Assembly: GCF_030268685.1 (NCBI RefSeq)
Contig: NZ_BSRQ01000002.1
Span: 62,001 to 126,000 of the forward strand
DNA from: Microtetraspora sp. NBRC 13810
GTDB lineage: Bacteria; Actinomycetota; Actinomycetes; Streptosporangiales; Streptosporangiaceae
Length of the DNA stretch: 64,000 nt
Reading direction: 5' to 3'
Part shown: piece after piece, positions 1 to 64,000 of the stretch
Layout of the letters: every line of letters starts with the position of its first letter
Position numbering within the stretch: position 1 is the first letter of the stretch
Translations under genes and position numbers: made by a program
The notes under the pieces: model-generated
Database searches by the model: none
Seen by the model: the letters and a program-made list of their open reading frames with translations, nothing else
What the model was told of the DNA's origin: nothing

Positions 1-102
1 CGGCGCCCGTCCCGGCCTCGGGTCAGGCTCCCTCCGCTCCGGCACCACCGGCTCCCTGACCGGCCGCCCCCCGGCCCCGCCCGGCCGAGGGGGCCGCAGG
101 GG

Positions 103-1317
103 TCAGCAGCCCCTGGCGGCGAAGGCGAGGAACTGGGTGGCCTCCCGCTCGTCGAAGTTGTCGTCGGAGCCGATCACGAGGCTGCACTCGCCGCTCGCCA
201 GTCGCGGTCCCCAGGCGATGCTCTCCAGGTTCTGCACCGGCGGGCGGACGTCGCCGAGGTCCATGACGAGCCGCTTGGTCACCGGACGGTAGGGCCGGCC
301 GGTGGCCAGGCTGTCCCTGGACAGCACGTCGGTGGCCCCGCGCAGGTCGATCTCGTACAGCTTGACCCGGTAGTTCACGCCCTCGATCCAGGACCGCTCC
401 AGCGCGAGGTAGCGGTCGTCGTCGATGGCCAGGATCTCCGAGACGCCGCTGTCGGTGTGCCCGGTGGGCGGGATCGGGGCGGCGGGCAGCGGGTCGATGG
501 GGTAGGCATACTGGGCCTGCAGGCGGCCGGAGCGGCTCCAGACGGTGATCCGGGCGGGGGCGCCGCGCTCGACGGTGGGCGGCTCGCCGTCCTCATGACG
601 GGGGCCTTCCACGACGGCCGCGATCGTCCGGGGGGCGAAGGTGAGGCCCTCGAAGCCGAAGTTGCGCCGCGGGCCCGCCTCGGTGCCGGTCATCGTGAGA
701 TTCTTCGGCAGCGGCAGCTCGCCGCGGTGCCGCCCCTGGTCGTCGGTCCAGCGGACGAACAGCTGGGAGACGGGGATGCCGGGGTTCGACGCGCTCGGGC
801 GGTCGCCCTCGTGCGCCCAGAGCAGCCGCCCGGTCCGCCGGTCGAAGCGGATGGTCTCCGGGTCGGCCGACTCCGGCTCGCCGTACGCCGGGTAGGGGCT
901 GCCGTCCGGGCGCTTGAGGGTGGTGACGCCAGTGAGGCGCACGCCGGTGAAGGCGCCGCTCGCCGGGTCGATGTCCAGCCTGCCGGTGTAGAAGCGGGCC
1001 GGGTTGTAGCGCCAGCGGTCGTCGGAGATGAAGTACCAGGTGCCGGTGCGCGGGTCGCGGTCGATGCCGGACAGCCCGCCGACGACGGTCCCCTCGAACT
1101 CCGCGCGGTACGGCAGGCGCTGCTCCCCGAGGAACCGGGTGACGCGCAGTCCCCCGGGCGCGGCCACCCCCTTCGCCACCGTCTCCGCCGCCGTCTTCGC
1201 CGCCACCGTCTCCGCCAGCACCGTCTTCGCCGCCGCCGGACGTGCATCGACGGCTCCCGGCCCCATCGCCACCACCACTGCGACAGCGAAAGCCGATATT
1301 CCCCGCCAATTTGCCAT
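103..1317 (-). CDS. Secreted phytase-like esterase family protein (PF13449-type beta-propeller)
   Basis: The 404-residue product starts with a Sec signal peptide (charged n-region, hydrophobic ISAFAVAVVVAMG, then DARPAAA) followed by a low-complexity Ala/Thr/Val/Lys stretch to about residue 50. The rest matches the pattern of the 'esterase-like activity of phytase' family: GLSGIDRDPRTGTWYFISDD near the start, NFGFEGLTFAP in the middle and LESIAWGPRL near the end. Family members are exported beta-propellers; the substrate is often unproven, so phosphate-ester hydrolysis is only a family-level guess. I chose the ATG at 1317 because AAGGAGAG lies just upstream; an upstream in-frame start at 1335 lacks such a site. 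It is monocistronic, facing away from the window edge. Confidence 0.82.
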   Translation of the reverse strand: MANWRGISAFAVAVVVAMGPGAVDARPAAAKTVLAETVAAKTAAETVAKGVAAPGGLRVTRFLGEQRLPYRAEFEGTVVGGLSGIDRDPRTGTWYFISDDRWRYNPARFYTGRLDIDPASGAFTGVRLTGVTTLKRPDGSPYPAYGEPESADPETIRFDRRTGRLLWAHEGDRPSASNPGIPVSQLFVRWTDDQGRHRGELPLPKNLTMTGTEAGPRRNFGFEGLTFAPRTIAAVVEGPRHEDGEPPTVERGAPARITVWSRSGRLQAQYAYPIDPLPAAPIPPTGHTDSGVSEILAIDDDRYLALERSWIEGVNYRVKLYEIDLRGATDVLSRDSLATGRPYRPVTKRLVMDLGDVRPPVQNLESIAWGPRLASGECSLVIGSDDNFDEREATQFLAFAARGC

Positions 1318-1432
1318 TGTCTCTCCTTGCCTCACGGAAAATGGGCAAGTACATGAGACCCTGACTTCAAAGAATTGTCCAACGACAACTGTGACGAAAT
1401 TACCGTCAAACCCGACTTATATCGGCACGGAA

Positions 1433-1900
1433 TTACTGGAAGGGGCATCCGGGATTGGGCACGTCCTGGGCCAGCGGAGCGCCCTGCGGGTTCACGTAGA
1501 GCACCTGGAGCACGACGGGCGTCTCCCCCAGGTTGCGGCCGATGTGCACGAAACGGCTGCCGCTCGGCTCGACGAAGTTCCGGCCGGCGCCGTAGTTCCT
1601 GGTGGTCACGCAGTCGTAGGTGGTGTGCGTCAGCGTGCCGCGCACCACGCGTACGTACAGCGTGCCGTTGTGCCAGTGCCACCCGGTGCTGCCGCCGGGC
1701 GCGATCGTGATCTGGCGCACGATGTACTCCGTGCCGAGCGCCGTCACCTTGGTGATGTTCTGGCCGCTCACCCCCACCGGCGGGGTCGCGTACGCGGCCT
1801 GGGGCGCCAGAAGAGCGGCCACCGCCCCCCATATGATGACGCTCCGGCTAATCGTGGCCTTTTTCCCGTTGAACGGCACGGCGAAGCCTCGCATCGACAT
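1433..1900 (-). CDS. Secreted single-domain cupin protein
   Basis: A 155-residue protein with a signal peptide (SVIIWGAVAALLAPQAAYA) followed by one cupin fold. The first cupin motif is visible as GGSTGWHWHNGTLYVRVVRG and the second around RNFVEPSGSRFVHIGRN, so at least two metal-binding histidines are present. Function and ligand are not predictable from sequence; small exported cupins of this kind are common in actinomycetes. The open frame extends to 2110, but the upstream part is Arg/Gly/Pro-rich and not signal-like. The ATG at 1900, right before the basic n-region MSMRGFAVPFNGKK, is the sensible start even though its Shine-Dalgarno (GCAGG) is weak. Confidence 0.75.
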   Translation of the reverse strand: MSMRGFAVPFNGKKATISRSVIIWGAVAALLAPQAAYATPPVGVSGQNITKVTALGTEYIVRQITIAPGGSTGWHWHNGTLYVRVVRGTLTHTTYDCVTTRNYGAGRNFVEPSGSRFVHIGRNLGETPVVLQVLYVNPQGAPLAQDVPNPGCPFQ

Positions 1901-2089
1901 GTTGCCTGCTTTCTCACTGTCGGTGTACGGCGGGCGAACGCCGCCCTTTCCAGCAGATTTTCCGTCATAGGCGACCCGGCGGGTTGACAGTGCGCCGCAA
2001 GAGTACTGACAAGGTCCTGCAAAGCTTGGCTCAGTTACGAAGCGGGGGCGGGAGACGCCTCTCCCCCGCCCGACCCGGGGAAACGTTGA

Positions 2090-2120
2090 TTGTCCAGTGG
2101 AACCGGGCACCGCTGGACAA
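2090..2120. promoter_or_regulatory. Inverted repeat in the promoter region of the SARP gene
   Basis: Perfect 8-bp arms TTGTCCAG and CTGGACAA are separated by 15 bp. A good -10 hexamer, TATAAC (2133-2138), lies 13 bp downstream, which would put the right arm close to the -35 region of a promoter for the regulator beginning at 2294. The 1901-2293 gap contains no convincing gene; it must hold the divergent promoters of the cupin and SARP genes. A TTGACA (1984-1989) is also present in it. Confidence 0.4.
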
Positions 2121-2293
2121 CGCCCGGCGGACTATAACGGTGCTGCGCGGACAGCCCCCGGACACACGAGAGAGCCGGTGATGAGCAGCACCCACGGAGG
2201 AACACGGCGCCGGGACGCCTACCCTGCCGGGAAGGCCGGGAAGGCCCGGAAGGCCCGCCTCGCCGTGCCGTCCCGCGGTGAGACGGCCCGGTG

Positions 2294-4123
2294 ATGCTGG
2301 AGTTCCAGGTCTTGGGCCCCCTGGAGGTGCGCTACGAGGGCGTCCCGGTCGCGCTCGGCGCCGCGATGTGGCGTCGGCTGCTCGCGGTGATGCTCTGCCG
2401 GCCGGGCGAGCCGGTGGCGGTGGACGACCTGATCGACGCCCTGTGGCCCGGCGCCCCGCCGCGCAGCGCCCGCAAGACCCTCCAGGTGTACGTGCGCCGG
2501 CTGCGCGAGGCGATCGGCCAGCGCGAGCGCATCGTGCACAGCGCGGCCGGGTACGCGGCCGTCGTCGCGCCGGTGGAACTGGACGCGCTGCGCTTCGCCG
2601 GGCTGGTCGCGGAGGCGCGCGGCGCGCGGGACCGGGCGGACCTGGGCGCGGCCGCCGTCCTGTTCGAGCAGGGACTCGGGCTGTGGCACGGGACGGCGTA
2701 CGCGGGCATCGGGGAGGTGCAGCCGGTGGCGGACGAGGTCCGCCGCCTGGAGGAGCAGCGGCTGCTCGCGTACGAGGACCTGGTCGCGGTGGACCTCGCG
2801 CTCGGCCGCCAGTCCGGGGCGCTGGACGAGCTTCCCCAGATGGCCGAGCTGCACCCCTACCGCGAGCGGCTGCACGGCTACCTGATGCTGGCGCTGCGCG
2901 ACGCGGGCCGTCAGTCCGAGGCGCTGGAGGTCTACGCCAGAACCCGGAACCGGCTCTCCGACGAGCTGGGGGTGGAGCCCGGGCCGCTGCTCGGCCGGGT
3001 GCACCGGGCGGTGCTGCGCGGCGACCAGCCCGCCTCGCGCACCCGGCACGTGCTGGAGCTGCCGCCCGCCGCCCGGGACCGGGTCGTCGTGCCGCCGGGC
3101 GCGGGACCGTGCCTGCTCCCGCCGGACATCATCGACTTCACCGGCAGGATCGAGCACACCGACGCGCTGCTCGGCCACCTCACCGGACTCGGCACGGGCA
3201 CCGCGACGGAGATCGTGACGCTGACCGGCATGGCCGGGGCCGGCAAGACGACGATCGCCGTGCACGCGGCGCACCGGCTGCGCCGGGAGTTCCCCGACGG
3301 CCGGCTGTACGTCGATCTGCACGGCTCCGGGCCGCGTCCCGCCGACCCGCGCGCCGTGCTGGGACGCCTCCTGCTCGCGCTGGGCGTGGACCGGGAGGCG
3401 ATGCCCGGCGGGCTGGACGAGCGGGCCGAGATGTTCCGCGCGATGCTGGCCGGGCGCCGGGTGCTGACCGTGCTGGACGACGCCGCCGACGAGGCGCAGA
3501 TCCGGCCGCTGCTGCCCGGCGGCCCGGCCTGCGCCGTGCTGGTGACCGGCCGCCGCGCGCTGACCGGGCTGAGCGCCCGCCCGTTGCGCGTGGAACCGTT
3601 CGACCCGCTCACGTCGGAGGCGCTGCTCGCCCGGGTCGCCGGGCCGGAGCGGGTCGCCGCCGAACACGCCGCGGCCACCGAGATCACCCGGCTGTGCGGC
3701 CACCTTCCGCTCGCCGTACGGATCGCCGGGGCCCTGCTCGCCGGTCACGGGCACTGGCGGCTCGCCCGGCTCGCCGACCGCCTGCGCCCGGAGGACCGGC
3801 GCCTCGGCGAGCTCGCCGTGGGCGACCTGTCCGTACGGCACAGCCTCGACCAGAGCCACCGGACACTCGCCCCGCGGACGAAACGCGCCTTCATGCTGCT
3901 CGGCGCGGCCGACGCCGCCGACTTCACCGCGCAGACGCTCGCCGCGCTGCTGGACACGTCGGTGCGGGAGGCGGAGGCGCACCTGGACGAACTCCTGAAC
4001 GCCGAGCTGCTCCGCTGCCACGCGCCCGGCCAGGACGGTCCCACCCGCTACCTCTTCCATCCGCTGGTCCGCCTCTACGCGCGCGAGCACGCCGACCGCC
4101 ATCGCGGGGCGCTACTCCCGTGA
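2294..4123 (+). CDS. SARP/AfsR-family regulator: winged helix, BTAD and NB-ARC, without TPRs
   Basis: About 609 residues. Residues 1-95 form the OmpR-type winged helix of SARPs (LEVRYEGVPVALGAAMWRRL, then KTLQVYVRRLREAIGQ). Residues 96-240 are the BTAD domain (ELDALRFAGLV ... DELGVEPGPLL). Residues 270-600 are an NB-ARC NTPase with P-loop GMAGAGKTT, Walker B VLTVLDDAA and GLPL-like CGHLPLAVRI. The TPR sensor found in full-length AfsR is missing, giving an intermediate SARP architecture. Such proteins activate antibiotic or secondary-metabolite promoters. The start is GTG 2291 or ATG 2294; ATG overlaps the TGA of a possible 37-residue upstream frame (2181-2294). The neighbouring P450/ferredoxin operon is the nearest plausible target, but this is inference. 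Confidence 0.88.
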   Translation: MLEFQVLGPLEVRYEGVPVALGAAMWRRLLAVMLCRPGEPVAVDDLIDALWPGAPPRSARKTLQVYVRRLREAIGQRERIVHSAAGYAAVVAPVELDALRFAGLVAEARGARDRADLGAAAVLFEQGLGLWHGTAYAGIGEVQPVADEVRRLEEQRLLAYEDLVAVDLALGRQSGALDELPQMAELHPYRERLHGYLMLALRDAGRQSEALEVYARTRNRLSDELGVEPGPLLGRVHRAVLRGDQPASRTRHVLELPPAARDRVVVPPGAGPCLLPPDIIDFTGRIEHTDALLGHLTGLGTGTATEIVTLTGMAGAGKTTIAVHAAHRLRREFPDGRLYVDLHGSGPRPADPRAVLGRLLLALGVDREAMPGGLDERAEMFRAMLAGRRVLTVLDDAADEAQIRPLLPGGPACAVLVTGRRALTGLSARPLRVEPFDPLTSEALLARVAGPERVAAEHAAATEITRLCGHLPLAVRIAGALLAGHGHWRLARLADRLRPEDRRLGELAVGDLSVRHSLDQSHRTLAPRTKRAFMLLGAADAADFTAQTLAALLDTSVREAEAHLDELLNAELLRCHAPGQDGPTRYLFHPLVRLYAREHADRHRGALLP

Positions 4124-4285
4124 GCGCCCCGCCCGTGACCGTCCCTCCCGTGACCGTCCCGCAGAGGGCGGCCGGCACGCTCGCCACCGCACGCCGCCCC
4201 TGTTCCCCGGGAGCGGCGCGTCCCCATACTGGGCACCTCCGGTTGCGCCGTGGTAGCGCGCGGGTAGCGAGAAGCGCGCGGCGGC

Positions 4286-4483
4286 TCACGACCCGGCGAG
4301 GCGGATGGCCATGGCCGGGCAGAGGACGGCGGCCCGGCGGACGGCCTCGTGCTCACCGGGCGGCGGGTCGTCGGTCAGCAACGTGACGATGCCGTCCTCG
4401 TCGCGCTGGTCGAACACGGCGGGCGCGGTCAGCACGCACTGCCCCGATCCGACGCACCTGTCCTGGTCGGCGAACACGCGCAT
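4286..4483 (-). CDS. Small [3Fe-4S] ferredoxin, P450 redox partner
   Basis: A 65-residue ferredoxin of the type that feeds electrons to actinobacterial P450s. The cluster-binding cysteines are visible in CVGSGQC near the N-terminus and CPAMAI near the C-terminus, a three-cysteine pattern consistent with one [3Fe-4S] cluster; the segment PAVFDQRDEDGIVTLL between them is typical of the family. The ATG at 4483 has a strong AAGGAGAG upstream. It lies 14 bp after the P450 gene on the same strand, so the two are co-transcribed and very likely function together. No ferredoxin reductase gene is nearby; it must be supplied from elsewhere. Confidence 0.93.
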   Translation of the reverse strand: MRVFADQDRCVGSGQCVLTAPAVFDQRDEDGIVTLLTDDPPPGEHEAVRRAAVLCPAMAIRLAGS

Positions 4484-4497
4484 GGCACTCTCCTTTC

Positions 4498-5742
4498 TCA
4501 CCAGGTGACCGGCAGCTCGTAGACGCCGAAGATCTGGGCGTCGTGCTTGAACGGCACCCGGTCCAGATCCACCGCGAGCCGCAGGCCGGGGATGCGCCGG
4601 TACAGCGTCCCGTAGACGACCTGGAGCTCCATCCGGGCGAGATTCTGGCCCAGGCACTGGTGCACGCCGAAGCCGAAGGCCAGGTGGCCGCGCGCGTCAC
4701 GGTGGTCGTCCAGCCGGTCGGGGTCGGCGAACCTCTCCTCGTCCCGGTTGGCGGCGTCGGTGGCGAGGACGACGCCGTCCCCCGCGTGGATGGTCCGGCC
4801 GCCGACCTCGATGTCGGCCAGCGCGACCCTGCGCCGCCCCGAGTGGACGATGGTCAGGTAGCGCAGCAGTTCCTCGACCGTGCTCGCGACGAGCGCGGGG
4901 TCGCCGGAGTCGCGCAGCTCGGCGAGCTGGCCGGGATGCAGCAGCAGCGCCAGCGTGCCCAGCGCGATCATGTTCGCGGTCGTCTCGTGCCCGGCGACGA
5001 GCAGCAGCATGCCCATCGCGGCGGCGTCGCGCCGGGACAGGGCGCCGGTCGCGACCTGCTCGGCGGCCACCCGGGACAGCACGTCGTCGCCGGGCCGGAC
5101 GAGCTTGGCGGACACCAGGCGCTCCAGGTAGCCGACCAGGTTCTCCTGAGCCCGCGCCTGCGCCTGGACCGGCTCGTCCCGGTTGACCAGGATCCTGCTG
5201 TCGGCCTGGAAGAAGTCGTGGTCCGCGTACGGCACGCCGAGCATTTCGCAGATCACCATCGACGGCACCGGCAGGGCGAACTCGCGCACCAGATCGACCG
5301 GACGCGGTCCGGCGAGCATGTCGTCGATCAGGCCGTTGACGATCCCCTGCACGACCGGCCGCAGCGCCTCCACCCGCCTGACGGTGAACGGGGCCGTGAC
5401 CATCCGGCGCAGCCGGGAGTGGCCGGGGTCGTCCATGCTGATGAAGGTCCGCGCGTACCTGCGGCGCTCGGCGGAACCGGGCGTCGGGTGCGGATAGCCG
5501 GGCAGGCCGGTGTCCGCGCTGATCCGCGGGTCGGCCAGCAGGGCGCGCTGGTCGGCGTACCGGGTGACCAGCCAGGGGGTGCTGCCGTCCCACAGCCGCA
5601 CCTTGGCGGGTGGCCCCTCGGCCCGCATCTCGCGCAGCCGGGACGGCGGGTCGAAGGGGCAGCCGGCCGCCCTGGGCATCGGAAACGCGGGAGTTTCGCC
5701 CGTTTCGGCGGGTCTACCCGTTTCAGTGGTGTGCGCGGACAT
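4498..5742 (-). CDS. Cytochrome P450 (CYP105-like, soluble class I)
   Basis: A 414-residue soluble bacterial P450. The I-helix oxygen-activation motif is AGHETTANMIAL, the ExxR motif lies in EELLRYL, and the heme-ligand loop is FGFGVHQCLGQNLAR with the axial cysteine. The N-terminal AGCPFDPPSRL is typical of CYP105-like enzymes. It would monooxygenate a small hydrophobic substrate using the adjacent ferredoxin. The ATG at 5742 lies 5 bp after the marR stop codon, and the first 170 codons of the longer open frame are a shadow of marR. Regulation by the upstream MarR protein and its operator is likely from the operon order. The substrate cannot be read from sequence. Confidence 0.93.
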   Translation of the reverse strand: MSAHTTETGRPAETGETPAFPMPRAAGCPFDPPSRLREMRAEGPPAKVRLWDGSTPWLVTRYADQRALLADPRISADTGLPGYPHPTPGSAERRRYARTFISMDDPGHSRLRRMVTAPFTVRRVEALRPVVQGIVNGLIDDMLAGPRPVDLVREFALPVPSMVICEMLGVPYADHDFFQADSRILVNRDEPVQAQARAQENLVGYLERLVSAKLVRPGDDVLSRVAAEQVATGALSRRDAAAMGMLLLVAGHETTANMIALGTLALLLHPGQLAELRDSGDPALVASTVEELLRYLTIVHSGRRRVALADIEVGGRTIHAGDGVVLATDAANRDEERFADPDRLDDHRDARGHLAFGFGVHQCLGQNLARMELQVVYGTLYRRIPGLRLAVDLDRVPFKHDAQIFGVYELPVTW

Positions 5743-5747
5743 CGCTC

Positions 5748-6236
5748 TCACTCCCCGTGATGATCGTCGGCGATCGCCTTTCTCGCGGCGGCCAGCGCGG
5801 CCGGGACGGCGGCCTGGTCGACCAGGTGACGCAGGGCGGGGACGGCGGCGGCCAGCGCCTTCTGCTCGCCGGCGCCCAGCGCGCCGACGAGGCTGGACAC
5901 GAACGCCACCCGGCCGGCCTGGCGGTGCCGGAGCATCGCCCGTCCGGCGTCGGTGATCACGACCAGGACGATCCGGCCGTCCGACGGATCGCGCCGCCGC
6001 TCGACCAGGCCCTGCGTCTCCAGCCTGGAGACCATCGCGGTCATCGACGGCTGGCTGATCCCCTCGTGCACGGCCAGCTCGGTGATCCGGCACGGACCCG
6101 AGGTGTCCAGGCGGCTCAGCGCCGTCATCGCGGTGAGGCCGACCTCGCGCATCGCGAGCATCTGCCGCACGACGAACCTGATCACCTCGTCCAGCGCCCG
6201 CGCCGTCTCGTCCCGCCGCTCCGCATCCGCTGTCAC
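5748..6236 (-). CDS. MarR-family transcriptional regulator
   Basis: A 162-residue protein with the MarR winged helix: recognition region ELAVHEGISQPSMTAMVSRLE followed by the wing GLVERRRDPSDGRIVLVVITDAG, flanked by helical dimerisation segments. MarR proteins usually repress their own operon and a divergent gene, and release DNA on binding a phenolic or other small ligand. It is the first gene of a three-gene unit with the P450 and ferredoxin. A near-perfect 26-bp palindrome (6248-6273) lies just upstream of its start codon and is the obvious operator, also positioned to affect the divergent membrane-protein gene at 6387. Confidence 0.93.
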   Translation of the reverse strand: MTADAERRDETARALDEVIRFVVRQMLAMREVGLTAMTALSRLDTSGPCRITELAVHEGISQPSMTAMVSRLETQGLVERRRDPSDGRIVLVVITDAGRAMLRHRQAGRVAFVSSLVGALGAGEQKALAAAVPALRHLVDQAAVPAALAAARKAIADDHHGE

Positions 6237-6247
6237 GGGACAACTGT

Positions 6248-6273
6248 ATAGCCAATCTATATAGATGGCCTAT
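6248..6273. promoter_or_regulatory. Near-palindromic MarR operator
   Basis: ATAGCCAATCTATATAGATG followed by GCCTAT matches its reverse complement at 22 of 26 positions, centred on ATCTATATAGAT. It is A+T-rich against a very high G+C background and sits 12 bp upstream of marR, in the gap shared with the divergent gene. Autoregulation by the adjacent MarR protein is the simplest reading. Confidence 0.75.
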
Positions 6274-6386
6274 GTGATGGGGCCCACATCACCGCCGTTG
6301 ACCTTGTCGCGACGTCAACGTTTCTAATGACGGTGAGCCGCCCCGGATCACCGGACCGCGCCTCCCGACGACCACGAGAGGACCTC

Positions 6387-7235
6387 ATGCTCAGGATCGC
6401 CCGCGCCGCGCTGTTCGCCGTCATCCCGGCCGAATTGCTGCTCCTGATCCTCATCGTGTCAGGGGTGTCCCTGCCCTTCCCGGTGCTCGTCGCGGCCGAG
6501 TTCGCCGTCGTCTCGGTGCTCACCCTGGAGGCGGTGACCGCGTACCGGCTCTTCCGGGCCGAGCGCCGGGCAGGGGCGAGCAGGCCGGCGGCGTTGCGCG
6601 GCACCTACGACCGGCTCGTGCCCGCCCAGGTGCGCAAGATCATGCATTTCGACTTCCAGGGCGTCGCGAGCATCGCCCTGTGGGTCGCCCGCCGCCGCCA
6701 CGGCGTGCCCCCGGGCGCCACCGCCGTGCCGTACGCGAGCGGGCAGTCCATGATGACCTGGGTGTTCATCTTCGCCATGGTGCTGGAGACGGTGGCCCTG
6801 GAGCTGATGCTGCAGTCGATGAACGTGCCGACGGGGCTCCGCGTGGCCGTGCTGGTGATCGACGTCTACTCGGTCGTCTTCGCCCTCGGACTCCAGGCCG
6901 GCGCCGTCACCCGTCCGCACGTCGTGTCACCGGACGAGCTGCGCGTCCGCTACGGCGCCTTCTTCGACCTGCGCGTCCCCCGCGAGCTGATCACGTCGGT
7001 GCAGACGGCGCGCAGCTTCAACGAGACCGGCATGGTCACCGCGGCCGACGGGCGGGTCACTGTGGCGATCTCCTCGCGGATCAACGTCGTCGTCCACCTG
7101 AGCGAACCGGTCCCCGTCACCCGCCCGCTCGGCCGCCGCACCGAAGCCACCACCATCCGTTTCTACGCCGACGACCCCAAGGCCGCCCTCCAGGCCCTCC
7201 AGCCCCGGCACGACCGCGCCGACGCCTTGCGGTGA
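6387..7235 (+). CDS. Integral membrane protein of unknown function
   Basis: A 282-residue protein with about four predicted transmembrane helices: two near the N-terminus (ALFAVIPAELLLLILIVSGV and a following segment about residues 30-50), one at MMTWVFIFAMVLETVALELM and one at VAVLVIDVYSVVFALGLQAG. A C-terminal cytosolic domain of about 100 residues carries VSPDELRVRYGAFFDLRVPR and a VVVHLSEPVPVTRP strand pattern. I do not recognise a functional family. The ATG at 6387 has GAGAGGA upstream; an earlier in-frame ATG (6327) would add 20 non-hydrophobic residues. It is divergent from the marR-P450-ferredoxin operon and could share the MarR operator. Confidence 0.7.
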   Translation: MLRIARAALFAVIPAELLLLILIVSGVSLPFPVLVAAEFAVVSVLTLEAVTAYRLFRAERRAGASRPAALRGTYDRLVPAQVRKIMHFDFQGVASIALWVARRRHGVPPGATAVPYASGQSMMTWVFIFAMVLETVALELMLQSMNVPTGLRVAVLVIDVYSVVFALGLQAGAVTRPHVVSPDELRVRYGAFFDLRVPRELITSVQTARSFNETGMVTAADGRVTVAISSRINVVVHLSEPVPVTRPLGRRTEATTIRFYADDPKAALQALQPRHDRADALR

Positions 7236-7247
7236 CGGCGGACACGC

Positions 7248-7282
7248 GACGGCCGCAGCGGGGTCTCCCCGCCGCGGCCGTC
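7248..7282. terminator. Bidirectional hairpin terminator
   Basis: GACGGCCGC (7248-7256) pairs with GCGGCCGTC (7274-7282), and inside it CGGGG pairs with CCCCG around a TCT loop. It lies between the convergent genes ending at 7235 (+) and 7301 (-). It has no U-tract, as is common in high-G+C actinomycetes. Confidence 0.7.
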
Positions 7283-7300
7283 GTCAGTGGTGGTGAGGGG

Positions 7301-8446
7301 TCAGGGGGTGGGAGTGGTGGTCGGGGTCTCGGTCACCGTGGGGATCGGGGCCGGGGTGGTGGGGGGTTCCGCCGGGGGGTCGGTGGGGAGGGTCGGGGGG
7401 TCCGTCGGGGTGGGGGTGGCGGACGGCACGCCCGGGGACGGGGTGGGGCAGGTGGCGGGGGTGCGCCACTTGCTGCCCGGCCGCCACTTGCCCGGGTACC
7501 ACCAGCCGTCGCCGCGCCAGAAGTTCTTGCTGGGGCGGGACAGGTCGAAGACGTAGGCGGCGGTCGCCGTCTCGGCCGCGGGGGCGCCGGGAGCCGTGCC
7601 CACCCCGCCCGGCGGCGCCACCGGCGGGGCGCCCACGGGGACGCTGCCAGTCGGGCTCGCGCCGGTGTCGGTGGGAGCCGGGGTGGCGGTGTCGGTCGGG
7701 GCCGGATCGGTGGGAGCCGGGTCGGTGGGAGCCGGGTCGGTGGGAGCCGGGTCGGTGGGAGCCGGATCAGTCGGAGCCGGATCAGTCGGAGCCGGATCAG
7801 TCGGAGCCGGGTCGGTGGGAGCCGGGTCCGTCGGGGCGGGGTCGGTCGGGGCGGGCGGGGGCGGGGGCGGGGGCGGGTCGGTGGGGGCCGGGGTGCCGGT
7901 GACCACGGTGGCGGTGACCGTCACCCAGTCGCCCTGCCTGATCTGGTTGCCCCGGCGGCCCGCGAGGGTCTTGGTGGAGTCGGTCAGCGTGTACACCCGC
8001 TCGAAGCCGTCCTGGCTCTTGACGGTGATCGACTCCTCGGACAGGAGGGTCGCCTCACCGGTCTGGGTGAACACCCGGACACCGCAGCCGTCCCTGCCGG
8101 GCAGGACGAACTCGCCGTGCATGGTGCCGGGGAACGCCAGCGGCGGGATGCGCGGCGGCTTGGGAGCGGGGGGCGGGGTCTCCGCGGGTGGTTCGGTGGG
8201 CGTCTCCGTCGGGGTATCGGTCGGCGTTTCGGTGGGCGTCTCAGAAACCGTCACCGTCGGGGTCGGGGTCTCCGGCTCCGGGGCGGGCGGCGTCGCCGCC
8301 GACGCCGCGGACACCCCGACACCGCCCGAGGCCGCCAGTACGAGGGCGGTCGCGAGGACCACCGGACGTGAGTGGCGGCGGCGCGGCCGGCCGGCTCCGC
8401 TCGATGTCGTTTCGTCTGGGCGGCCGGGGTTGGTTGACGTCACCAT
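7301..8446 (-). CDS. Secreted Pro/Thr-rich repeat protein with a DUF5666-like domain
   Basis: About 381 residues. After a basic start comes a hydrophobic export segment (VVLATALVLAASGGVGVSAA), then a PTPTVTVSETPTETPT linker. A compact domain of roughly 80 residues resembles DUF5666 (ESITVKSQDGFERVYTLTDS and IRQGDWVTVTATVV). It is followed by 11 tandem APTDP pentapeptides, a Gly/Pro/Ala linker, a short segment rich in aromatic residues (SKNFWRGDGWWYPGKWRPGS) and a second Thr/Pro tail. There is no sortase motif. Cell-wall spanning or surface display is inferred from composition. GGAGGA sits only 2 bp before the ATG at 8446, so the adjoining GTG may be the true start. No gene was seen in the 314-bp gap up to 8761. 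Confidence 0.68.
   Translation of the reverse strand: MVTSTNPGRPDETTSSGAGRPRRRHSRPVVLATALVLAASGGVGVSAASAATPPAPEPETPTPTVTVSETPTETPTDTPTETPTEPPAETPPPAPKPPRIPPLAFPGTMHGEFVLPGRDGCGVRVFTQTGEATLLSEESITVKSQDGFERVYTLTDSTKTLAGRRGNQIRQGDWVTVTATVVTGTPAPTDPPPPPPPPAPTDPAPTDPAPTDPAPTDPAPTDPAPTDPAPTDPAPTDPAPTDPAPTDPAPTDTATPAPTDTGASPTGSVPVGAPPVAPPGGVGTAPGAPAAETATAAYVFDLSRPSKNFWRGDGWWYPGKWRPGSKWRTPATCPTPSPGVPSATPTPTDPPTLPTDPPAEPPTTPAPIPTVTETPTTTPTP
7691..7855 (-). repeat. 15-bp tandem array, 11 units, encoding APTDP
   Basis: Eleven 15-bp units in perfect phase, with consensus GTCGGTGGGAGCCGG on the plus strand. Variants occur in blocks (three consecutive units read ATCAGTCGGAGCCGG), which indicates recent unit duplication rather than selection on the peptide alone. 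Copy number is probably variable between strains. Confidence 0.9.
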
Positions 8447-8760
8447 GTCCTCCATCGGGCTTGATCCGAAACCATCTGGGCAGTCGAGAAGCGCCGCTGC
8501 CCACCCCGCCCGACCGAGGGCCACCGCCCGGCCGTGATCCTCCGCCGACGAGGCGCGGGGAAGACTGCCCGCTTCACCACGACCCATGCGGACCGAATCC
8601 CCCGCGAAACCCCCGGATGGGATCTTCTGCCTGCTCACCGCCAAGGTTTAATTCCTGAAAAAGCGTGATGCGTCTGGCGGGGACCCGCCTAACCTGGCCT
8701 TGGCCATCCTGGTAGTCCTGGGGCCACCTGATCTACCGGATTCCGTCATACCGTAACAAA

Positions 8761-9597
8761 ATGGACAGCGAGCAGTTCCTCGGTGAGTTCCTTCGCACGC
8801 GGCGCGAGCTCACCACCCCCGCGCAGGCCGGCCTGCTGGGCCTCGGCCCGCGCAGGACGCCCGGTCTGCACCGGGAAGAGGTCGCCATGCTGGCCGGCAT
8901 CAGCACCGAGTACTACATCCGGCTGGAGCGCGGCCAGGAGCGCCGCCCCTCCGAGCGGGTGGTGAACGCGCTGGTCCGGGCGCTCGACCTGGACCCGGAG
9001 GCCGCGGCGCGGCTCTACCGTCTGGCCCGGCTCCGGCGGGACGACCGGGCTCGCCGTACCGAGGCCGTCAACCCGAACCTGCTGCGGCTGATGCGATGCT
9101 CGCCGCAGAATCCGGCGCTGGTGTTCGACCGCCGCATGGACGTCCTGGCCGCCAACCCGCTGGCCACCGTGCTCTACGAGGGGCTGGAGCACACGGACAA
9201 CCTGGCCTCGATGGTCTTCCTGGATCCGGCGGCGCGCACGTTCTACCGGGACTGGGAGGACGTCGCCCGGTCCCGGGTGGCCCATCTGCGCTCGGCCGCG
9301 GGAACCGGCTCCGGCGACTCGCATCTGGGCGAGCTCGTCGGGGAGCTCAGCCACAGCGCGGACTTCCGGCGCCTGTGGGCCCGGCACGACCTGCCGCTGC
9401 GGCCCAGGGAGACCAGGCGGCTGCGGCACCGGGAGGTCGGCGACATCGTCCTCTGCGCGGAACTGTTCGACGTCACCGGCGCGCCCGGCCAGCGGCTGCT
9501 GGTGCTGCAGGCGGAGCCCGGCAGCCCGTCCGCGCACGCGCTGGCCCTGCTCGGCACGCTCTCCCTGATGACCGAGCCGGACGGCCGGGAGCGCTGA
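8761..9597 (+). CDS. XRE-family regulator with MmyB-like ligand-binding domain (paralogue 1)
   Basis: A 278-residue protein with an N-terminal helix-turn-helix of the MmyB class (RTPGLHREEVAMLAGISTEY, then YIRLERGQERRPSERVV). Its C-terminal PAS-like MmyB ligand-binding domain begins near MDVLAANPLATVLYEGLEHT. These regulators often control a neighbouring oxidoreductase or transporter, but here the neighbour is a histidine kinase. The ATG at 8761 has no Shine-Dalgarno and is immediately preceded by CCGTAACAAA, so a leaderless transcript is plausible. It is closely similar to the gene at 11167 along its whole length, including the REEVAMLAG and RRMDVLAANPL segments. Confidence 0.9.
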   Translation: MDSEQFLGEFLRTRRELTTPAQAGLLGLGPRRTPGLHREEVAMLAGISTEYYIRLERGQERRPSERVVNALVRALDLDPEAAARLYRLARLRRDDRARRTEAVNPNLLRLMRCSPQNPALVFDRRMDVLAANPLATVLYEGLEHTDNLASMVFLDPAARTFYRDWEDVARSRVAHLRSAAGTGSGDSHLGELVGELSHSADFRRLWARHDLPLRPRETRRLRHREVGDIVLCAELFDVTGAPGQRLLVLQAEPGSPSAHALALLGTLSLMTEPDGRER

Positions 9598-9644
9598 ACG
9601 ACATGACGATCTCGCGGGCGACACGCACTGTGAAAGGACCTGGG

Positions 9645-11093
9645 ATGACGCACCTGCGGTCGATCCAAGCGCGGTACACCACGACCGCCACCCTGCTCCT
9701 GATGGTCATCCTGATCGCGGTGGGCGCCAGTACCGACCTGGCGATCAGGTACCACGTCGAGGACGGCCTGTTCAGGGCCGCCGAGCGGGTGGCCAGCCAG
9801 TGGAGCGCGGCGGCGCGGCACGAGCAGGTGCCGGGCATGATCCCCGCGTCGGCCGAGATCGCCCTCGTCCAGCTCGTGGCCTCCGACGGCACGATCCTCG
9901 CGGCCAGCAGGCAGGCGCCCGGCGGCCGGCCGCTGAGCACCAGCCGGCCGCCCGCCGACGACCGCTTCCAGCGGCTGGTCGAAGGGGGCAACATGCTCAT
10001 GGCGATCCGGGTGACCCCCGCGGCGGACGCCCCGGTCGTCTACGCGGGCAGCGCGACGCCCGGCATCCTGCGCGGCCATCGCCTGGAGTACCTGCTCGCC
10101 CTGGGCATCCTGCTCCTGTCGGTGCTGGCCGCCTGGCTGGTCTGGGCCGTGGTGGGTCGTACGCTGCGGCCGGTGGCCGGGATCCGGGCGCGGATCGCGG
10201 AGATCACGGTGAGCGACCTGAGCCTGCGGGTGCCCGTCCCGCCCGGCGAGGACGAGATCGCGCAGCTCGCCCGCACCGCCAACCAGACGCTGGCCCGCCT
10301 GGAGGGCGCGGTGGAGCAGCAGCGCCAGTTCGCCGCCACCGCCTCGCACGAGCTGCGCACCCCGATCACCGGCCTGCGCATGCAGTTGGAGGAGGCGCTG
10401 CGCTACCCGGGCGAGGTCGATCCGGTCCGCTCGATGCAGGGCGCGCTGTCGGTCACCGACCGGCTGGAGGCGATCGTCAACGACCTGCTGGCGCTGGCCA
10501 GGCTGCGCGCCGCCGACCCCACGCCGCCGGAGCCGATCGACCTCGGGGAGCTCGTGTCGAAGGAGACGATGCACCCGCCGGGCACGCCGGTGGACGTCAG
10601 GACGGCGCCGGGGGTGTGGGTGCGCGGCTCCCAGATCCAGTTGATCCGGGTCCTGGGCAACCTGCTGAGCAACGCCGTACGGCATGCGGAGAGCAGGGTC
10701 ACCGTCTACGTCGAGTCGGTGGACGGCCAGGCCGTCATGGCGGTGGCGGACGACGGCGCCGGCATCGCGCCGGCCGACCGGGAACGCGTCTTCGAGCGCT
10801 TCACCCGGCTGGAGGACGGGCGGTTCCGCGACTCCGGCGGCAGCGGTCTCGGCCTGGCCATCTCCCGGGACATCGCCCGCGCCCACCACGGCACCCTGCG
10901 GATCGAGGACTCTCCGCGAGGCGCCCGGTTCGTCCTGCGGCTGCCGCTGCTGGAGGAGTCGCCGGAGTACAGCAGGAAGGCCACCGTGCGCGACGGCGTC
11001 GCGCGGGACGTCGGCGCCGCGAAGTCCTCCGCGCGCAGGATGAGGCCGCGCGCGAACGCCCGGGAGGGCCGCACCGCGACCGGCACGGGGTGA
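9645..11093 (+). CDS. Orphan membrane histidine kinase
   Basis: A 482-residue sensor kinase. TM1 is about residues 11-30 (TATLLLMVILIAVGAS), an extracytoplasmic sensor spans about 31-145, and TM2 is about 149-170. HAMP follows (RPVAGIRARIAEI), then the HisKA box ATASHELRTPITGL with the phospho-accepting His near residue 234. The ATPase has N-box NLLSNAVRHAE, G1 DDGAGIAP and G2 GGSGLGLAISRD. The C-terminal 45 residues are basic and unstructured. Start ATG 9645 is preceded by AAAGGA. No response-regulator gene adjoins it; it lies between two paralogous MmyB-type regulators, an unusual setting that suggests either an orphan kinase or non-canonical output. Confidence 0.9.
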   Translation: MTHLRSIQARYTTTATLLLMVILIAVGASTDLAIRYHVEDGLFRAAERVASQWSAAARHEQVPGMIPASAEIALVQLVASDGTILAASRQAPGGRPLSTSRPPADDRFQRLVEGGNMLMAIRVTPAADAPVVYAGSATPGILRGHRLEYLLALGILLLSVLAAWLVWAVVGRTLRPVAGIRARIAEITVSDLSLRVPVPPGEDEIAQLARTANQTLARLEGAVEQQRQFAATASHELRTPITGLRMQLEEALRYPGEVDPVRSMQGALSVTDRLEAIVNDLLALARLRAADPTPPEPIDLGELVSKETMHPPGTPVDVRTAPGVWVRGSQIQLIRVLGNLLSNAVRHAESRVTVYVESVDGQAVMAVADDGAGIAPADRERVFERFTRLEDGRFRDSGGSGLGLAISRDIARAHHGTLRIEDSPRGARFVLRLPLLEESPEYSRKATVRDGVARDVGAAKSSARRMRPRANAREGRTATGTG

Positions 11094-11115
11094 AGAGTCG
11101 CTAAAGAAAGCGACT

Positions 11116-11137
11116 GGGGGTGTTACGGACCCCCTTT
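11116..11137 (+). terminator. Hairpin terminator after the histidine kinase
   Basis: GGGGGT, a seven-base loop, then ACCCCC followed by TTT. It lies 22 bp past the kinase stop codon and just ahead of the second XRE gene, so it would separate the two transcripts. Confidence 0.6.
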
Positions 11138-11166
11138 CCCAGTAAATCCAGACATAAAGTGACGAA

Positions 11167-12042
11167 ATGGACAGCAGCGACAAGCTCCTCGGGGAGTATC
11201 TCCGCGCCCGGCGTGAGGTGACGACGCCCGTACAGGCCGGACTTCCGCTCATCGGCTCCCGCCGGACGCCCGGACTACGCCGGGAGGAGGTGGCGATGCT
11301 GGCCGGGGTGAGCGTCCACTACTACACGCGGCTGGAGCAGGGCCGCGAGCGCGGTCCCTCGGACCAGGTGCTGTCCGCGCTGGCGCGGGTCCTGCGGCTG
11401 GAGGACGAGGCCGCGCGCCACCTCTTCGAACTCGCGCACCCGGCCGCCCGGCCGCGCCACCCGGTGGACCGCCGGGAGCGGGTGAGCCCCAGCCTGCTGC
11501 GGCTGCTGGAGGGCTGGCAGCACACGCCCGCGTTCGTGGTCGGCCGCCGGATGGACGTGCTCGCCGCCAACCCGCTGGTGCGGGCCCTCTACGACGGGTT
11601 CAGCCTCCAGGACAACTGCCTGCGCATGGTGTTCCTCACTCCGGAGGCGGAGAACTTCTACCTGGACTGGGAGGAGGCCGCCGCCTGCAAGACGGCCGCG
11701 CTGCGCGCCACGGTGGGGAGCGACCACGACGACCCGCTGCTGGCGGAGCTGATCAACGAGCTCAGCGCGCACAGCCCGGCGTTCCGCCGCATGTGGGCCC
11801 GGCACGACGTGCGGAACCGCGGCTGCGAGGTCAAGCGCTTCCGGCACCCCGAGGTCGGCGAGATGCACCTGTCCGCCGAGCTGTTCACCATCTCCGGCGC
11901 CCCCGGGCAGCAGCTCGTGGTCCTGGCCGCCGAGCCGGGCAGCCCCTCCGAGCGCGCCCTGGTGAGGCTGGGCCACGTCGCCGCGGAGAAGAACGGCGCC
12001 GCGGGCGGCGGTCCCCCGGTTCCGCTGTGGACCGCCCGCTGA
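11167..12042 (+). CDS. XRE-family regulator with MmyB-like ligand-binding domain (paralogue 2)
   Basis: A 291-residue protein with the same two-part design as the gene at 8761: helix-turn-helix RTPGLRREEVAMLAGVSVHY and a C-terminal MmyB domain (RRMDVLAANPLVRALYDGFS ... SGAPGQQLVVLAAEPGSPSE). The shared blocks leave little doubt that the two arose by duplication. Its C-terminus is longer, ending with GGGPPVPLWTAR. Start ATG 11167 has no clear Shine-Dalgarno, again like its paralogue. The kinase lies between the two copies. The ligand and targets are unknown; for MmyB family members a fatty-acid-like ligand has been proposed. Confidence 0.9.
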   Translation: MDSSDKLLGEYLRARREVTTPVQAGLPLIGSRRTPGLRREEVAMLAGVSVHYYTRLEQGRERGPSDQVLSALARVLRLEDEAARHLFELAHPAARPRHPVDRRERVSPSLLRLLEGWQHTPAFVVGRRMDVLAANPLVRALYDGFSLQDNCLRMVFLTPEAENFYLDWEEAAACKTAALRATVGSDHDDPLLAELINELSAHSPAFRRMWARHDVRNRGCEVKRFRHPEVGEMHLSAELFTISGAPGQQLVVLAAEPGSPSERALVRLGHVAAEKNGAAGGGPPVPLWTAR

Positions 12043-12132
12043 TCGACCGAATCCTGCCGCTCCCTTGCCGAAGGACAAACCCCTCCAGACGTGCCCGATG
12101 CGTATCTTGAGGGCAGCGAGGGAGGGTTGGAC

Positions 12133-13959
12133 ATGACGGCTGAGGAGTTCGGCCGCGCCGGCTCCCGGTACCTACCGATCGGGGAGCACGGGCTGATCGG
12201 CGACCTGCGGACCGTCGCTCTCGTCGGCACCGACGGCACCATCGACTGGTACTGCTGCCCCCGGTTCGACGCGCCCAGCGTGTTCGGCGCGATCCTGGAC
12301 GCCGAGCGCGGCGGCGCGTTCGAGCTGGCCCCTGAGGTGCCCGCGGGCACCAAGCAGTTCTACTTCCCCGACACCAACGTGCTGATCACCCGGTTCTCCG
12401 CCGCCGACGGGGTCGGCGAGGTCCAGGACTTCATGCCGATCGTGGACGACTCCCGGGAGATCGACCGGCACCGGCTGATCAGGCGGGTCGTGTGCGTGCG
12501 CGGGACGCTGCCGTTCCGGGCCCGCGTCGCCCCCCGGTTCGACTACGGGAGGCGGCCGCACACCCTGCGGGTGCACGAGGGGCACGCGGAGTTCGAGGCG
12601 TCCTCGCTCGCGCTCACCCTGACCTCCACCGTGCCGCTGGAGTCCGACGGGCGGGACGTGCGGGCGCGGTTCAAGCTCAGCGAGGGCGAGGTCGCCGTCT
12701 TCGCCCTGGACCGGACGGGCAACGGCGTCGAGATGCGGTCGTGCGCGTTCGAGGAGGCGGAGGAGCAGTTCACCGCCACCGTACGGTACTGGCGGCACTG
12801 GCTGGCCGCCTCCCGGTACCGCGGCAGGTGGCGCGAGGTGGTCCACCGTTCCGCGCTCACGCTGAAGCTCCTCACCTACGCGCCGAGCGGCGGGATCGTC
12901 GCCGCCCCCACCACCAGCCTGCCCGAGCAGATCGGCGGCGGCCGGAACTGGGACTACCGGTACGTGTGGATCCGCGACGCCGCCTTCTGCGTGTACGCGC
13001 TGCTGCGGCTGGGCTTCACCGAGGAGGCGGACGCCTTCATGACCTTCCTGTCCCAGCACGTCACCCTGGACGACGGCGGCCCCTCCGGCCCGTTGCAGAT
13101 CATGTACGGCATCGACGGCCGCAACGACCTGCCCGAGTACGAGCTGCCGCACCTGGAGGGCTACGCGGGCTCCGCGCCGGTCCGGGTCGGGAACGCGGCC
13201 GTCGGCCAGTTGCAGCTGGACGTCTACGGCGCGCTCATCGACTCCATCTACCTCTATGACAAATGGTGCCGCCCGATCTCCAGCGACCGCTGGGACGAGC
13301 TGTGCATCCTCGTGGAGTGGGTGTGCCAGAACTGGGACCGGCCGGACGAGGGCATCTGGGAGACGCGCGGCGGGCGCAGGGACTTCGTGTACTCGCGGCT
13401 GATGTGCTGGGTCGCGATCGAGCGGGCCATCCGGATGGCCACCCGGCGCGGGCTGCCCGGCGACCTCAACCGCTGGCGCGACGCGCGCGACGCGATCTAC
13501 CGCCAGATCATGCGGCGCGGCTGGTCCCGGACGCTGAACGCGTTCGTCCAGCAGTTCGACGCGGACATCCTGGACGCCTCCGTGCTGATGATGCCGATGG
13601 CGAAGTTCGTCGCCCCCACCGACCCGAAGTGGCTGTCCACCCTCGACGCGCTCGGCAACGGCCTGGTCTCCGACTCGCTGGTCTACCGCTACGACCCCAT
13701 GGTGAGCCCGGACGGCCTCCAGGGTGCGGAGGGCACCTTCTCCATCTGCTCCTTCTGGTACGTCGAGGCGCTGGCCCGCGCCGGACGGGTGGACGAGGCC
13801 CGGCTGGCCTTCGAGAAGATGCTGACCTACGCCAACCACCTGGGCCTGTACGCGGAGGAGATCGGGCGCACCGGCGAGCAGCTCGGCAACTTCCCGCAGG
13901 CGTTCACCCACCTGGCGCTGATCAGCGCCGCGTTCAACCTCGACCAGGCGCTCGGCTAG
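12133..13959 (+). CDS. GH15 family trehalase-like / glucoamylase-type hydrolase
   Basis: A 608-residue cytosolic enzyme without a signal peptide. The N-terminal trehalase-like beta-sandwich domain starts with YLPIGEHGLIGDLRTVALVG and TDGTIDWYCCPRFDAPSVFG. The C-terminal (alpha/alpha)6 GH15 domain shows GGRNWDYRYVWIRDAAFCVY (substrate site) and QGAEGTFSICSFWYVEALAR with the conserved Glu. This architecture is shared with mycobacterial GH15 alpha,alpha-trehalases, so trehalose hydrolysis is the best guess, though related proteins act on other alpha-glucosides. GGAGGG lies 7 bp before ATG 12133. The gene stands alone. Confidence 0.9.
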   Translation: MTAEEFGRAGSRYLPIGEHGLIGDLRTVALVGTDGTIDWYCCPRFDAPSVFGAILDAERGGAFELAPEVPAGTKQFYFPDTNVLITRFSAADGVGEVQDFMPIVDDSREIDRHRLIRRVVCVRGTLPFRARVAPRFDYGRRPHTLRVHEGHAEFEASSLALTLTSTVPLESDGRDVRARFKLSEGEVAVFALDRTGNGVEMRSCAFEEAEEQFTATVRYWRHWLAASRYRGRWREVVHRSALTLKLLTYAPSGGIVAAPTTSLPEQIGGGRNWDYRYVWIRDAAFCVYALLRLGFTEEADAFMTFLSQHVTLDDGGPSGPLQIMYGIDGRNDLPEYELPHLEGYAGSAPVRVGNAAVGQLQLDVYGALIDSIYLYDKWCRPISSDRWDELCILVEWVCQNWDRPDEGIWETRGGRRDFVYSRLMCWVAIERAIRMATRRGLPGDLNRWRDARDAIYRQIMRRGWSRTLNAFVQQFDADILDASVLMMPMAKFVAPTDPKWLSTLDALGNGLVSDSLVYRYDPMVSPDGLQGAEGTFSICSFWYVEALARAGRVDEARLAFEKMLTYANHLGLYAEEIGRTGEQLGNFPQAFTHLALISAAFNLDQALG

Positions 13960-14054
13960 CCGTGCGCAGCTCCAAGAATCCGGTCGCACCGGGGCACTCC
14001 GGGCAGGAGGCCGCCGTATTGTCTAGGCAGCCGCCGATCTCCCGAGGAGTCCCC

Positions 14055-14678
14055 ATGGCCACGCCCGTCGTCCACTCGCTGAGGGAGCAGATCCGCGAGT
14101 TCATCGTGGACGGGATCGTGAGCGGGCGATGGAAGCCGGGCGAGCGCATCGTCGAACGGCGGATCGCCGGCGAGCTGGAGGTCAGCCAGACCCCCGTACG
14201 GGAGGCGTTGCGCGAGCTGGAGGCCCTGCGGCTGATCGAGTCGGCGCCGAACAAGGGCGTGCGGGTGCGCAACCTCACCGCGGCCGACCTGGAGGAGATC
14301 TATCCGGTGCGGGCCGGCCTGGAGCAGATCGCCGCCGAGCTGGCCGCGCCCAGGCTGGGCGCGGACGTCTCCGTCCTGGAGCCGGCGGTCACCGCGCTCT
14401 ACGAGGCCGACCGGGCCGGCGACGCCGAGGCCCAGGTGCGGCACACGGTCGCCTTCCACCGGGAGCTGGTGCGAGCCTCGGGCAACAGCGTGCTGCTGCA
14501 CACCTGGGAGTCGCTCGGCATCGAGGTGTGGACGGCGCTGTCCATCCGCTGGCTGGGCACCTACCAGCAGTCGTACGCCGAGGAGCACGAGGCGGTGGTC
14601 GAGGCGTTCCGGCGGCACGACCCCCGGGTGGGCGAGCTGGTCAAGGAGCACGTGCTCAACTGCGCCCCCCGCACATGA
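14055..14678 (+). CDS. GntR-family (FadR/FCD subfamily) regulator
   Basis: A 207-residue repressor-type protein. The winged helix is at residues 8-75 (LREQIREFIVDGIVSGRWKP ... ELEVSQTPVREALRELEALR) and the FCD effector domain occupies residues 85-200, with conserved AFHRELVRASGN carrying candidate metal-binding His residues. FCD proteins bind carboxylic acids; E. coli PdhR, which controls aceE by sensing pyruvate, belongs to this class. The gene ends 200 bp before aceE on the same strand, and the gap contains two inverted repeats. Control of aceE by this protein is therefore a good inference. GAGGAG precedes ATG 14055. Confidence 0.9.
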   Translation: MATPVVHSLREQIREFIVDGIVSGRWKPGERIVERRIAGELEVSQTPVREALRELEALRLIESAPNKGVRVRNLTAADLEEIYPVRAGLEQIAAELAAPRLGADVSVLEPAVTALYEADRAGDAEAQVRHTVAFHRELVRASGNSVLLHTWESLGIEVWTALSIRWLGTYQQSYAEEHEAVVEAFRRHDPRVGELVKEHVLNCAPRT

Positions 14679-14735
14679 TCGACAGAGGGTCTTGGTACTT
14701 TCGTTGCCCGGACAAGAATTTCCGTTTGTCCGTTT

Positions 14736-14752
14736 TGATCGATCATCGATCA
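14736..14752. promoter_or_regulatory. Perfect palindrome inside the probable aceE promoter
   Basis: TGATCGAT-C-ATCGATCA, with 8-bp perfect arms around one base. It begins inside a plausible -35 (TTGATC, 14735-14740) and fills the spacer up to a plausible -10 (TAGAGT, 14757-14762; 16-bp spacing). A protein bound here would block the promoter. The adjacent GntR protein is the obvious candidate. Confidence 0.6.
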
Positions 14753-14789
14753 GATCTAGAGTAGGGAGCGGGCCCACCCGGCCCAGCCC

Positions 14790-14807
14790 TGTCCTGGTGA
14801 CAGGACA
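14790..14807. promoter_or_regulatory. Inverted repeat in the aceE leader
   Basis: TGTCCTG-GTGA-CAGGACA: perfect 7-bp arms with a 4-bp centre, about 30 bp downstream of the proposed -10. It could be a second operator or an RNA hairpin in the 5' leader of aceE. Confidence 0.5.
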
Positions 14808-14878
14808 CACCTTTCTCACCGTCTCACCGGCCCGCCCACCCCGGCGGGACGGCCCGGACCAGTCGGAAGGCGGCCTCC

Positions 14879-17554
14879 ATGACCGACGCCACGCGCAAGC
14901 AGCCGAGCGGGCTCGACCAACTCCCCGATCGCGATCCCGAGGAGACCGCCGAGTGGGCCGCCTCGCTCGACGCCGTCGCCGCGGCCGCCGGGCCGCACCG
15001 CGCTTCGTACCTGATGCGTCGCACCCTTGAGCACGCCGAGGGCATCGGCCTCGACCTGCCCCGGCTGGTGGAGACCGACTACGTCAACACCATCCCGACG
15101 GCCGCCGAGCCGGACATCCCCGGCGACGCCGAGCTGGAGCGGCGCGTCACCGCCTGGAACCGGTGGAACGCGGCGGCCATGGTGACCCGCGGCAGCCGTT
15201 ACGGGCTGGGCGGGCACATCGCCACCTACGCCTCGGCCGCGTGGCTGTACGAGATCGGCTTCCAGCACTTCTTCCGCGGCAAGGAGGCCGACGGGTCCGG
15301 CGACCAGCTCTACATCCAGGGCCACGCCTCCCCCGGCGTCTACGCCCGCGCGTTCCTCGACGGGCGGCTCTCCGAGGGCCACCTCGACCGTTTCCGCCAG
15401 GAGACGGGCGGCGACGGCCTGCCCTCCTACCCGCATCCGCGCCGGCTGCCGTGGCTGTGGGAGTTCGCCACCGTGTCGATGGGCCTCGGCCCGCTGTCCG
15501 CGATCTACCAGGCGCGGTTCAACCGCTATCTGGAGCACCGCGGCATCAAGGACACCTCGGGCTCGCGCGTGTGGGCGTTCCTCGGCGACGGCGAGATGGA
15601 CGAGCCGGAGTCGACCGCCGCGCTCGCCCTGGCCGGCCGGGAGCGGCTGGACAACCTCACCTTCGTGATCAACTGCAACCTGCAGCGGCTGGACGGGCCG
15701 GTACGCGCCAACTTCAAGATCGTCCAGGAGCTGGAGGCGCAGTTCCGCGCCGCGGGGTGGAACGTCGTCAAGGCGCTCTGGGGCACCGCGTGGGACGATC
15801 TGTTCGCCCTCGACACCACCGGCGCGCTGGCCAGGCGGCTGCGCGAGATCCCCGACGGCCAGTTCCAGACGTACGCGACCCGTGACGTCGCCTACATCCG
15901 CGAGCACTTCTTCGGCGCCTCCAGCGAGCTGGCCGAGATGTCGAGGGTGCTGACCGACGCGCAGATCGACGAGTGCTTCCACACCTCCCGGGCCGGCCAC
16001 GAGCCGCGCAAGGTGTACGCCGCCTACCGCGCCGCCGTCGAGCACAAGGGCGCGCCGACGGTGATCCTCGCCCAGACGGTCAAGGGCCACACGCTCGGCG
16101 CGGGCTTCGAGTCGCGCAACGCCAACCACCAGATGAAGAAGCTGACCGCCAAGGAGTTCCGCGTCCTGCGCGACGTGCTGGAGCTGCCGATCCCGGACAG
16201 CGCGCTGGCCGGCGACCTGATGCCCTACGCGCACCCGGGCGCCGGCTCGCCCGAGGTCCGCTACCTGCACGAGCGCCGGGCCGCGCTGGGCGGCCCCGCC
16301 CCGGCCCGCTCGGTGCACCCGGTCGCGCTGCCCGAGCCGGCCGCCAAACCGTTCGAGACCCTGGCCAAGGGGTCGGGCGGCCAGGAGATCGCCACCACGA
16401 TGGCCTTCGTCCGGCTGGTCAAGGACCTCATGCGGGACAAGGAGACCGGCAGGCGGTGGGTGCCGATCGTGCCGGACGAGGCGCGCACCTTCGGCATGGA
16501 GTCGCTCTTCCCGACCGCCGGGATCTACTCCCCGCTCGGCCAGACCTACGACCCGGTGGACCGGGACATGCTCCTCTACTACAAGGAAGCCCGCGACGGG
16601 CAGATCCTGCACGAGGGCATCACCGAGGCCGGTTCGATGGCCGACTTCACCGCCGCCGCGACGTCGTACTCGACGCACGGCGAGCCGATGATCCCGTTCT
16701 ACATCTTCTACTCGATGTTCGGCTGGCAGCGGACCGCCGACCAGATGTGGGCGGTCGCCGACCAGCTCGGCCGCGGCTTCCTCATCGGCGCCACGGCCGG
16801 CCGTACGACGATGACCGGCGAGGGCGTGCAGCACGCGGACGGCCACTCGCACCTGATCGCCGCCACCAACCCGGCGGCGGTCGCCTACGACCCGGCCTTC
16901 GCCTACGAGGTGGGCGTGATCGTGCGCGACGGCCTGCGCCGGATGTACGGCCCGCAGGCGGAGGACGTCTTCTACTACCTCACGGTCTACAACGAGACCA
17001 AGGTGCAGCCGCCGATGCCGGAGCGGGCGGATGTCGAGGAGGGCATCCTCAAGGGGCTCTACCGCTACAAGGAGAGCGAGGGGCTGCCCGACGACGCCCC
17101 GCGCCTCCAGCTTCTCGCCTCCGGCACCGCCATCCACTGGATCCTGGAGGCGCAGGAGCTTCTCGCCGCCGACTGGGGGGTGGCCGCCGACGTGTGGTCC
17201 GCCACCTCCTGGAGCGAGCTGCGCCGCGACGCGCTGGCCTGCGACGCCGCGCAGCTGCGCGGCGAGGAGCGGGTGCCCTACGTGACCCGCGTGCTGGAGG
17301 GCGCGCCCGGCCCGGTCCTCGCGGTGAGCGACTGGATGCGCGCGGTCCCCGACCAGATCGGCCAGTGGGTGCCGCAGGACTGGAGCTCCATCGGCACGGA
17401 CGGCTTCGGCCTCTCCGACACCCGTGAGGCGGCCCGCCGGTACTTCGGCGTGGACCCGCAGTCGGTGGTGGTCGCGGCGCTCGCCGCCCTCGCCAAGCGC
17501 GGTGACGTCAAGGCGGAGACCGTCCAGGAGGCCCGCGAGCGGTACGCCCTGTGA
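14879..17554 (+). CDS. aceE: Pyruvate dehydrogenase E1 component, homodimeric type
   Basis: The 891-residue product is full length for AceE. It decarboxylates pyruvate using thiamine diphosphate and transfers the acetyl group to the E2 lipoyl domain. Visible signatures are [37 protein letters not shown], the TPP/Mg motif [10 protein letters not shown] ending in [13 protein letters not shown], and the pyrimidine-binding domain with [20 protein letters not shown] and [20 protein letters not shown]. The stretch [17 protein letters not shown] is also characteristic. E2 and E3 genes are not adjacent, which is usual in actinobacteria. ATG 14879 has a weak ribosome site (GGAAGGCGG). A GntR regulator gene precedes it and its promoter carries a palindrome. 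Confidence 0.97.
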
Positions 17555-17601
17555 TCCCCGGCCGGTGATCCCCGGTCGCTGATCCTCGGGGAGTCGGCGA
17601 C

Positions 17602-17627
17602 GGCCGCCCGCGTGTTCGCGGGCGGCC
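17602..17627. terminator. Strong bidirectional hairpin terminator
   Basis: GGCCGCCCGCG and CGCGGGCGGCC form a perfect 11-bp stem with loop TGTT, between aceE (+) and the convergent ATPase gene (-). Confidence 0.75.
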
Positions 17628-17651
17628 TCGCCGGTCAGGGCGCCGGGCAGG

Positions 17652-18083
17652 TCATCGTGCCAGGGCGACGGACTGCGTCCACCAGACGACCTTGCCGAAT
17701 CCCACGGGGGCGGGCTGGCAACCCCATTCCCTGGCCAGCGCGTCCACGATGGTCATGCCCCGATGGCACTCGTCGTCATCCGTCGCGTGCACCAGGCGGG
17801 GCGGACGGGGATCAGGGTCGCTGATCTCGAAGCGCAGCGTGCCGGCCGCCAGGACGATCGCGACGTGCAGGAAGCCGGTGCGCCGCAGCTCGGGGTGGAC
17901 GTGCCTGACGGCGTTGGTCACGACCTCCGAGGTGATCAGCATGGCATCGCCGACGCCCTCCCTCTCCACCTCCCAGAAGAAGAGGATCTCCTCCACGGCC
18001 CGGCGCGCGCCGGACGGGGCGAAGCCGTCCAGGTGCCACTCGTAGCACGCGTACCGTTCCTGTAGCACGTTGTTCATCACCAC
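17652..18083 (-). CDS. RsbW-like ATP-binding protein (HATPase_c_2; anti-sigma/SpoIIAB fold)
   Basis: A 143-residue GHKL ATPase of the short actinobacterial type. The N-box is LITSEVVTNAVRHVHPEL, the G1 box EISDPDPRPP, and the ATP lid region GMTIVDALAREWGCQP; the ending GKVVWWTQ is also typical. Proteins of this class are anti-sigma or signalling kinases that phosphorylate STAS-domain antagonists, but no sigma or STAS gene lies nearby, so its partner is unknown. The start could be the GTG at 18083 or the ATG six bases later (18077). It is one of two such ATPases in the window (the other is at 36164). Confidence 0.85.
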   Translation of the reverse strand: MVMNNVLQERYACYEWHLDGFAPSGARRAVEEILFFWEVEREGVGDAMLITSEVVTNAVRHVHPELRRTGFLHVAIVLAAGTLRFEISDPDPRPPRLVHATDDDECHRGMTIVDALAREWGCQPAPVGFGKVVWWTQSVALAR

Positions 18084-18220
18084 CGCCGCCAGCCGTCCGC
18101 ACCGTTCACCGTCGTGTCTCCGATGCTAGGCCGACCTGCGCCGCGGCCCGGGTTTCTGTTTGCACAGTGAAAGGGCCATCCGGTTTCCCATTGGGGAGTG
18201 AAAGACGGCGGCGGGATCCG

Positions 18221-20143
18221 TCAGGCGATCTCCCGCCGCCGCGGGACCGCCCGCCCGTCCAGGATCCGCACGGCGAGGATCAGGTCGTACCGGGCCGAGG
18301 GCGCGTTCAGCAGCGACCTGGCCAGGATGGCTTCGACGCGGAGCATGCGCTTGCGCGCGGCCGGGACGGAGAGCGCGAGCACCTCCGCGGTCACGTCCAG
18401 CCGGGCGTTGCTGTTCAGCCAGGCGCGCAGCGTCTCCAGCAGTTGCGGCTCCGCGTCGCGCAGCGGGGACAGGTGGGCCTCCGCCCAGTACCGCGCCTGC
18501 GGCGTGTCGATGAGCACGTCCAGCGCGACGGCCTCCGGTTCGCCCGACGTGTGCCGTGCCGCCTGCTCCAGCAGCCGCAGCGCGAGCTGGATCTCCGCCT
18601 GGGTGCGCAGGTCGCCCAGGTCGCAGCCGAGCAGCCCTTCGATGTGCCGCAGCCGGGCGGACAGGGTGTTCCGGTGGATCTTCATCTGCTTCGCCGCGCC
18701 GTTGTAGAAGGCGAGCCAGGAGGCGAGGGTGGCCGTCAGCTCGTCCGCGTCGGGGTCCTGGCGGCGTTCGGGGCGGTACTCCAGCAGCCGGCGGAGCTTC
18801 CGCAGCGCCCACGGCAGCCCGCCGGGGCCGAGCAGCGCCGTGATGTCCTCACGGATGCTGAACGTGGCGCACCGCGCGGGCGTGCCCCGGGCCACCGCCA
18901 GCGCGTGGAACGCCTGCTCGTACCCGGCCGCCGTGTCGTGCAGGGCGACGACCCGCCCGGCGCCGACGTAGCAGCCCGGCCGGGTCTCGGCGAGCGACCG
19001 CAGCGCCTGGTCCAGCGGCCCGTCGGCCTCCTCCGACTCGGCCGGGGCCAGCACGATGAGGTGCCGGGTGTAGACCGGGCAGCGGACGATCCAGGCCCGG
19101 CCGCCGGTCATGTCGGCGCAGGTGCGCTCGTAGTCGGGCCGCTGACCGGCCGGGCACTCCACGATGTACACCCGGGTGATCTCGGGGAGCCGTGCCCCCA
19201 GCGCCCGGGTGACCCGCCGGGCCCCCTGGATGTTGCCCAGCATGAGCAGGTGCAGGGTCGCCTCGCGGCTGTGCGCCACCGCCTGGTCGACCTGTCTGCC
19301 GCGTGCCCGCAGCTCCTCCACCCGCCAGCGCAGCCACACCAGGCCCGCCGCGTCGGCCACGAGGCCGCGCAGCGGCGCGGGGAACGCCTCGTCCCTGACC
19401 AGGACGAGCACGGCGCTGGGCTCCTCGCCGCCGATGGACATGATGTGCGCCACCCGGGGAGCCAGGTCGATCGCGGCCGACCAGGTCTGCTTGGCGACGA
19501 CCCGCTCGATGTCCGGGCGCGCCCGGGTGAGGACGTCCTCCGGCAGGTCCGGGTACGCGTACAGCACCGTGCCGCCGGGGCCGACCAGGGCCACGGAGCC
19601 GGAGATCTGCCGGGCCAGCCAGCGCAGCAGGCGGCGCAGGCCGTCCGGTTCCAGCACCAGGCGTTGCATGGTCTTGACCTCGTCGGCGTACCTGCGGCGT
19701 TCGCGTTGCTCCTCGCGGCGGATCACCGGGAAGAGCCGGGTCCACGCCTGCGACGCGCCGTCCGGGACCGTCAGCAGCGGGACGCCGGACCGGCGGGCCG
19801 CCGCGGCGAGTTCCTCGGGCACCCCGGCGCAGCCGGCGATGACGACTCCGGCGACCCCGCCGCGGGCCAGCTCGCCGAGCCGCGCCCCGGCCCGCCGTAC
19901 GTCGTCCGCCGTCCCCCACGCGGGGGCCTGGGACGGGTCGTGCGCGGCGGGTGAGGCGTTCGCCGCGGGCAGCAGGAGCAGGACGTTCCGCATCGCGTCG
20001 ACGCGGGCGGACTCCCCCTCGGCCGCCCAGGCGCCCTCGACGACCGCCTCCACGGGACGGTCGCCGTAGCGTGCCGCGTCCGCGCTCTCGGCGAACCTGA
20101 GGTCCAGCTCCGGCCGTCTCGTCAGGGCGCCCAGCGTCGGCAT
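18221..20143 (-). CDS. PucR/CdaR-type transcriptional regulator with two C-terminal HTH modules
   Basis: A 640-residue regulator. The N-terminal PucR-like purine-catabolism regulator domain covers about residues 5-130 (LPAANASP..., GVAGVVIAGCAGVPEELAAA). A coiled linker, a sensor region and a degenerate GGDEF-like domain (CYVGAGRVVALHDTAAGYEQ) follow. The C-terminus carries the PucR helix-turn-helix (FYNGAAKQMKIHRNTLSARL) and then a second similar module (LNSNARLDVTAEVLALSVPA, ARKRMLRVEAIL) in place of the normal single one. It is monocistronic. Members regulate purine, proline, GABA or polyketide genes; nothing here identifies the target. Confidence 0.85.
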   Translation of the reverse strand: MPTLGALTRRPELDLRFAESADAARYGDRPVEAVVEGAWAAEGESARVDAMRNVLLLLPAANASPAAHDPSQAPAWGTADDVRRAGARLGELARGGVAGVVIAGCAGVPEELAAAARRSGVPLLTVPDGASQAWTRLFPVIRREEQRERRRYADEVKTMQRLVLEPDGLRRLLRWLARQISGSVALVGPGGTVLYAYPDLPEDVLTRARPDIERVVAKQTWSAAIDLAPRVAHIMSIGGEEPSAVLVLVRDEAFPAPLRGLVADAAGLVWLRWRVEELRARGRQVDQAVAHSREATLHLLMLGNIQGARRVTRALGARLPEITRVYIVECPAGQRPDYERTCADMTGGRAWIVRCPVYTRHLIVLAPAESEEADGPLDQALRSLAETRPGCYVGAGRVVALHDTAAGYEQAFHALAVARGTPARCATFSIREDITALLGPGGLPWALRKLRRLLEYRPERRQDPDADELTATLASWLAFYNGAAKQMKIHRNTLSARLRHIEGLLGCDLGDLRTQAEIQLALRLLEQAARHTSGEPEAVALDVLIDTPQARYWAEAHLSPLRDAEPQLLETLRAWLNSNARLDVTAEVLALSVPAARKRMLRVEAILARSLLNAPSARYDLILAVRILDGRAVPRRREIA

Positions 20144-20377
20144 CCGCGCCGCCCTCCGGCGTCAGCGCCCGGCCCGCGCGGCGTCGGCCCGCCGCCGGCC
20201 GCCACTGCCGTGTCCTCCCACTGCCAGCCCCCTTCTGCCGCAGGTCGGTACGGGGGGTGCGAGTACGGGGGGTGCGATGCGCGGGAACGCGTGGCCCCTG
20301 GCGGGCCAGGATTCGACGGTATCACCGGGTGGGCGGCCGGGACCGGGGCGATCCTGGCCCTGCCGCTGCCACCCTTC

Positions 20378-20416
20378 GCCGGGAACGGCCCGCCGCGGTG
20401 GCGGGCCGTTCCCGGC
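20378..20416 (-). terminator. Very strong hairpin terminator of the S37 peptidase gene
   Basis: A 17-bp perfect stem (20378-20394 with 20400-20416, core GGGAACGGCCCGCC) and loop GCGGT lie 12 bp after the peptidase stop codon. The remaining 20144-20377 gap holds two copies of GTACGGGGGGTGCGA and no gene. Confidence 0.8.
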
Positions 20417-20427
20417 TTCGGGCCCGG

Positions 20428-21843
20428 TTACGAGTCCGCGGGCCTGCGGGTGGGGAGCATGTCGTCGAAGGGGAGGCCGGCCGCCTTCTGCAGCGGCCCG
20501 GTGTCCGTGACTCCCGCCCAGCGGCGCAGGGTGGCCGTCGCCGCGGCGCGGTCCGCCTCGGCCAGCCGGGAGATGTTCGCGCCGTGGTTGGCGCCCGGGG
20601 CGACGTACCGGTGGGAGTCCCGCCTGCTCGGGCTGAACTGCTCGGCGCTCCACGGGTCGTTCTCGCCGTAGACGAACATCATCCGCTCGGCGCGGGTCCG
20701 CACCCACGTGTCCACGTCGAGCATCGGCAGCGGGTTGTACCCGGACCGGAGCTCGGCCGGGATCGAGGAGTTGGGCTGGTAGAGGTCGGGGTAGCGGGTC
20801 AGGCCGCGCAGGTGCCGGAAGGCGAGGTCGGGCCAGCCGAGCTGGGTGGCCGCCTGGTAGTAGTACGGCGTGTAGTAGTCCAGCCCCTGGTCGGTGTAGA
20901 AGCCGAAGAACGCCACGGCGTCGATCCAGGCGTACAGCTCGTCATCCGTGGCCGTCGCCGCAGGCACGCCGGCGCACGCGGACACGTCGGAGTACTGCCA
21001 GAAGGCCCACGCCGTGTCCAGGACCGTCATCTCGAAGGACCGGTCGGCGGTGCCCAGCGTCCTGGCGAAGGTGTAGCCGTTGTCCGCCGCGTACGCCGCG
21101 ACGCGCGGCACCAGCCGGTCGCGCCGCTTGAGCGCCTCACGCTGCACGTTCTCCAGCGCGGTACGGCACGCCTGGTCGCCGACGCCGGCGAAGAATCTGT
21201 CGTACTCGTGGTCGAGCGGGTTCAGCCGGTCGTTGGGCGCGACGTAGGCCACCACGCCGTCCACGTCCTCGGGATAGAACCGCCGGTGGTAGACCGACGT
21301 CATGCCGCCCTTGCTGGCGCCCGTCTGGATCCACCTGCCCGAGTAGATCGTCTTGAGCGCCTGGACGATCCGGTGCTCGTCCGTCGCCTCCTGCCAGATG
21401 GTCAGGTCGTCCCAGTCGGCCGGGGACGGGCGGGAGTCGCGGAAGAAGCGGTGTTCCACCGAGACCTGGTTGCCGTCGAGCAGTTGGGTGGGCTCGGTAC
21501 GGGAGGCGGTGGGGTTCACCGCCAGGCCGTAGCCGTTGGTGGACAGCACGACGGGCGCCCCGGCGGACCGGTGCAGCAGGGTGAGCCGCTGCTCGAAGGT
21601 CGCCCCGCGCGGCTTCCTGTGGTCCACCGGCTGGGTGTACCGCAGGACGAAGAACCGGTAGCCGGCCGGCTGGGTCTCCGACACGACGGTGAGACCGGGG
21701 ATGGCCTGGAGCCTGGTCAGCAGGTCGTCCGCGGCGACGACGGCGGCCGGCGCGGACCGGGCGCCGGCGGGGAGGGCGGTCAGGGTGAGGGCCGTCGCGA
21801 CGGCGACGGCGGACGCCAGGGCGGGCAGTAATCGGAATCGCAC
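20428..21843 (-). CDS. Secreted S37-family tripeptidyl aminopeptidase (PS-10 type)
   Basis: A 471-residue exported serine peptidase with a signal peptide over the first 30 residues (LPALASAVAVATALTLTALP). The chain follows streptomycete PS-10-type tripeptidyl aminopeptidases: VLRYTQPVDHRKPRGATFEQ, VSVEHRFFRDSRP, the nucleophile elbow TGASKGGMTSVYHRRFYPED, an Asp in VYGENDPWSAEQF and a His in GANHGANISRL. It would cleave tripeptides from the N-termini of peptides outside the cell. GTG 21843 is preceded by AAGGAG at 9 bp. It stands alone with its own terminator. Confidence 0.9.
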   Translation of the reverse strand: MRFRLLPALASAVAVATALTLTALPAGARSAPAAVVAADDLLTRLQAIPGLTVVSETQPAGYRFFVLRYTQPVDHRKPRGATFEQRLTLLHRSAGAPVVLSTNGYGLAVNPTASRTEPTQLLDGNQVSVEHRFFRDSRPSPADWDDLTIWQEATDEHRIVQALKTIYSGRWIQTGASKGGMTSVYHRRFYPEDVDGVVAYVAPNDRLNPLDHEYDRFFAGVGDQACRTALENVQREALKRRDRLVPRVAAYAADNGYTFARTLGTADRSFEMTVLDTAWAFWQYSDVSACAGVPAATATDDELYAWIDAVAFFGFYTDQGLDYYTPYYYQAATQLGWPDLAFRHLRGLTRYPDLYQPNSSIPAELRSGYNPLPMLDVDTWVRTRAERMMFVYGENDPWSAEQFSPSRRDSHRYVAPGANHGANISRLAEADRAAATATLRRWAGVTDTGPLQKAAGLPFDDMLPTRRPADS

Positions 21844-21943
21844 GGTTCGCGTCTCCTTGAAGGTGGGCTGCGCCCACCGACGCTATACCGCGATCATTCG
21901 TGACTGTAATGCCCTCTTCCATAACCTCGGCAAAGCTGGTGGA

Positions 21944-22384
21944 TCAAACCCATGGGGGGTCCTCGCCGAACCGGAGGGAGCCGCCGATCTGGGCCGCCAG
22001 CTCGAACTGGTCATAGTAGATCCGGTGGCTGGCGATCAGGCCGTCCTCCAGGAAGGACACGCTGCACGCCCGGACGGTGATCGGGCGCCCGGTCGGCTCG
22101 ACGGTCCCGCCGCCCGGCACCAGGTACGGCCCCTTGTGGGTGCCGGTGAGGGTGTACTCCGCCACGAGGCTGTCGGTGGACGTGGTCACCGACTGGGGGG
22201 TGCACCGGGAGTCCGGGAACGCCTCGATGAACTGACCGTAGTACGAGGCGATCTCCTCCCGGTCCTGCCCTATGCCGTCCGGTGCGACCAGCACGGCTCC
22301 CCGGCTGAAGCATTGCGCGAGCCCGTCGAGATCGTGACGGTTGAAGGTCTTGCGCAGCCGGTTCAGGGCACGAAGATCCGTCAT
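21944..22384 (-). CDS. NTF2-like / SnoaL-fold protein
   Basis: A 146-residue single-domain protein with the NTF2-like cone fold: N-terminal LRALNRLRKTFNRHDLDGLA, then AQCFSRGAVLVAPDGIGQDR, central EIASYYGQFIEAFPDSR and a strand-rich end (ITVRACSVSFLEDGLIASHR, IYYDQFELAAQIG). The fold serves as isomerase, hydrolase, dehydratase or simple binding scaffold, and no catalytic set is decisive here. It is divergent from the pirin gene with a 170-bp shared promoter region. The Shine-Dalgarno is weak. Confidence 0.8.
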   Translation of the reverse strand: MTDLRALNRLRKTFNRHDLDGLAQCFSRGAVLVAPDGIGQDREEIASYYGQFIEAFPDSRCTPQSVTTSTDSLVAEYTLTGTHKGPYLVPGGGTVEPTGRPITVRACSVSFLEDGLIASHRIYYDQFELAAQIGGSLRFGEDPPWV

Positions 22385-22526
22385 CTAGGAGGACACCCCT
22401 TAGACAAGTCCGATTTGTGTTGCTTCGTCACGATAGCGCGGTTTCATGAAGTTTTGTGAGTGTCCCGGCGAGGCTCGCCCTCCACGGGAATGGTTCGGCG
22501 GCCGGACGCGTTACTCCGGGCAACAA

Positions 22527-22540
22527 GTTGAAGGTTCAAC
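22527..22540. promoter_or_regulatory. 14-bp perfect palindrome upstream of pirin
   Basis: GTTGAA-GG-TTCAAC lies 5 bp before the pirin Shine-Dalgarno, in the divergent NTF2/pirin promoter region. A repressor site or leader hairpin are both possible; no regulator gene adjoins it. Confidence 0.45.
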
Positions 22541-22554
22541 CACCGGGAGGGGCC

Positions 22555-23544
22555 ATGCCCGCCATCACCGCCGACACCCTCACGCTCCCGCGGGTGGCCG
22601 TGCCCGACCCCGCCGTGACCGTCCAGCGTCCCGTCCGCGTCGTGACCACCGCCCCCAGCGGCTTCGAGGGCGAGGGCTTCCCGGTCCGCCGGGCCTTCGC
22701 CGGCGTGCCGGCGTCCACGCTCGACCCCTTCCTGCACATGGACCAGATGGGCGAGGTCGAGTACGCCCCCGGCGAGCCCAAGGGCACGCCCTGGCACCCG
22801 CACCGCGGCTTCGAGACCGTCACCTACATCATCGACGGGATCTTCGAACACCAGGACTCCAACGGCGGCGGCGGGACGATCACCGACGGCGACACGCAGT
22901 GGATGACCGCCGGAGCCGGGATCCTGCACATCGAGAAGCCGCCGGAGCACCTGGTGCTGTCCGGCGGGCTGTTCCACGGCGTCCAGCTGTGGGTGAACCT
23001 GCCGCGCAGCGACAAGTTCAGCCCGCCGCGCTACCAGGACATCCGTGGCCGGCAGGCCGCCCTGCTGTCGTCCGACGACGGCGGGACGCTGCTCCGGGTG
23101 ATCGCCGGCGAGCTGGCCGGGCACACCGGTCCCGGCTCGACGTTCACCCCGATCTCGCTGGTGCACGCGACGCTCAGCCCCGGCGCGCGGCTGAACCTGC
23201 CGTGGAACCCCGGCTTCAACGCGCTGGCCTACGTGCTGGCCGGTCAGGGCAGCGCGGGCGACGAGCGGCGGCCGGTCCGCAAGGGCCAGCTCGCGGTGTT
23301 CGGGCCCGGCGACGCGCTCACCCTCGCCGCCGACCCCGGCCAGCCGTCCGCCGAGCCGAATCTGGAGGTGCTGGTCCTCGGCGGGCGGCCGATCAAGGAG
23401 CCGGTGGTGCACTACGGCCCCTTCGTGATGAACACCAGGGCAGAGATCGTCAAGGCGATGGAGGACTACCAGGCGGGCCGCCTGGGCGTCATCCCCGCGG
23501 AGCGCGTCCCGCACGCGCACGGGGAGTTCCCCGGAGAGGAGTAG
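22555..23544 (+). CDS. Pirin-family bicupin protein
   Basis: A 329-residue pirin. The N-terminal cupin carries the metal-binding signature HPHRGFETVTYIIDG with a further GILHIEKPPEH segment, and the C-terminal half has the second cupin (FNALAYVLAGQGSAGDERRP). Bacterial pirins have been described as quercetinases and, in Serratia, as a modulator of pyruvate dehydrogenase E1 activity. The latter is a tempting link to aceE 7 kb away, but only an association by distance. The start ATG 22555 follows GGGAGGGG. A TPR gene begins 4 bp after its stop, so they form an operon. Confidence 0.92.
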   Translation: MPAITADTLTLPRVAVPDPAVTVQRPVRVVTTAPSGFEGEGFPVRRAFAGVPASTLDPFLHMDQMGEVEYAPGEPKGTPWHPHRGFETVTYIIDGIFEHQDSNGGGGTITDGDTQWMTAGAGILHIEKPPEHLVLSGGLFHGVQLWVNLPRSDKFSPPRYQDIRGRQAALLSSDDGGTLLRVIAGELAGHTGPGSTFTPISLVHATLSPGARLNLPWNPGFNALAYVLAGQGSAGDERRPVRKGQLAVFGPGDALTLAADPGQPSAEPNLEVLVLGGRPIKEPVVHYGPFVMNTRAEIVKAMEDYQAGRLGVIPAERVPHAHGEFPGEE

Positions 23545-23548
23545 GACC

Positions 23549-23866
23549 ATGACCGCCGAGACGTTGATGGCCGAGTTCGAGCGCGGCACGCTGTTCTTCG
23601 AGGCGCAGGACTACATCGGCGCCTCGAAGATCCTGGCCGAGGTCGTCAGGCGGGCCCCGGACAACCTGGCGGCGCGGCTGCTGCTCGCCCGCGCCTACTA
23701 CCACTCGGCGCAGCTTGGCCGGGCCGAGGCCGAGCTGCGCAGGGTGCTGGAGCGCGACCCCGCCGAGTCCTACGCCTGCCTGCTGCTCGGCCGCACGTTG
23801 CAACGGCGGAACCGGCCGCAGGAGGCGCTGCCGTACCTGCGGCTGCACGCCGCCATGACCGGTTGA
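23549..23866 (+). CDS. Small tetratricopeptide-repeat protein
   Basis: A 105-residue all-helical protein made of about two and a half TPRs: GASKILAEVVRRAPDNLAAR, LLLARAYYHSAQLGRAEAEL and ERDPAESYACLLLGRTLQRR, with the usual Ala/Gly/Tyr positions. It has no signal peptide or membrane segment and presumably acts as a small protein-protein adaptor. It starts 4 bp after the pirin stop codon with GGAGTAGG as ribosome site, and this pirin-TPR order suggests a functional partnership. Confidence 0.85.
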   Translation: MTAETLMAEFERGTLFFEAQDYIGASKILAEVVRRAPDNLAARLLLARAYYHSAQLGRAEAELRRVLERDPAESYACLLLGRTLQRRNRPQEALPYLRLHAAMTG

Positions 23867-23987
23867 CCCCGCCGCTTTCCCCCTCGCCGGCCTGGCTGGG
23901 CCGGGGACAGGCCGCTCCGCCCGCCGAGGTGTCGCATATCGCCGGCCGGGAAGAGCTGACAGTGCAGGTCCGACGAGGGGGGAAGCG

Positions 23988-24197
23988 ATGCGGTTGAGTG
24001 CGCGTAACAAGATCCCGGCCCAGGTCGTCGCCATCACGCACGGTGAGGCGACGGCCAACGTGGAGCTGGACGCGGGCGGTCTGCGCCTGGTGGCGTCCAT
24101 CACCCAGGAGGCGGCGCGCGAGCTGGGGCTCGCGCAGGGCAGCCAGGTCATCACGTTGATCAAGGCGTCCGACGTGATCCTCGCGGTCGAGGACTGA
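23988..24197 (+). CDS. TOBE-domain (Mop-like) molybdate-binding protein
   Basis: A 69-residue molbindin-like protein consisting of one TOBE/Mop domain: MRLSARNKIPAQVVAITHGE, EATANVELDAG, SITQEAARELGL and VITLIKASDVIL are all diagnostic. Such proteins bind molybdate or tungstate oxyanions as oligomers and buffer or sense them. GGGGGAAG precedes ATG 23988. No molybdate transporter is adjacent, but a molybdopterin-dependent oxidoreductase gene (now truncated) lies at 46424. Confidence 0.92.
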   Translation: MRLSARNKIPAQVVAITHGEATANVELDAGGLRLVASITQEAARELGLAQGSQVITLIKASDVILAVED

Positions 24198-24198
24198 C

Positions 24199-24222
24199 GG
24201 GCCGCCCCGCGTGGCGGGGCCC
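24199..24222. terminator. Hairpin between convergent genes
   Basis: CCCCGC (24205-24210) pairs with GCGGGG (24214-24219) around GTG, extended by GGG/CCC. It lies between the TOBE gene and the end of the aromatic operon and probably serves both. Confidence 0.6.
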
Positions 24223-24224
24223 GG

Positions 24225-24392
24225 TCAGCGGGCGGCTGACCGGCAGGCGGGCTCCTCGTGCTCGTGCTCGTCCAGCCAGTCCCACATCTCCACCGGGTCG
24301 TCGCCGGCGTGCGTCCGCCCGCACCAGCAGCGGCCCACGAGCTGACCGGCTGCCGCGCGCAGGGACACGCGGAGCGTGCGCGCGCCGTCCAC
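24225..24392 (-). CDS. 55-residue Cys-containing protein, last gene of the aromatic operon
   Basis: A small protein beginning at a GTG that shares its first G with the TAG stop of the preceding gene (TAGTG), so translation is coupled. Its sequence has a basic N-terminal strand (ARTLRVSLRAAAGQLVGR), a CWC motif (CWCGRTHAGDDPVEMWDWLD), a His/Glu cluster and a further Cys in EEPACRSAAR. The CxCG ... H/E ... C arrangement could bind a metal, though four spaced ligands of a zinc ribbon are not evident. I do not recognise a family. Operon position ties it to the ring-cleavage pathway. Confidence 0.6.
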   Translation of the reverse strand: MDGARTLRVSLRAAAGQLVGRCWCGRTHAGDDPVEMWDWLDEHEHEEPACRSAAR

Positions 24393-24673
24393 TAGCGGTC
24401 CCGCTCCTGCGGGTGGGTGGCCAGCGCCTCGACGGTGACGTCCAGCCAGGGGGCCATCGGCAGGGACATGAGGGCGTCGTGCAGCTCCGCCGGATCGTCG
24501 GCCTCGTACAGGCCGATCGTCGCGGTACGGCCGGGCACCCGCCACAGCCGCTTGAGGATGCCGGCCTCGCGGAGTTCCACGGCACGGGCGCGTTCGGCCC
24601 TGCGCAGCTCCTCGCGCTGCTCGGCGGGGGTGCTGGCGGGCAGGCGGTTCTCGGACCTGACGAGGAACTCCAC
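24392..24673 (-). CDS. Muconolactone delta-isomerase-like protein
   Basis: The 93-residue size and the sequence fit the muconolactone isomerase (CatC) family: MEFLVRSENRLPASTPAEQR, a basic helix ELRRAERARAVELREAGILK, RLWRVPGRTATIGLYEADDP, ELHDALMSLPMAPWLDVTVE. CatC itself acts in the ortho-cleavage beta-ketoadipate route, yet no other ortho-pathway gene is present, and the surrounding genes encode a meta-cleavage route. It may therefore catalyse a different isomerisation, for example that of 4-oxalomesaconate tautomers (inference). GTG 24673 has a strong AAGGAG. It starts 122 bp after the hydrolase gene and overlaps the next gene by one base. Confidence 0.85.
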   Translation of the reverse strand: MEFLVRSENRLPASTPAEQREELRRAERARAVELREAGILKRLWRVPGRTATIGLYEADDPAELHDALMSLPMAPWLDVTVEALATHPQERDR

Positions 24674-24795
24674 GTCGTCTCCTTCTGTGGGCCGGGGGGC
24701 GTTCCCTCGGCTGAGGGTGGGGAAGGCGGCCTGTCGGCCGAGGTGGGAGCGGCCTTCCGGCTGCGGGTGGGGTGGGATTCCGGCTGCGGGTGGGA

Positions 24796-25500
24796 TCAGC
24801 CGGCCAGTTCCAGCAGGACGTCGGCGAGTGCCTTCGGGGCGGTGACCATCGCCTCGTGGCCGGTGTCGAGCTCGCGGACCGGCCAGCCGCGTTCCCTGGC
24901 CCGGCCGGCCTGCTCCCGGAAGACCCGCATCCACGCCACGCACTCCACGAACGCGGCGGGCACCCCGGCGGCGGCGCCGGTGAGGCGGAGCGGATCGGTG
25001 TAGGTCCGCCACGGGTGCGGGGTCAGCCTCGGGGTCAGCCAGTCCACGTCGGCCTGCTCGGTCACCCCGAGCACGGACAGCTTGCGGACCGGGACGAGCC
25101 AGCCGAACCCCGGACCGGCCGCCGCCTCGGCCCAGTGCCGGGCCACGGTCTCCGGCAGCAGGTCGCGCGCCGCCTCGCCGTCCTCCCCCGCGAACGCGTC
25201 GAGGTACACCAGCCTGGCGACCGCGGCGGGCCGCCGGTCGGCGACCGCGGTGATCACCTGCCCGGCGTAGCTGTGCCCCACCAGCACCACGTCACGCGAC
25301 GCGAGGACGTCCAGGAGCCGGACCACGTCCTCGACGTGCGTGTCCAGGCCCACCTGCGGGGAAAGCAGATGGGCGCGCTCCGACAGCCCGGTCAGCGTCG
25401 GGGCGTGCACGTCGTGCCCGGCGGCCCGCAGATGCGGCGCCACCCGGTCCCAGCACCACCCGCCGTGCCACGCGCCGTGCACCAGGACGAAGGCGCTCAC
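24796..25500 (-). CDS. Alpha/beta hydrolase (esterase/MhpC-like)
   Basis: A 234-residue alpha/beta hydrolase. The oxyanion segment is FVLVHGAWHGGWCWDRV, the nucleophile elbow is VLVGHSYAGQVI, an acidic position lies near VKLxDxFAGED-like VYLDAFAGED, and the catalytic His is in ELDTGHEAMV. This subgroup contains plant-esterase-like and salicylate-esterase-like enzymes, so a role in releasing an aromatic acid from an ester before ring cleavage is plausible but unproven. GTG 25500 overlaps the Rieske stop codon by four bases (GTGA), so the two are translationally coupled. Confidence 0.88.
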   Translation of the reverse strand: MSAFVLVHGAWHGGWCWDRVAPHLRAAGHDVHAPTLTGLSERAHLLSPQVGLDTHVEDVVRLLDVLASRDVVLVGHSYAGQVITAVADRRPAAVARLVYLDAFAGEDGEAARDLLPETVARHWAEAAAGPGFGWLVPVRKLSVLGVTEQADVDWLTPRLTPHPWRTYTDPLRLTGAAAGVPAAFVECVAWMRVFREQAGRARERGWPVRELDTGHEAMVTAPKALADVLLELAG

Positions 25501-26576
25501 GTGGCCACCCCCGTGGCCGCCCCCGTGGCAGCCGGGCGGGTACGGCGGGCCGGTGCCGCCGCGCCCGCCTCCTTCGCCGCCATCTTCTCCAGCAGCCGCC
25601 GGCCGCGGATGCCGGCCACGTCGGAGCGGATGCTCGACTCCCGGACGCCGTCGGGTTCGGTGGCCACCATCACCTCCTGGATCTCCAGGGCGTCGACGTC
25701 CTCCTTCATCACGGCGAGCTGCTGGTCGAGCTGGAACTTCGACAGCTCCTCGTCGTGGATGCGGTAGTCGCGGCCCAGCGCGAAGAAGTCGTGCGTCTCC
25801 GTCTCGGTGGCCGGGGTCAGCCCGTAGAGGACCTTCATGTGGAAGCCCTCGGGCTCCTCGGTGCCGGTGGGCGCGAGCCGGATGTTGAGCTGGAAGATGC
25901 CGGGGGCGTAGAAGTCGCCGTCCTGCCAGCGGTCGATCGGCGACGTGAGACCCATCGACTTCTCGTAGAAGGGCGGCGCCTCGATGCCGACCATGTGCCG
26001 GGTGAAGGACACCCGGTGCCCCTCGCTGGTCACGTCGATCGGGGTGGCCGCGACGGCGGCGTTGCCGATGCTGCCCGGGTGCAGGAACGTCTCGTGGGTC
26101 AGGTCGAGCAGGTTCTCCACCAGCAGCAGGTGCCGGGCCTTGAGCGGCACGACGCCGTGCACGTGGGTCCAGCCCGGAGAGGTGAGCCAGGACGTGTCGG
26201 GCAGCAGGCTCTCGTCGGCCTGCTCCGGGTCGCCCGGCCAGATCCAGACGACGCCGTCGCGTTCCACCAGCGGGAAGCGGTGCACCGACGCCTTCGGCCG
26301 GTCCGACTGCTCGGCGACGCCGACGCAGCCGCCGGTGCCGTCGATCCGGTAGCCGTGGTAGTTGCACTCGATGACGTCGCCGTCCAGGCGGCCCAGCGAC
26401 AGCGGGAACCTGCGGTGCGGGCAGCGGTCCTCGATCGCGTTCACCGTGCCGTCCAGCAACCGGTAGAAGCAGACGGGACGGCCGGCGATCCAGCGCTGCA
26501 TCAGCTTCCGGCCGACCTCGTCGGCCCAGGCGCCCATGTACCAGCCGTTCATGACCAGTCGTGCGGGTGAAGCCAT
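25497..26576 (-). CDS. Rieske non-heme iron oxygenase (VanA/phthalate-dioxygenase oxygenase family)
   Basis: A 359-residue oxygenase. The Rieske centre is C52-P-H54, 16 residues, C71-N-Y-H74. The mononuclear iron site is the LLVENLLDLTHETFLHPG stretch (D/E-x2-H-x4-H). Single-component-alpha enzymes of this family include vanillate O-demethylase and phthalate and dicamba oxygenases; electrons come from a PDR-type reductase, which is the first gene of this same operon. Here O-demethylation or hydroxylation to yield the trihydroxylated ring substrate is likely. The C-terminal 30 residues are an Ala/Arg/Thr-rich tail. It starts 31 bp after the LigA-type gene. Confidence 0.93.
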   Translation of the reverse strand: MASPARLVMNGWYMGAWADEVGRKLMQRWIAGRPVCFYRLLDGTVNAIEDRCPHRRFPLSLGRLDGDVIECNYHGYRIDGTGGCVGVAEQSDRPKASVHRFPLVERDGVVWIWPGDPEQADESLLPDTSWLTSPGWTHVHGVVPLKARHLLLVENLLDLTHETFLHPGSIGNAAVAATPIDVTSEGHRVSFTRHMVGIEAPPFYEKSMGLTSPIDRWQDGDFYAPGIFQLNIRLAPTGTEEPEGFHMKVLYGLTPATETETHDFFALGRDYRIHDEELSKFQLDQQLAVMKEDVDALEIQEVMVATEPDGVRESSIRSDVAGIRGRRLLEKMAAKEAGAAAPARRTRPAATGAATGVAT

Positions 26577-26607
26577 GGAGACTCCTCGGGGAGGTGGAGG
26601 TGGGCGG

Positions 26608-26904
26608 TCAGGATCCGGCGGCGTCCCGGTCGCGGGCGGTCATCCGGCACCCCGTCCAGGCCAGCAGCGGGTGGGCGCCGGCCGCCACGCAGGTGTCCAC
26701 GTCCAGCGTGGCCAGCGCCGTGGCCTCGGCCTCGGAGAGCCCGTACTCGGCGACCAGGCCGGCCGCGTCGTCGAGGTACCTGCGGCGCAGGGCCGGGTCG
26801 CGGAAGTCGCGGAGCAGCCGGTTGAACGCGTAGTTCTCCGGGGCCGGGTACCGGTAGTAGTTGTATCCCTGGTTCCTGAACTCGAAGGGCGGCTTACGGC
26901 TCAC
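26608..26904 (-). CDS. ligA: LigA-type small subunit of a class III extradiol dioxygenase
   Basis: A 98-residue protein of the protocatechuate 4,5-dioxygenase alpha-subunit family: PENYAFNRLLRDFRDPALRR, RYLDDAAGLVAEYGLSEAEA and CVAAGAHPLLAWTGCRM. In Sphingobium LigAB the alpha subunit caps the active site of the beta subunit. In gallate dioxygenases (DesB, GalA) the two are fused, whereas here they are separate genes. GTG 26904 overlaps the stop of the LigB-type gene by four bases, so the two are made in equal amounts. Confidence 0.88.
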   Translation of the reverse strand: MSRKPPFEFRNQGYNYYRYPAPENYAFNRLLRDFRDPALRRRYLDDAAGLVAEYGLSEAEATALATLDVDTCVAAGAHPLLAWTGCRMTARDRDAAGS

Positions 26905-27707
26905 GACGCCACCGCCGGGTCCCAGACGACGACGCCCTGGCCGTGGTGCCAGACCTTCTGGTAACTCAGCACCCGGCCGGGCGACCGCTTCCCCATCGCC
27001 CCCCACAGGACGAACCACGCCAGCATCTCGCCCTCGCCGACCTCGTCGAGCTGGGGCGGGGTGAGGTCGAGGACCGGGTCGAGGTCGTTCTCCTCGATCC
27101 GCTCGATGATCCACTCGTCGAAGGCGAACTCCGGGTGCGGGTAGCGCGGCGTGCCGGGGAAGTGCGACATCCCGCCGCTGGCCAGGACGGCGACCCGCTC
27201 CGGACGGCCGGCGATCACCTCGCCGATCGCCCTGCCCAGCGCCTCGCACCGGCGGCCGGTGGGCAGCGGCGGCAGGTAGACGTTGACGAGCAGCGGGATG
27301 ACCGGGATGTCGCGGTCCCCGAGCACGTAGCGGAACGGCGTGGCGAACGCGTGGCCCAGTTCGGCGTGCTGGGAGTACGCCAGGTCGAAGCCGCGCTCGA
27401 CCAGCCCCTCCAGCAGGGCGGTGGCCAGCTCGCGGTGCACCGGGTGGTCGAAGCGCTCGCCGCCGAACTCGCCGGTGGCGCGCTCCCCGGTGACCAGGGT
27501 GAAGGTGGGGACGAGGTCGAGCGAGAAGGTCTCCAGGTGGTCGGTGCCGATCACCAGCAGCACGTCGGGCCGCGTCTCGTCGAGGACCCGGCCGAGTTCG
27601 AGGAGCGCGTCCCGGCTGGCCGCCAGCTTCTCCTCGTCCTCGCCGGCGAACTTCTGCAGCAGCTGGGGCGCGTGCACCCCGGCCATCGCGGCGACGATCT
27701 CACCCAT
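26901..27707 (-). CDS. ligB: LigB-type catalytic subunit, class III extradiol dioxygenase
   Basis: A 268-residue catalytic subunit. With the ATG at 27707 as start, the iron ligand falls exactly at His12 (AGVHAPQLLQ) as in LigB; the second ligand His is in VIGTDHLETF (about 57), the base His in GGMSHFPGTP (about 182) and the third ligand Glu in GEGEMLAWFVLWGAMG (about 227). It opens a catechol-type ring next to a hydroxyl. Gallate, 3-O-methylgallate and protocatechuate are the family substrates; the genes around it favour gallate. The start has GGAGG at good distance and overlaps the aldolase gene by 8 bp. An earlier GTG (27719) is possible. Confidence 0.92.
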   Translation of the reverse strand: MGEIVAAMAGVHAPQLLQKFAGEDEEKLAASRDALLELGRVLDETRPDVLLVIGTDHLETFSLDLVPTFTLVTGERATGEFGGERFDHPVHRELATALLEGLVERGFDLAYSQHAELGHAFATPFRYVLGDRDIPVIPLLVNVYLPPLPTGRRCEALGRAIGEVIAGRPERVAVLASGGMSHFPGTPRYPHPEFAFDEWIIERIEENDLDPVLDLTPPQLDEVGEGEMLAWFVLWGAMGKRSPGRVLSYQKVWHHGQGVVVWDPAVAS

Positions 27708-28410
27708 CTCGGCCTCCACTGGTCGTCTGGTCGTCGATGTAGGTCACGCCAAGGCGGGCGAGGGTCTCCCGCATGCCGTACAGGTCCAGGCCGAGGACGC
27801 CGGCCTGGAACTTCTCGCGTTTCTCCTGCTCGTTCGCCTCGCGGGCGAGGGCGCGGGCCGCCACCTCGGGCGCGTCCTCCAGGGGCAGGCACAGCACGCC
27901 GTCGTCGTCGGCGACGATCACGTCCCCGGGACGCACGTACGCCCCGGCGGCCACCACGGGCACGTTCACCGACCCGGGGGTGGCCTTGACGGTGCCCTGG
28001 GCGGAGATCGCGCGCGCCCAGACCGGGAACCCCATCGCGGTCAGCTCGGCGACGTCGCGCACGCCCGCGTCGATGACCAGCCCGCGCACGCCGCGCGCGG
28101 TGAGCTGGGTGGCGAACAGCCCGCCGAACATGCCGTCGGTGGACGGGCTCGTCGTCGCGACCACGAGCACGTCGCCCGGTCCGCACTGCTCGATGCAGGC
28201 GTGCAGCATCAGGTTGTCGCCGGGCTGGCTGAGCACGGTGACGGCCCGGCCCGCGACCCGCGCGCCGGGGTAGATCGGGCGCAGCACGGGCTGGGCGAGG
28301 CCGCGGCGGCCCATCGCCTCGTGCGTGGTGGCCACGCCGAGCCGCCCGACGACCGCCACGGCCTCCGGATCGGGCTGCCGGTCGGTTCGTACGATCACAT
28401 GCTGGTTCAT
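27700..28410 (-). CDS. ligK: 4-carboxy-4-hydroxy-2-oxoadipate aldolase (RraA/HMG-aldolase family)
   Basis: A 236-residue member of the class II aldolase family related to RraA. The substrate and metal signature is visible as RGLVIDAGVRDVAELTAMGF, with the G-x-RD Arg-Asp pair, and QPGDNLMLHACIEQCGPGDV upstream. LigK/GalC enzymes split 4-carboxy-4-hydroxy-2-oxoadipate to pyruvate and oxaloacetate and can decarboxylate oxaloacetate, the last step of both gallate and protocatechuate meta-cleavage. The neighbouring hydratase gene makes this assignment strong. ATG 28410 overlaps the hydratase stop by four bases (ATGA). Confidence 0.92.
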   Translation of the reverse strand: MNQHVIVRTDRQPDPEAVAVVGRLGVATTHEAMGRRGLAQPVLRPIYPGARVAGRAVTVLSQPGDNLMLHACIEQCGPGDVLVVATTSPSTDGMFGGLFATQLTARGVRGLVIDAGVRDVAELTAMGFPVWARAISAQGTVKATPGSVNVPVVAAGAYVRPGDVIVADDDGVLCLPLEDAPEVAARALAREANEQEKREKFQAGVLGLDLYGMRETLARLGVTYIDDQTTSGGRDG

Positions 28411-29138
28411 CGGAGTTCGTCCCCCACGGTCGGGAAGGTCCGCTGGTATGCCTCGGCGTGCGTGACGGTCTTCGGGGCGCCGTTGCGGACCGCCTGTACG
28501 CCCCGGCGCAGGCCGAGGTCGGTGTAGTAGCGCACCAGGTGTTCCTGGGCGGTCATCCGGCTCATCGCCTCGGCCTTCACGTCGAAGACCGGCGTGACGT
28601 CGAGCAGCAGGTCGGGGACGAACCCGCAGACCTCCGGCTGGTGCGGTTCGAACTGGAGCACCTGGGCGGCGCCCAGCGGGCGGGTCGCCGGGTCGTGGCC
28701 GTGCGCCTGGGCGATCATGCGGGTGAGCAGGGTGGTCTCGTGGGCCTGGTTGTGGTCCCGGTTGTAGGGGTCGTCGGCCACGTGGGTGAGCAGGACGTCC
28801 GGCCGCCGCGCGCGCATGACGCCGGCGATCCGGTCCACCGCCGCCTCGTCCACCCGCAGCGGATAGTCGCCGAGGTCGAGGAACTCGATGCTCGCGCCGA
28901 GCACCCCGGCCGCCGCGGACGCCTCGGCCCGCCGGGCCTCCTTGACCCGCTCCAGCGTCATGCCCTCCCGCTGCCACAGGCCCTGTGACTCGCCCCGCTC
29001 ACCGAAGCTCAGGCACAGCACGTGCACGCTGCCGCCGCGCCGCGCGGTCAGCGCGATCGCGCCGCCCGCGCGCCAGACGAAGTCACCGGAGTGCGCGCTG
29101 ACGACCAGTACGGACGGGTTCCCTGGGGAGTCGGCCAT
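28407..29138 (-). CDS. galB: 4-oxalomesaconate hydratase, GalB type (PIG-L fold)
   Basis: A 243-residue PIG-L-family zinc protein. The usual first metal box HPDD reads AHSGDFVWRAGG here, keeping His and Asp but altering the rest, as I recall for Pseudomonas putida GalB, a PIG-L-fold 4-oxalomesaconate hydratase. The second box is THVADDPYNRDHNQAHETTL. Coupling to a LigK-type aldolase supports hydration of 4-oxalomesaconate to 4-carboxy-4-hydroxy-2-oxoadipate rather than N-deacetylation. ATG 29138 has GGAG at 4 bp. It follows the reductase gene by 35 bp. Confidence 0.82.
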   Translation of the reverse strand: MADSPGNPSVLVVSAHSGDFVWRAGGAIALTARRGGSVHVLCLSFGERGESQGLWQREGMTLERVKEARRAEASAAAGVLGASIEFLDLGDYPLRVDEAAVDRIAGVMRARRPDVLLTHVADDPYNRDHNQAHETTLLTRMIAQAHGHDPATRPLGAAQVLQFEPHQPEVCGFVPDLLLDVTPVFDVKAEAMSRMTAQEHLVRYYTDLGLRRGVQAVRNGAPKTVTHAEAYQRTFPTVGDELR

Positions 29139-29173
29139 GGGGCTCCAGATCGGGGAGGAGGTGGCTTGCGGGG

Positions 29174-30283
29174 TCACAGGTCGAGCACCAGGCGGGCGCC
29201 GCGGCACCGGGAGACGCAGATCATCATCGTGTCCCCGGCGGCCCGCTCCTCGTCGGTGAGCAGGGAGTCGCGGTGGTCGGGCTCGCCTTCCAGCACGACG
29301 GTCTCGCAGGTGCCGCAGATCCCCTCGGTGCAGGAGGAGAGGACGTCGATCCCGGCGTCCTCCAGCGCCTGGAGCACGGACGTGCCCGCCGGCACCGGGA
29401 CGGTGAGCCCGGAGCGGGCGCAGACGACGTCGAACGCGGTGTCCTCGCCCTCGGCGGCCACCGGCGCGGCGGCGAACCGCTCGACGCGCAGCGTGCCGGG
29501 GGCGCGGTCGCGGCACCGGAGCTCCACCGCCTCGATCAGGCCGGCGGGCCCGCAGCAGTAGACCAGGGCGTCCCGCTCCGGCCCGCCGAGGACGGCGTCC
29601 AGGTCGAGCAGGCCGGTCTCGTCCTGGGGATGCACGTGAACGCGGTCTCCGTGGCGGGCCAGCTCGCCGAGGAAGGCCATCGACGCGCGGGTACGCCCGC
29701 CGTAGTGGAGCACCCAGTCGGCGCCCGCCGCGGCCACCGCCCCGACCATCGGCAGCAGCGGCGTGATGCCGATGCCGCCGGCCACGAACACGTACCGCTC
29801 CGCGGGCCGCAGCGGGAAGTTGTTGCGCGGTCCGCGGACCCGCACGGTGGCGCCCTCGGCCAGTTCGTCGGCGATCCACCGGGACCCGCCGCGCCCGCCG
29901 GGCTCCCGCAGCACCGCGATGCGCCAGCGGGCCCGCTCGGCCGGGTCGCCGCACAGCGAGTACTGCCGGACCGGCCCGCCGGGCAGCAGCACGTCGATGT
30001 GCGCGCCGGGCGTCCAGGCGGGCAGCGTCCCGCCGGACGGCAGCGCGAGCCGCACGCCGACGACGCCCTCGGCCTCGTCCCCGCGCGCCACGACGACGAG
30101 GTCGGCCTCGGCCTCGGAGCCGGTACGGGTCGCCGTCGCCGGCACGTCGAGGACGATGGGCGCGATCACGGTGGCGGTGGCCCTCTCTGCGATGTCGCCG
30201 GGCGGCACGGCCCCGGCGACCGCGCTCGCGAACAACCGTAGGAACCCGCCCGCCCCGGTGAATCGGCCAGACGTCACCCCCAC
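29174..30283 (-). CDS. Phthalate-dioxygenase-reductase-type oxidoreductase (FMN, NAD(P)H, plant-type [2Fe-2S])
   Basis: A 369-residue class IA reductase. Flavin-binding RQYSLCG is followed by the nucleotide-binding GGIGITPLLPM, and the C-terminal plant-type ferredoxin domain holds CTEGICGTC and a last Cys in MMICVSRC. It passes electrons from NAD(P)H to the Rieske oxygenase of the same operon, as VanB does for VanA. The first 60 residues are not recognisable and the GTG start at 30283 lacks a good ribosome site, so the real start may lie downstream. It is the first gene of the operon; three 24-bp direct repeats lie 38-102 bp upstream. Confidence 0.9.
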   Translation of the reverse strand: MGVTSGRFTGAGGFLRLFASAVAGAVPPGDIAERATATVIAPIVLDVPATATRTGSEAEADLVVVARGDEAEGVVGVRLALPSGGTLPAWTPGAHIDVLLPGGPVRQYSLCGDPAERARWRIAVLREPGGRGGSRWIADELAEGATVRVRGPRNNFPLRPAERYVFVAGGIGITPLLPMVGAVAAAGADWVLHYGGRTRASMAFLGELARHGDRVHVHPQDETGLLDLDAVLGGPERDALVYCCGPAGLIEAVELRCRDRAPGTLRVERFAAAPVAAEGEDTAFDVVCARSGLTVPVPAGTSVLQALEDAGIDVLSSCTEGICGTCETVVLEGEPDHRDSLLTDEERAAGDTMMICVSRCRGARLVLDL

Positions 30284-30320
30284 GCCGACCGATCCGACCC
30301 GCCGCCCCTACGTCATTTGT

Positions 30321-30385
30321 CGCACCCACCCGGCCACACCGACCCGCACCCACCCGGCCACGTCAGCCCGCGCCCACCCGGCCAC
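30321..30385. repeat. Three 24-bp-spaced direct repeats upstream of the aromatic operon
   Basis: CGCACCCACCCGGCCAC occurs at 30321 and 30345, and with one change at 30369, exactly 24 bp apart. The array lies between the divergently placed reductase start (30283) and the response-regulator stop (30517), in the presumed promoter region of the aromatic operon. Iterated regulator binding or a small sequence expansion are both possible. Confidence 0.6.
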
Positions 30386-30516
30386 GGGAGACGGGCCGAT
30401 CCCCGCCCGGCCGCGGGAGGCGGGCCGATCCCGCCCGGGGTGCCGCTCCCCCCGGGGAGACCCGGGGAGGGCTTCCCGCTCGGAGGCCGCTTCCCGCCCC
30501 GGGGGCGGAGGGGGCG

Positions 30517-31197
30517 TCAGGCGGGTGGTGGGATGAGGCCCTCGCGGATGGCGAGGAGGGCGGCCTGGGTGCGGGAGGAGAGCTGGAGCTTGGACAGGAC
30601 GTTGCTGACGTGGGTGCGGGCGGTGCGTTCGCTGATGGCCAGGCGGTCGGCGATGTCGCGGTTGGCGTGGCCCTGGGCGACCAGGGTGAGGATCTCCCGC
30701 TCGCGGGCGGTGAGCGAGGTGAGCCCGACGTTGGGCGCGGTCATCCGCCGGGTGAGCTGGCGGGCGACCGCGGAGTCCAGGTGCACCTCGCCCTCCGCGG
30801 CGGCCCTGACCGCCATCACGACCTCGTCGGGGTCGGCGTCCTTGAGCAGGTAGCCGGCCGCGCCGGCGGCGAGCGCGGCGTGCACCCGTTCCGCCTCGCC
30901 GAAGCTCGACAACACGACGACCCGCACGCCGGGGTGGGCCCGCACGATGGCCGCGGTCGCCTCCACCCCGCCCATCCGCGGCATCTGCAGGTCCATCAGC
31001 ACCACGTCGGGCAGCGGCTCGCCGAGCGTCTCCCACTGCCGCAGCAGGGCGACCGCCTGCTGCCCGTCGGCCGCCTCCCCCACCACCCGCAGCCCGGCCA
31101 CGGTGTCGGTGTAGGCCAGCAGCCCGCGGCGGACGATGGCGTGGTCGTCCACGACCATGATCCGGATGACCCGGTCCGGGTCCGCGTCGCCTCTCAC
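30517..31197 (-). CDS. NarL/LuxR-type response regulator
   Basis: A 226-residue response regulator. The receiver domain has VVDDHAIVRRG, phospho-acceptor Asp in VVLMDLQMPRMGG and conserved VVVLSSFGE and GYLLKDA. The C-terminal LuxR helix-turn-helix is LTAREREILTLVAQGHANRD followed by IADRLAISERTARTHVSNVL. GTG 31197 overlaps the kinase stop by four bases (GTGA), so it is the cognate partner. Targets are unknown; the adjacent aromatic operon ends its upstream repeats about 130 bp away and is a candidate. Confidence 0.93.
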   Translation of the reverse strand: MRGDADPDRVIRIMVVDDHAIVRRGLLAYTDTVAGLRVVGEAADGQQAVALLRQWETLGEPLPDVVLMDLQMPRMGGVEATAAIVRAHPGVRVVVLSSFGEAERVHAALAAGAAGYLLKDADPDEVVMAVRAAAEGEVHLDSAVARQLTRRMTAPNVGLTSLTAREREILTLVAQGHANRDIADRLAISERTARTHVSNVLSKLQLSSRTQAALLAIREGLIPPPA

Positions 31198-32750
31198 GGC
31201 GCGTCCCCCGTCCCGGCGCCCGGCCCCGGCAGGGTCACCGCGACGGTCCAGCCGCCCGCGGGTCGGGGACCGGCGGCGACGAGGCCGCCCCAGCGCTGGG
31301 CGCGTTCCCGCATGGACACCAGGCCGAGGGTCGCCTGGCCGGGGTCCTCGGCCGCGGGCGTACGGCTGGGGCCGCAGCCGTTGTCCGCGACCTCGACGGT
31401 CAGGCCGCCGCCCGCCGACCTGGCGAACCGGATGGCCACCTCGGTGGCGTGGGCGTGCTTGATCACGTTGTGCAGCGCCTCCTGGACGATGCGGTAGACG
31501 TCTTCCTGCGCGTCGACGCCCAGGTCCGGTTCCAGCCCGCCCGCGGCCTGGACGTCGACGGCCAGGCCGGTGCGCGCCTCCAGGCTCTCGGCGTGCACCC
31601 GGACGGCGTCGACGAGGCCGCGTTCCGCGAGGTCCAGCGGGCGCAGTTCGAAGACGAGGCCGCGCAGGTCGGCCAGTGCGCTCTGGGAGAGCTCGGCGAG
31701 TTCCTCGGCGCCGCTGCGCACGCTCGCCGGGTCGGCGTCCGGGCGGTCGAGCTGGGCGCGCAGCGCCTTGGCCTGCATGCGCATCGAGAAGAGCTGCTGC
31801 ACCACGGAGTCGTGCAGGTCCCTGGCCAGCCGCCGCCGCTCGTGGGTGCGGGTCTGCGCGACCAGCGCGGCGGTGTCGATGGCGACCGCGGCGTGGTCGG
31901 CCATCGCCTCCAGGAAGGCCAGCGAGCTGGCGCCGGGATCCTCCCCCGGCACGTAGTACGCGTTGATCACGCCGACGGTGCGCCCGCGGACCGTCAGCGG
32001 CATGGACACGAAGCCGTCCCAGTCGGGGTAGCCCATGATGGCGTGCAACGGCTCCCAGGCCGGGTCGGCGAGGATCGCGGGCTTGCGGTTCGGCACCACG
32101 ACCGGCGCGCCCTGCTGGAAGGCGTCCATGAAGCGGACCCGGGCGCCCCGGCGGCGGCAGGCGCTGAGCCGCTCGGTGAAGTCCCGGGCGTCGCCGAACC
32201 CGGCCATGCCGAGCACCCGCAGCTCGTCCTGCGGGTCGTCCAGCGCGAGGATCTGCACGGCCGCGATGTTCGCCGTCATCACGACCTCGCGGGCCACCGC
32301 GTCCAGGGTCGCGCGCAGCGAGAACGCGTCGGCGACGCTGGAGGCGGCCCTGACGATGGCGGTCAGCCGCTCCTGCTGCCGGACGGCGTCGGTCACGTCG
32401 CTGAACCAGACCGCGTAGCCGCCGGCGGCCACCGGGGCGATGCGGTATTCGAGGTCGCGCCGCCGCCCGCCCGGAGCCGGCCACGAGGTGCGGCAGACGT
32501 CCCCCCTGACCTTGAGGTCGAACGGCGACCCGTCGCCCACCAGGTCGTCCGCGGCGCGGCCGAGGATGTCCGCGGCGGCAGGGTTGACCAGGGTGAACCG
32601 GCCGTGCCGGTCGAGCAGGGCCAGGCCCCCGGCGGACACCGCCAGCAGGGCCCCGACGGCCTCGTCCACCGTGCCCGGCGGCCGGGCAGCGCCGGCAGTG
32701 GACTCCACGTCGCTCCGCACCTCTGCCTGGTCGAGCGGCCCGGCACTCAC
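31194..32750 (-). CDS. Soluble PAS-GAF sensor histidine kinase (HisKA_3, NarX/DesK type)
   Basis: A 518-residue cytosolic kinase with no transmembrane segment. A PAS domain (ALLDRHGRFTLVNPAAADIL) runs over residues 30-130, and a GAF domain over about 140-300 contains GYPDWDGFVSMPLTVRGRTV. The HisKA_3 box is ERRRLARDLHDSVVQQLFSM with the acceptor His, and the ATPase has N-box REALHNVIKHAHA-like IVQEALHNVIKHAHA and VADNGCG. GTG 32750 is the best start since PAS begins right after it, but the ribosome site is poor. PAS and GAF suggest an intracellular small-molecule or redox cue. It forms a two-gene unit with the NarL-type regulator. Confidence 0.92.
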   Translation of the reverse strand: MSAGPLDQAEVRSDVESTAGAARPPGTVDEAVGALLAVSAGGLALLDRHGRFTLVNPAAADILGRAADDLVGDGSPFDLKVRGDVCRTSWPAPGGRRRDLEYRIAPVAAGGYAVWFSDVTDAVRQQERLTAIVRAASSVADAFSLRATLDAVAREVVMTANIAAVQILALDDPQDELRVLGMAGFGDARDFTERLSACRRRGARVRFMDAFQQGAPVVVPNRKPAILADPAWEPLHAIMGYPDWDGFVSMPLTVRGRTVGVINAYYVPGEDPGASSLAFLEAMADHAAVAIDTAALVAQTRTHERRRLARDLHDSVVQQLFSMRMQAKALRAQLDRPDADPASVRSGAEELAELSQSALADLRGLVFELRPLDLAERGLVDAVRVHAESLEARTGLAVDVQAAGGLEPDLGVDAQEDVYRIVQEALHNVIKHAHATEVAIRFARSAGGGLTVEVADNGCGPSRTPAAEDPGQATLGLVSMRERAQRWGGLVAAGPRPAGGWTVAVTLPGPGAGTGDAP

Positions 32751-32820
32751 GTCAGGCCCGCGTGTCGCCCCGAATGGTACTACACGGTAAAACGCCGACA
32801 AACCGCTTGAACAACGCACG

Positions 32821-32857
32821 CCGCGGCCCTGCCGTACCGGGGACGGCGGGGCCGCGG
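32821..32857 (-). terminator. Long hairpin terminator
   Basis: CCGCGGCCCTGCCGT pairs with ACGGCGGGGCCGCGG (15 bp with one G-U) around ACCGGGG. It sits directly after the decayed MFS gene and is probably its former terminator. Confidence 0.65.
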
Positions 32858-32863
32858 GCCCGT

Positions 32864-33109
32864 TCACCGCGTGGCGGGCGCCGGCCGCGGACCGGTCGCG
32901 TCCGCGGCGGACGGCTCCGGCTGGCGCAGCCCGAGGATGGCCAGGAAGCTGATCAGGCACAGTGCCGTCACGTACACCGCGATCGCCGTCGAGGACCCGT
33001 AGGCGTCGAACAGCGCGGTCGCGGCGATCGGCGTCACCGCGCCGCCGATCATGCCGCCGAGCTGGTAGGCGATGGAGATCCCGCTGTAGCGGGTGACCCG
33101 GCTGGCGGC
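32864..33109 (-). pseudogene. Remnant of an MFS transporter (C-terminal end only)
   Basis: The reading frame gives SRVTRYSGISIAYQLGGMIG, then GAVTPIAATALFDAYGSSTA and VTALCLISFLAILGL before the natural stop. This is the last part of a major-facilitator (metabolite:H+ symporter type) protein, covering about the last two transmembrane helices. Upstream of 33109 the similarity stops abruptly and sequence on the opposite strand belongs to an aldehyde dehydrogenase remnant. More than 300 residues of the transporter are missing, so it cannot function. Confidence 0.75.
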
Positions 33110-33116
33110 TCCGCCG

Positions 33117-33404
33117 TACCGGACCGAGATCTCCTACCTGCCGCTGGGCGTGGTGACGATCATCCGGGCTTCTCGCCGGCACCCGGCTGGGCCACGGCCT
33201 GGACGAGGGGGTGACGATGGGGCCGCTGCACAGCCCGCGGCAGGCGGAGTACGTGCGGGACCTGGTCGCGCGGGCGCGCGAGTCCGGCGCCGAGGTCCGC
33301 GAGTTCGGTACGGCGGCTTCGCGCACAGCGGCATGGGCCGTGAGATGGGCGTCGAGGGCGTCCGCGAGTTCATGGACACGCACTCCGTCGGCTTCCCCGC
33401 CTGA
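33117..33404 (+). pseudogene. Remnant of an NAD-dependent aldehyde dehydrogenase, internally deleted
   Basis: Two characteristic aldehyde dehydrogenase segments lie in different frames. RLGHGLDEGVTMGPLHSPRQ continuing to ARARESGAEVREFG is the middle of the enzyme. RYGGFAHSGMGREMGVEGVR followed by EFMDTHSVGFPA is its C-terminus, in the next frame, ending at TGA 33402-33404. They abut at GAGTTCGGTACGGC near 33306, so roughly 150-200 residues including the catalytic Cys region are missing. A preceding bit, EISYLPLGVVTII, may come from the N-terminal half. An aromatic aldehyde dehydrogenase role is only a guess from the neighbours. Confidence 0.8.
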
Positions 33405-33428
33405 GGGCGGACGGGTCTCCCGTACGGA

Positions 33429-33461
33429 ACCGGCCCGTGGCGCCGGGACGCACGGGCCGGT
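33429..33461 (-). terminator. Hairpin terminator of the hydrolase-P450-IclR operon
   Basis: ACCGGCCCGTG and CACGGGCCGGT form a perfect 11-bp stem with an 11-base loop, 8 bp after the IclR stop codon. Confidence 0.75.
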
Positions 33462-33468
33462 CCTCCCG

Positions 33469-34161
33469 TTACAGCAGGCGGGCGATCTGGGCGGCGCTGG
33501 CGAGGACGAGCGGGGCGATGTGCGCGGCGTCCCGCTCGCCGATGGTGACGACTCCCACGCTGGCCTCGGCGGCGCGGCCGGGCGTGGCGATCGGCACGGC
33601 GACGCCCCACGCGCCCGGCTGCAACTCGCCGGAGGTGACCGAGTAGCCGGCGGCCCGCGCCTCGCCGATCTCCGGGCGCTCCCCGGGCAGCGCCGCCCGG
33701 CCGGCCAGTATGGCGATGCCGGAGGCCCCCCGGTCCGCGGGGTGCCGGGTGCCGGCCCGGTAGGACACGTGGAACTGCGACGCCCGCGGCTCGGCCACGG
33801 TGAGCACGACCGCCTGGTCCTCGTCGGTGTCGAGCACCGTGATGAACGCGGTGGCGTTGCACGTGTCGGCCAGCACCTGGAGCGCGGACGCCGCCGCGGT
33901 GCGCAGCCGGTGTTGCACGGCGGCGTTGAGTTCGACGATGCCGAGGCCGAGGGTGAACCGGCCGCCGATCCTGGCGACCAGCCGGTGGTTGCCGAGCGCG
34001 GTCAGGTGGCGGGAGACCGCGTTGCGGTGGATGCCGGCCACCTGGGCGAGCTCGGTGATGGTGAGCCCGTCCGGGTGGTCGCGGAGGATCTCCAGGAGCC
34101 GCAGCCCGGTGTCGATGGTCTTCGAGCCCGGCACGGTCGACGGGTGCTGCTCGGTGGTCAT
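33469..34161 (-). CDS. IclR-family regulator
   Basis: A 230-residue IclR protein. The N-terminal winged helix is visible as LRLLEILRDHPDGLTITELA and VAGIHRNAVSRHLTALGNHR, and the effector domain has ADTCNATAFITVLDTDEDQA and RGASGIAILAG. IclR proteins often control aromatic or alkyl catabolic operons. It is the last gene after an alpha/beta hydrolase and a P450, whose stop overlaps its ATG by four bases (ATGA), so it is translated with them and may autoregulate that operon. It also lies within 3.2 kb of the ring-cleavage operon. Confidence 0.92.
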   Translation of the reverse strand: MTTEQHPSTVPGSKTIDTGLRLLEILRDHPDGLTITELAQVAGIHRNAVSRHLTALGNHRLVARIGGRFTLGLGIVELNAAVQHRLRTAAASALQVLADTCNATAFITVLDTDEDQAVVLTVAEPRASQFHVSYRAGTRHPADRGASGIAILAGRAALPGERPEIGEARAAGYSVTSGELQPGAWGVAVPIATPGRAAEASVGVVTIGERDAAHIAPLVLASAAQIARLL

Positions 34162-35432
34162 TCCACACCCAGCCGGGCGACGGGGGTGTAGCGCAGCGGC
34201 AGGTGCTTGACCCCGGCGATGAAGTTCGACACCAGCCGGACGGGCGGCCCGGCGAGTTCGACGTCCGGCAGCCGCCAGAGGAACTCGTGGTAGAACGCCC
34301 GCAGTTGCAGCCGGGCGAAACGGGCGCCGAGGCACACGTGGGGACCGTCGCCGAAGGAAACGTGATCGTTGTCCCGCCGGGCGACGTCGAACGTCATCGG
34401 GTCGGGGAACCGCCGCTCGTCGTAGTTGGCGGCGGCGTGGAAGACGACGACCTTGTCCCCGGCGGCGATGGGCCGCCCGGCCAGCTCGGTGTCGTGCACG
34501 GCGGTGCGCCGGAAGCTGAGCACCGGCGGGTGCCAGCGCAGCATCTCCTCGATCGCCGAGTCGAGCAGCCCGGGGTCGGCGAGCAGCCTGCGGTGCTCCC
34601 CCGGGTGGCCGAGCAGCGCGATCACCCCGCCGGGCAGCGCCGAGCGCACGGTGTCGTTGCCCGCGATGACCAGCAGGAAGAAGAACATCGACAGCTCGGG
34701 GTCGCTGAGCCGCTGCCCGTCCACCTCGGCCGTGGCCAGCGCGGTCATGATGTCGTCGGCCGGGTTGCGCCGCTTGTACTCGGCGAGGGCGTGCGCGTAC
34801 TCGAACATGTCGGTGAGCATGGCCGGGGAGCGCGGGTTGACCGGTTCGCCGTTCGGGCCGCGGACCACGGTCGCGTGGTCGGGATCCTGGTAGCCGACGA
34901 CCCGGTTCGTCCACGCCAGGATCTGGCCCCGGTCCGCGGCCGGGATGCCGAGGAGGTCGGCGAGGTTCTGGATCGGGTAGTCGTCGGTCACGTCCACCGG
35001 CAGGTCGCACGCGCCGCGTTCGGCGATCTCGTCGACGAGCAGCCGGGCCCGGGTCGCGATGCCGTGCGCGAAGCGCTCGACCCGGCCGGGGGTGAACACG
35101 CCGGAGACGATCCGCCGGAGCCTGCCGTGGTCCGGCGGATCGAGGTTGAGCATCATCCGCCGGATGAACGACAGGTCGGCCGGATCGGGGTCGCGGATCT
35201 GCGTGGCGCCGGTCCAGGAGCTGTACTCGGTCGGCGACCGCAGCACCCGTACGACGTCCGCGTGCCGGGTCACCGCCCAGAAACCGGGCCCGGCCGGCCA
35301 GTCGTCGACCGCGTGCTCCTCCTGCCAGCGCACCGGCTCCTCGTCGCGCGACCGCCGGTATGTCTCATGCGGGATGCCCTGCGCGTAGATGCGCGGGTCG
35401 AACACGTTGAGCGTCGTGTTCATGTCAATCAT
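34158..35432 (-). CDS. Cytochrome P450 (CYP124/125/142-like)
   Basis: A 424-residue soluble P450. The I-helix reads VIAGNDTVRSA, where the second Thr of the usual AGNxTTR is Val. ExxR is in EEMLRWHPPVLSFRRTA and the heme loop is FGDGPHVCLGARFARLQL. The AGN..TR pattern and RRMMLNLDPPDHGRLRRIVS are typical of the CYP124/125/142 group, which oxidises terpenoid, sterol or alkyl chains. No ferredoxin is next to it. ATG 35432 is preferred because GAGGGGTG precedes it; a GTG two codons earlier is possible. It lies 21 bp after the hydrolase gene. Confidence 0.92.
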   Translation of the reverse strand: MIDMNTTLNVFDPRIYAQGIPHETYRRSRDEEPVRWQEEHAVDDWPAGPGFWAVTRHADVVRVLRSPTEYSSWTGATQIRDPDPADLSFIRRMMLNLDPPDHGRLRRIVSGVFTPGRVERFAHGIATRARLLVDEIAERGACDLPVDVTDDYPIQNLADLLGIPAADRGQILAWTNRVVGYQDPDHATVVRGPNGEPVNPRSPAMLTDMFEYAHALAEYKRRNPADDIMTALATAEVDGQRLSDPELSMFFFLLVIAGNDTVRSALPGGVIALLGHPGEHRRLLADPGLLDSAIEEMLRWHPPVLSFRRTAVHDTELAGRPIAAGDKVVVFHAAANYDERRFPDPMTFDVARRDNDHVSFGDGPHVCLGARFARLQLRAFYHEFLWRLPDVELAGPPVRLVSNFIAGVKHLPLRYTPVARLGVE

Positions 35433-35453
35433 GGGCACCCCTCGTACAGACCG

Positions 35454-36218
35454 TCAGGCGGTCAGAAAACGTTCAAGAGCCGACACAAGAGCCAACGGCG
35501 TCTCATCGATCGCGTAGTGTCCGGCGTCTGTCAGGACAAGCAGCTCGGCGTTCGGGTACCACTGCAACCAGGTGCCCCGCATGACGTCGGCGGACAGCGC
35601 CGGGTCGTGCGCGCCGGCGATGAGGAGCGCGGGCGTGGCGTTGCCCTCGACCTCCGCGTGGAAGTCGGTCCCGGCCCAGGCGTCCAGGTAGGCCCGGAAG
35701 GCGGGCGCCGCGGAGTTGCGCACGGAGGCGTCCACCATCTCGTCCAGCCACCTGGCGGGGAGCCGGTTGCCGGTGGTGAGGTCGATGATCGCCCGGCGGT
35801 TGGCGGGCTCCTCGGCCGCGCCGGCGAACAGGCCCCAGCCCTGCTCGTCGAACGGGACGCCGGAGGCCGGCACCGGGGAGACGCCGACGAGCTTGCGCAC
35901 CCGGCCCGGCGCGTCCAGCATCACCCGCTGCATCGCCGTGCCGCCCATGGAGTGGCCCACCAGGGAGAAGGTCTCCCAGCCGAGCTTGTCGGCGAGCGCG
36001 ATCACGTCCGCGGCGATCTCGGCGAGGGTGAACTCACCGGCGAGGTCACGGGCCTCGCCGTAGCCGCGGTAGTCGGGGAAGGCGTAGGTGAAGGCGTCGC
36101 CGTCCAGGTAGGGCTGGATCTTGCTGAAGGAGGTGCGGTCGCCGAACCAGCCGTGCAGCGCGATTACGCGGTGCGGCCCGGAACCGCGGACATCGTGGGG
36201 TAGGACGACGGAGGACAT
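35454..36218 (-). CDS. Alpha/beta hydrolase
   Basis: A 254-residue alpha/beta hydrolase: oxyanion-loop HGWFGDRTSF, DYRGYGEARDL, nucleophile elbow SLVGHSMGGTAMQR, an Asp in IAGAHDPALSA and the His in LTDAGHYAIDETP. The substrate is unknown; the close P450 and IclR genes suggest a shared catabolic role, perhaps hydrolysis of an ester or lactone. ATG 36218 has AAGGAGAA at 6 bp. It begins inside the 3' end of the ATPase gene (55-bp overlap), so the four minus-strand genes are likely one transcript. Confidence 0.9.
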   Translation of the reverse strand: MSSVVLPHDVRGSGPHRVIALHGWFGDRTSFSKIQPYLDGDAFTYAFPDYRGYGEARDLAGEFTLAEIAADVIALADKLGWETFSLVGHSMGGTAMQRVMLDAPGRVRKLVGVSPVPASGVPFDEQGWGLFAGAAEEPANRRAIIDLTTGNRLPARWLDEMVDASVRNSAAPAFRAYLDAWAGTDFHAEVEGNATPALLIAGAHDPALSADVMRGTWLQWYPNAELLVLTDAGHYAIDETPLALVSALERFLTA

Positions 36219-36715
36219 GGCGGATTCTCCTTCGTGTTCAGGACGCCGGTTGAGGATCGGTCAGCGAAGAACGGTTCGCCCACGCCGCCCAGGCACGCGA
36301 GGCTGAACCAGACGTACTTGCCGTCACCGCACCGGACGGCGCCCCACTGGTCGGCCTGGGCCTCGACGAGGAAGAGGCCGCGGCCGCTCTCGGCGAAGAA
36401 GTCGGGCGTCCGGGGCCGGGGCAGGGTCGGGTCGGGGTCGCACACGGCCAGCCAGACGACACTGGAACCCGCCCGCACGTTGATCCTTATGCCGGAGACG
36501 TCGCGGGCGGCCGGGGCCGCGTGCTGGACGGCGTTGGTGACCAGCTCGCTGGTCAGTTCCGCGATCGTCGCCTCGTCGGCTGCGTTTAGGCGCAGGTCCC
36601 AGGAGGCGAGCATCGCCGTCACCCACCGCCGGGCGACCGAGGAGGCGACCGGCGAGCAGGGGAGGTCGCACCAGCGGGAGAGCTGCCTGCCGCGGAGTTC
36701 GCTGACGTCGTTCAC
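36164..36715 (-). CDS. RsbW-like ATP-binding protein with a C-terminal extension
   Basis: A 183-residue GHKL ATPase. The N-box is TSELVTNAVQHAAP, G1 is VCDPDPTLPRPRTPDFF, and the G2/lid region is ESGRGLFLVEAQADQWG with final GKYVWFSLAC. The fold normally ends there at about residue 142. The remaining 40 residues (GGVGEPFFADRSS ... PGRTA) run on into the ribosome-binding region and start of the hydrolase gene and may be a by-product of a shifted stop codon. Partners are unknown; there is no STAS or sigma gene nearby. The start is GTG 36715. Confidence 0.82.
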   Translation of the reverse strand: MNDVSELRGRQLSRWCDLPCSPVASSVARRWVTAMLASWDLRLNAADEATIAELTSELVTNAVQHAAPAARDVSGIRINVRAGSSVVWLAVCDPDPTLPRPRTPDFFAESGRGLFLVEAQADQWGAVRCGDGKYVWFSLACLGGVGEPFFADRSSTGVLNTKENPPCPPSSYPTMSAVPGRTA

Positions 36716-37178
36716 GAGGCGCTCGCTCCGGCCGGCGCTAACAGCTCGCGACGGTACTCCGGGCGGGCGCCGGTGCGGGGTCCCGGACCGGCGTCGCCGT
36801 TCACGCGGCGCCCCGGCGGGCTGGGTCGGATCCGGCTGCGGGTGTCAGGCGACGGCTCACGAACACGGCGTGGACTTCTCCCGAGATGCCCACATAATGG
36901 GCACAGTGGTCAAAAGATGGGCGTGCAGTGAGGAAAGCATCCGGCCGGAACAAGCCCGTTGTCAACGCGAATGACAGAAGATGTCGATCTTTCTTGTCGG
37001 CGGCGTGCCACCCCCTCCCACAGGGCCCCGGAAGACCGGACACGCAGCACGATCCGGGCAGGCACCGCCCCCTTGCCGAGGGGCGGATGCACGGCCACCG
37101 GACGACCATTTCCGCGACACGGGGCGGCCCTCCCCATGGAAGAGCCCCTTCACCGGTACGGCCGGGCGACCGGCGCAC
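36716..37178. other. 463-bp gap without a convincing gene
   Basis: Short frames exist on both strands, but all are rich in Arg/Pro/Cys with no domain or ribosome site and show no codon-position bias, so I leave them out. The stretch presumably carries the promoter of the ATPase/hydrolase/P450 operon and the distal part of the ribose promoter. Confidence 0.5.
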
Positions 37179-37194
37179 TGTGACACAAGTCACA
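37179..37194. promoter_or_regulatory. CRP-like site upstream of the ribose operon
   Basis: TGTGACACAAGTCACA matches the classical TGTGA-N6-TCACA pattern exactly, and the symmetry extends one more base (CTGTGAC-ACAA-GTCACAG). It ends about 20 bp before the first RbsR operator. Positive control of ribose uptake by a CRP-family protein is a reasonable inference. Confidence 0.65.
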
Positions 37195-37213
37195 GTTTGA
37201 TGAGTTTACATCC

Positions 37214-37229
37214 ATGTAATCGATTACAT
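37214..37229. promoter_or_regulatory. Ribose operator O1 (LacI-family palindrome)
   Basis: ATGTAATCGATTACAT is a perfect 16-bp palindrome with the central CG of LacI-family sites, strikingly A+T-rich. It lies 32 bp before rbsR. Confidence 0.85.
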
Positions 37230-37235
37230 ACCCTC

Positions 37236-37251
37236 GTGAAATCGATTACAT
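37236..37251. promoter_or_regulatory. Ribose operator O2 (LacI-family palindrome)
   Basis: GTGAAATCGATTACAT shares the core AATCGATTACAT with O1. Its centre is 22 bp from that of O1, two helical turns, so two RbsR dimers would bind the same face. It abuts the GGAGGG ribosome site of rbsR. Confidence 0.85.
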
Positions 37252-37260
37252 GGAGGGCCG

Positions 37261-38268
37261 GTGGCTCGTATCAAGGACGTCGCCGCGTACGCGGGTGTAT
37301 CCGTCGCGACGGTCTCCCGCGTGCTCAACAGCAACCCCTCGGTCACCGCGGAGACCCGCGACCGGGTCTACGCCGCGATGACCGCGCTGAACTACCGGCC
37401 CAACGCGGTCGCCCGGTCGCTGCGCACCGAGGCCACCAGGACGCTCGGGCTGATCATCGGGGACATCCTCAACCCCTTCTTCACCGAACTCGCGCGGGCG
37501 GTCGAGGACGAGGCCCGCGAAGCCGGGTACACCGTCGTCATCGGCAACGCCGACGAGCGGGCCGACCAGCAGGACCACTACGTGCGCACCCTGCTGGAGC
37601 AGCGGGTGGACGGGCTGCTGATCTGCCCCACGGCCGAGGTGACCCCGCTGGTGGAGGAGCTGGCCGGCGGGGACCTGCCGCTGGTCTTCCTGGACCGGAC
37701 GCTGCCCGGGATGGAGGTGCCCTCGGTCCGGGTGGACGGCACCGGGGCCATCACCGAGCTCGTCGCCCACCTGCGCGCGCTCGGCCACCTGCGGGTGGCC
37801 TTCGTCTCCGGCCCCGGCACGCTGTCCACCGGCCGGGAGCGCACCGAGGCGTTCCTCGCCGCCGCGTCCGCCAACGGCCTCGACGTCCCCGCGGAGTACG
37901 TCCGGGTGGGCGACTTCCGCGCGGGCAGCGGCCAGGCGCTCACCTCGGCGCTCCTCGACCTCCCGGAACCACCCGAAGTGATCTTCCTGGGCGACAACCT
38001 GATGGCGCTCGGCGCCCTCGACGAGATCCGGAAGCGGGGACTGCGGGTCCCGGACGACATCGCGCTGGCCTCCTTCGACGACGTGCCGTGGTTCGCGCAC
38101 ACCCACCCGCCGATCACCGCGATCAGCCAGCCGACGGCGGAGCTGGGCCGGCGCGCGGTGCGGGTGATCCTCGGCCGCCTGCGCGGCGAACCCGCCGAGT
38201 CGGTGGTGCTGCCCGCCGTCCTCACCGTCCGCGAGTCGTGCGGCGAGGCAGGAAGGGTCGCCCTGTGA
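37261..38268 (+). CDS. rbsR: LacI-family repressor of the ribose operon
   Basis: A 335-residue LacI-family protein. The N-terminal HTH is ARIKDVAAYAGVSVATVSRV with the hinge helix NYRPNAVARSLRTEATRTLG, followed by a periplasmic-binding-protein-like domain (LIIGDILNPFFTELARAVED ... FDDVPWFAHTHPPITAISQP). It is the first gene of an rbs operon and so most likely senses ribose. GTG 37261 has GGAGGG, and two operator-like palindromes lie within the preceding 47 bp, indicating autorepression. Its stop overlaps rbsA by four bases. Confidence 0.94.
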   Translation: MARIKDVAAYAGVSVATVSRVLNSNPSVTAETRDRVYAAMTALNYRPNAVARSLRTEATRTLGLIIGDILNPFFTELARAVEDEAREAGYTVVIGNADERADQQDHYVRTLLEQRVDGLLICPTAEVTPLVEELAGGDLPLVFLDRTLPGMEVPSVRVDGTGAITELVAHLRALGHLRVAFVSGPGTLSTGRERTEAFLAAASANGLDVPAEYVRVGDFRAGSGQALTSALLDLPEPPEVIFLGDNLMALGALDEIRKRGLRVPDDIALASFDDVPWFAHTHPPITAISQPTAELGRRAVRVILGRLRGEPAESVVLPAVLTVRESCGEAGRVAL

Positions 38269-39773
38269 ACGGAGCCGAGGAGATCCTCCGGGTCGAAGGA
38301 CTGGGCAAGACCTTCCCCGGCGTGGTCGCACTGGACGGCGTGGACTTCGATCTGCGGGCGGGCGAGGTCCACGTCCTGCTCGGGGAGAACGGCGCGGGCA
38401 AGAGCACGCTCATCAAGATGCTGTCCGGCGCCTACCAGCCCGACGCGGGCCGCATCCTGCTCGACGGCTCCCCCGTGCACATCCGCACGGCGGCCGAGGC
38501 GCGGCGGCTCGGCATCGCCACCATCTACCAGGAGTTCAACCTGGTCCCGCAGCTCACCGTCGCGGAGAACCTCGCGCTCGGCCGGCCGCCGCGCAGGTTC
38601 GGGTTCGTGGACACCCGGCGCATGCACGACCAGGCCAGGGAACTGCTGGACCGGGTCGGCATCGACGTCGACCCGCGCGCCCGGGTGGCCGAGCTCGGCA
38701 TCGCCCGGATGCAGATGGTGGAGATCGCCAAGGCGCTCGCCCTCGACGCCCGCGTCCTGATCATGGACGAACCGACCGCCGTGCTGACCACCGGCGAGGT
38801 CGAACGGCTCTTCACCATGGTCCGCCAGCTCCGCGACCGGGGGGTGGCGATCGTCTTCATCACCCACCACCTGGAGGAGATCGCCCGGCTCGGCGACCGG
38901 GTGACCGTGCTGCGGGACGGCAGGTCGGTGCGCGAGGTGCCCGCGACGACGCCCCAGGACGAGCTGGTCCGGCTCATGGTGGGCCGTCCCATCGACCAGC
39001 AGTATCCGCGCGCCGCCGGCGACCCCGGCGCCCCCCTGCTCAAGGTGAGCGGCCTCACCCGGGCCGGCGCCTTCGCCGGCGTGTCCTTCGAGATCCGCGC
39101 CGGAGAGGTCGTCGGGCTCGCCGGGCTGGTCGGCGCCGGCCGTACCGAGGTGGCGCGGGCGGTCTTCGGCGCCGACCCGTACGACTCGGGCGAGGTGCTC
39201 ATGGACGGCCGCCCGCTGCCGCGGACGAACGTGCGCGCCGCCATGGAGGCCGGGCTCGGCCTGGTCCCCGAGGACCGCAAGGGCCAGGGGCTCGTGCTCG
39301 GCGCCGACGTCGCGGAGAACCTCGGCCTGGTCACCCTCAGCCGCTCCGGCAGGGGCGGCTTCGTCGACCGGGCCGGCCGGCGGAAGGAGGCCGGCGAGGT
39401 GGCGGGCCGGCTGGGCGTGCGGATGAGCAACCTCGGCCAGGAGGTCCGCACGCTCTCCGGCGGCAACCAACAGAAGATCGTGATCGGCAAGTGGCTGCTC
39501 GCCGACGCCCGCGTGCTCATCCTCGACGAGCCCACGCGCGGCATCGACGTCGGAGCCAAGGTCGAGATCTACCAACTGATCAATTCGCTGACCGCCTCGG
39601 GACACGCGGTGCTCATGATCTCCAGCGACCTGCCGGAGATCCTCGGGATGAGCGATCGGGTCCTGGTCATGGCGAGGGGCAGGCTCGTCGGCGAGCTCGA
39701 CGCCGCCCAGGCGACCCAGGACGCCGTGATGGCCCTCGCCGTCACCGAGGTGGAGGAGACCCGTGTCCACTAA
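38265..39773 (+). CDS. rbsA: Ribose ABC transporter ATP-binding protein (double ATPase)
   Basis: A 502-residue sugar ABC ATPase with two nucleotide-binding halves. The first has Walker A GENGAGKST, Q-loop YQEFNLVPQ and Walker B VLIMDEPTAV, with a degenerate signature (IARMQMVEIAKAL in place of LSxGxxQ). The second has GLVGAGRTE, signature LSGGNQQKIVIGKW and Walker B VLILDEPTRGID. As in other RbsA/XylG/MglA proteins, only one site is expected to be fully active. GTG 38265 overlaps the rbsR stop (GTGA) and its 3' end overlaps rbsC by 11 bp. Confidence 0.95.
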   Translation: MNGAEEILRVEGLGKTFPGVVALDGVDFDLRAGEVHVLLGENGAGKSTLIKMLSGAYQPDAGRILLDGSPVHIRTAAEARRLGIATIYQEFNLVPQLTVAENLALGRPPRRFGFVDTRRMHDQARELLDRVGIDVDPRARVAELGIARMQMVEIAKALALDARVLIMDEPTAVLTTGEVERLFTMVRQLRDRGVAIVFITHHLEEIARLGDRVTVLRDGRSVREVPATTPQDELVRLMVGRPIDQQYPRAAGDPGAPLLKVSGLTRAGAFAGVSFEIRAGEVVGLAGLVGAGRTEVARAVFGADPYDSGEVLMDGRPLPRTNVRAAMEAGLGLVPEDRKGQGLVLGADVAENLGLVTLSRSGRGGFVDRAGRRKEAGEVAGRLGVRMSNLGQEVRTLSGGNQQKIVIGKWLLADARVLILDEPTRGIDVGAKVEIYQLINSLTASGHAVLMISSDLPEILGMSDRVLVMARGRLVGELDAAQATQDAVMALAVTEVEETRVH

Positions 39774-40725
39774 CGTGCTCACCAGGCGACCGGCGGTGCG
39801 GAGCCTCCTCGCCGAGAACGGCGCCCTCGGCGCGCTGATCGTGCTGGCGGTCGCGCTGTCGCTGCTGTCGCCCGACTTCCTGACCGTGACCAACCTGCTC
39901 AACGTGGGCGTGCAGGCCGCGGTCACCGCGATCCTCGCGTTCGGCGCGACGTTCGTCATCATCACCGCGGGGATCGACCTGTCGGTGGGCGCCGTCGCCG
40001 CGCTGTCCGCGATCGTGCTCGCCTGGACGGCCACCGAGGCCGGGCTCCCCTGGCCGGTGGCCACCGTGGTCGCCCTGGTCGTCGGGCTCGCCTGCGGCCT
40101 GGTCAACGCGGCCCTGATCGCGTACGGCAAGCTGCCGCCGTTCATCGCCACGCTGGCCATGCTCGGCGTGGCGAGAGGGCTGGCCCTGGTCGTCTCGCAG
40201 GGCAGCCCGATCACCATGCCGGACGCGGTGTCCCACCTCGGCGACACGATCGGCGGCTACCTCCCGGTGCCGGTGCTGGTCATGGCGCTGATGGGGATCA
40301 TCGCGGCGGTGATCCTGAACCGCACCTACCCGGGCCGCGCGATGTACGCCATCGGCGGCAACGAGGAGGCCGCCCGGCTGTCCGGCATCGCGGTCAACCG
40401 GCAGAAGCTCGTCACCTACGCGCTGTCCGGCGTCTTCGCCGCGGTGGCCGGCATCGTGCTGGCCAGCCGCCTCGCCTCCGCGCAGCCCCAGGCGGCCTCC
40501 GGCTACGAGCTGGACGCCATCGCCGCCGTGGTGATCGGCGGGGCCAGCCTGTCGGGCGGCAAGGGCCGGGCGTTCGGCACGCTGGTCGGGGCGCTGATCC
40601 TGGCCGTGCTGCGCAACGGCCTGAACCTGCTGTCCGTCTCGTCCTTCTGGCAGCAGGTCGTCATCGGAGTGGTGATCGCGCTGGCCGTTCTGCTCGACAC
40701 GTTGCGCCGGCGCGGCGCCAACTGA
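39763..40725 (+). CDS. rbsC: Ribose ABC transporter permease
   Basis: A 320-residue integral membrane permease of the BPD_transp_2 family with 8-10 hydrophobic helices. Characteristic stretches are LLNVGVQAAVTAILAFGATF, VIITAGIDLSVGAVAALSAI, GKLPPFIATLAMLGVARGLA and the cytoplasmic coupling region GGNEEAARLSGIAVNRQKLV. The end, SFWQQVVIGVVIALAVLLDT, is also typical. It pairs with itself and RbsA to form the ribose channel. GTG 39763 lies inside the rbsA 3' end. Confidence 0.95.
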   Translation: MSTNVLTRRPAVRSLLAENGALGALIVLAVALSLLSPDFLTVTNLLNVGVQAAVTAILAFGATFVIITAGIDLSVGAVAALSAIVLAWTATEAGLPWPVATVVALVVGLACGLVNAALIAYGKLPPFIATLAMLGVARGLALVVSQGSPITMPDAVSHLGDTIGGYLPVPVLVMALMGIIAAVILNRTYPGRAMYAIGGNEEAARLSGIAVNRQKLVTYALSGVFAAVAGIVLASRLASAQPQAASGYELDAIAAVVIGGASLSGGKGRAFGTLVGALILAVLRNGLNLLSVSSFWQQVVIGVVIALAVLLDTLRRRGAN

Positions 40726-40762
40726 AACCCGAAGATCAACCCACAGCAAGAAGGTGACCACC

Positions 40763-41725
40763 ATGCGCATCCCCGCCCTCGTCGTGGCCGGAGCGGCACT
40801 CGCCCTCGGCCTCACCGCCTGCGGCTCCGGTTCCTCCTCGACCGGGTCCGCCGACGCCGGCGGCTCCGGCGGCTCCGGCTCGGGGGTGAAGATCGGCATG
40901 TCGATCTCCACCCTGAACAACCCGTACTTCGTGCAGCTGCGCGACGGCGCCGAGGCCGAGGCGAAGAAGCTGGGCGTCACGCTGACCGTGACCGACGCCC
41001 AGAACGACGCCTCCCAGCAGGTCAACCAGGTACAGAACTTCACCAGCCAGGCGATGAAGGCGATCATCCTCAACCCGGTCGACTCCGACGCCGCCGCGCC
41101 CGCCGCCAAGCTCGCCGAGCGGTCCAGCATCCCGGTGGTGGCGGTGGACCGCGGCGTCAACAACGCCTCGGTGGCGCAGACGGTGGCCTCCGACAACGTG
41201 GCCGGCGGGAAGCTCGCCGCCGAGGAGCTGGCCAAGCAGCTCGCGGAGAAGGGCAAGGTCGTCGTCCTGCAGGGCGTGGCCGGCACCTCCGCCTCCCGGG
41301 ACCGCGGCCAGGGCTTCACCGAGGGCATCAAGGCATACCCCGGCATCCAGGTCGTCGCCCAGCAGCCCGCGGACTTCGACCGCACCAAGGGCCTGGACGT
41401 CATGACGAACCTGCTCCAGTCGCACCCCGACCTCACCGGCGTCTTCGCCGAGAACGACGAGATGGCGCTCGGCGCGATCAAGGCCCTGGGCGCGAAGGCC
41501 GGCAAGGAGGTCAAGGTGGTGGCCTTCGACGGCACCCCGGACGGCCTGAAGGCCATCCAGGACGGCACCCTCGGCGCGAGCGTCGCCCAGCAGCCGGCCC
41601 TCCTCGGCCAGCAGGCCGTGCAGAACGCGGTCAAGGCCGCGCAGGGCCAGACGCTGGAGGCCACGGTGAACGTGCCGGTGAAGATCGCGAACAAGGACAA
41701 CGTCGCCGAGTTCGCCACCTCATGA
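40763..41725 (+). CDS. rbsB: Ribose-binding lipoprotein of the ABC transporter
   Basis: A 320-residue substrate-binding lipoprotein. The signal peptide ends in the lipobox LTAC (ALGLTACGSGSSS), followed by a Gly/Ser linker and a type I periplasmic-binding fold: IGMSISTLNNPYFVQLRDGA, ILNPVDSDAAAPAAK, VDRGVNNASVAQTVASDNVA, FAENDEMALGAIKALG and VAFDGTPDGLKAIQDG. These residues correspond to the ribose pocket of E. coli RbsB. Start ATG 40763 is preceded by AAGAAGG. Its TGA overlaps the rbsK ATG by four bases. Confidence 0.95.
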   Translation: MRIPALVVAGAALALGLTACGSGSSSTGSADAGGSGGSGSGVKIGMSISTLNNPYFVQLRDGAEAEAKKLGVTLTVTDAQNDASQQVNQVQNFTSQAMKAIILNPVDSDAAAPAAKLAERSSIPVVAVDRGVNNASVAQTVASDNVAGGKLAAEELAKQLAEKGKVVVLQGVAGTSASRDRGQGFTEGIKAYPGIQVVAQQPADFDRTKGLDVMTNLLQSHPDLTGVFAENDEMALGAIKALGAKAGKEVKVVAFDGTPDGLKAIQDGTLGASVAQQPALLGQQAVQNAVKAAQGQTLEATVNVPVKIANKDNVAEFATS

Positions 41726-42612
41726 CGCCGTCGTACGACGTGGTGGTGGCCGGGTCGGTGAACGCGGACCTCGTCGTGCGGGTGGCGCGGCGGCCGGGGC
41801 CGGGTGAGACCGTCCTCGGCTCGGACCTGGCGACGTTCCCCGGCGGCAAGGGCGCGAACCAGGCGGTGGCCGCGGCCCGGCTCGGCGCGCGGACGGCGTT
41901 CCTCGGCCGGGTCGGCTCGGACGCGCACGGCCGGCTGCTGCGCGAGTCGCTGGCCCGCGACGGCGTGGACCTGCGGCACCTGCGGGAGACCGACGGGCCG
42001 AGCGGCGTCGCGCTGATCACCGTGGGCCCCGGGGGCGACAACAGCATCATCGTCTCCCCCGGCGCGAACGGCAGGCTGGACGCCGAGGACGTGGCGGAGG
42101 CGGACGGCCTGCTGCGCTCGGCCCGGGTCGTCTCGCTGCAACTGGAGATCCCGCTGCCCGCCGTGCTCGCCGCGGCGCGGGCGGCCCGCCGGGTGGTGTT
42201 CAACCTCTCCCCGCCCGCCCCGGTGCCGGCCGAACTGCTGGCGCGCTGCGACCCGCTGGTGGTCAACGAGCACGAGGCCGCCTTCGTGCTCGGGGACACC
42301 GGGTCGCCCGTACGGCTGGCACGGGCGCTGCTCGCGCTCGGCCCGCGGTCGGTCGTGATCACGCTGGGCGCCGAGGGCGCGGTCGCCGCCGGACGCGACG
42401 GCGACGTCACCGCGATCCCGAGTCCCCGGGTCGAGGCCGTGGACACCACGGGCGCCGGGGACGCGTTCACCGGCGCGCTCGCCTGGCGGCTGGCCAGGGG
42501 CGACAAGCTGCCCGACGCCACGGCGTTCGCGGCCCGGGTGGGCGCGGCGACCGTGCGGCGGCCCGGCGCCCAGAGTTCGTATCCGCGGCTGACCGAGGTG
42601 GAGGGCCTGTGA
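41722..42612 (+). CDS. rbsK: Ribokinase
   Basis: A 296-residue PfkB-family sugar kinase. N-terminal VVVAGSVNADLVVRV and GGKGANQAVAAARLGARTAF are characteristic of ribokinases, and the C-terminal anion-hole and base motif is DTTGAGDAFTGALAWRLARG. It phosphorylates ribose at O5 after import. ATG 41722 overlaps the rbsB stop, and its own stop overlaps rbsD by four bases. Confidence 0.95.
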   Translation: MTPSYDVVVAGSVNADLVVRVARRPGPGETVLGSDLATFPGGKGANQAVAAARLGARTAFLGRVGSDAHGRLLRESLARDGVDLRHLRETDGPSGVALITVGPGGDNSIIVSPGANGRLDAEDVAEADGLLRSARVVSLQLEIPLPAVLAAARAARRVVFNLSPPAPVPAELLARCDPLVVNEHEAAFVLGDTGSPVRLARALLALGPRSVVITLGAEGAVAAGRDGDVTAIPSPRVEAVDTTGAGDAFTGALAWRLARGDKLPDATAFAARVGAATVRRPGAQSSYPRLTEVEGL

Positions 42613-42998
42613 AGCGTTCGGGGATCATCAACGCCGCCCTGGCCGGGGCGATCGCGCGGCTGGGCCACACCGACGAGGTGCTGGTCTGCGACAGCGGGAT
42701 GCCGCTGCCGCCCGGCGCCAACGTGGTGGACCTCGCCTTCCTGCCGGGGATCCCGTCCTTCGCCGACGTCCTCGACGGCCTCCTCGCCGAGATCGTGGTG
42801 GAGGGCGCCACGGCGGCGCAGGAGGTGCGCACCGCCAACCCGGCCTGCGCCGCCCTGCTCGCCGAACGCCTGACGGACCCGGTCTACGTGCCGCACGAGG
42901 ACCTCAAACGGCTCAGCCACCGGGCCAGGCTGGTCATCCGCACCGGCGAGGCGCACCCGTACGCCAACGTGATCCTCCGGTGCGGCGTCACGTTCTGA
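42609..42998 (+). CDS. rbsD: D-ribose pyranase
   Basis: The 129 residues are normal for RbsD. MKRSGIINAALAGAIARLGH carries the conserved catalytic His, followed by DEVLVCDSGMPLPPG and the C-terminal LVIRTGEAHPYANVILRCGV. It equilibrates the pyranose form taken up with the furanose form used by ribokinase. This is the last gene of rbsRACBKD; all junctions within the operon except rbsC-rbsB overlap. Its 3' end overlaps the convergent tetR gene by 11 bp. Confidence 0.95.
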   Translation: MKRSGIINAALAGAIARLGHTDEVLVCDSGMPLPPGANVVDLAFLPGIPSFADVLDGLLAEIVVEGATAAQEVRTANPACAALLAERLTDPVYVPHEDLKRLSHRARLVIRTGEAHPYANVILRCGVTF

Positions 42999-43554
42999 TG
43001 CGGGCGGCGAGCAGGCCGAGGACGCCGTCCACGGCCTGGGCGAACGGCTCGGCGGAGCCGGCGGCGCGGGCGAGCACGTAACCGCCCTGGAGGACCGCGA
43101 CGACGGCGGACGCCGTGGCGAGCGGGTCGAGCCCGGCGTCGAACTCGCCGCGGTCACGGCCCTCGGCCAGCACCCCGGCGAGCCGGCCGTGCAGCCAGGC
43201 GAAGGTCTCCTCGACCGGGCGGCGCAGCGCCGGGTCGGCCATCACGTCCGGGTCCTGGGTGAGCCGGCCGATCGGGCAGCCTCTGAGGACGTCGCGCTCC
43301 CGCCGCAGGTAGGCGGTGATCCTCTCGACCGCCGTGCCGGGAGCGGCGAACCGCGCCTCGGCCTCGGCGCGCATCTCCTCGGCGCTGCGGCCGATCGCGG
43401 CGAGCGCGAGGTCGGACTTGCCGCCGAAGTGGTGGTACATGCTGCCCTGGCCCACCCCGGACCGCTGCTGGATGGCCTTCGGGCTGGTGCCGACGTAACC
43501 GCGCTCCCACAGCAGCTCGCGGGTGCTCTCGATGAGGCGTTCCAAAGTGCTCAC
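42988..43554 (-). CDS. TetR-family regulator
   Basis: A 188-residue TetR protein. The N-terminal HTH is IESTRELLWERGYVGTSPKA and IQQRSGVGQGSMYHHFGGKS. The C-terminal helical domain contains CPIGRLTQDPDVMADPALRR, of the TetR_C class common in regulators of reductases and efflux pumps. No target gene is divergent from it within the operator region other than the GH87 gene starting 245 bp away. GTG 43554 lies 11 bp from a perfect palindrome, indicating autorepression. It shares its 3' end with rbsD. Confidence 0.9.
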   Translation of the reverse strand: MSTLERLIESTRELLWERGYVGTSPKAIQQRSGVGQGSMYHHFGGKSDLALAAIGRSAEEMRAEAEARFAAPGTAVERITAYLRRERDVLRGCPIGRLTQDPDVMADPALRRPVEETFAWLHGRLAGVLAEGRDRGEFDAGLDPLATASAVVAVLQGGYVLARAAGSAEPFAQAVDGVLGLLAARIRT

Positions 43555-43565
43555 GCCCTCAATGT

Positions 43566-43579
43566 ACCTACCGGTAGGT
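43566..43579. promoter_or_regulatory. Perfect TetR-type operator
   Basis: ACCTACCGGTAGGT, a 14-bp perfect palindrome 11 bp upstream of tetR. Sequences of the form TACCTACCGGTAGGTA are well-known sites for TetR-family repressors. Confidence 0.8.
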
Positions 43580-43614
43580 CCAGCACATGCCGTCGCAAGT
43601 TTTTTCCAGCCTTA

Positions 43615-43628
43615 CGCAAGCCCTTGCG
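43615..43628. promoter_or_regulatory. Inverted repeat in the GH87 promoter region
   Basis: CGCAAG-CC-CTTGCG lies in the A+T-richer gap upstream of the glucanase gene. Sugar-responsive LacI-type regulators of actinobacterial hydrolases bind comparable sites, so control of the GH87 gene is plausible. The gap from 43629 to 43799 contains no gene. Confidence 0.4.
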
Positions 43629-43799
43629 CATGTTTACGCCGAGCATTTCCGCGCCATCTCGCGGATACATTGCATGGTTTCGCTGAAATATTGCAGACAT
43701 CTGTTCGTCATTTTATGGTGTGGGGTACCCCCCGGGCGCCGGCGGCCCCCGTCTCCGGCCGCGAAGCGTCCGGCTCTTCGAAGGATGAAGGGTCAGTCG

Positions 43800-46436
43800 A
43801 TGAACAACGGCAGGCTCAAAGCCTGGACGATCGCCACGGTCGTGGCGCTGACCGCGGGAGGACCCGCCTTCCTCCCGGCCACCCCCGCCTCCGCCGCACC
43901 GATCCCCGCCGCCGCGGCCGCCGCCGAGCGAGCCGAGTCCCCGTTCGACTTCCCCGGGCGCGGCGCCACCGTGCCCTTCACGGAGATCGAGGCCGAGGAC
44001 GCCGTCACCTCGGGACAGCTGATCGGCCCCGACCGGATCTACGGCCGGCTGCCCTCCGAGGCGTCCGGACGCAGGGCGGTGACGCTCGACTCGTCCGGCG
44101 AGTACGTCGAGTTCACGCTCACCAAGCCCGCCAACGCGATGTCGCTGCGGTACAGCGTGCCGGACAACGCGCAAGGAACCGGGCAGAACACCACGGCCGA
44201 CCTGCGGGTCAACGGCGCCCACCTGAAGGCCCTGCCGCTCACCTCCCGGTTCGGCTGGTACTACGGCGGCTACCCGTTCACCAACACCCCCGGCAACAAC
44301 CCGCACCACTTCTACGACGAGACGCGGACCATGTTCGGCTCCACGCTCGCGGCCGGCGCCAAGGTGCGCGTGCAGTCCACCGGCGGCATCCCGATCACCG
44401 TGGACCTCGCGGACTTCGAGCTGGTCCCGGACCCGGTCGCGCGGCCCGCCGGCTCGCTGTCGGTCGACGACTTCGGAGCCGTGCGCAACGGCACGTCCGA
44501 CTCCACCGCCGCGTTCCAGGCCGCGGTCGACGCCGGCCGGGCGCAGAACAAGGAGGTGTGGATCCCGGCGGGCACCTACACCCTGTGGGACCACGTGGTC
44601 GTCGACGGCGTGACCCTGCGCGGCGCCGGCCCGTGGTACAGCGTGCTCACCGGCCGGCACCCCACCGACCGCAGGCGCGCGGTCGGCGTCTACGGCAAGT
44701 ACGTCCCCGGCGGCGGCTACACCGGAGCGGTACGCCCGCACGAGGCGAACGGCCCCAGCCGCAACGTCACGCTCAGGGACTTCGCCATCATCGGCGACAT
44801 CACCGAACGCGTGGACGATGACCAGGTCAACGCCATCGGCGGCGCGATGACCGACTCGGTGGTGGACAACGTCTGGATGCAGCACACCAAGGTCGGGGCC
44901 TGGATGGACGGCCCGATGAACAACTTCGTCATCAGGAACAGCCGCATCCTGGACCAGACCGCCGACGGGGTGAACTTCCACACCGGCGTCACCAACTCCT
45001 CGGTGACCAACACCTTCGTCCGCAACACCGGGGACGACGGCCTGGCCATGTGGCCGGACCGCATCCCGAACGTGGGCAACTCCTTCACCCGCAACACGGT
45101 GGTCGCGCCGATCCTGGCCAACAACATCGTCACCTACGGCGGCAGGAACATCCAGATCACCGACAACGTGGTGACCGAGACCGTGACCAACGGCGGCGGC
45201 ATCCACGTCGCCAACCGGTATCCGGGGGTCAACTCCGGCCAGGGCACCGCGGTGTCCGGCACCATCACCGTCGCCCGCAACACGCTGCTCCGGGCGGGCA
45301 ACAACGACTTCAACTGGCGCTTCGGCGTCGGCGCCATCTGGTTCAGCGGGCTCAACGAGCCGGTCAACGCCACCATCAACGTCACCGACACCGACATCCT
45401 GGACAGCTCGTACGCCGCCATCCACTTCATCGAGGGCAGCACGAGCACGGTCAACTTCAACCGGGTCACCATCGACGGCACCGGCACGTACATGATCCAG
45501 GCGCAGTCGGGGGCCGCGACGACGTTCAACAACGTCACGGCGGACCACATCGGCGCGGGCGTGGCCATCCACAACTGCGTCGGCAACGGCTTCACCCCGC
45601 AGGTCGGCACGGGCAACTCCGGCTGGAGCCCCACCTCGACGACGTGCACCGGCACCTGGCCCGAGCCGAACTACATCTACCCGGGCGGCGGGGGCGGCGG
45701 CACGGGCGGCCTGTCCGCCTCGCCCGGCAGCCTGTCCTTCGCGGCCCGCCAGGTCGGCACGACCAGCCCGGCGCAGGCCGTCACCGTCACGAACGGCGGC
45801 GCCGCCGCGGCCCCGATCGGCTCGGTGACCACGACCGGCGACTTCGCGCGTACCACCACCTGCGGCGCCACCCTCGCCGCCGGCGCGTCCTGCACGGTCG
45901 ACGTCACCTTCACCCCGACGGCGAACGGCACCCGCACCGGCACGCTCACCGTCGCGAGCAGCGCCCCCGGCGGCCCCGTCACCGTGCCCCTCACCGGCAC
46001 CGGCGGCTCGGCTCCGGCGACCAACCTGGCCCACGGCAGGCCGACCACGGAGACCGGCCACACCCAGGCGTACGGCTCGGCCAACGCGGTGGACGGCAAC
46101 GCCGCCACGTACTGGGAGTCGGTGAACAACGCCTTCCCGCAGTCGGTCACGGTGGACCTCGGCTCCGCCGTGAGCGTGGGCCGGATCGTCCTCAAGCTGC
46201 CCCCGGCGGCGAGCTGGGCCACCCGCAGCCAGACGATCGCCGTCCTCGGCAGCACCGACGGCGGCACCTTCACCGGCGTCGTGGCCCCCGCCTCCTACAC
46301 CTTCAACCCGGCCACCGGCAACACGGCCACCATCACCTTCCCGCCCACCACCCGCCGCCACCTGCGGCTGACCTTCACCGCCAACACCGGCTGGCCCGCC
46401 GGCCAGCTCTCCGAGTTCGAGGTCTACGGCTCGTAG
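43800..46436 (+). CDS. Secreted GH87 alpha-1,3-glucanase (mutanase/mycodextranase type) with CBM
   Basis: An 878-residue exported enzyme. A signal peptide ends near ATPASAAPIP. A carbohydrate-binding-like domain covers about residues 58-215 (VPFTEIEAEDAV ... IPITVDLADFEL), and a right-handed beta-helix catalytic domain about 220-630 starts with LSVDDFGAVRNGTSDSTAAF. Candidate catalytic Asp residues are D389 (QTADGVNFH) and D412-D413 (NTGDDGLAMW); their 23/24-residue spacing is what I recall for GH87 enzymes. A choice-of-anchor-D/Ig-like domain and a C-terminal F5/8-type (CBM32-like) domain (NLAHGRPTTETGHTQAYGSA ... GQLSEFEVYGS) follow. It would degrade fungal or bacterial alpha-1,3-glucan. 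ATG 43800 has AAGGG at 7 bp; the longer frame upstream is not coding. Confidence 0.87.
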   Translation: MNNGRLKAWTIATVVALTAGGPAFLPATPASAAPIPAAAAAAERAESPFDFPGRGATVPFTEIEAEDAVTSGQLIGPDRIYGRLPSEASGRRAVTLDSSGEYVEFTLTKPANAMSLRYSVPDNAQGTGQNTTADLRVNGAHLKALPLTSRFGWYYGGYPFTNTPGNNPHHFYDETRTMFGSTLAAGAKVRVQSTGGIPITVDLADFELVPDPVARPAGSLSVDDFGAVRNGTSDSTAAFQAAVDAGRAQNKEVWIPAGTYTLWDHVVVDGVTLRGAGPWYSVLTGRHPTDRRRAVGVYGKYVPGGGYTGAVRPHEANGPSRNVTLRDFAIIGDITERVDDDQVNAIGGAMTDSVVDNVWMQHTKVGAWMDGPMNNFVIRNSRILDQTADGVNFHTGVTNSSVTNTFVRNTGDDGLAMWPDRIPNVGNSFTRNTVVAPILANNIVTYGGRNIQITDNVVTETVTNGGGIHVANRYPGVNSGQGTAVSGTITVARNTLLRAGNNDFNWRFGVGAIWFSGLNEPVNATINVTDTDILDSSYAAIHFIEGSTSTVNFNRVTIDGTGTYMIQAQSGAATTFNNVTADHIGAGVAIHNCVGNGFTPQVGTGNSGWSPTSTTCTGTWPEPNYIYPGGGGGGTGGLSASPGSLSFAARQVGTTSPAQAVTVTNGGAAAAPIGSVTTTGDFARTTTCGATLAAGASCTVDVTFTPTANGTRTGTLTVASSAPGGPVTVPLTGTGGSAPATNLAHGRPTTETGHTQAYGSANAVDGNAATYWESVNNAFPQSVTVDLGSAVSVGRIVLKLPPAASWATRSQTIAVLGSTDGGTFTGVVAPASYTFNPATGNTATITFPPTTRRHLRLTFTANTGWPAGQLSEFEVYGS

Positions 46437-48358
46437 CCGGCATCCGCCCGCCGTCCGCCTCCCGCAGGCGGACGGCAGGTGGCCGCCCTGGTCACCCGTG
46501 GATCCTTCGGGTCCCGCGCGTCGATCTCGACCAGGCAGGCCGTACAGGACAGGTACTCCTCGTGGAAGCCGACCCCCTGGGCGAAGCCGTCCGGCATCCG
46601 GCGTCCCCAGTCGCCCTCGGCGGCCACCTTGTCCAGCACGGCCCGCTGGCGGGCGGTCTTGAGGAACTCGCGGCGGAACGCCACCGGGTCCCTGCCCAGC
46701 TTCTTCGCCAGCTCGTCGACGACGATCTCCTCGGCGCCCCGGGTGTTCGCGGAGTACACCGACCGCCAGCTCCCGGTGTGCATCCTCAGCGGCACCTCGT
46801 TGAGCAGTTCGGTGACGACGCCGAAGTGGTAGGGCACCTTCACCGTGGTGAGGAAGACCGTCTGGGCGAAGCTGAGGTTGCCGGCCACCGGCAGGTCGGC
46901 CGCGGTGGCGGTGAGGATCTCGCCGAGTCCGTGCCGCAGATCGGTCTCCACCGCCGCCACCCGGTGCTCGTACGTGAGCACCTGGCCGAGCGCGCAGGTC
47001 GCGCGGACCTTGTGGTGGGTCGCCGGGCGGGCCCGGCCGTGCCGCATGTCGTCGACCCGGGACCACATCAGCTTGACCGGTCTGCCCATCGCCCTGGAGA
47101 TCCGCGCCGCCTCCAGCGCCGCGTCGAAGAACAGCCGGCGGCCGAACGACCCGCCGCTCTGCGTGACGTGCACGGTGACCCGCCGCTCGGGCAGGCCGAG
47201 CTCCGCGGCGATGGCCTGCCTGGCGACGACGGGCGACTTCAGCCCGGCCCAGATCTCCGCCCGGTCGTCCCGCACGTCGGCGATCGCGCAGTTGGTCTCC
47301 AGCGGCGCGTGGCTGACGAACGCGAAGTCGAACTCCGCCTCGACGTGCCCGGTCAGCGGCGGCACCGCGAACGGCGGGGCCGCGGCCCGCAGCCGCGCGC
47401 GGATGCCGGCGTCGGACAGGTCGTCGACGGTCCCGCCGCGCCAGGCGACGTCGAGCGCCGCCACGGCGTCCGCCGCCTGGCCGAAGGTCTCGGCCATGAC
47501 CGCGACCCCGGTCGGGACCACGGCGAGATCGAGCACGCCGGGCATGGCGCGCACCGCGGCCTCGTTGCCCACCGACCGCACGGTGCCGTTGATCGACGGC
47601 GGGCGCCGCACCATCGTGGGCATCGCGCCCTCGACGTCGTGGTCCAGCGTGTACCGCAGCCGGCCGGTGACCATCGCCCGCGCGTCCAGGCGCGACGCGG
47701 GGGTGCCGACCAGCCGGTGCTCGGACTCCGGCTTCGGCGCGGCGTCGAGCCGGAGCGGGGACAGCTTCGCCGCGGACGCCGTGAGGGAACCGTAGGACGC
47801 GGTACGCCCGTCGGGCGCGACGACCGCGCCGTCCTCGACGACGAGCCGGCCGGCGGGCAGGTCCCACCGCGCGGCCGCGGCGGCGACCAGACGGGCCCGC
47901 GCCGCGGCGGCCGTGGCGCGGACCGGGCCGTAGAGCGAGCGGACCGAGTTGGAGCTGCCGGTGAGCTGGTTGAACAGCAGCTCGGACCGGGCGCCGGCCA
48001 CCCGTACCCGCACCTTGGACAGCGGCAGGTCCAGCTCCTCGGCGACCAGCATCGCCACCGCCGTCGTGATGCCCTGGCCGACCTCGGCGCGCGGCAGCTC
48101 GACCCGGGCCTCGCCGTCCTCGCCGATCTCCAGTACGAGCAGCAGGTGCGCGGTCGGCGCCCCGGCCAGGATGAGGATCTCGCCGAGGTCCATGACGTCG
48201 GCGGGCTGCGGCAGGCTCGGCACGACGACCGCCGCGCCCACCGGGGCCGCCCCGGCGACGACGGTCAGGGTGGGGGCGGCGACCAGGAGGGTCAGGAACC
48301 GGCGCCGGTCGAGCGCGCCGTCGTCACGCCGGGCGGAGCTTCGAGGGGGACTGCCCAT
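46424..48358 (-). pseudogene. C-terminally truncated molybdopterin-binding subunit of a xanthine-dehydrogenase/IorB-type oxidoreductase
   Basis: The open frame gives 644 residues with a Tat-type signal (DRRRFLTLLVAAPTL). The family body is clear: EVGQGITTAVAMLVAEELDL, NQLTGSSNSVRSLYGPVRAT, THVTQSGG-like VTQSGGSFGRRLFFDAALEA, VKLMWSRVDDMRHGRARPAT and STANT-like VYSANTRGAEEIVVDELAKK. After SCTACLVEIDARDPKDPRVT the family continues with a Mo-site region of about 100 residues containing the catalytic Glu (GxGE). Here it ends with 20 unrelated residues encoded by the glucanase terminator and 3' end. No [2Fe-2S] alpha-subunit gene is present. It is probably inactive. AAGGAAG precedes ATG 48358. Confidence 0.75.
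46451..46475. terminator. Hairpin terminator of the GH87 gene
   Basis: CCGTCCGCCT-CCCGC-AGGCGGACGG, a perfect 10-bp stem 15 bp after the glucanase stop. The 3' end of the truncated oxidoreductase frame reads through it on the other strand. Confidence 0.8.
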
Positions 48359-48610
48359 CGGCTTCCTTCTGACGGCAGAGCGGCCCCCCCGGCAGGCGGT
48401 ACGGCCTTACTCCGCGAAGATCGGATTCTTTACTCCGGCAGTTTGCCGCACCCCGCCCCCGGCGGCAGGGTGAACGACGACATAGAGGTGAAATTCCATG
48501 CCGTACCGTCACCAACCCCTACGCCATCGGGGTTTGCGGGGCTTCGTGTCAACCGACCGCCCCGCTGTTTCGTCTCCCCTTATGCCCCATCTGTCACTCG
48601 AGGAGGCGCC

Positions 48611-49468
48611 TTGCGCGTTCGCCCGGTTCTCTCGGCCGCCGTCCTGGGCGGCGGCCTGCTCTGCCTCGGCCATCCGGCGGGCGCCGCCCTCGGGGACGCC
48701 GTCATCGTCACCGACGTCGTGGAGTACCGGTGCACGACACTGGCCACGGCCGACACCCAGGACATCAGGGTGCGGGTCACGCTGACGATGCCGACCGACG
48801 CCCGGCCGGGTGAGCAGTTCGAGATCGGCTGGACCGGCGTGTACGCCGACGGCGACGAACTCCGCGCCCCCTTCGACGGCCTGCCCGCGGACACCAAGGC
48901 GTACGCGTACGCCGGCATCAGCGACAAGCCCGGCCTGACCTCGGCCACCGGCGTCGGCACCATCGACGTGGCCGGCGGGGAGGCCACCGTCCCGCTCCCC
49001 ACGGAGAGGGTCCCGCTGAAGACCCAGGCGTCCACCGCCGGCACCGCCACCGTACGGCCGGCCGCCCTCAACTTCGGCACCACCCCGCAGGACCGCGTGA
49101 TCGACTGCGAGGTGCAGAACAGGGCCGCCCTCACCCCCTACACCCTCACGATCGGCTCGGTCTCCCCCTCGACCACCCCCTCGTCCACTCCCTCGACCAC
49201 CCCGTCGTCCACCCCCTCGTCCTCGCCCTCCTCGACCCCCATCTCCACAGTCACCGAAACCGCCACCGAGACGGAGACCGCGACGAACCCGGACGGCACG
49301 GTCACCAGAATCCCCACGGGCGGCGCCGCCACCGGCGGAGGCGGCGAGACAGGCCCCGACGCCCGCCTCCTCATCCTCACCGGCCTCCTCCTCACCGCCA
49401 CCGCCGCCGCCGGCGGCCTCCTCCTCCGCCGCCGAAATCCGTCAACCCGCGACAGCCCTATTCGATAA
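48611..49468 (+). CDS. Secreted, membrane-anchored Thr/Ser/Pro-rich protein
   Basis: A 285-residue protein with an N-terminal signal peptide (RPVLSAAVLGGGLLCLGHPA) and a beta-rich extracytoplasmic domain up to about residue 180 (VIVTDVVEYRCTTLATADTQ ... VIDCEVQNRAALTPYTLTIG), including one or two Cys. A Ser/Thr/Pro linker of about 45 residues is followed by a C-terminal transmembrane helix (LLILTGLLLTATAAAGGLLL) and RRR stop-transfer. No LPxTG is seen; anchoring is by the helix. I do not know the domain family. The likely start is TTG 48611 because AGGAGG (48601-48606) is placed for it and no ATG/GTG fits between. Nothing gene-like lies between 48359 and 48600. Confidence 0.72.
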   Translation: MRVRPVLSAAVLGGGLLCLGHPAGAALGDAVIVTDVVEYRCTTLATADTQDIRVRVTLTMPTDARPGEQFEIGWTGVYADGDELRAPFDGLPADTKAYAYAGISDKPGLTSATGVGTIDVAGGEATVPLPTERVPLKTQASTAGTATVRPAALNFGTTPQDRVIDCEVQNRAALTPYTLTIGSVSPSTTPSSTPSTTPSSTPSSSPSSTPISTVTETATETETATNPDGTVTRIPTGGAATGGGGETGPDARLLILTGLLLTATAAAGGLLLRRRNPSTRDSPIR

Positions 49469-49552
49469 ACAACGAGAAGCTCTGGCGACCACTATCCGGA
49501 CGTGGTGGACTGATTACCGGACCTCTTTCCTGTCACCCTGGAGCGTGTGTCG

Positions 49553-49933
49553 ATGACAGATCCGATGACCCTGGCCATCGCCACTGCCATGGCGGGTAAG
49601 GCGGTGGAGATCGCGGGCGAACCGGCCAAAGAAGCCATCGGGGCGATGGTCCGGAAAGTACGGGAGAAGTTCAGAGGACGCGCCGCCGAGGAAGCCCTCG
49701 TGATCGCCGCCGAAACCGACCCGGACTCCACGAACCGGCTCGGCGCACTACAGGGAGCGCTTCAGCGCGTCATGGGCGAGGATCCGGCTTTCGCCGGGGA
49801 ACTGCGGGCTCTGTGGAATCAGGCTCAGGTGAGCGCGGCGGCGCACGGGGACGGCGTGGTCAACGTCTTCCACGGTCAGGCCGAGAAGTCCATCCAGCTC
49901 CGTGACGTGCACGGCGGGCTCACCATCAACTGA
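49553..49933 (+). CDS. Candidate Bell-type effector with C-terminal amyloid-signalling motif
   Basis: A 126-residue protein. Residues 1-95 are helical with an amphipathic or hydrophobic first segment (DPMTLAIATAMAGKAVEIAG), a basic helix (GAMVRKVREKFRGRAAEEAL) and a further helix GELRALWNQAQ, fitting a small four-helix-bundle. Its last 25 residues (VVNVFHGQAEKSIQLRDVHG continuing GLTIN) contain Q-L-R-D-V-H-G-G-L-T-I. The same pattern, Q-A-R-D-I-T-G-D-V-H-F, lies at the N-terminus of the STAND protein encoded next. This arrangement is described for bacterial amyloid signalling sequences (BASS), where an NLR templates amyloid folding of a membrane-acting effector. ATG 49553 has GGAG at 9 bp. 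Family assignment is by motif and gene order only. Confidence 0.7.
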   Translation: MTDPMTLAIATAMAGKAVEIAGEPAKEAIGAMVRKVREKFRGRAAEEALVIAAETDPDSTNRLGALQGALQRVMGEDPAFAGELRALWNQAQVSAAAHGDGVVNVFHGQAEKSIQLRDVHGGLTIN

Positions 49934-50078
49934 ACGGCGTCCCCCATTCCGCACGCCGGTCACTCGCGTCACGTCTTACATCTGGAATTGCATATCGGAC
50001 AAATTCCTCGGCGTCTTTCACCGTGGTCACCCCGGCGTGAAATCCCGCACGCGAGCCAGGCATACTGTCGTCGACGGA

Positions 50079-52253
50079 ATGCCGAACCGGGGTGTGGTAG
50101 TGGTGGCAGAACGGCGACACAATGACCGGAACAACCCGGAAACCGTGCGAAATGAGGTTGACGGGTCAATATATGGGCCCCTTGTCCAGGCGCGGGACAT
50201 CACCGGTGACGTCCATTTCCACCGGACCGTTTCACTGCCTCCGCCCAACCAGCTCCTGCCGCGCCCACGTCTGATAAACCGCGATTCCGTCATCGCCGAG
50301 CTGGACGCGCTCCGCGCGCACGACACGGACACCCCGGTCACCGCGCTGATCACCGGCTCGGCCGGGGTGGGGAAGACGACACTGTCCCTGAGCTGGGCGC
50401 ACATGGTCCGCCCGCACTACCCCGACGGGCAGTTGTACGCAGACTTAGGCGGCCACGCCGGTGATGAGCCGGTGTCCCCGCATACGGTGCTGGGCGATTT
50501 CCTGCACGCCCTCGGCATTCCGGCCGAGCTCATCCCGGGCGAGTTCGCCAGGCGGGCCGCGCTGTACCGCACGGTCACCCACGACCGGCGGCTCTTCGTC
50601 CTGCTGGACGACGCCGTCACGGCGGCCCAGGTCCGGCCGCTGCTCCCCGCCTCCCCGCGAAGCGTCACCTTGGTGACGAGCAGGCACCGGCTGGCGGGTC
50701 TGCTGGCAGGAGGGGCGCACGGAGTGCAGGTCGATCATCTCGACGCCGACGCCGGTCTCGCCCTCCTCGTGGACGTCCTCGGCGAGGACCGGGTGGCACG
50801 GGAACCGCAGGCGGCGGTCGAGCTGGTCGAACTGTGCGTACGGCTCCCGCTGGCCCTGCGCGTCGCGGCGGCCCGTCTCGCCGCCCGCCCGAACTGGCCG
50901 CTCGCGGAGATGGTCGCCGCGCTCTCCGAGGAGCAACGACGCCTGGCGGCCCTGACGATCGGGGACGACATGGCCTTACGCGCCTCGCTGGACCTCTCCT
51001 ACCGGGCGCTCCCGCCCGGGGCCGCCCGCCTGTACCGGTTGCTTTCCGTGGTGCCGGGCAACACCTTCGGCGGCGACGCCGTGGCCGCGCTGGCCGGCAT
51101 CCCCGGGTGGGAAGCGAGGCGCCTGCTCGAACTCCTCACCGAGGCGAACCTGCTGACCGACACCGCCGAGGCCCGGTACCGGTTCCATCACGCCCTCATC
51201 CGGCTGCACGCCTCCCAGGAGGCCGAAGCAGAAGATCCCGAGGAGGTGCGCGACGGTGCGGTGCAGCGGCTGCTCGGCTGGTACCTGGCCACCGCCGCCA
51301 AGGCCGAGCGACGGATACGGCCCCATCGCACCGGGTTGCCCCGAGACGCGGAGTCCCCGCCCGCCGAGCCCACCGACTTCGGCGGCCCGGAGGACGCGCT
51401 GGCCTGGCTCGCCGCCGAACACGCCAATCTAGGCGCGGCGGTCACCGCCGCGTACGAGCACGGCCGGCCGGCCACCGCGTGGCAGCTCGCGGACGCCATG
51501 TGGCCGCTGCTGCTCCACCTGGGCCATCGTCAGGCCGAGCGCCTCGCCGTCGAGGAGATCGGGGTGGCCGCGGCGCGCGCCTGCGGCGACCGGCACGCGG
51601 AGGCGAAGATGCTGAACCGGCTGGGCCTCAGCCTGCACGACCTGGGACGGTTCGACGACGCCACCGCCCACTTCGAGCAGGCGCGCGCCCTGTGGGAGGC
51701 CCTCGGCGAGCGGGGCAGGAGCGCCGGTTCGCTGCGCAGACTCGGCTGGGTCGCAGCAACCCGGGGCGAGCACGACACCGCGATCGGGCACTTCCTGGCC
51801 GCGGCCGCGGTCTACCGCGAACTCGGGGCAGGCAGGAAGGTCGCGCTCGTCCTGACTGAACTGGCGAACGTCCTCATAGCGCAAGGCCGAGGTTCGGATG
51901 CGATCCACCATGCGGAGCAGGCACGCACGCTCCTTGACGGCGTGGACGATCGTTACAACCAGGGGCGCGCCCAGATCGCCCTGGGGCGCGCTCACATGGC
52001 GAAGGAAGATCGCGATGCGGCCACCCAAGAGCTGCGCGCCGCGTTGGAGACGCTGACCGAGCTCGGCTCGGCGACCGGCCGGGCGGAAGCTCTCACGGCA
52101 CTGGGCGAGCTGGCCGAACACGCGGAGCGGCACGACACGGCCCGCCGACGCTACGAGGAGGCGCTGGCCGCTCTCGGCGAGGGCGACACCGCGGCCCACA
52201 CCCGGCTACGACTCCACCTGAACCGGCTCGATCGAGGCGAGGGAGTGTCCTGA
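50079..52253 (+). CDS. NB-ARC/TPR STAND (NLR-like) protein with N-terminal amyloid-signalling motif
   Basis: About 724 residues. After a short N-terminus comes the motif VDGSIYGPLVQARDITGDVH (about residues 26-47), which matches the C-terminus of the upstream gene. A short Pro-rich linker follows, then an NB-ARC NTPase: P-loop TGSAGVGKTTLSLS, Walker B LFVLLDDAV, SRHRLAGL and GLPL-type CVRLPLALRVAA. A winged-helix stretch and at least five TPRs come next (DLGRFDDATAHFEQARALWE, EHDTAIGHFLAAAAVYRELG). It would be the sensor of an innate-immunity or regulated-death pair. The start is uncertain: ATG 50079 (near-leaderless after a CATACT -10) or GTG at 50100/50103. All choices retain the motif. It starts 145 bp after the effector. 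Confidence 0.85.
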   Translation: MPNRGVVVVAERRHNDRNNPETVRNEVDGSIYGPLVQARDITGDVHFHRTVSLPPPNQLLPRPRLINRDSVIAELDALRAHDTDTPVTALITGSAGVGKTTLSLSWAHMVRPHYPDGQLYADLGGHAGDEPVSPHTVLGDFLHALGIPAELIPGEFARRAALYRTVTHDRRLFVLLDDAVTAAQVRPLLPASPRSVTLVTSRHRLAGLLAGGAHGVQVDHLDADAGLALLVDVLGEDRVAREPQAAVELVELCVRLPLALRVAAARLAARPNWPLAEMVAALSEEQRRLAALTIGDDMALRASLDLSYRALPPGAARLYRLLSVVPGNTFGGDAVAALAGIPGWEARRLLELLTEANLLTDTAEARYRFHHALIRLHASQEAEAEDPEEVRDGAVQRLLGWYLATAAKAERRIRPHRTGLPRDAESPPAEPTDFGGPEDALAWLAAEHANLGAAVTAAYEHGRPATAWQLADAMWPLLLHLGHRQAERLAVEEIGVAAARACGDRHAEAKMLNRLGLSLHDLGRFDDATAHFEQARALWEALGERGRSAGSLRRLGWVAATRGEHDTAIGHFLAAAAVYRELGAGRKVALVLTELANVLIAQGRGSDAIHHAEQARTLLDGVDDRYNQGRAQIALGRAHMAKEDRDAATQELRAALETLTELGSATGRAEALTALGELAEHAERHDTARRRYEEALAALGEGDTAAHTRLRLHLNRLDRGEGVS

Positions 52254-52257
52254 CACG

Positions 52258-52311
52258 AAAAAAGGCCACCACATTCGACGATCCCCTTGTGGGAGGTCGG
52301 CGGTGGTGGCC
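52258..52311 (-). terminator. Intrinsic terminator, minus strand
   Basis: Minus strand: GGCCACCAC ... GTGGTGGCC (9-bp perfect outer stem, 30-base interior that can fold further) followed by six T (52263-52258). It is a textbook Rho-independent terminator for a minus-strand transcript, although the gene ending nearby on the plus strand is the NB-ARC gene. It marks the end of the small-peptide transcript. Confidence 0.75.
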
Positions 52312-52332
52312 GTCCATCCTGCGGCGGCTCTC

Positions 52333-52386
52333 CTAGATAACCCTCCCCATAAGAACCTTCGTGATCAACGACTCTTTTCCGGCCAT
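52333..52386 (-). CDS. Possible 17-residue peptide, coupled to the preceding small ORF
   Basis: ATG 52386 overlaps the TGA of the 36-codon ORF (TGATG), giving MAGKESLITKVLMGRVI before TAG at 52335-52333. There is no independent Shine-Dalgarno and the frame is too short for composition tests. The overlap and the shared LMG element are the only support. It could equally be chance. Confidence 0.25.
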   Translation of the reverse strand: MAGKESLITKVLMGRVI

Positions 52387-52496
52387 CAGGCACCCATAAT
52401 GATCGATACACCCTCAATGGCACCCATCATGATCAATGCATTTTTAGCCACACCCATCATGATTAACGGGTCCATAAGGGCGATAATGGTGGACAC
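52386..52496 (-). CDS. 36-residue hydrophobic decapeptide-repeat peptide (unrecognised)
   Basis: The GTG at 52496 has a perfect AAGGAGG (52510-52504) at 7 bp, the strongest ribosome site in this region. The product MSTIIALMDP-LIMMGVAKNA-LIMMGAIEGV-SIIMGA has a ten-residue period with an [LS]-I-[MI]-M-G core. It is Met/Ile-rich with only three charged residues. The segment has much lower G+C than the window and lies between a minus-strand terminator at 52638 and another at 52258, so it is a separate short transcript. It lies downstream of an AfsR-like gene on the same strand, the position of afsS beside afsR in Streptomyces, but the repeat differs from that of AfsS. Longer in-frame starts (62 or 77 residues) lack a ribosome site. 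Function unknown. Confidence 0.55.
   Translation of the reverse strand: MSTIIALMDPLIMMGVAKNALIMMGAIEGVSIIMGA
52391..52463 (-). repeat. Three exact 30-bp-spaced repeats encoding the peptide units
   Basis: CACCCATCATGAT occurs at 52421 and 52451 and, with one change, at 52391, so the DNA period is exactly 30 bp (ten codons). The intervening 17 bp differ between units. Confidence 0.85.
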
Positions 52497-52572
52497 GAAA
52501 ATTCCTCCTTGAGGAGTTTCTGGTTCACACAATAAAAGTCGGAAAAAACCCCTCTTGCGGGCTTTCGTGCTC

Positions 52573-52619
52573 ATACTACCAGCACACACCGGCGTTTCGG
52601 CACTCGCCCATTCACTCAC
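52573..52619 (-). promoter_or_regulatory. Candidate promoter of the small-peptide transcript
   Basis: Minus strand -10 TAGTAT (52578-52573). GTG-rich heptamers GTGTGTG, GCGAGTG and GTGAGTG lie upstream (plus-strand positions 52583, 52601, 52613). SARP activators bind heptamer repeats near the -35 region, but the spacing here (18 and 12 bp) is not the canonical 11 bp. A short hairpin with T6 (52543-52562) lies in the leader and could act as a weak attenuator. Confidence 0.35.
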
Positions 52620-52637
52620 GCTTCATCCCAAAATCCG

Positions 52638-52669
52638 AAAAATGACCATAAACCTAAGTATTATGGTCA
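52638..52669 (-). terminator. Intrinsic terminator of the AfsR-like gene
   Basis: Minus strand TGACCATAA, nine-base loop, TTATGGTCA, then five T (52642-52638). It starts 17 bp after the AfsR-like stop codon. The stem is unusually A+T-rich for this genome. Confidence 0.75.
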
Positions 52670-52686
52670 ACCAGGCGGATGGATAA

Positions 52687-55600
52687 TCAGGAACCGGTAG
52701 CTTCCACACCTTGAAGGCGGAGTCGTATTATTTCGGACTCGGGGGCATCAAGCGCCTCGAATATCGCAAGCGCTTGCTCTAGAAAAGGTCTGGCCGCTTC
52801 GTGCCCCCGCATGTGGAGCGAGGTCTCCCCCAGCCCCTGAAGGCAGGCCGCCTCCAGGGCTGGGTCCTCCAGCCTCCGCGCCTCACGCAGGCCGCGCTGG
52901 TAGGTCTCGTAGGCGGGGGTGTACTGCCCGCTGCCACGCTGCGCCTCGCCCATGGCGTGCAGCGCACGGATCTCCTGGTAGGGATCGCTTATCTCCCGCG
53001 CCAGCGCCAGCGCCTTATGGAAGTGGATGAGCGCTTGCGCGTGCATTTCCCGCAGCAGATACGTCCTGCCGATGTTGCTGAGCGCATCCGCCTCGTGTCG
53101 GCGGTCACCTGTCTCCCGGTAGACAGACAACGCTTCCCGGTAGAAGTGCAGGGCTTCGTCGTAACGCCCTTTGTACTGGTGCACGTTCGCCACGTTGTTG
53201 AGGGCCACTGCCTCGTTCTGCCGCCAGCCCACCTCACGCATTATCGCCAAAGCTCGCTGGAATAGTTCCAGCGCTTCGCGATGACGACCCCGGTCGAAAC
53301 GCCACTGGCCGATGTTGTTGAGGGCCATCGCCCCGAACGGAGCGTTGTCGAGGGTCCGGGCGATCTCCCACGACTGCTCGAAGGCGGCGACCGCTTCTTC
53401 CGTGCGTCCCAGGTAGTTCAGCGCGTTCCCCTTGTGCAGTAACGCTTCTCCCTCGCCATGCGCCACCCCCAGTTCGCGGTACAGCGCGATCGCCCGTTCC
53501 GCGTACGCCACAGCCGCCTGGTTGCGACCGGACAGCCAGGACACCCGCGCGAGATGGTCAAGGGTGTCAGCCTCACCACGCCGGTCGTTGATCTCGCGGA
53601 ACGCCCGCAGGCCCGCCTGCGCGTGCTCGAAGGCGGCATCGTAATAACCGGTACGGCTGCGCACGAGGCTGAGTTCGAGTTCGGCATGCGCCTCGCCGCC
53701 GCGGTGACCGGTCTCCCGGCAGACCCGCCGGGAGATCTCATGGATGTCGAGCGCGTCCTCCCAGTGCGCCGACCATTCCAGGTACTGAGCAAGGATGCGT
53801 GGCAGCAGGGCCGCGTGGGCGGAGAAGCCGTGGTGAGCGGCGTAGCGAACGCATGCCAGAAGATTGGCCCGTTCGGCACGCAGCCATTCCACGGCCGTGC
53901 GCGGCTCGGTCACCTCAGGCGCGTCAACCGGCGGATAGGAGACCCGCACATCGACGGGGCGCCGATGCGGATACAGCCTGCGTCCGGCCTGATCGGCGGT
54001 GTGCAGGTAGAAGTCGAGCAGCCGGTGTACGGCCTGCCGAGGCTCCTCCCACGGTACCGCCGCCGCGCGTTCGCGGGCATAGTCGCGCAGCAGATCGTGC
54101 AGCCGGACGCGTCCTGGATGCGGTTCCTCGACCAGATGCCGGTCGATCAGCCCTTCGAGGACGCGCTCCGTCGTGGCCCGGTCGTAGCCGATCAGCGCCG
54201 CTGCGGCGTCGGTGGACAGGTCGTCTCCCACATGGAGGCCGAGACGGCGGAACGCCCGCTGCCCTTCCGCGGAAAGCTCGCGGTAAGAGAGATCGAACGC
54301 GGAGCTCAGATCGCTGTCCTCCGCGTGCATCTCGGCCAGCCGATCCCTGGCTCGTGAGAGCCTGGTGGCCAGCCCGTCGACACCCCTCGCGGGCCGGTGC
54401 CGGAGCTTGTTCGCCACGATGGTGACGGCGAGCGGCAGATGCCCGCACAGGCTCACCACCTCCTTGACGGCGCGGGCGTCCACCTTTCGGTCGAGACCGA
54501 CGATCCGCCGGAACAAGAGGGCGGCGTCATTCGGCGCGAGGATGTCGAGCGAGAGCGGCCGGACTCCGTCGAGTCCAGCGAGCCGCCGCCTACTGGTGAT
54601 CAGCACAAGGCATCCGGGCGTTCCGGGCAGAAGCGGCCGGACCTGGTCAGCGCCGGCGGCGTCATCAAGCACGACCAGCGTCCGTCGATTCGCCAGCCGC
54701 GCCCGCCACAGCGCGGCACGTTCCTCCAACCGGTCCGGAATCCAGCGAGGATCTTCACCGATCATGTGGAGCAGGGATTTCAGGGCATCGGCGGCCTCGA
54801 CCGGTGGCCGGTTCGGGTCGTGCGCGTGCAGATGGAGGTACAGGCGTCCGTCCGGATAGCGGTGGGCGAGCCGGTGAGCGGCGTGGATCGCGAGCGCCGA
54901 CTTGCCGATCCCGGCCATGCCGTCGATGGCCTCGATGGACACTGCCGTCGGCGTGGGGTCGAGCGCCTCGTACAGGCGCTGCAACTCGGCCTCCCTGCCG
55001 GTGAAGTCCGCGGTGTCACGCGGCAGCGTGTCAGCAAGCGATGTCCCCTGCGCCCGCTGGACGGGCGGAGCCGCCAGACCGGGATCTCCGCGCAGGATGC
55101 GCTCGTAGGTACCGCGCAGCGACGCGGCGGGCTCCGCGCCGAGATCCCCCACGAGTCGGCGTCTGGCCTGGTGATACGCCTCCAGCGCATCGCCTTGGCG
55201 GTTACATCGGTAGAGGGCCACCATCAGGTCCTCGACGAACGATTCGTCATAGGGATGCTGCCCGACGAGCCGGTACAACTCGCCGATCAGCTCGCTGTGC
55301 CGGCCCGCCTCGAGTTCGAGTGCGAGCCGCATTCCGATGACCGCGCGATGCTCGTTTTCCAGGCTTATACGGAACTTCTCTACCCATTCTCCAGACAGTC
55401 CGGAAAGGGGTTCTCCACGCCATAATTCTTCGGCATCGCGCAGGAGACGCAGCGCGTCCTCCGCGTCCCCGCTGTCCGCGATGGCACGCGCCTGCGCGTA
55501 CAGCCGCCGGAACCGGTGTAGATCGATGCGCTCCGGGTCGACGTCCAGCAGGTAAGCCCCGGGACGCGAACTCACCCGCGCTTCATGCGCGCCGAATTGC

Positions 55601-55818
55601 AGCCGGCCACGCAACCGCGCGATGTAACTGTGCACACTCCCACGGGCCTTGGACGGCGGCGTGTCACCCCATACCCGCTCGATCATACTTTCGATGGAAA
55701 CGGGCTGCCGGGGAGTGAGCAGCAGGAGCGCCAGCACGAATCGTTCTTTAGCCGAGCCCAGTTCACGCAACGCCCCGTCGGCCCGCAACTCTACGGAGCC
55801 GAGTACTCGGAACTCCAT
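52687..55818 (-). CDS. Full-length AfsR-type SARP regulator (winged helix-BTAD-NB-ARC-TPR)
   Basis: About 1043 residues. A winged helix covers residues 1-95 (MEFRVLGSVELRADGALREL ... SVHSYIARLRGRLQFG), BTAD 96-245 (HPYDESFVEDLMVALYRCNR, GDLGAEPAASLRGTYERIL), NB-ARC 275-560 (P-loop DGMAGIGKSA, Walker B TLVVLDDAA, GLPL CGHLPLAVTI) and a C-terminal solenoid of seven or more TPRs (GRYDEALHFYREALSVYRET and similar). AfsR of Streptomyces has this layout, is phosphorylated by Ser/Thr kinases and activates the small gene afsS. The best start is ATG 55818 with AAAGGAC; a TTG at 55842 is less likely. It converges on the NB-ARC gene of the BASS pair, and a small repeat-peptide ORF follows it. Confidence 0.93.
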   Translation of the reverse strand: MEFRVLGSVELRADGALRELGSAKERFVLALLLLTPRQPVSIESMIERVWGDTPPSKARGSVHSYIARLRGRLQFGAHEARVSSRPGAYLLDVDPERIDLHRFRRLYAQARAIADSGDAEDALRLLRDAEELWRGEPLSGLSGEWVEKFRISLENEHRAVIGMRLALELEAGRHSELIGELYRLVGQHPYDESFVEDLMVALYRCNRQGDALEAYHQARRRLVGDLGAEPAASLRGTYERILRGDPGLAAPPVQRAQGTSLADTLPRDTADFTGREAELQRLYEALDPTPTAVSIEAIDGMAGIGKSALAIHAAHRLAHRYPDGRLYLHLHAHDPNRPPVEAADALKSLLHMIGEDPRWIPDRLEERAALWRARLANRRTLVVLDDAAGADQVRPLLPGTPGCLVLITSRRRLAGLDGVRPLSLDILAPNDAALLFRRIVGLDRKVDARAVKEVVSLCGHLPLAVTIVANKLRHRPARGVDGLATRLSRARDRLAEMHAEDSDLSSAFDLSYRELSAEGQRAFRRLGLHVGDDLSTDAAAALIGYDRATTERVLEGLIDRHLVEEPHPGRVRLHDLLRDYARERAAAVPWEEPRQAVHRLLDFYLHTADQAGRRLYPHRRPVDVRVSYPPVDAPEVTEPRTAVEWLRAERANLLACVRYAAHHGFSAHAALLPRILAQYLEWSAHWEDALDIHEISRRVCRETGHRGGEAHAELELSLVRSRTGYYDAAFEHAQAGLRAFREINDRRGEADTLDHLARVSWLSGRNQAAVAYAERAIALYRELGVAHGEGEALLHKGNALNYLGRTEEAVAAFEQSWEIARTLDNAPFGAMALNNIGQWRFDRGRHREALELFQRALAIMREVGWRQNEAVALNNVANVHQYKGRYDEALHFYREALSVYRETGDRRHEADALSNIGRTYLLREMHAQALIHFHKALALAREISDPYQEIRALHAMGEAQRGSGQYTPAYETYQRGLREARRLEDPALEAACLQGLGETSLHMRGHEAARPFLEQALAIFEALDAPESEIIRLRLQGVEATGS

Positions 55819-56058
55819 CCACGAGTGTCCTTTCGGCAGCAATTTACCCGCCGCTAGCCAGTTTCTCCCGTGTGGGGCTATCGGTCCACGTCACGACAGC
55901 GATCGATGCGCAGGCGCGACATACGGATGCGCTCACGGTAACTGCAAGGTTTTATCCAGGTCCAGTCTGGATGCTCAGATAGATCGATAAAAATCACAAT
56001 AACGGCCTGACTTATAGGTACAAGAAATCCTGGCCGAAGCGGAAAGGAGTTCACATCG

Positions 56059-57273
56059 ATGCCGTGCACAGAGAAATATCACGTGCCAGTCGGTCCCGAC
56101 GCCGCCCGGTGGGTGACCCGCCGGAGCGTGCGGACCGTTCTGGTGATCGTGCACACGGTCACCTCCGGCCAGCGGTTGCTGGACATCGTCCACCTGCTCG
56201 CCACCGACCTACGGGTCCAGGTGGTCTTCACCATCGGACCGGACGTGTTCGGCAACGGGGTGACCGAGCTGCTGAACCGGATCGGCGGCGTGGTCCTGCC
56301 GTGGCATCTGGTCATACGCCACCGGTTCGACCTCGCGGTGGCCGCCGCGTACGGGGGGATCGAGGAGGTGCACGCGCCGCTCATCGTCCTCCCGCACGGC
56401 GCCGGGTACAACAAGCGGGTGAGCCGCCGGACCCGGGGCGGGCCCGCCGGCGTCCGCGGCGTGTACGGGCTGAGCCCGCAGGAGCTCGTGCGGGACGGCA
56501 CGGTGGTGCCCGCGGCCATCGTGCTCGCGCACGACGTGGAGCTGCGCCGGCTTGGGCGAAGCTGCCCCGAGGCCGTCCCGGTGGCCGAGGTGGTCGGCGA
56601 TCCCTGCCACGACCGGCTGATGGCCAGCGCGCATCTGCGGCCCGCCTACCGCCGGGCGCTCGGTGTCGGAGACGATCGGGAACTCGTGGTGGTGACCTCC
56701 ACCTGGGGCACAGGTTCGCTGTTCGGCAGGCGCGCCGAGTTGCTGCCGCGGCTGTTGGCCGAACTGCCGCGCGACCGCTACCGCGTCGCCATGCTCCTGC
56801 ATCCGAACGTCTGGTTCGGGCACGGGATCTGGCAGATCCAGGGGTGGCTCGCGGACTCCGTGCGCGGCGGGCTCGCGCTGGTGTCGCCGGAGGCGGACTG
56901 GCGCGGCGCGCTGGTGGCCGCCGATCACGTCGTCGGCGACCACGGCTCGGTCGCGGTCTACGGTGCGGCGTGCGGCGCGTCCGTCCTGCTGGCGGGCGAG
57001 GCCACGGACGACCTCGACCCCGAGTCCGCCGGCGGCCTGCTCGCCGCGACCGCCCCCGTGCTGCGCCCCGATCGACCGCCGGCCGCCCAGCTTGCGGACG
57101 CCGCCGCCCGCCGTCCCGGCCTCAGGCCGGTCGCGGCACGGCTCACCTCTGCTCCTGGCGAGTTCGACCGGAACATGCGGCGGCTGATGTACCGCCTCAT
57201 GCGCCTGCCGCAACCGCGCACTCTCGCCCGTACCGAGCCGGTGCCGCCCCCCTTCGTCAGCGCCCCCGCCTGA
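56059..57273 (+). CDS. Glycosyltransferase-like protein of unknown function (GT-B/CDP-glycerol-transferase-like fold)
   Basis: A 404-residue soluble protein. Features fit a two-Rossmann (GT-B-like) protein: VLVIVHTVTSGQRLLDIVHL at the start, VLPHGAGYNKRVS in the N-terminal half, and a C-terminal half with VVVTSTWGTGSLFGRRAELL, MLLHPNVWFGHGIWQIQGWL and VGDHGSVAVYGAACGASVLL. The HGxx...D-H-G-S pattern resembles CDP-glycerol glycerophosphotransferases and related wall enzymes, but homology is not certain. Similar actinomycete proteins are unnamed. AAAGGAG precedes ATG 56059. The PfkB kinase gene follows after 23 bp, so they form a unit. The gap 55819-56058 is A+T-rich and must hold the divergent promoters of this unit and the AfsR-like gene. 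Confidence 0.65.
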   Translation: MPCTEKYHVPVGPDAARWVTRRSVRTVLVIVHTVTSGQRLLDIVHLLATDLRVQVVFTIGPDVFGNGVTELLNRIGGVVLPWHLVIRHRFDLAVAAAYGGIEEVHAPLIVLPHGAGYNKRVSRRTRGGPAGVRGVYGLSPQELVRDGTVVPAAIVLAHDVELRRLGRSCPEAVPVAEVVGDPCHDRLMASAHLRPAYRRALGVGDDRELVVVTSTWGTGSLFGRRAELLPRLLAELPRDRYRVAMLLHPNVWFGHGIWQIQGWLADSVRGGLALVSPEADWRGALVAADHVVGDHGSVAVYGAACGASVLLAGEATDDLDPESAGGLLAATAPVLRPDRPPAAQLADAAARRPGLRPVAARLTSAPGEFDRNMRRLMYRLMRLPQPRTLARTEPVPPPFVSAPA

Positions 57274-57296
57274 CCGTGCGAACCCGAGGAGCCGTC

Positions 57297-58235
57297 ATGG
57301 GAAGCAAGATCGTGGTCGCCGGTGTCACCAGCCTGTACATGGCGTTGCCGGTCGAGGGGTTCCCCCTTCCGTACACGCCCGTCCATTTCCCCGACTGGTT
57401 GCGTGCCGACGTGTCGGGGGCCGCCTGCCACATCGCCGATATCTTGCGTGCACTCGGTGGCGACGTCCGGCTGTGCACCTTCGTGGGAAACGACATCGCC
57501 GGACAGGCGATCACGACCTCGCTGCGTGCCCGAGGACTGCTCGGGGGCGGTGTTGTGACCACGCTGCACTCGTCGCTCGGTGTCGTGCTCGTCGACCCGG
57601 ACGGACGGCGCCGCGGCCATCCGTACCTCGCCTCCGTCAACGCCCTGGAGTACCCGGTCGAAGCGTTCCGCAAGGAGATGCGCGGCTCCGACCTCGCCGT
57701 GCTCACCAACACCGCCTTCGTGCGGCCCCTGCTACGGCACGCGCACCGCGAAGGGGTCCCCATAGCCGTGGACGTCCACGTGATCACGGACGTGAACGAC
57801 GCCTACAACCGGCCCTGGCTGGAGGTCGCCGACATCATCTTCTGCAGTGACGAGCGCCTGCCCTGCCCCCCAAGACAGTGGGTGGCCCAGATCTTCGCCT
57901 GCTACCCCGGCTGCATGATCGCAGCAGTGGGACGCGGCGAGCGAGGCTGTCTCATGGGACTGAAGGACGGCCGTCTGATCGAGGCCGCGGCCGTGGCGCC
58001 ACGCGGGGTGGTGAGCACTTCGGGGGCCGGAGACGCGCTCTTCGCGTCGTTCCTGCACACCTGGCTCGCCTCGCACAACCCGGTCGCCGCGTTGGAGGAC
58101 GCCGTGCTGCACGCGGGGTGGAAGGTGGGCGACACGTTTCCGGGTGCGGTGTCCCTCACCGAGGACGAACTACGCCGGCTGCGCGAAGCGCACCCTGTCA
58201 AAGTCGTGTTCGACCGCTGGGACGACACCGTCTGA
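57297..58235 (+). CDS. PfkB-family carbohydrate/nucleoside kinase
   Basis: A 312-residue PfkB-family kinase. The N-terminal SGAACHIADILRALGGDVRL and VGNDIAGQAITTSLRARGLL, and the C-terminal motif VSTSGAGDALFASFLHTWLA with the catalytic Asp, are diagnostic. The substrate is unclear: it lacks the ribokinase GGKGANQ sequence and has SGAAC in its place. It is translated from ATG 57297 (GAGGAG upstream), directly after the glycosyltransferase-like gene, which suggests a joint pathway for a modified sugar or nucleoside. Confidence 0.88.
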   Translation: MGSKIVVAGVTSLYMALPVEGFPLPYTPVHFPDWLRADVSGAACHIADILRALGGDVRLCTFVGNDIAGQAITTSLRARGLLGGGVVTTLHSSLGVVLVDPDGRRRGHPYLASVNALEYPVEAFRKEMRGSDLAVLTNTAFVRPLLRHAHREGVPIAVDVHVITDVNDAYNRPWLEVADIIFCSDERLPCPPRQWVAQIFACYPGCMIAAVGRGERGCLMGLKDGRLIEAAAVAPRGVVSTSGAGDALFASFLHTWLASHNPVAALEDAVLHAGWKVGDTFPGAVSLTEDELRRLREAHPVKVVFDRWDDTV

Positions 58236-58257
58236 TCTGCGGGCCCCGATCCATGCT

Positions 58258-58292
58258 CGGTTCCGGCCGGTCTGGTCACCCGGCCGGCACCG
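58258..58292 (+). terminator. Hairpin terminator after the PfkB gene
   Basis: CGGT-T-CCGGCCGG and CCGGCCGG-C-ACCG pair (12 bp with one mismatch) around a nine-base loop, 22 bp after the stop codon. Confidence 0.65.
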
Positions 58293-58391
58293 AGGGCGCC
58301 GCCCTCTCACGGCCCCGCTGTCGTGTTTGTCGTGATCGATCTGTTGCCGGATGTGCCCTTTTGAAATCTGGAGGTAACGCCTAGCCTTCCG

Positions 58392-58403
58392 GATAACGTT
58401 ATC
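58392..58403. promoter_or_regulatory. LacI-type palindrome upstream of the GH95-like gene
   Basis: GATAACGTTATC is a perfect 12-bp palindrome with a central CG, 133 bp before the gene. ATAACGTTAT cores are typical of actinobacterial LacI-family sugar regulators. Confidence 0.6.
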
Positions 58404-58412
58404 TCAGCCTCT

Positions 58413-58430
58413 GTTTCGGAGATCCGAAAC
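58413..58430. promoter_or_regulatory. Second inverted repeat upstream of the GH95-like gene
   Basis: GTTTCGGA-GA-TCCGAAAC, 8-bp perfect arms, with its centre 24 bp from that of the GATAACGTTATC palindrome. The sequence differs, so a second regulator may act here. No gene lies between 58293 and 58535. Confidence 0.55.
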
Positions 58431-58535
58431 CGGAGCAAGGAGGGCTGCGCAGTGGGCGGAGCCATGCTTTCTGCCTGGTCACGGCGCCGCCATGCGGTCA
58501 CGGCCACCGTAAGCGAAAGGTACCGAGGCACCACC

Positions 58536-61301
58536 ATGAGAAGACCGCGAAGCGCCGCGCTGGCAGTCGTGCTGGCGACGACGCTCACCGGCTCGCTGAT
58601 GACGGCCGGGCCGGCCACGGCGGCCACCCCCACGGCCGACCAGCAGTGGGCGCGGGTTCAGCAGATCGTCGGCGCCGTCAAGGGCCGCTGGACCACGCCC
58701 GCGTACTCGAACTCGATCACCCGCACCATGCCGGACACGGCGCTGCTCGGCAACGGCGACATCGGCGTCACGTCCGGCGGCGGGAACGGCTACAAGACCT
58801 TCTACATCTCCAAGGGCGACTTCTGGCTCGGCGGCTCCAGTCCCTCGCTCGTCGCCCTCGGCTCGGTGACCATCACCCCCGCGTCCGGCGCCGACCAGTC
58901 GGCCAACCTGGCACTGGGCGCGACGGCCACCGCCTCCAGCTCGCACCCCTCCTTCGCGCCCGGCCGGGCGGTCAACGGCAGTTGGGGACCCGGCTACGAG
59001 GGCTGGGTGTCGAACGTCGGCAAGCCGCAGACCCTCGAACTCGACCTCGGCACGGCCAGAACCTTCCGGCGCTACATCCTGCGGCACGACGCCGCCGCCC
59101 GGCCGGCGGAGAGCGCCAACACCGGCAAGGACTGGACCCTCTCGGTCAGCTCCGACCGCTCGAACTGGACCACCGTCGACACCGTCACCGGCAACACGGC
59201 CGCCGTCTCCGACCGGACGTTCGCCCCGGTCACCGCACGGTACCTGCGGCTGGACCTCACCGAGCCGACCCAGGGCACCACGCCCGACTCGGTCAGCAAC
59301 CCGCGGGCCAGGGTCGGGCAGTTCGAGCTGTACGACACCGAGGGCCCCACCGCGCCGAACGATCCCTTCACCGAGGAGCAGAACATCCTCAAGGGTGACA
59401 TCGAGACCTCGATGACGATCGGCGGCACCCCCGTCTCCATGAAGACCTGGACCGGGGCCGAGGACAACGTCGTGGTGACGCAGATCCGCTCCCTCGGCGA
59501 GCGGACCGTCCGGCTCCAGGCGCAGACCGCCACCGGCTCGGTCGACGCGCGCCCCGGTTTCACCAGCACCGCGGGGGTGACCGGCGACACGGTGTGGGCC
59601 ACCCGCGAGACGCCCGCCGGTGAGCCCTGGACCTCGCGCGCCTCGCTGGCCAGCCGGGTCGTCGGCGGCGCCCCGGTCGGCGAGCCGGCGGCGAACGGCC
59701 CCGCCGGGCAGATCGTCTTCGACCTGCCCGCCGGCCAGACCGTGAACATCGTCACCGCCGTCGCCGGCGGCGGCCCGAACCCGGCCGACCCCGCCCCCGC
59801 GGCGCGGAAACTGGCCGGCGACCAGACCGCGGGCACGCTCGGCACGCTCTACGACGAGCACGTGGACTGGTGGAAGCGGTATTGGCTGCGGTCCTACGTC
59901 GACCTCGACGACGACGTGCTCGAACGGTTCTACTACGGATCGCTCTACCTGCTCGGCTCCTCCATGCGGGAGGGCAGGACGGCGCCCGGCCTCTACGGCA
60001 TCTGGGCGACGTCGGACTACCCGCAGTGGGGTGGCGACATGCACCTCAACTACAACTGGCAGGCGAACTACTACGGCGTCTACTCCAGCAACCGCCCCGA
60101 GCTGGCGCTGCCGTACTTCGACCTGGTGCAGGACTACCTGCCCGAGGCCAGGCGGCGGTCCGTCGAGGACCTCACCCGTGTCAAGCCGGACTACATCGGG
60201 CCGCGTTTCCCGAGCGGCGGCATCCCCGGCGGCGTGCTCTTCCCGGTGGGCATCGCGCCGTTCGGGGCGACCGTGGGCGACCTCTACCACCAGCAGGTGG
60301 CGAACGCGCTGTTCACCGTCACGCAGTACATCTCGTACTACGACTACACCCAGGACCGGGACTTCCTGGTCACCAAGGGGTACCCGTTCATGAAGGAGGT
60401 GGCCACCTTCTTCGAGCACTACCTGGAGTGGGACGCGAAGGCGCGGCAGTACAACCTGTACTCCGGGCCGCACGAGGGCACCTGGGCCAAGAACTCCAGC
60501 CCGGATCTCGGGATGCTCAAGCTGCTGCTCACCAAGGTGATCGCGGCCGGCGAGGAGCTGAAGAAGGACGCCAAGAGCCGCAGGACCTGGCAGAAGATCC
60601 TCAAGCACCTGCCGGCCACGCCCACCACGGTCTACAACGGCAAGACGGTGTACGCGCTCGCCGACCCCGGCACGGTGAGCGACGGGCGGGACATCCGCCC
60701 CGGCGACAACACCGTCAACCTGGAGTTCGTCCATCCCGGTGAGCAGCTCGGCATCGGGTCGCCGCAGGCGGACCGGCAGCGGGCCATCGACACGATCGAC
60801 GTCATGAACTCCTGGGGCCAGGAGAACAGCTTCCCGAAGATCTTCACCCAGGCGGCCCGGGTCGGCTACCCCGCCCAGACCCTGGTGGACAGGCTGAAGG
60901 GGCAGATCACCCAGCGGATGGCCCCGAACCTGCGCATCGCCGACGGCAACCACGGCCTGGAGAAGGCCGGCGCCATCGAGGCCATCGACAACATGATGCT
61001 GCAGAGCTTCGACGGCGTCGTGCACGTCTTCCCCGTCTGGCCCGCGGGCAAGAACGGCTCCTTCGTCAAGCTGCGGGAGAAGGGCGGCCTGGTCGTCTCC
61101 AGCGAGATCAGCGGCGGGAAGGTGACCTACGTGGACATCACCGCCGAAGCGGGCGGCGATGTCCGCCTGGCCAACCCGTGGCCGGGGCAGAAGGTGCGGA
61201 TCACCCGGGTCGGCACCAGGCAGGTGGACTACGCCGCCGGCAAGGACGTGATCAAGATCTCGGCGAAGAAGGGCGCGACGTACACCATCACCCCGGTCTG
61301 A
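58536..61301 (+). CDS. Secreted GH95-like glycoside hydrolase (alpha-L-fucosidase/galactosidase family) with inserted CBM32
   Basis: A 921-residue exported enzyme. The signal peptide is ALAVVLATTLTGSLMTAGPA. The GH95-type N-terminal beta-sandwich begins RTMPDTALLGNGDIGVTSGG and is interrupted at about residues 125-270 by an F5/8-type discoidin (CBM32) domain (NLALGATATASSSHPSFAPG ... ARVGQFELYDT). The (alpha/alpha)6 catalytic part has GIWATSDYPQWGGDMHLNYN with WQANYYGVYSSNRPEL, and EFVHPGEQLGIGSPQADRQ. The C-terminal part VFPVWPAGKNGSFVKLREKG and TGxVR-like DVRLANPWPGQKVRI matches GH95 ends. The GGDMHLNYNWQ motif differs slightly from the canonical SDYHTNINLQ, so specificity is uncertain. Start ATG 58536 is preceded by GAGG. 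Confidence 0.8.
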   Translation: MRRPRSAALAVVLATTLTGSLMTAGPATAATPTADQQWARVQQIVGAVKGRWTTPAYSNSITRTMPDTALLGNGDIGVTSGGGNGYKTFYISKGDFWLGGSSPSLVALGSVTITPASGADQSANLALGATATASSSHPSFAPGRAVNGSWGPGYEGWVSNVGKPQTLELDLGTARTFRRYILRHDAAARPAESANTGKDWTLSVSSDRSNWTTVDTVTGNTAAVSDRTFAPVTARYLRLDLTEPTQGTTPDSVSNPRARVGQFELYDTEGPTAPNDPFTEEQNILKGDIETSMTIGGTPVSMKTWTGAEDNVVVTQIRSLGERTVRLQAQTATGSVDARPGFTSTAGVTGDTVWATRETPAGEPWTSRASLASRVVGGAPVGEPAANGPAGQIVFDLPAGQTVNIVTAVAGGGPNPADPAPAARKLAGDQTAGTLGTLYDEHVDWWKRYWLRSYVDLDDDVLERFYYGSLYLLGSSMREGRTAPGLYGIWATSDYPQWGGDMHLNYNWQANYYGVYSSNRPELALPYFDLVQDYLPEARRRSVEDLTRVKPDYIGPRFPSGGIPGGVLFPVGIAPFGATVGDLYHQQVANALFTVTQYISYYDYTQDRDFLVTKGYPFMKEVATFFEHYLEWDAKARQYNLYSGPHEGTWAKNSSPDLGMLKLLLTKVIAAGEELKKDAKSRRTWQKILKHLPATPTTVYNGKTVYALADPGTVSDGRDIRPGDNTVNLEFVHPGEQLGIGSPQADRQRAIDTIDVMNSWGQENSFPKIFTQAARVGYPAQTLVDRLKGQITQRMAPNLRIADGNHGLEKAGAIEAIDNMMLQSFDGVVHVFPVWPAGKNGSFVKLREKGGLVVSSEISGGKVTYVDITAEAGGDVRLANPWPGQKVRITRVGTRQVDYAAGKDVIKISAKKGATYTITPV

Positions 61302-61320
61302 GCCTGACCTGAGGGGACAG

Positions 61321-61352
61321 GGAGCCCGGCGCGGTCGCCCGCGCCGGGCTCC
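61321..61352 (+). terminator. Hairpin terminator of the GH95-like gene
   Basis: GGAGCCCGGCGCG and CGCGCCGGGCTCC form a perfect 13-bp stem with a six-base loop, 20 bp after the stop. Confidence 0.8.
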
Positions 61353-61465
61353 ACGCGTTCCCGGCTACGCCGAGCGGTGTACGCCGCGGGCCGCTGACGG
61401 GCGGATGCGGGCGGCGGCGCGAAAAGGAGACGGTGCACGCACACCACTCACGCACAGGAGAGACG

Positions 61466-62029
61466 ATGACGCGCTTACCCGTCCTCACCGCGCTCACCAC
61501 CGCCGCCGCCGCACTGTTGCTCACGAGCCCACCCCCGCCCGCACAGGCGACGACCACGACCCTGCCGGCACAGGCGACGGCCACAACCCTGCTGATCGAC
61601 GACTACCTCCTCACCGGTGAAGGCGACCTGGACGCCCTGATGGGCCAGATGGCCGCCACGTGGCGGACGCGCGAGGTCCGGGACGTGCTGCGCCGGCTGC
61701 GCGCCTACAACGCCGCGCACGCCGGCAAGGTCCGGTTCGCCGGCGTGGAGTTCTTCGCCACCCGCCCGCTGTCGTACGACGCGGTGACCGCGTACGTCGG
61801 GCGGGCCGCTCCCGGACGGCTCGCCGAGCTCCGGAGCGCACGGCAGGCGACAGGTCGTTCAACGGGAAAAGCCTGCTCCGTGCGCCTGTCATCACAGCTG
61901 GGGGAACCGCCCTGGGACGTGATCATCGCTTTACCCGCGGCCGGAGACATCGCCTCGGGATTTCCGGCCGGACATCTCCCGTCCGGCCGGAATCGGCGCT
62001 ACCGGGCGCGCGATAAACGGACGATATGA
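61466..62029 (+). pseudogene. Decayed erythromycin-esterase-family gene
   Basis: The 187-codon frame has a good ribosome site (CAGGAGAG) and signal peptide (LPVLTALTTAAAALLLTSPP), then joins directly to a family segment: IDDYLLTGEGDLDALMGQMA, REVRDVLRRLRAYNAAHAGK and VRFAGVEFFATRPLSYDAVT. Erythromycin esterase-like proteins have about 100 residues before this block, including the GExxHG catalytic His-Glu part, and about 200 after it. Both are missing; after AAPGRLAELRS the sequence is non-family. The frame ends in TGA overlapping the next start (ATGA). It could be expressed but cannot be an active esterase. Confidence 0.7.
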
Positions 62030-64000
62030 CCCCGCCGGAAGGCGGTTTCCTGACGTACGATCTCATCGTGGATCTCGGCGGAGACGACAATTCCAGGGCC
62101 GCTTTCACGGTCCGGCTGGGCAGGGCGCTGATTCGCGAGGCCGAAGGGGGAGTTCGGCGGAATATCGGTCTCGCGGAATTGGCCGAGGAGTGCGCCGGGG
62201 CCCCGGGGGAAGCAGCGCGGAGCGGGGAGCGTGACGGCGAAGGGGACGGCGGGCGGGCCTACGCGGTGGGGGCCGCGGCCCTGGCGGCGCGGGAGGTCTG
62301 CGCCGATCCGCGGTCGCTGGACGGGCTCGGCGACGACGAGCGCGGGGCGATCCTTTTCCGTTTCACTTCCTACCTCGCTTATCTCTCGGCCAACGACGCC
62401 GAGCATCTCGCCCCACGGCCGGTGACGATTTACCCGGAGGTGGTCACGCGATTCTCCGACGGGGCGAAAATGGCGTTGGCGTGGAAGGTCGCGGCGGCCG
62501 TCATTCTGGAGACCGCGGGCCTTGAGGCTTATACCGCCGCCAAGGCGGTGGTGGAGGAGTATGTTGCGGGGCTGCCCGCGGAGGTCGCGGCGGTTTTCCG
62601 GGAAACGGACGACCTGATCACCACCGGTCCCGCCCTGGCGGTGGGCCGGGCACTGCGGGACGAGGCCGAGCGGGGCCTGCGGCGCTATCCGAGCCTGGTG
62701 GACCTGATCCAGGACTCCCTCGCCGAACTCGCCTCCCCCGAGCCGGACACCGCCCCTGAACCGGGCACCGGCCCTGAACCGGGCACCTCCCCCGAGCCGG
62801 ACACCGAACCTGCGCCGGGCACCGGTCCTGAAGCGGATGCGGCGCCCAGGCCGGGTGACGGAGACGCGGCAGGCGACGAGGACGGGGCGTTTCTCGTGCG
62901 GCTCGGCGGTGCGGCCATGCAGGCGGCGGGGATCTGCGCCCGGCCCGGCGACCTGGACCAGCTGCCGGAGGACGCGCGCTCGGACTCGCTGTACGGTTTC
63001 CTGGGCTTTCTCCAGTTCGTCCTGGAACACCGGCTCTGGCATCTCGCGCCGCAGCCGTTCACCGCCTATCGGGAGATCATCCCCCGGTTCGACGATCCCG
63101 AGCCGATGACCTACGCCTGCATCTGCGCGGCGGCCGTCGTCAGGGAGCGCGGCGAACTGGCGGAGTCGCTCGCCGTACTGCTCCTGGCCGAGGAGCACCT
63201 TGGCGCGCTGCCCGCCGAGCATGCCGCCACGGTCCACCTGCACGCCGCGAACACCCTGCGTGACCTGCGGCGTTTCGACGAGGCGGAGCGGCGCTACGCG
63301 AGTGCCGAGGAGGCGGCGGCCCGGCTCGGCGCGGAGGAGCGCGGTCCGCTGCTCGTGGAGATCGGGCACCAGCGGCACCGGCTGTCCACCTATGCCCGGC
63401 CCGCCGAGGACCTGCCGGGCGCCGGCACCGGTTTCGATCCCAACCCGTTCCTGCCCGGCTCGATCTTCAACGATCCGGGGCGCTGGCGGGAGCAGCCCTG
63501 GCAGTTGCTGACCCTGGCGCAGAACGCGGTGCGCGGCGAAGACCATTTCACCGCGCACCGGGCACTGGCCGAGTTGGCCGACGCCGCCGCACCGTCCGAC
63601 TACGACCTCCTGGCGGCCCTGCACCACGAGGTGGCCGAGCTGGCGCACCGGGTGGGCGCCTCGGCGCGGGTCGTGCGCTGGCACGGCTTCCTCTGCGTGT
63701 GCGCCACGATCCTGAGCGACAACCACCGCGAGCTGGGCATCCGGCTCTCCCGGCAGGCGGTCCGGCTCGCGGCGCACGACGACCACCTGTCCGCGTACAA
63801 CCTGGCGCTGTGGGCGCAGGCGGCCGACCGCGTCCCGCTCTACACGGCGGGCATCCTGGCCGACATCGCCTTCGTCCTCTACCGGAACGGCACCCTCGAC
63901 GCCGCCAGGAACCGCTTCGAGGCGTCGCTCGCCGCCGTGCCGGACGACGACCTCGTACGGGCGCAGCGGGACATGGTGGCCCTGCTGGTCGGTGAGGAGC
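62026..64000 (+). CDS. Large TPR-like protein of unknown function, cut by the window edge
   Basis: An open frame of at least 658 codons with strong G/C at third positions, continuing past the window end. Residues 1-240 form one block (GRAYAVGAAALAAREVCADP, DDERGAILFRFTSYLAYLSA). A Pro/Glu/Thr/Gly repeat linker (PEPDTAPEPGTGPEPGTSPE) follows at about 244-275. A second block resembles the first (AAMQAAGICARPGDLDQLPE, GFLGFLQFVLEHRLWHLAPQ), suggesting an internal duplication. Then come helical hairpins of TPR kind (HAANTLRDLRRFDEAERRYA, ILADIAFVLYRNGTLDAARN). No signal peptide or membrane helix is seen. ATG 62026 overlaps the upstream TGA. I cannot name the family; a scaffold or sensor role is only a guess. 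Confidence 0.7.
   Translation, partial: MTPPEGGFLTYDLIVDLGGDDNSRAAFTVRLGRALIREAEGGVRRNIGLAELAEECAGAPGEAARSGERDGEGDGGRAYAVGAAALAAREVCADPRSLDGLGDDERGAILFRFTSYLAYLSANDAEHLAPRPVTIYPEVVTRFSDGAKMALAWKVAAAVILETAGLEAYTAAKAVVEEYVAGLPAEVAAVFRETDDLITTGPALAVGRALRDEAERGLRRYPSLVDLIQDSLAELASPEPDTAPEPGTGPEPGTSPEPDTEPAPGTGPEADAAPRPGDGDAAGDEDGAFLVRLGGAAMQAAGICARPGDLDQLPEDARSDSLYGFLGFLQFVLEHRLWHLAPQPFTAYREIIPRFDDPEPMTYACICAAAVVRERGELAESLAVLLLAEEHLGALPAEHAATVHLHAANTLRDLRRFDEAERRYASAEEAAARLGAEERGPLLVEIGHQRHRLSTYARPAEDLPGAGTGFDPNPFLPGSIFNDPGRWREQPWQLLTLAQNAVRGEDHFTAHRALAELADAAAPSDYDLLAALHHEVAELAHRVGASARVVRWHGFLCVCATILSDNHRELGIRLSRQAVRLAAHDDHLSAYNLALWAQAADRVPLYTAGILADIAFVLYRNGTLDAARNRFEASLAAVPDDDLVRAQRDMVALLVGEE

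Follow-up and report, generated by a model that had tools for sequence, protein, structure and literature searches.

In the window (the whole stretch of 64,000 nucleotides analysed here, from a soil bacterium of the antibiotic-producer type), a short open reading frame between two STAND-protein genes probably specifies a propeptide that yields a small ligand of the adjoining SARP-NOD-TPR activator. The likeliest role of this ligand is that of a pheromone that is exported and then re-imported. The peptide seems to be a member of a so far unrecognised family of small peptides, many of them apparently secreted, that are encoded beside one kind of sensor-regulator and whose common feature is a core of a few residues around a conserved methionine.

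The frame, ORF1, comprises 36 codons on the minus strand (52386..52496), from a GTG start at 52496 to a TGA stop at 52386. As the initial annotation had claimed, it follows an AAGGAGG Shine-Dalgarno sequence at good spacing (52504..52510, minus strand, 7 nt before the start codon; duplex energy -11.2 kcal/mol), and its product, MSTIIALMDPLIMMGVAKNALIMMGAIEGVSIIMGA, contains three I-[MI]-M-G units. These are encoded on the minus strand by DNA repeats 30 bp apart, at 52389-52418 (SIIMG), 52419-52448 (LIMMG) and 52449-52478 (LIMMG); the units 52389-52418 and 52419-52448 are 70% identical as a repeat pair, the remaining one was assigned by register, and Tandem Repeats Finder reported no array over the ORF1 repeats. 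The low-GC island noticed earlier was also confirmed, the gap having a GC content of 0.475-0.52 in 200-bp windows versus about 0.60-0.78 for the flanking genes. The peptide is hydrophobic and rich in Met and Ile (GRAVY 1.56). A single TTA codon is present within ORF1 (52464-52466); in actinomycetes, this codon is often a sign of bldA developmental control.

Judging from the letters alone, TAGTAT at 52573..52578 (minus strand) is a possible -10 element that might give ORF1 its own promoter. SARP-type direct repeats of 11 or 22 bp (6 of 7) preceded none of 41 candidate peptide promoters (0.3 expected). Downstream, the peptide transcript is predicted to end at an intrinsic terminator (52258..52311, minus strand; stem 52311-52264, followed by six T). 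It is strong (MFE -31.6, z -2.9), and the consensus terminator scan, with its loop limit of 8, had no entry for this hairpin. Leader-peptide attenuation was rejected for the window, because the transcript ends at the terminator and the gene beyond it is convergent. The 17-codon second frame described in the initial annotation, ORF2 (MAGKESLITKVLMGRVI; 52333..52386, minus strand), runs from ATG at 52386 to TAG at 52333 and overlaps ORF1 by TGATG. It contains a core-like VLMG as well as an extra out-of-frame repeat copy (52356-52377), and may be a frameshifted further repeat unit. ORF2 was also considered as a second conserved peptide and set aside, since relatives read by eye gave no counterpart.

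The position between two STAND genes, downstream of a large SARP gene on the same strand, is likewise as first described. The SARP-NOD-TPR regulator that we propose as the receptor lies at 52687..55842 (minus strand; Pfam BTAD, NB-ARC, and TPR), upstream of ORF1, with a likely start at 55818 (MEFRVLG...). Its approximately 1040 residues comprise the OmpR-type DNA-binding, BTAD, NB-ARC, and TPR parts by which large SARPs are recognized. The proposed likeness to afsR-afsS of Streptomyces holds for position only: in both, a large SARP gene is followed by a small gene, whereas the SARP of the window scores 584 against the NCBIfam AfsR equivalog, below its cut-off of 1430, and no afs-box-type repeat was found before the peptide promoters. 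The second STAND protein, of NB-ARC-TPR type by Pfam, is encoded on the plus strand at 49902..52253, convergent with the peptide locus.

With the whole 36-residue peptide as query, a match was obtained in the window's own genome only (149 relatives searched; E 1.5e-15). Four other full-peptide matches (E 0.39-0.74), inside frames of 502-983 codons, were read as chance, and none was found in plasmids. A DNA pattern with two ATGATGGG was also tried and abandoned: it matched 161 of 341 genomes, and among the matches listed a recurrent Met-Gly-rich stretch dominates, apparently from another protein. Because the full peptide was confined to its own genome, relatives were sought through the SARP gene, which has a match at E 1e-100 in 222 of 250 genomes of the family searched, including a group of long, high-scoring orthologues. 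Downstream of SARP orthologues stand tiny ORFs that share the core, such as those for MPFFEWLIMMG (L036), the GTG-initiated HYIMMGLAFIMMG (L039), and a precursor of 70 residues (L038) that begins like a signal peptide and contains the cores LIMMG, AIMMG, and IVMG. Other core forms are IYMT, VHMT, MFMT, IWMT, and FQMI; VHMT follows Sec-like leaders in Actinomadura, and LIMMG occurs in Nonomuraea. In other words, the search for the repeat downstream of other SARPs that had been advised was fruitful for the core, which recurs beside orthologues, and not for the full decapeptide array. The exact three-unit form is peculiar to this genome, relatives carrying one to three units; conservation, by which the frame was to be judged, thus fails for the whole frame beyond this genome and holds for the repeated core. 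None of nine precursors scored above cut-off in Pfam or NCBIfam. In L036, the core codons at the end of MPFFEWLIMMG and the bases past the stop form an inverted repeat, ATGATGGGATGACCATCCCATCAT.

From the discovery loci, the core was written as [ILVMF][FYWHM]M[TGVL], and this pattern was set in the scanning script, though not recorded in advance, before the held-out sequences were read. A locus was counted when a same-strand ORF of 9-80 codons, starting no more than 600 nt past the SARP stop, contained the core. The held-out set came from 80 of the 91 family genomes not previously searched for the SARP, which yielded 45 matches; the 30 that came with loci were used. The core was found in 18 of these 30 loci (which are related to one another and to the discovery loci, so that they do not represent 18 independent events), compared with 0.42 on average in dinucleotide shuffles (maximum 2 over 200 runs) and 0/30 on the reverse strand. 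In 16 held-out loci, the last residues of the ORF are the core itself (0.01 expected), and five contain at least two cores (none in shuffles). By the same measure, the discovery loci gave 26/70 (shuffles, 1.4; reverse strand, 2). A post hoc change allowing W at position 4 adds L125, L127, L139, L143, and L144 (MMMW, MFMW, IFMW), whereupon all 23 held-out loci lying in peptide-bearing clades have the core. It is in none of the remaining seven, six of which lie outside those clades and one of which (L154) is too short to place.

Under the fixed scan, none of 54 other named large SARPs (from Lentzea, Nocardia, Solihabitans, Streptomyces, and others) had the core. This control was drawn from 62 loci (L172-L233), from which L174, L177, L179, L181, L192, and L210 were excluded beforehand as duplicates or doubtful, and L217 and L219 were lost for length. 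Among distant large SARPs from a class search, 1/26 had the core, in a GC-rich frame; of the 30 class-search loci, L234 (the window) and L236 (the same locus as L090) were excluded and L241 and L256 were too short. Matches at L090/L179 (LYMW, in a membrane-protein-like ORF; L179 has the core only by the extended pattern) and at L263 were read as chance. A scan of the named organisms' contigs supplied 79 loci, of which 19 were duplicated loci already in the set; L167, L177, L171, and L192 were excluded from set A3. The peptide adjoins the SARP in Nonomuraea turkmeniaca, N. solani, and Nonomuraea sp. SYSU D8015, in Actinomadura macra, chibensis, latina, pelletieri, spongiicola, logoneensis, and others, and in Streptosporangium amethystogenes; no peptide was seen at the Acrocarpospora loci (L160, L162, L163) or at L158. 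It is the presence of the core beside orthologous SARPs, and not the ORF alone, that places it above chance.

The core types follow the phylogeny of the regulator. In a FastTree phylogeny of 158 large SARPs (L154 was too short for inclusion), FQMI occupies 4 rows, IMMG/MMMD/MMMW together with the window 10, IFMW/xFMT 11, and IWMx/xFMx 18, and VHMT/IHMT/IYMT belongs to a 24-row clade. For 55 rows labelled by hand with six types, the core type changes 6 times on the tree, compared with a mean of 30.3 (minimum 25) for 200 shuffles of the labels that ignore relatedness. The extended pattern combined with a Shine-Dalgarno cut recovers a peptide in 50/68 rows of the peptide clades (L073 included, and L192, with its long and doubtful branch, left outside), a count that includes loci that supplied the pattern, versus 1/90 other large SARPs. 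Adding those read by hand (L125, L127, L035=L177, L142, L047, L072, L068) gives a peptide in 57/68, and 11/68 clade members have none even by eye. In the 50 scanned matches, the peptide ORF starts 65-583 nt past the SARP stop. The sister group of the window's 14-row clade, comprising 29 SARPs, yielded no peptide by the scan (one doubtful leader-like ORF, L078), which points to loss, a separate gain, or unrecognised cores. Two genomes, G049 and G089, each have two paralogous SARPs, one in an FQMI-type and one in an IYMT-type pair. Since receptor clades have different cores, the family seems to comprise several distinct channels.

The peptide ORF is under purifying selection: eight close pairs gave pS 0.40 and pN 0.15 (ratio 0.38), one pair being identical. 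Outside the core, precursor sequence diverges fast. Precursor lengths are 11-70 residues, and several precursors hold two or three cores; start codons were chosen by eye or by the best Shine-Dalgarno fit. In the VHMT/IHMT/IYMT precursors, a basic residue is present at positions 2-6 in 21/21, a small-x-small site (a permissive pattern) in 19/21, and an exact C-terminal core in 17/21. A 22nd of this type, L030 (MKRFLV...ANAARAVHMT...VHMTGCPI), has a leader and two VHMT. Judged by eye, the leaders of these 22 forms and of L038 look Sec-type. In L136 and L146 the leader ends in AWA directly before VHMT, which cleavage behind AWA would free. For most peptides of the window's clade (11-43 residues), the window form included, no Sec leader is seen, L038 being the sole exception.

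As for the receptor, a model of the C-terminal 444 residues of the window's SARP, built with 18 sequences (pLDDT 92.7, 22 helices), shows this TPR part as a superhelix resembling peptide-bound TPRs. Fold matches of the TPR part include the peptide complexes of LGN and KLC1, a degron complex of APPBP2 (TMq 0.70) and, at rank 49, the complex of Rap and competence and sporulation factor (4gyo; TMt 0.66), to be read with the caveat that TPR-fold matches come easily. By sequence, it matches many TPR proteins, including AfsR and RapH (E 8.7e-12). The TPR part diverges faster than the NOD, and three receptor columns separate the core types, too few to place a binding site. The parts of PMC10936776 that concern AfsR describe inhibition of the SARP domain by the protein's own NOD and TPR domains, with an inducer presumed necessary for STAND activation. 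For AfsR itself, ATP and phosphorylation are the switches reported there, so a peptide need not be required by every large SARP. In the available parts of PMC10936776 and PMC10972967, no peptide is named as a ligand of the TPR domain in large SARPs, AfsR among them.

Several neighbouring genes recur with the pair. Divergent from the SARP gene in the window is one for a GT-B-fold, TagF-like protein (56059..57273, plus strand; structure model pLDDT 79.9) with no Pfam or NCBIfam family, followed by a PfkB-family kinase gene (57300..58235, plus strand; 5' end provisional). The GT-B gene is present at 25/28 distinct peptide loci (29 before removal of one duplicate; absent from L040, L041, and L042) versus 7/68 distinct SARP loci without a peptide, and the PfkB gene at 16/28 versus 4/68. 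Two Streptomyces loci in which no peptide was found (L183, L209) have the GT-B gene as well. The GT-B protein is a probable target or partner of the SARP, and the arrangement of the GT-B gene, often followed by PfkB, divergent from SARPs perhaps reflects an older SARP-regulated pathway. The closest relatives of the second STAND protein (62-65% identical) adjoin the peptide in the window's clade (L155-L157, L039), and relatives at 39-52% flank the cassette at L161, L164, L166, L168, L159, L165, L170, L047, L053, and L052. Near the N-terminus, before the NB-ARC domain, a stretch like N-x-V-x-G-x-x-x-G-x-x-V-Q-A-R-D-[IV]-x-G is common to this protein and its relatives; it is reminiscent of the RHIM-like amyloid motifs in actinobacterial NLRs. 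At seven VHMT/IYMT-type loci (for example, L053 1724-2356, L159 3845-4468, and L165 4075-4623), the GT-B gene is accompanied by a member of a family of about 200 residues that has no Pfam match. The GT-B, PfkB, second STAND, and 200-residue proteins are likely regulon members or partners. In L038 (G067), read by eye, a histidyl-tRNA synthetase-like gene lies approximately 0.7 kb past the SARP stop, behind the IMMG precursor.

We propose that activity resides in the core, which lies at or close to the C-terminus, has the form hydrophobic-x-Met-[Gly/Thr/Trp/...], and is repeated in some precursors (three times here). The precursor would be expressed, exported, and processed, and the core re-imported to bind the TPR superhelix of the SARP; binding would lift the NOD-TPR autoinhibition of the SARP domain, and the activated SARP would then switch on neighbouring promoters, namely those of the peptide gene and of the divergent GT-B/PfkB genes. 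This resembles the RRNPP systems (Rap-Phr, PlcR-PapR, NprR-NprX, Rgg-SHP, AimR-AimP), in which a small propeptide gene adjoins that of a cytosolic TPR receptor, the peptide has a Sec-like leader (here judged by eye in the VHMT/IHMT/IYMT forms and L038, and not seen in the window form) or a short hydrophobic form, and peptide variation is matched to the receptor clade; the precursor lengths and position also fit the RRNPP propeptide criterion (10-100 residues). The pair would work like RRNPP or Rgg-SHP and is not a member, because its receptor, a SARP-NOD-TPR STAND protein of approximately 1040 residues, belongs to a different family and exceeds the upper size limit more than twofold (250-500 residues in the available description of RRNPP_detector). 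It also differs in the conserved Met of the core and in its host phylum, Actinomycetota, whose signals are typically small molecules, peptide signals being typical of Bacillota, as far as the accessible part of PMC10075063 describes them. The title of a paper cited in PMC10972967 reports that NosP, a SARP of the nosiheptide cluster, responds to peptidyl ligands derived from a precursor peptide; that ligand comes from an antibiotic precursor, whereas here there is a dedicated neighbouring peptide gene and no product cluster was seen. The initial annotation had offered a signalling peptide linked to a STAND neighbour, and of this the link to the SARP-NOD-TPR gene recurs across genera, with signalling itself supported as a possibility.

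One rival reading is that the peptide never leaves the cell, acting as a cytosolic co-activator or inhibitor of the SARP or of the second STAND protein. Leaderless forms of 11-14 residues exist (L036, L039, L125, L127, L040, L041, L042, L014) and the position of the gene matches that of afsS beside afsR; however, the Sec-like leaders of the 22 VHMT/IHMT/IYMT forms and of L038 make hardly any sense for a purely cytosolic ligand, and repeated cores suggest processing. We regard such a micropeptide cofactor as rather unlikely. A RiPP precursor, whose cluster the SARP regulates and which the GT-B and PfkB enzymes modify, appears improbable. FxSxx-COOH and HaaA, which are cyclophane RiPP systems, are likewise actinobacterial and, by the names of their NCBIfam models, include a TPR/STAND protein. 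The HaaT and FxSxx TPR models do match the SARP, far below cut-off; the frequency of the GT-B gene at peptide loci and the recurrent 200-residue family could also be read in favour of a RiPP. Against it, no recognised modifying enzyme recurs among the neighbours (which were clustered, with few scanned for families), cores like LIMMG have no residue for usual glycosylation or cross-linking, and the GT-B gene also accompanies SARPs without a peptide.

The remaining alternatives carry still less weight. A membrane-active or type I toxin-like peptide linked to the regulators, as the initial annotation had entertained, would suit the Met/Ile-rich hydrophobic sequence of ORF1, but the conserved part is just 4-5 residues in precursors of 11 to 70; many members consist of a leader and a core of 4-6 residues, some have 11 residues in all, and the mature parts of the VHMT type would be short and not hydrophobic helices, which makes this reading very improbable. 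It would be about as surprising if the locus were a non-coding element or the ORFs were there by chance. The ORF is known from its sequence, and precursors diverge fast outside the core; the held-out enrichment of the core, the pN/pS ratio, and the empty named control nevertheless speak for translation. The earlier suggestion of an amyloid-prone peptide, acting with a STAND protein, is barely credible. In amyloid signalosomes, a motif is common to sensor and effector, and the core pattern is absent from both STAND proteins of the window, which therefore lack the shared motif of a bacterial amyloid signalosome (BASS). Amyloid motifs at the N-termini of actinobacterial NLR-like proteins are described in the available text of PMC7889193.

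With the exported-ligand reading preferred, there is perhaps an even chance that Nonomuraea, Streptosporangium, and Actinomadura use a pheromone language of very short C-terminal peptides (such as VHMT, IFMW, LIMMG), in which secretion and uptake would be followed by binding within the TPR superhelix of the SARP, with clade-specific cores and, possibly, two channels per genome. In the open-access literature searched (most subscription papers lie outside it), no published account of these peptide-SARP pairs was found. It is an old observation that an imported oligopeptide signals development in Streptomyces. If the proposal is true, it would supply a receptor model for such signals, name a ligand class for STAND activators, provide very short candidate peptides that are testable at once, and give a handle on the silent regulons of antibiotic producers. 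Taken together, these observations suggest that peptides serve as a chemical language in a bacterial group with no known system of this type.
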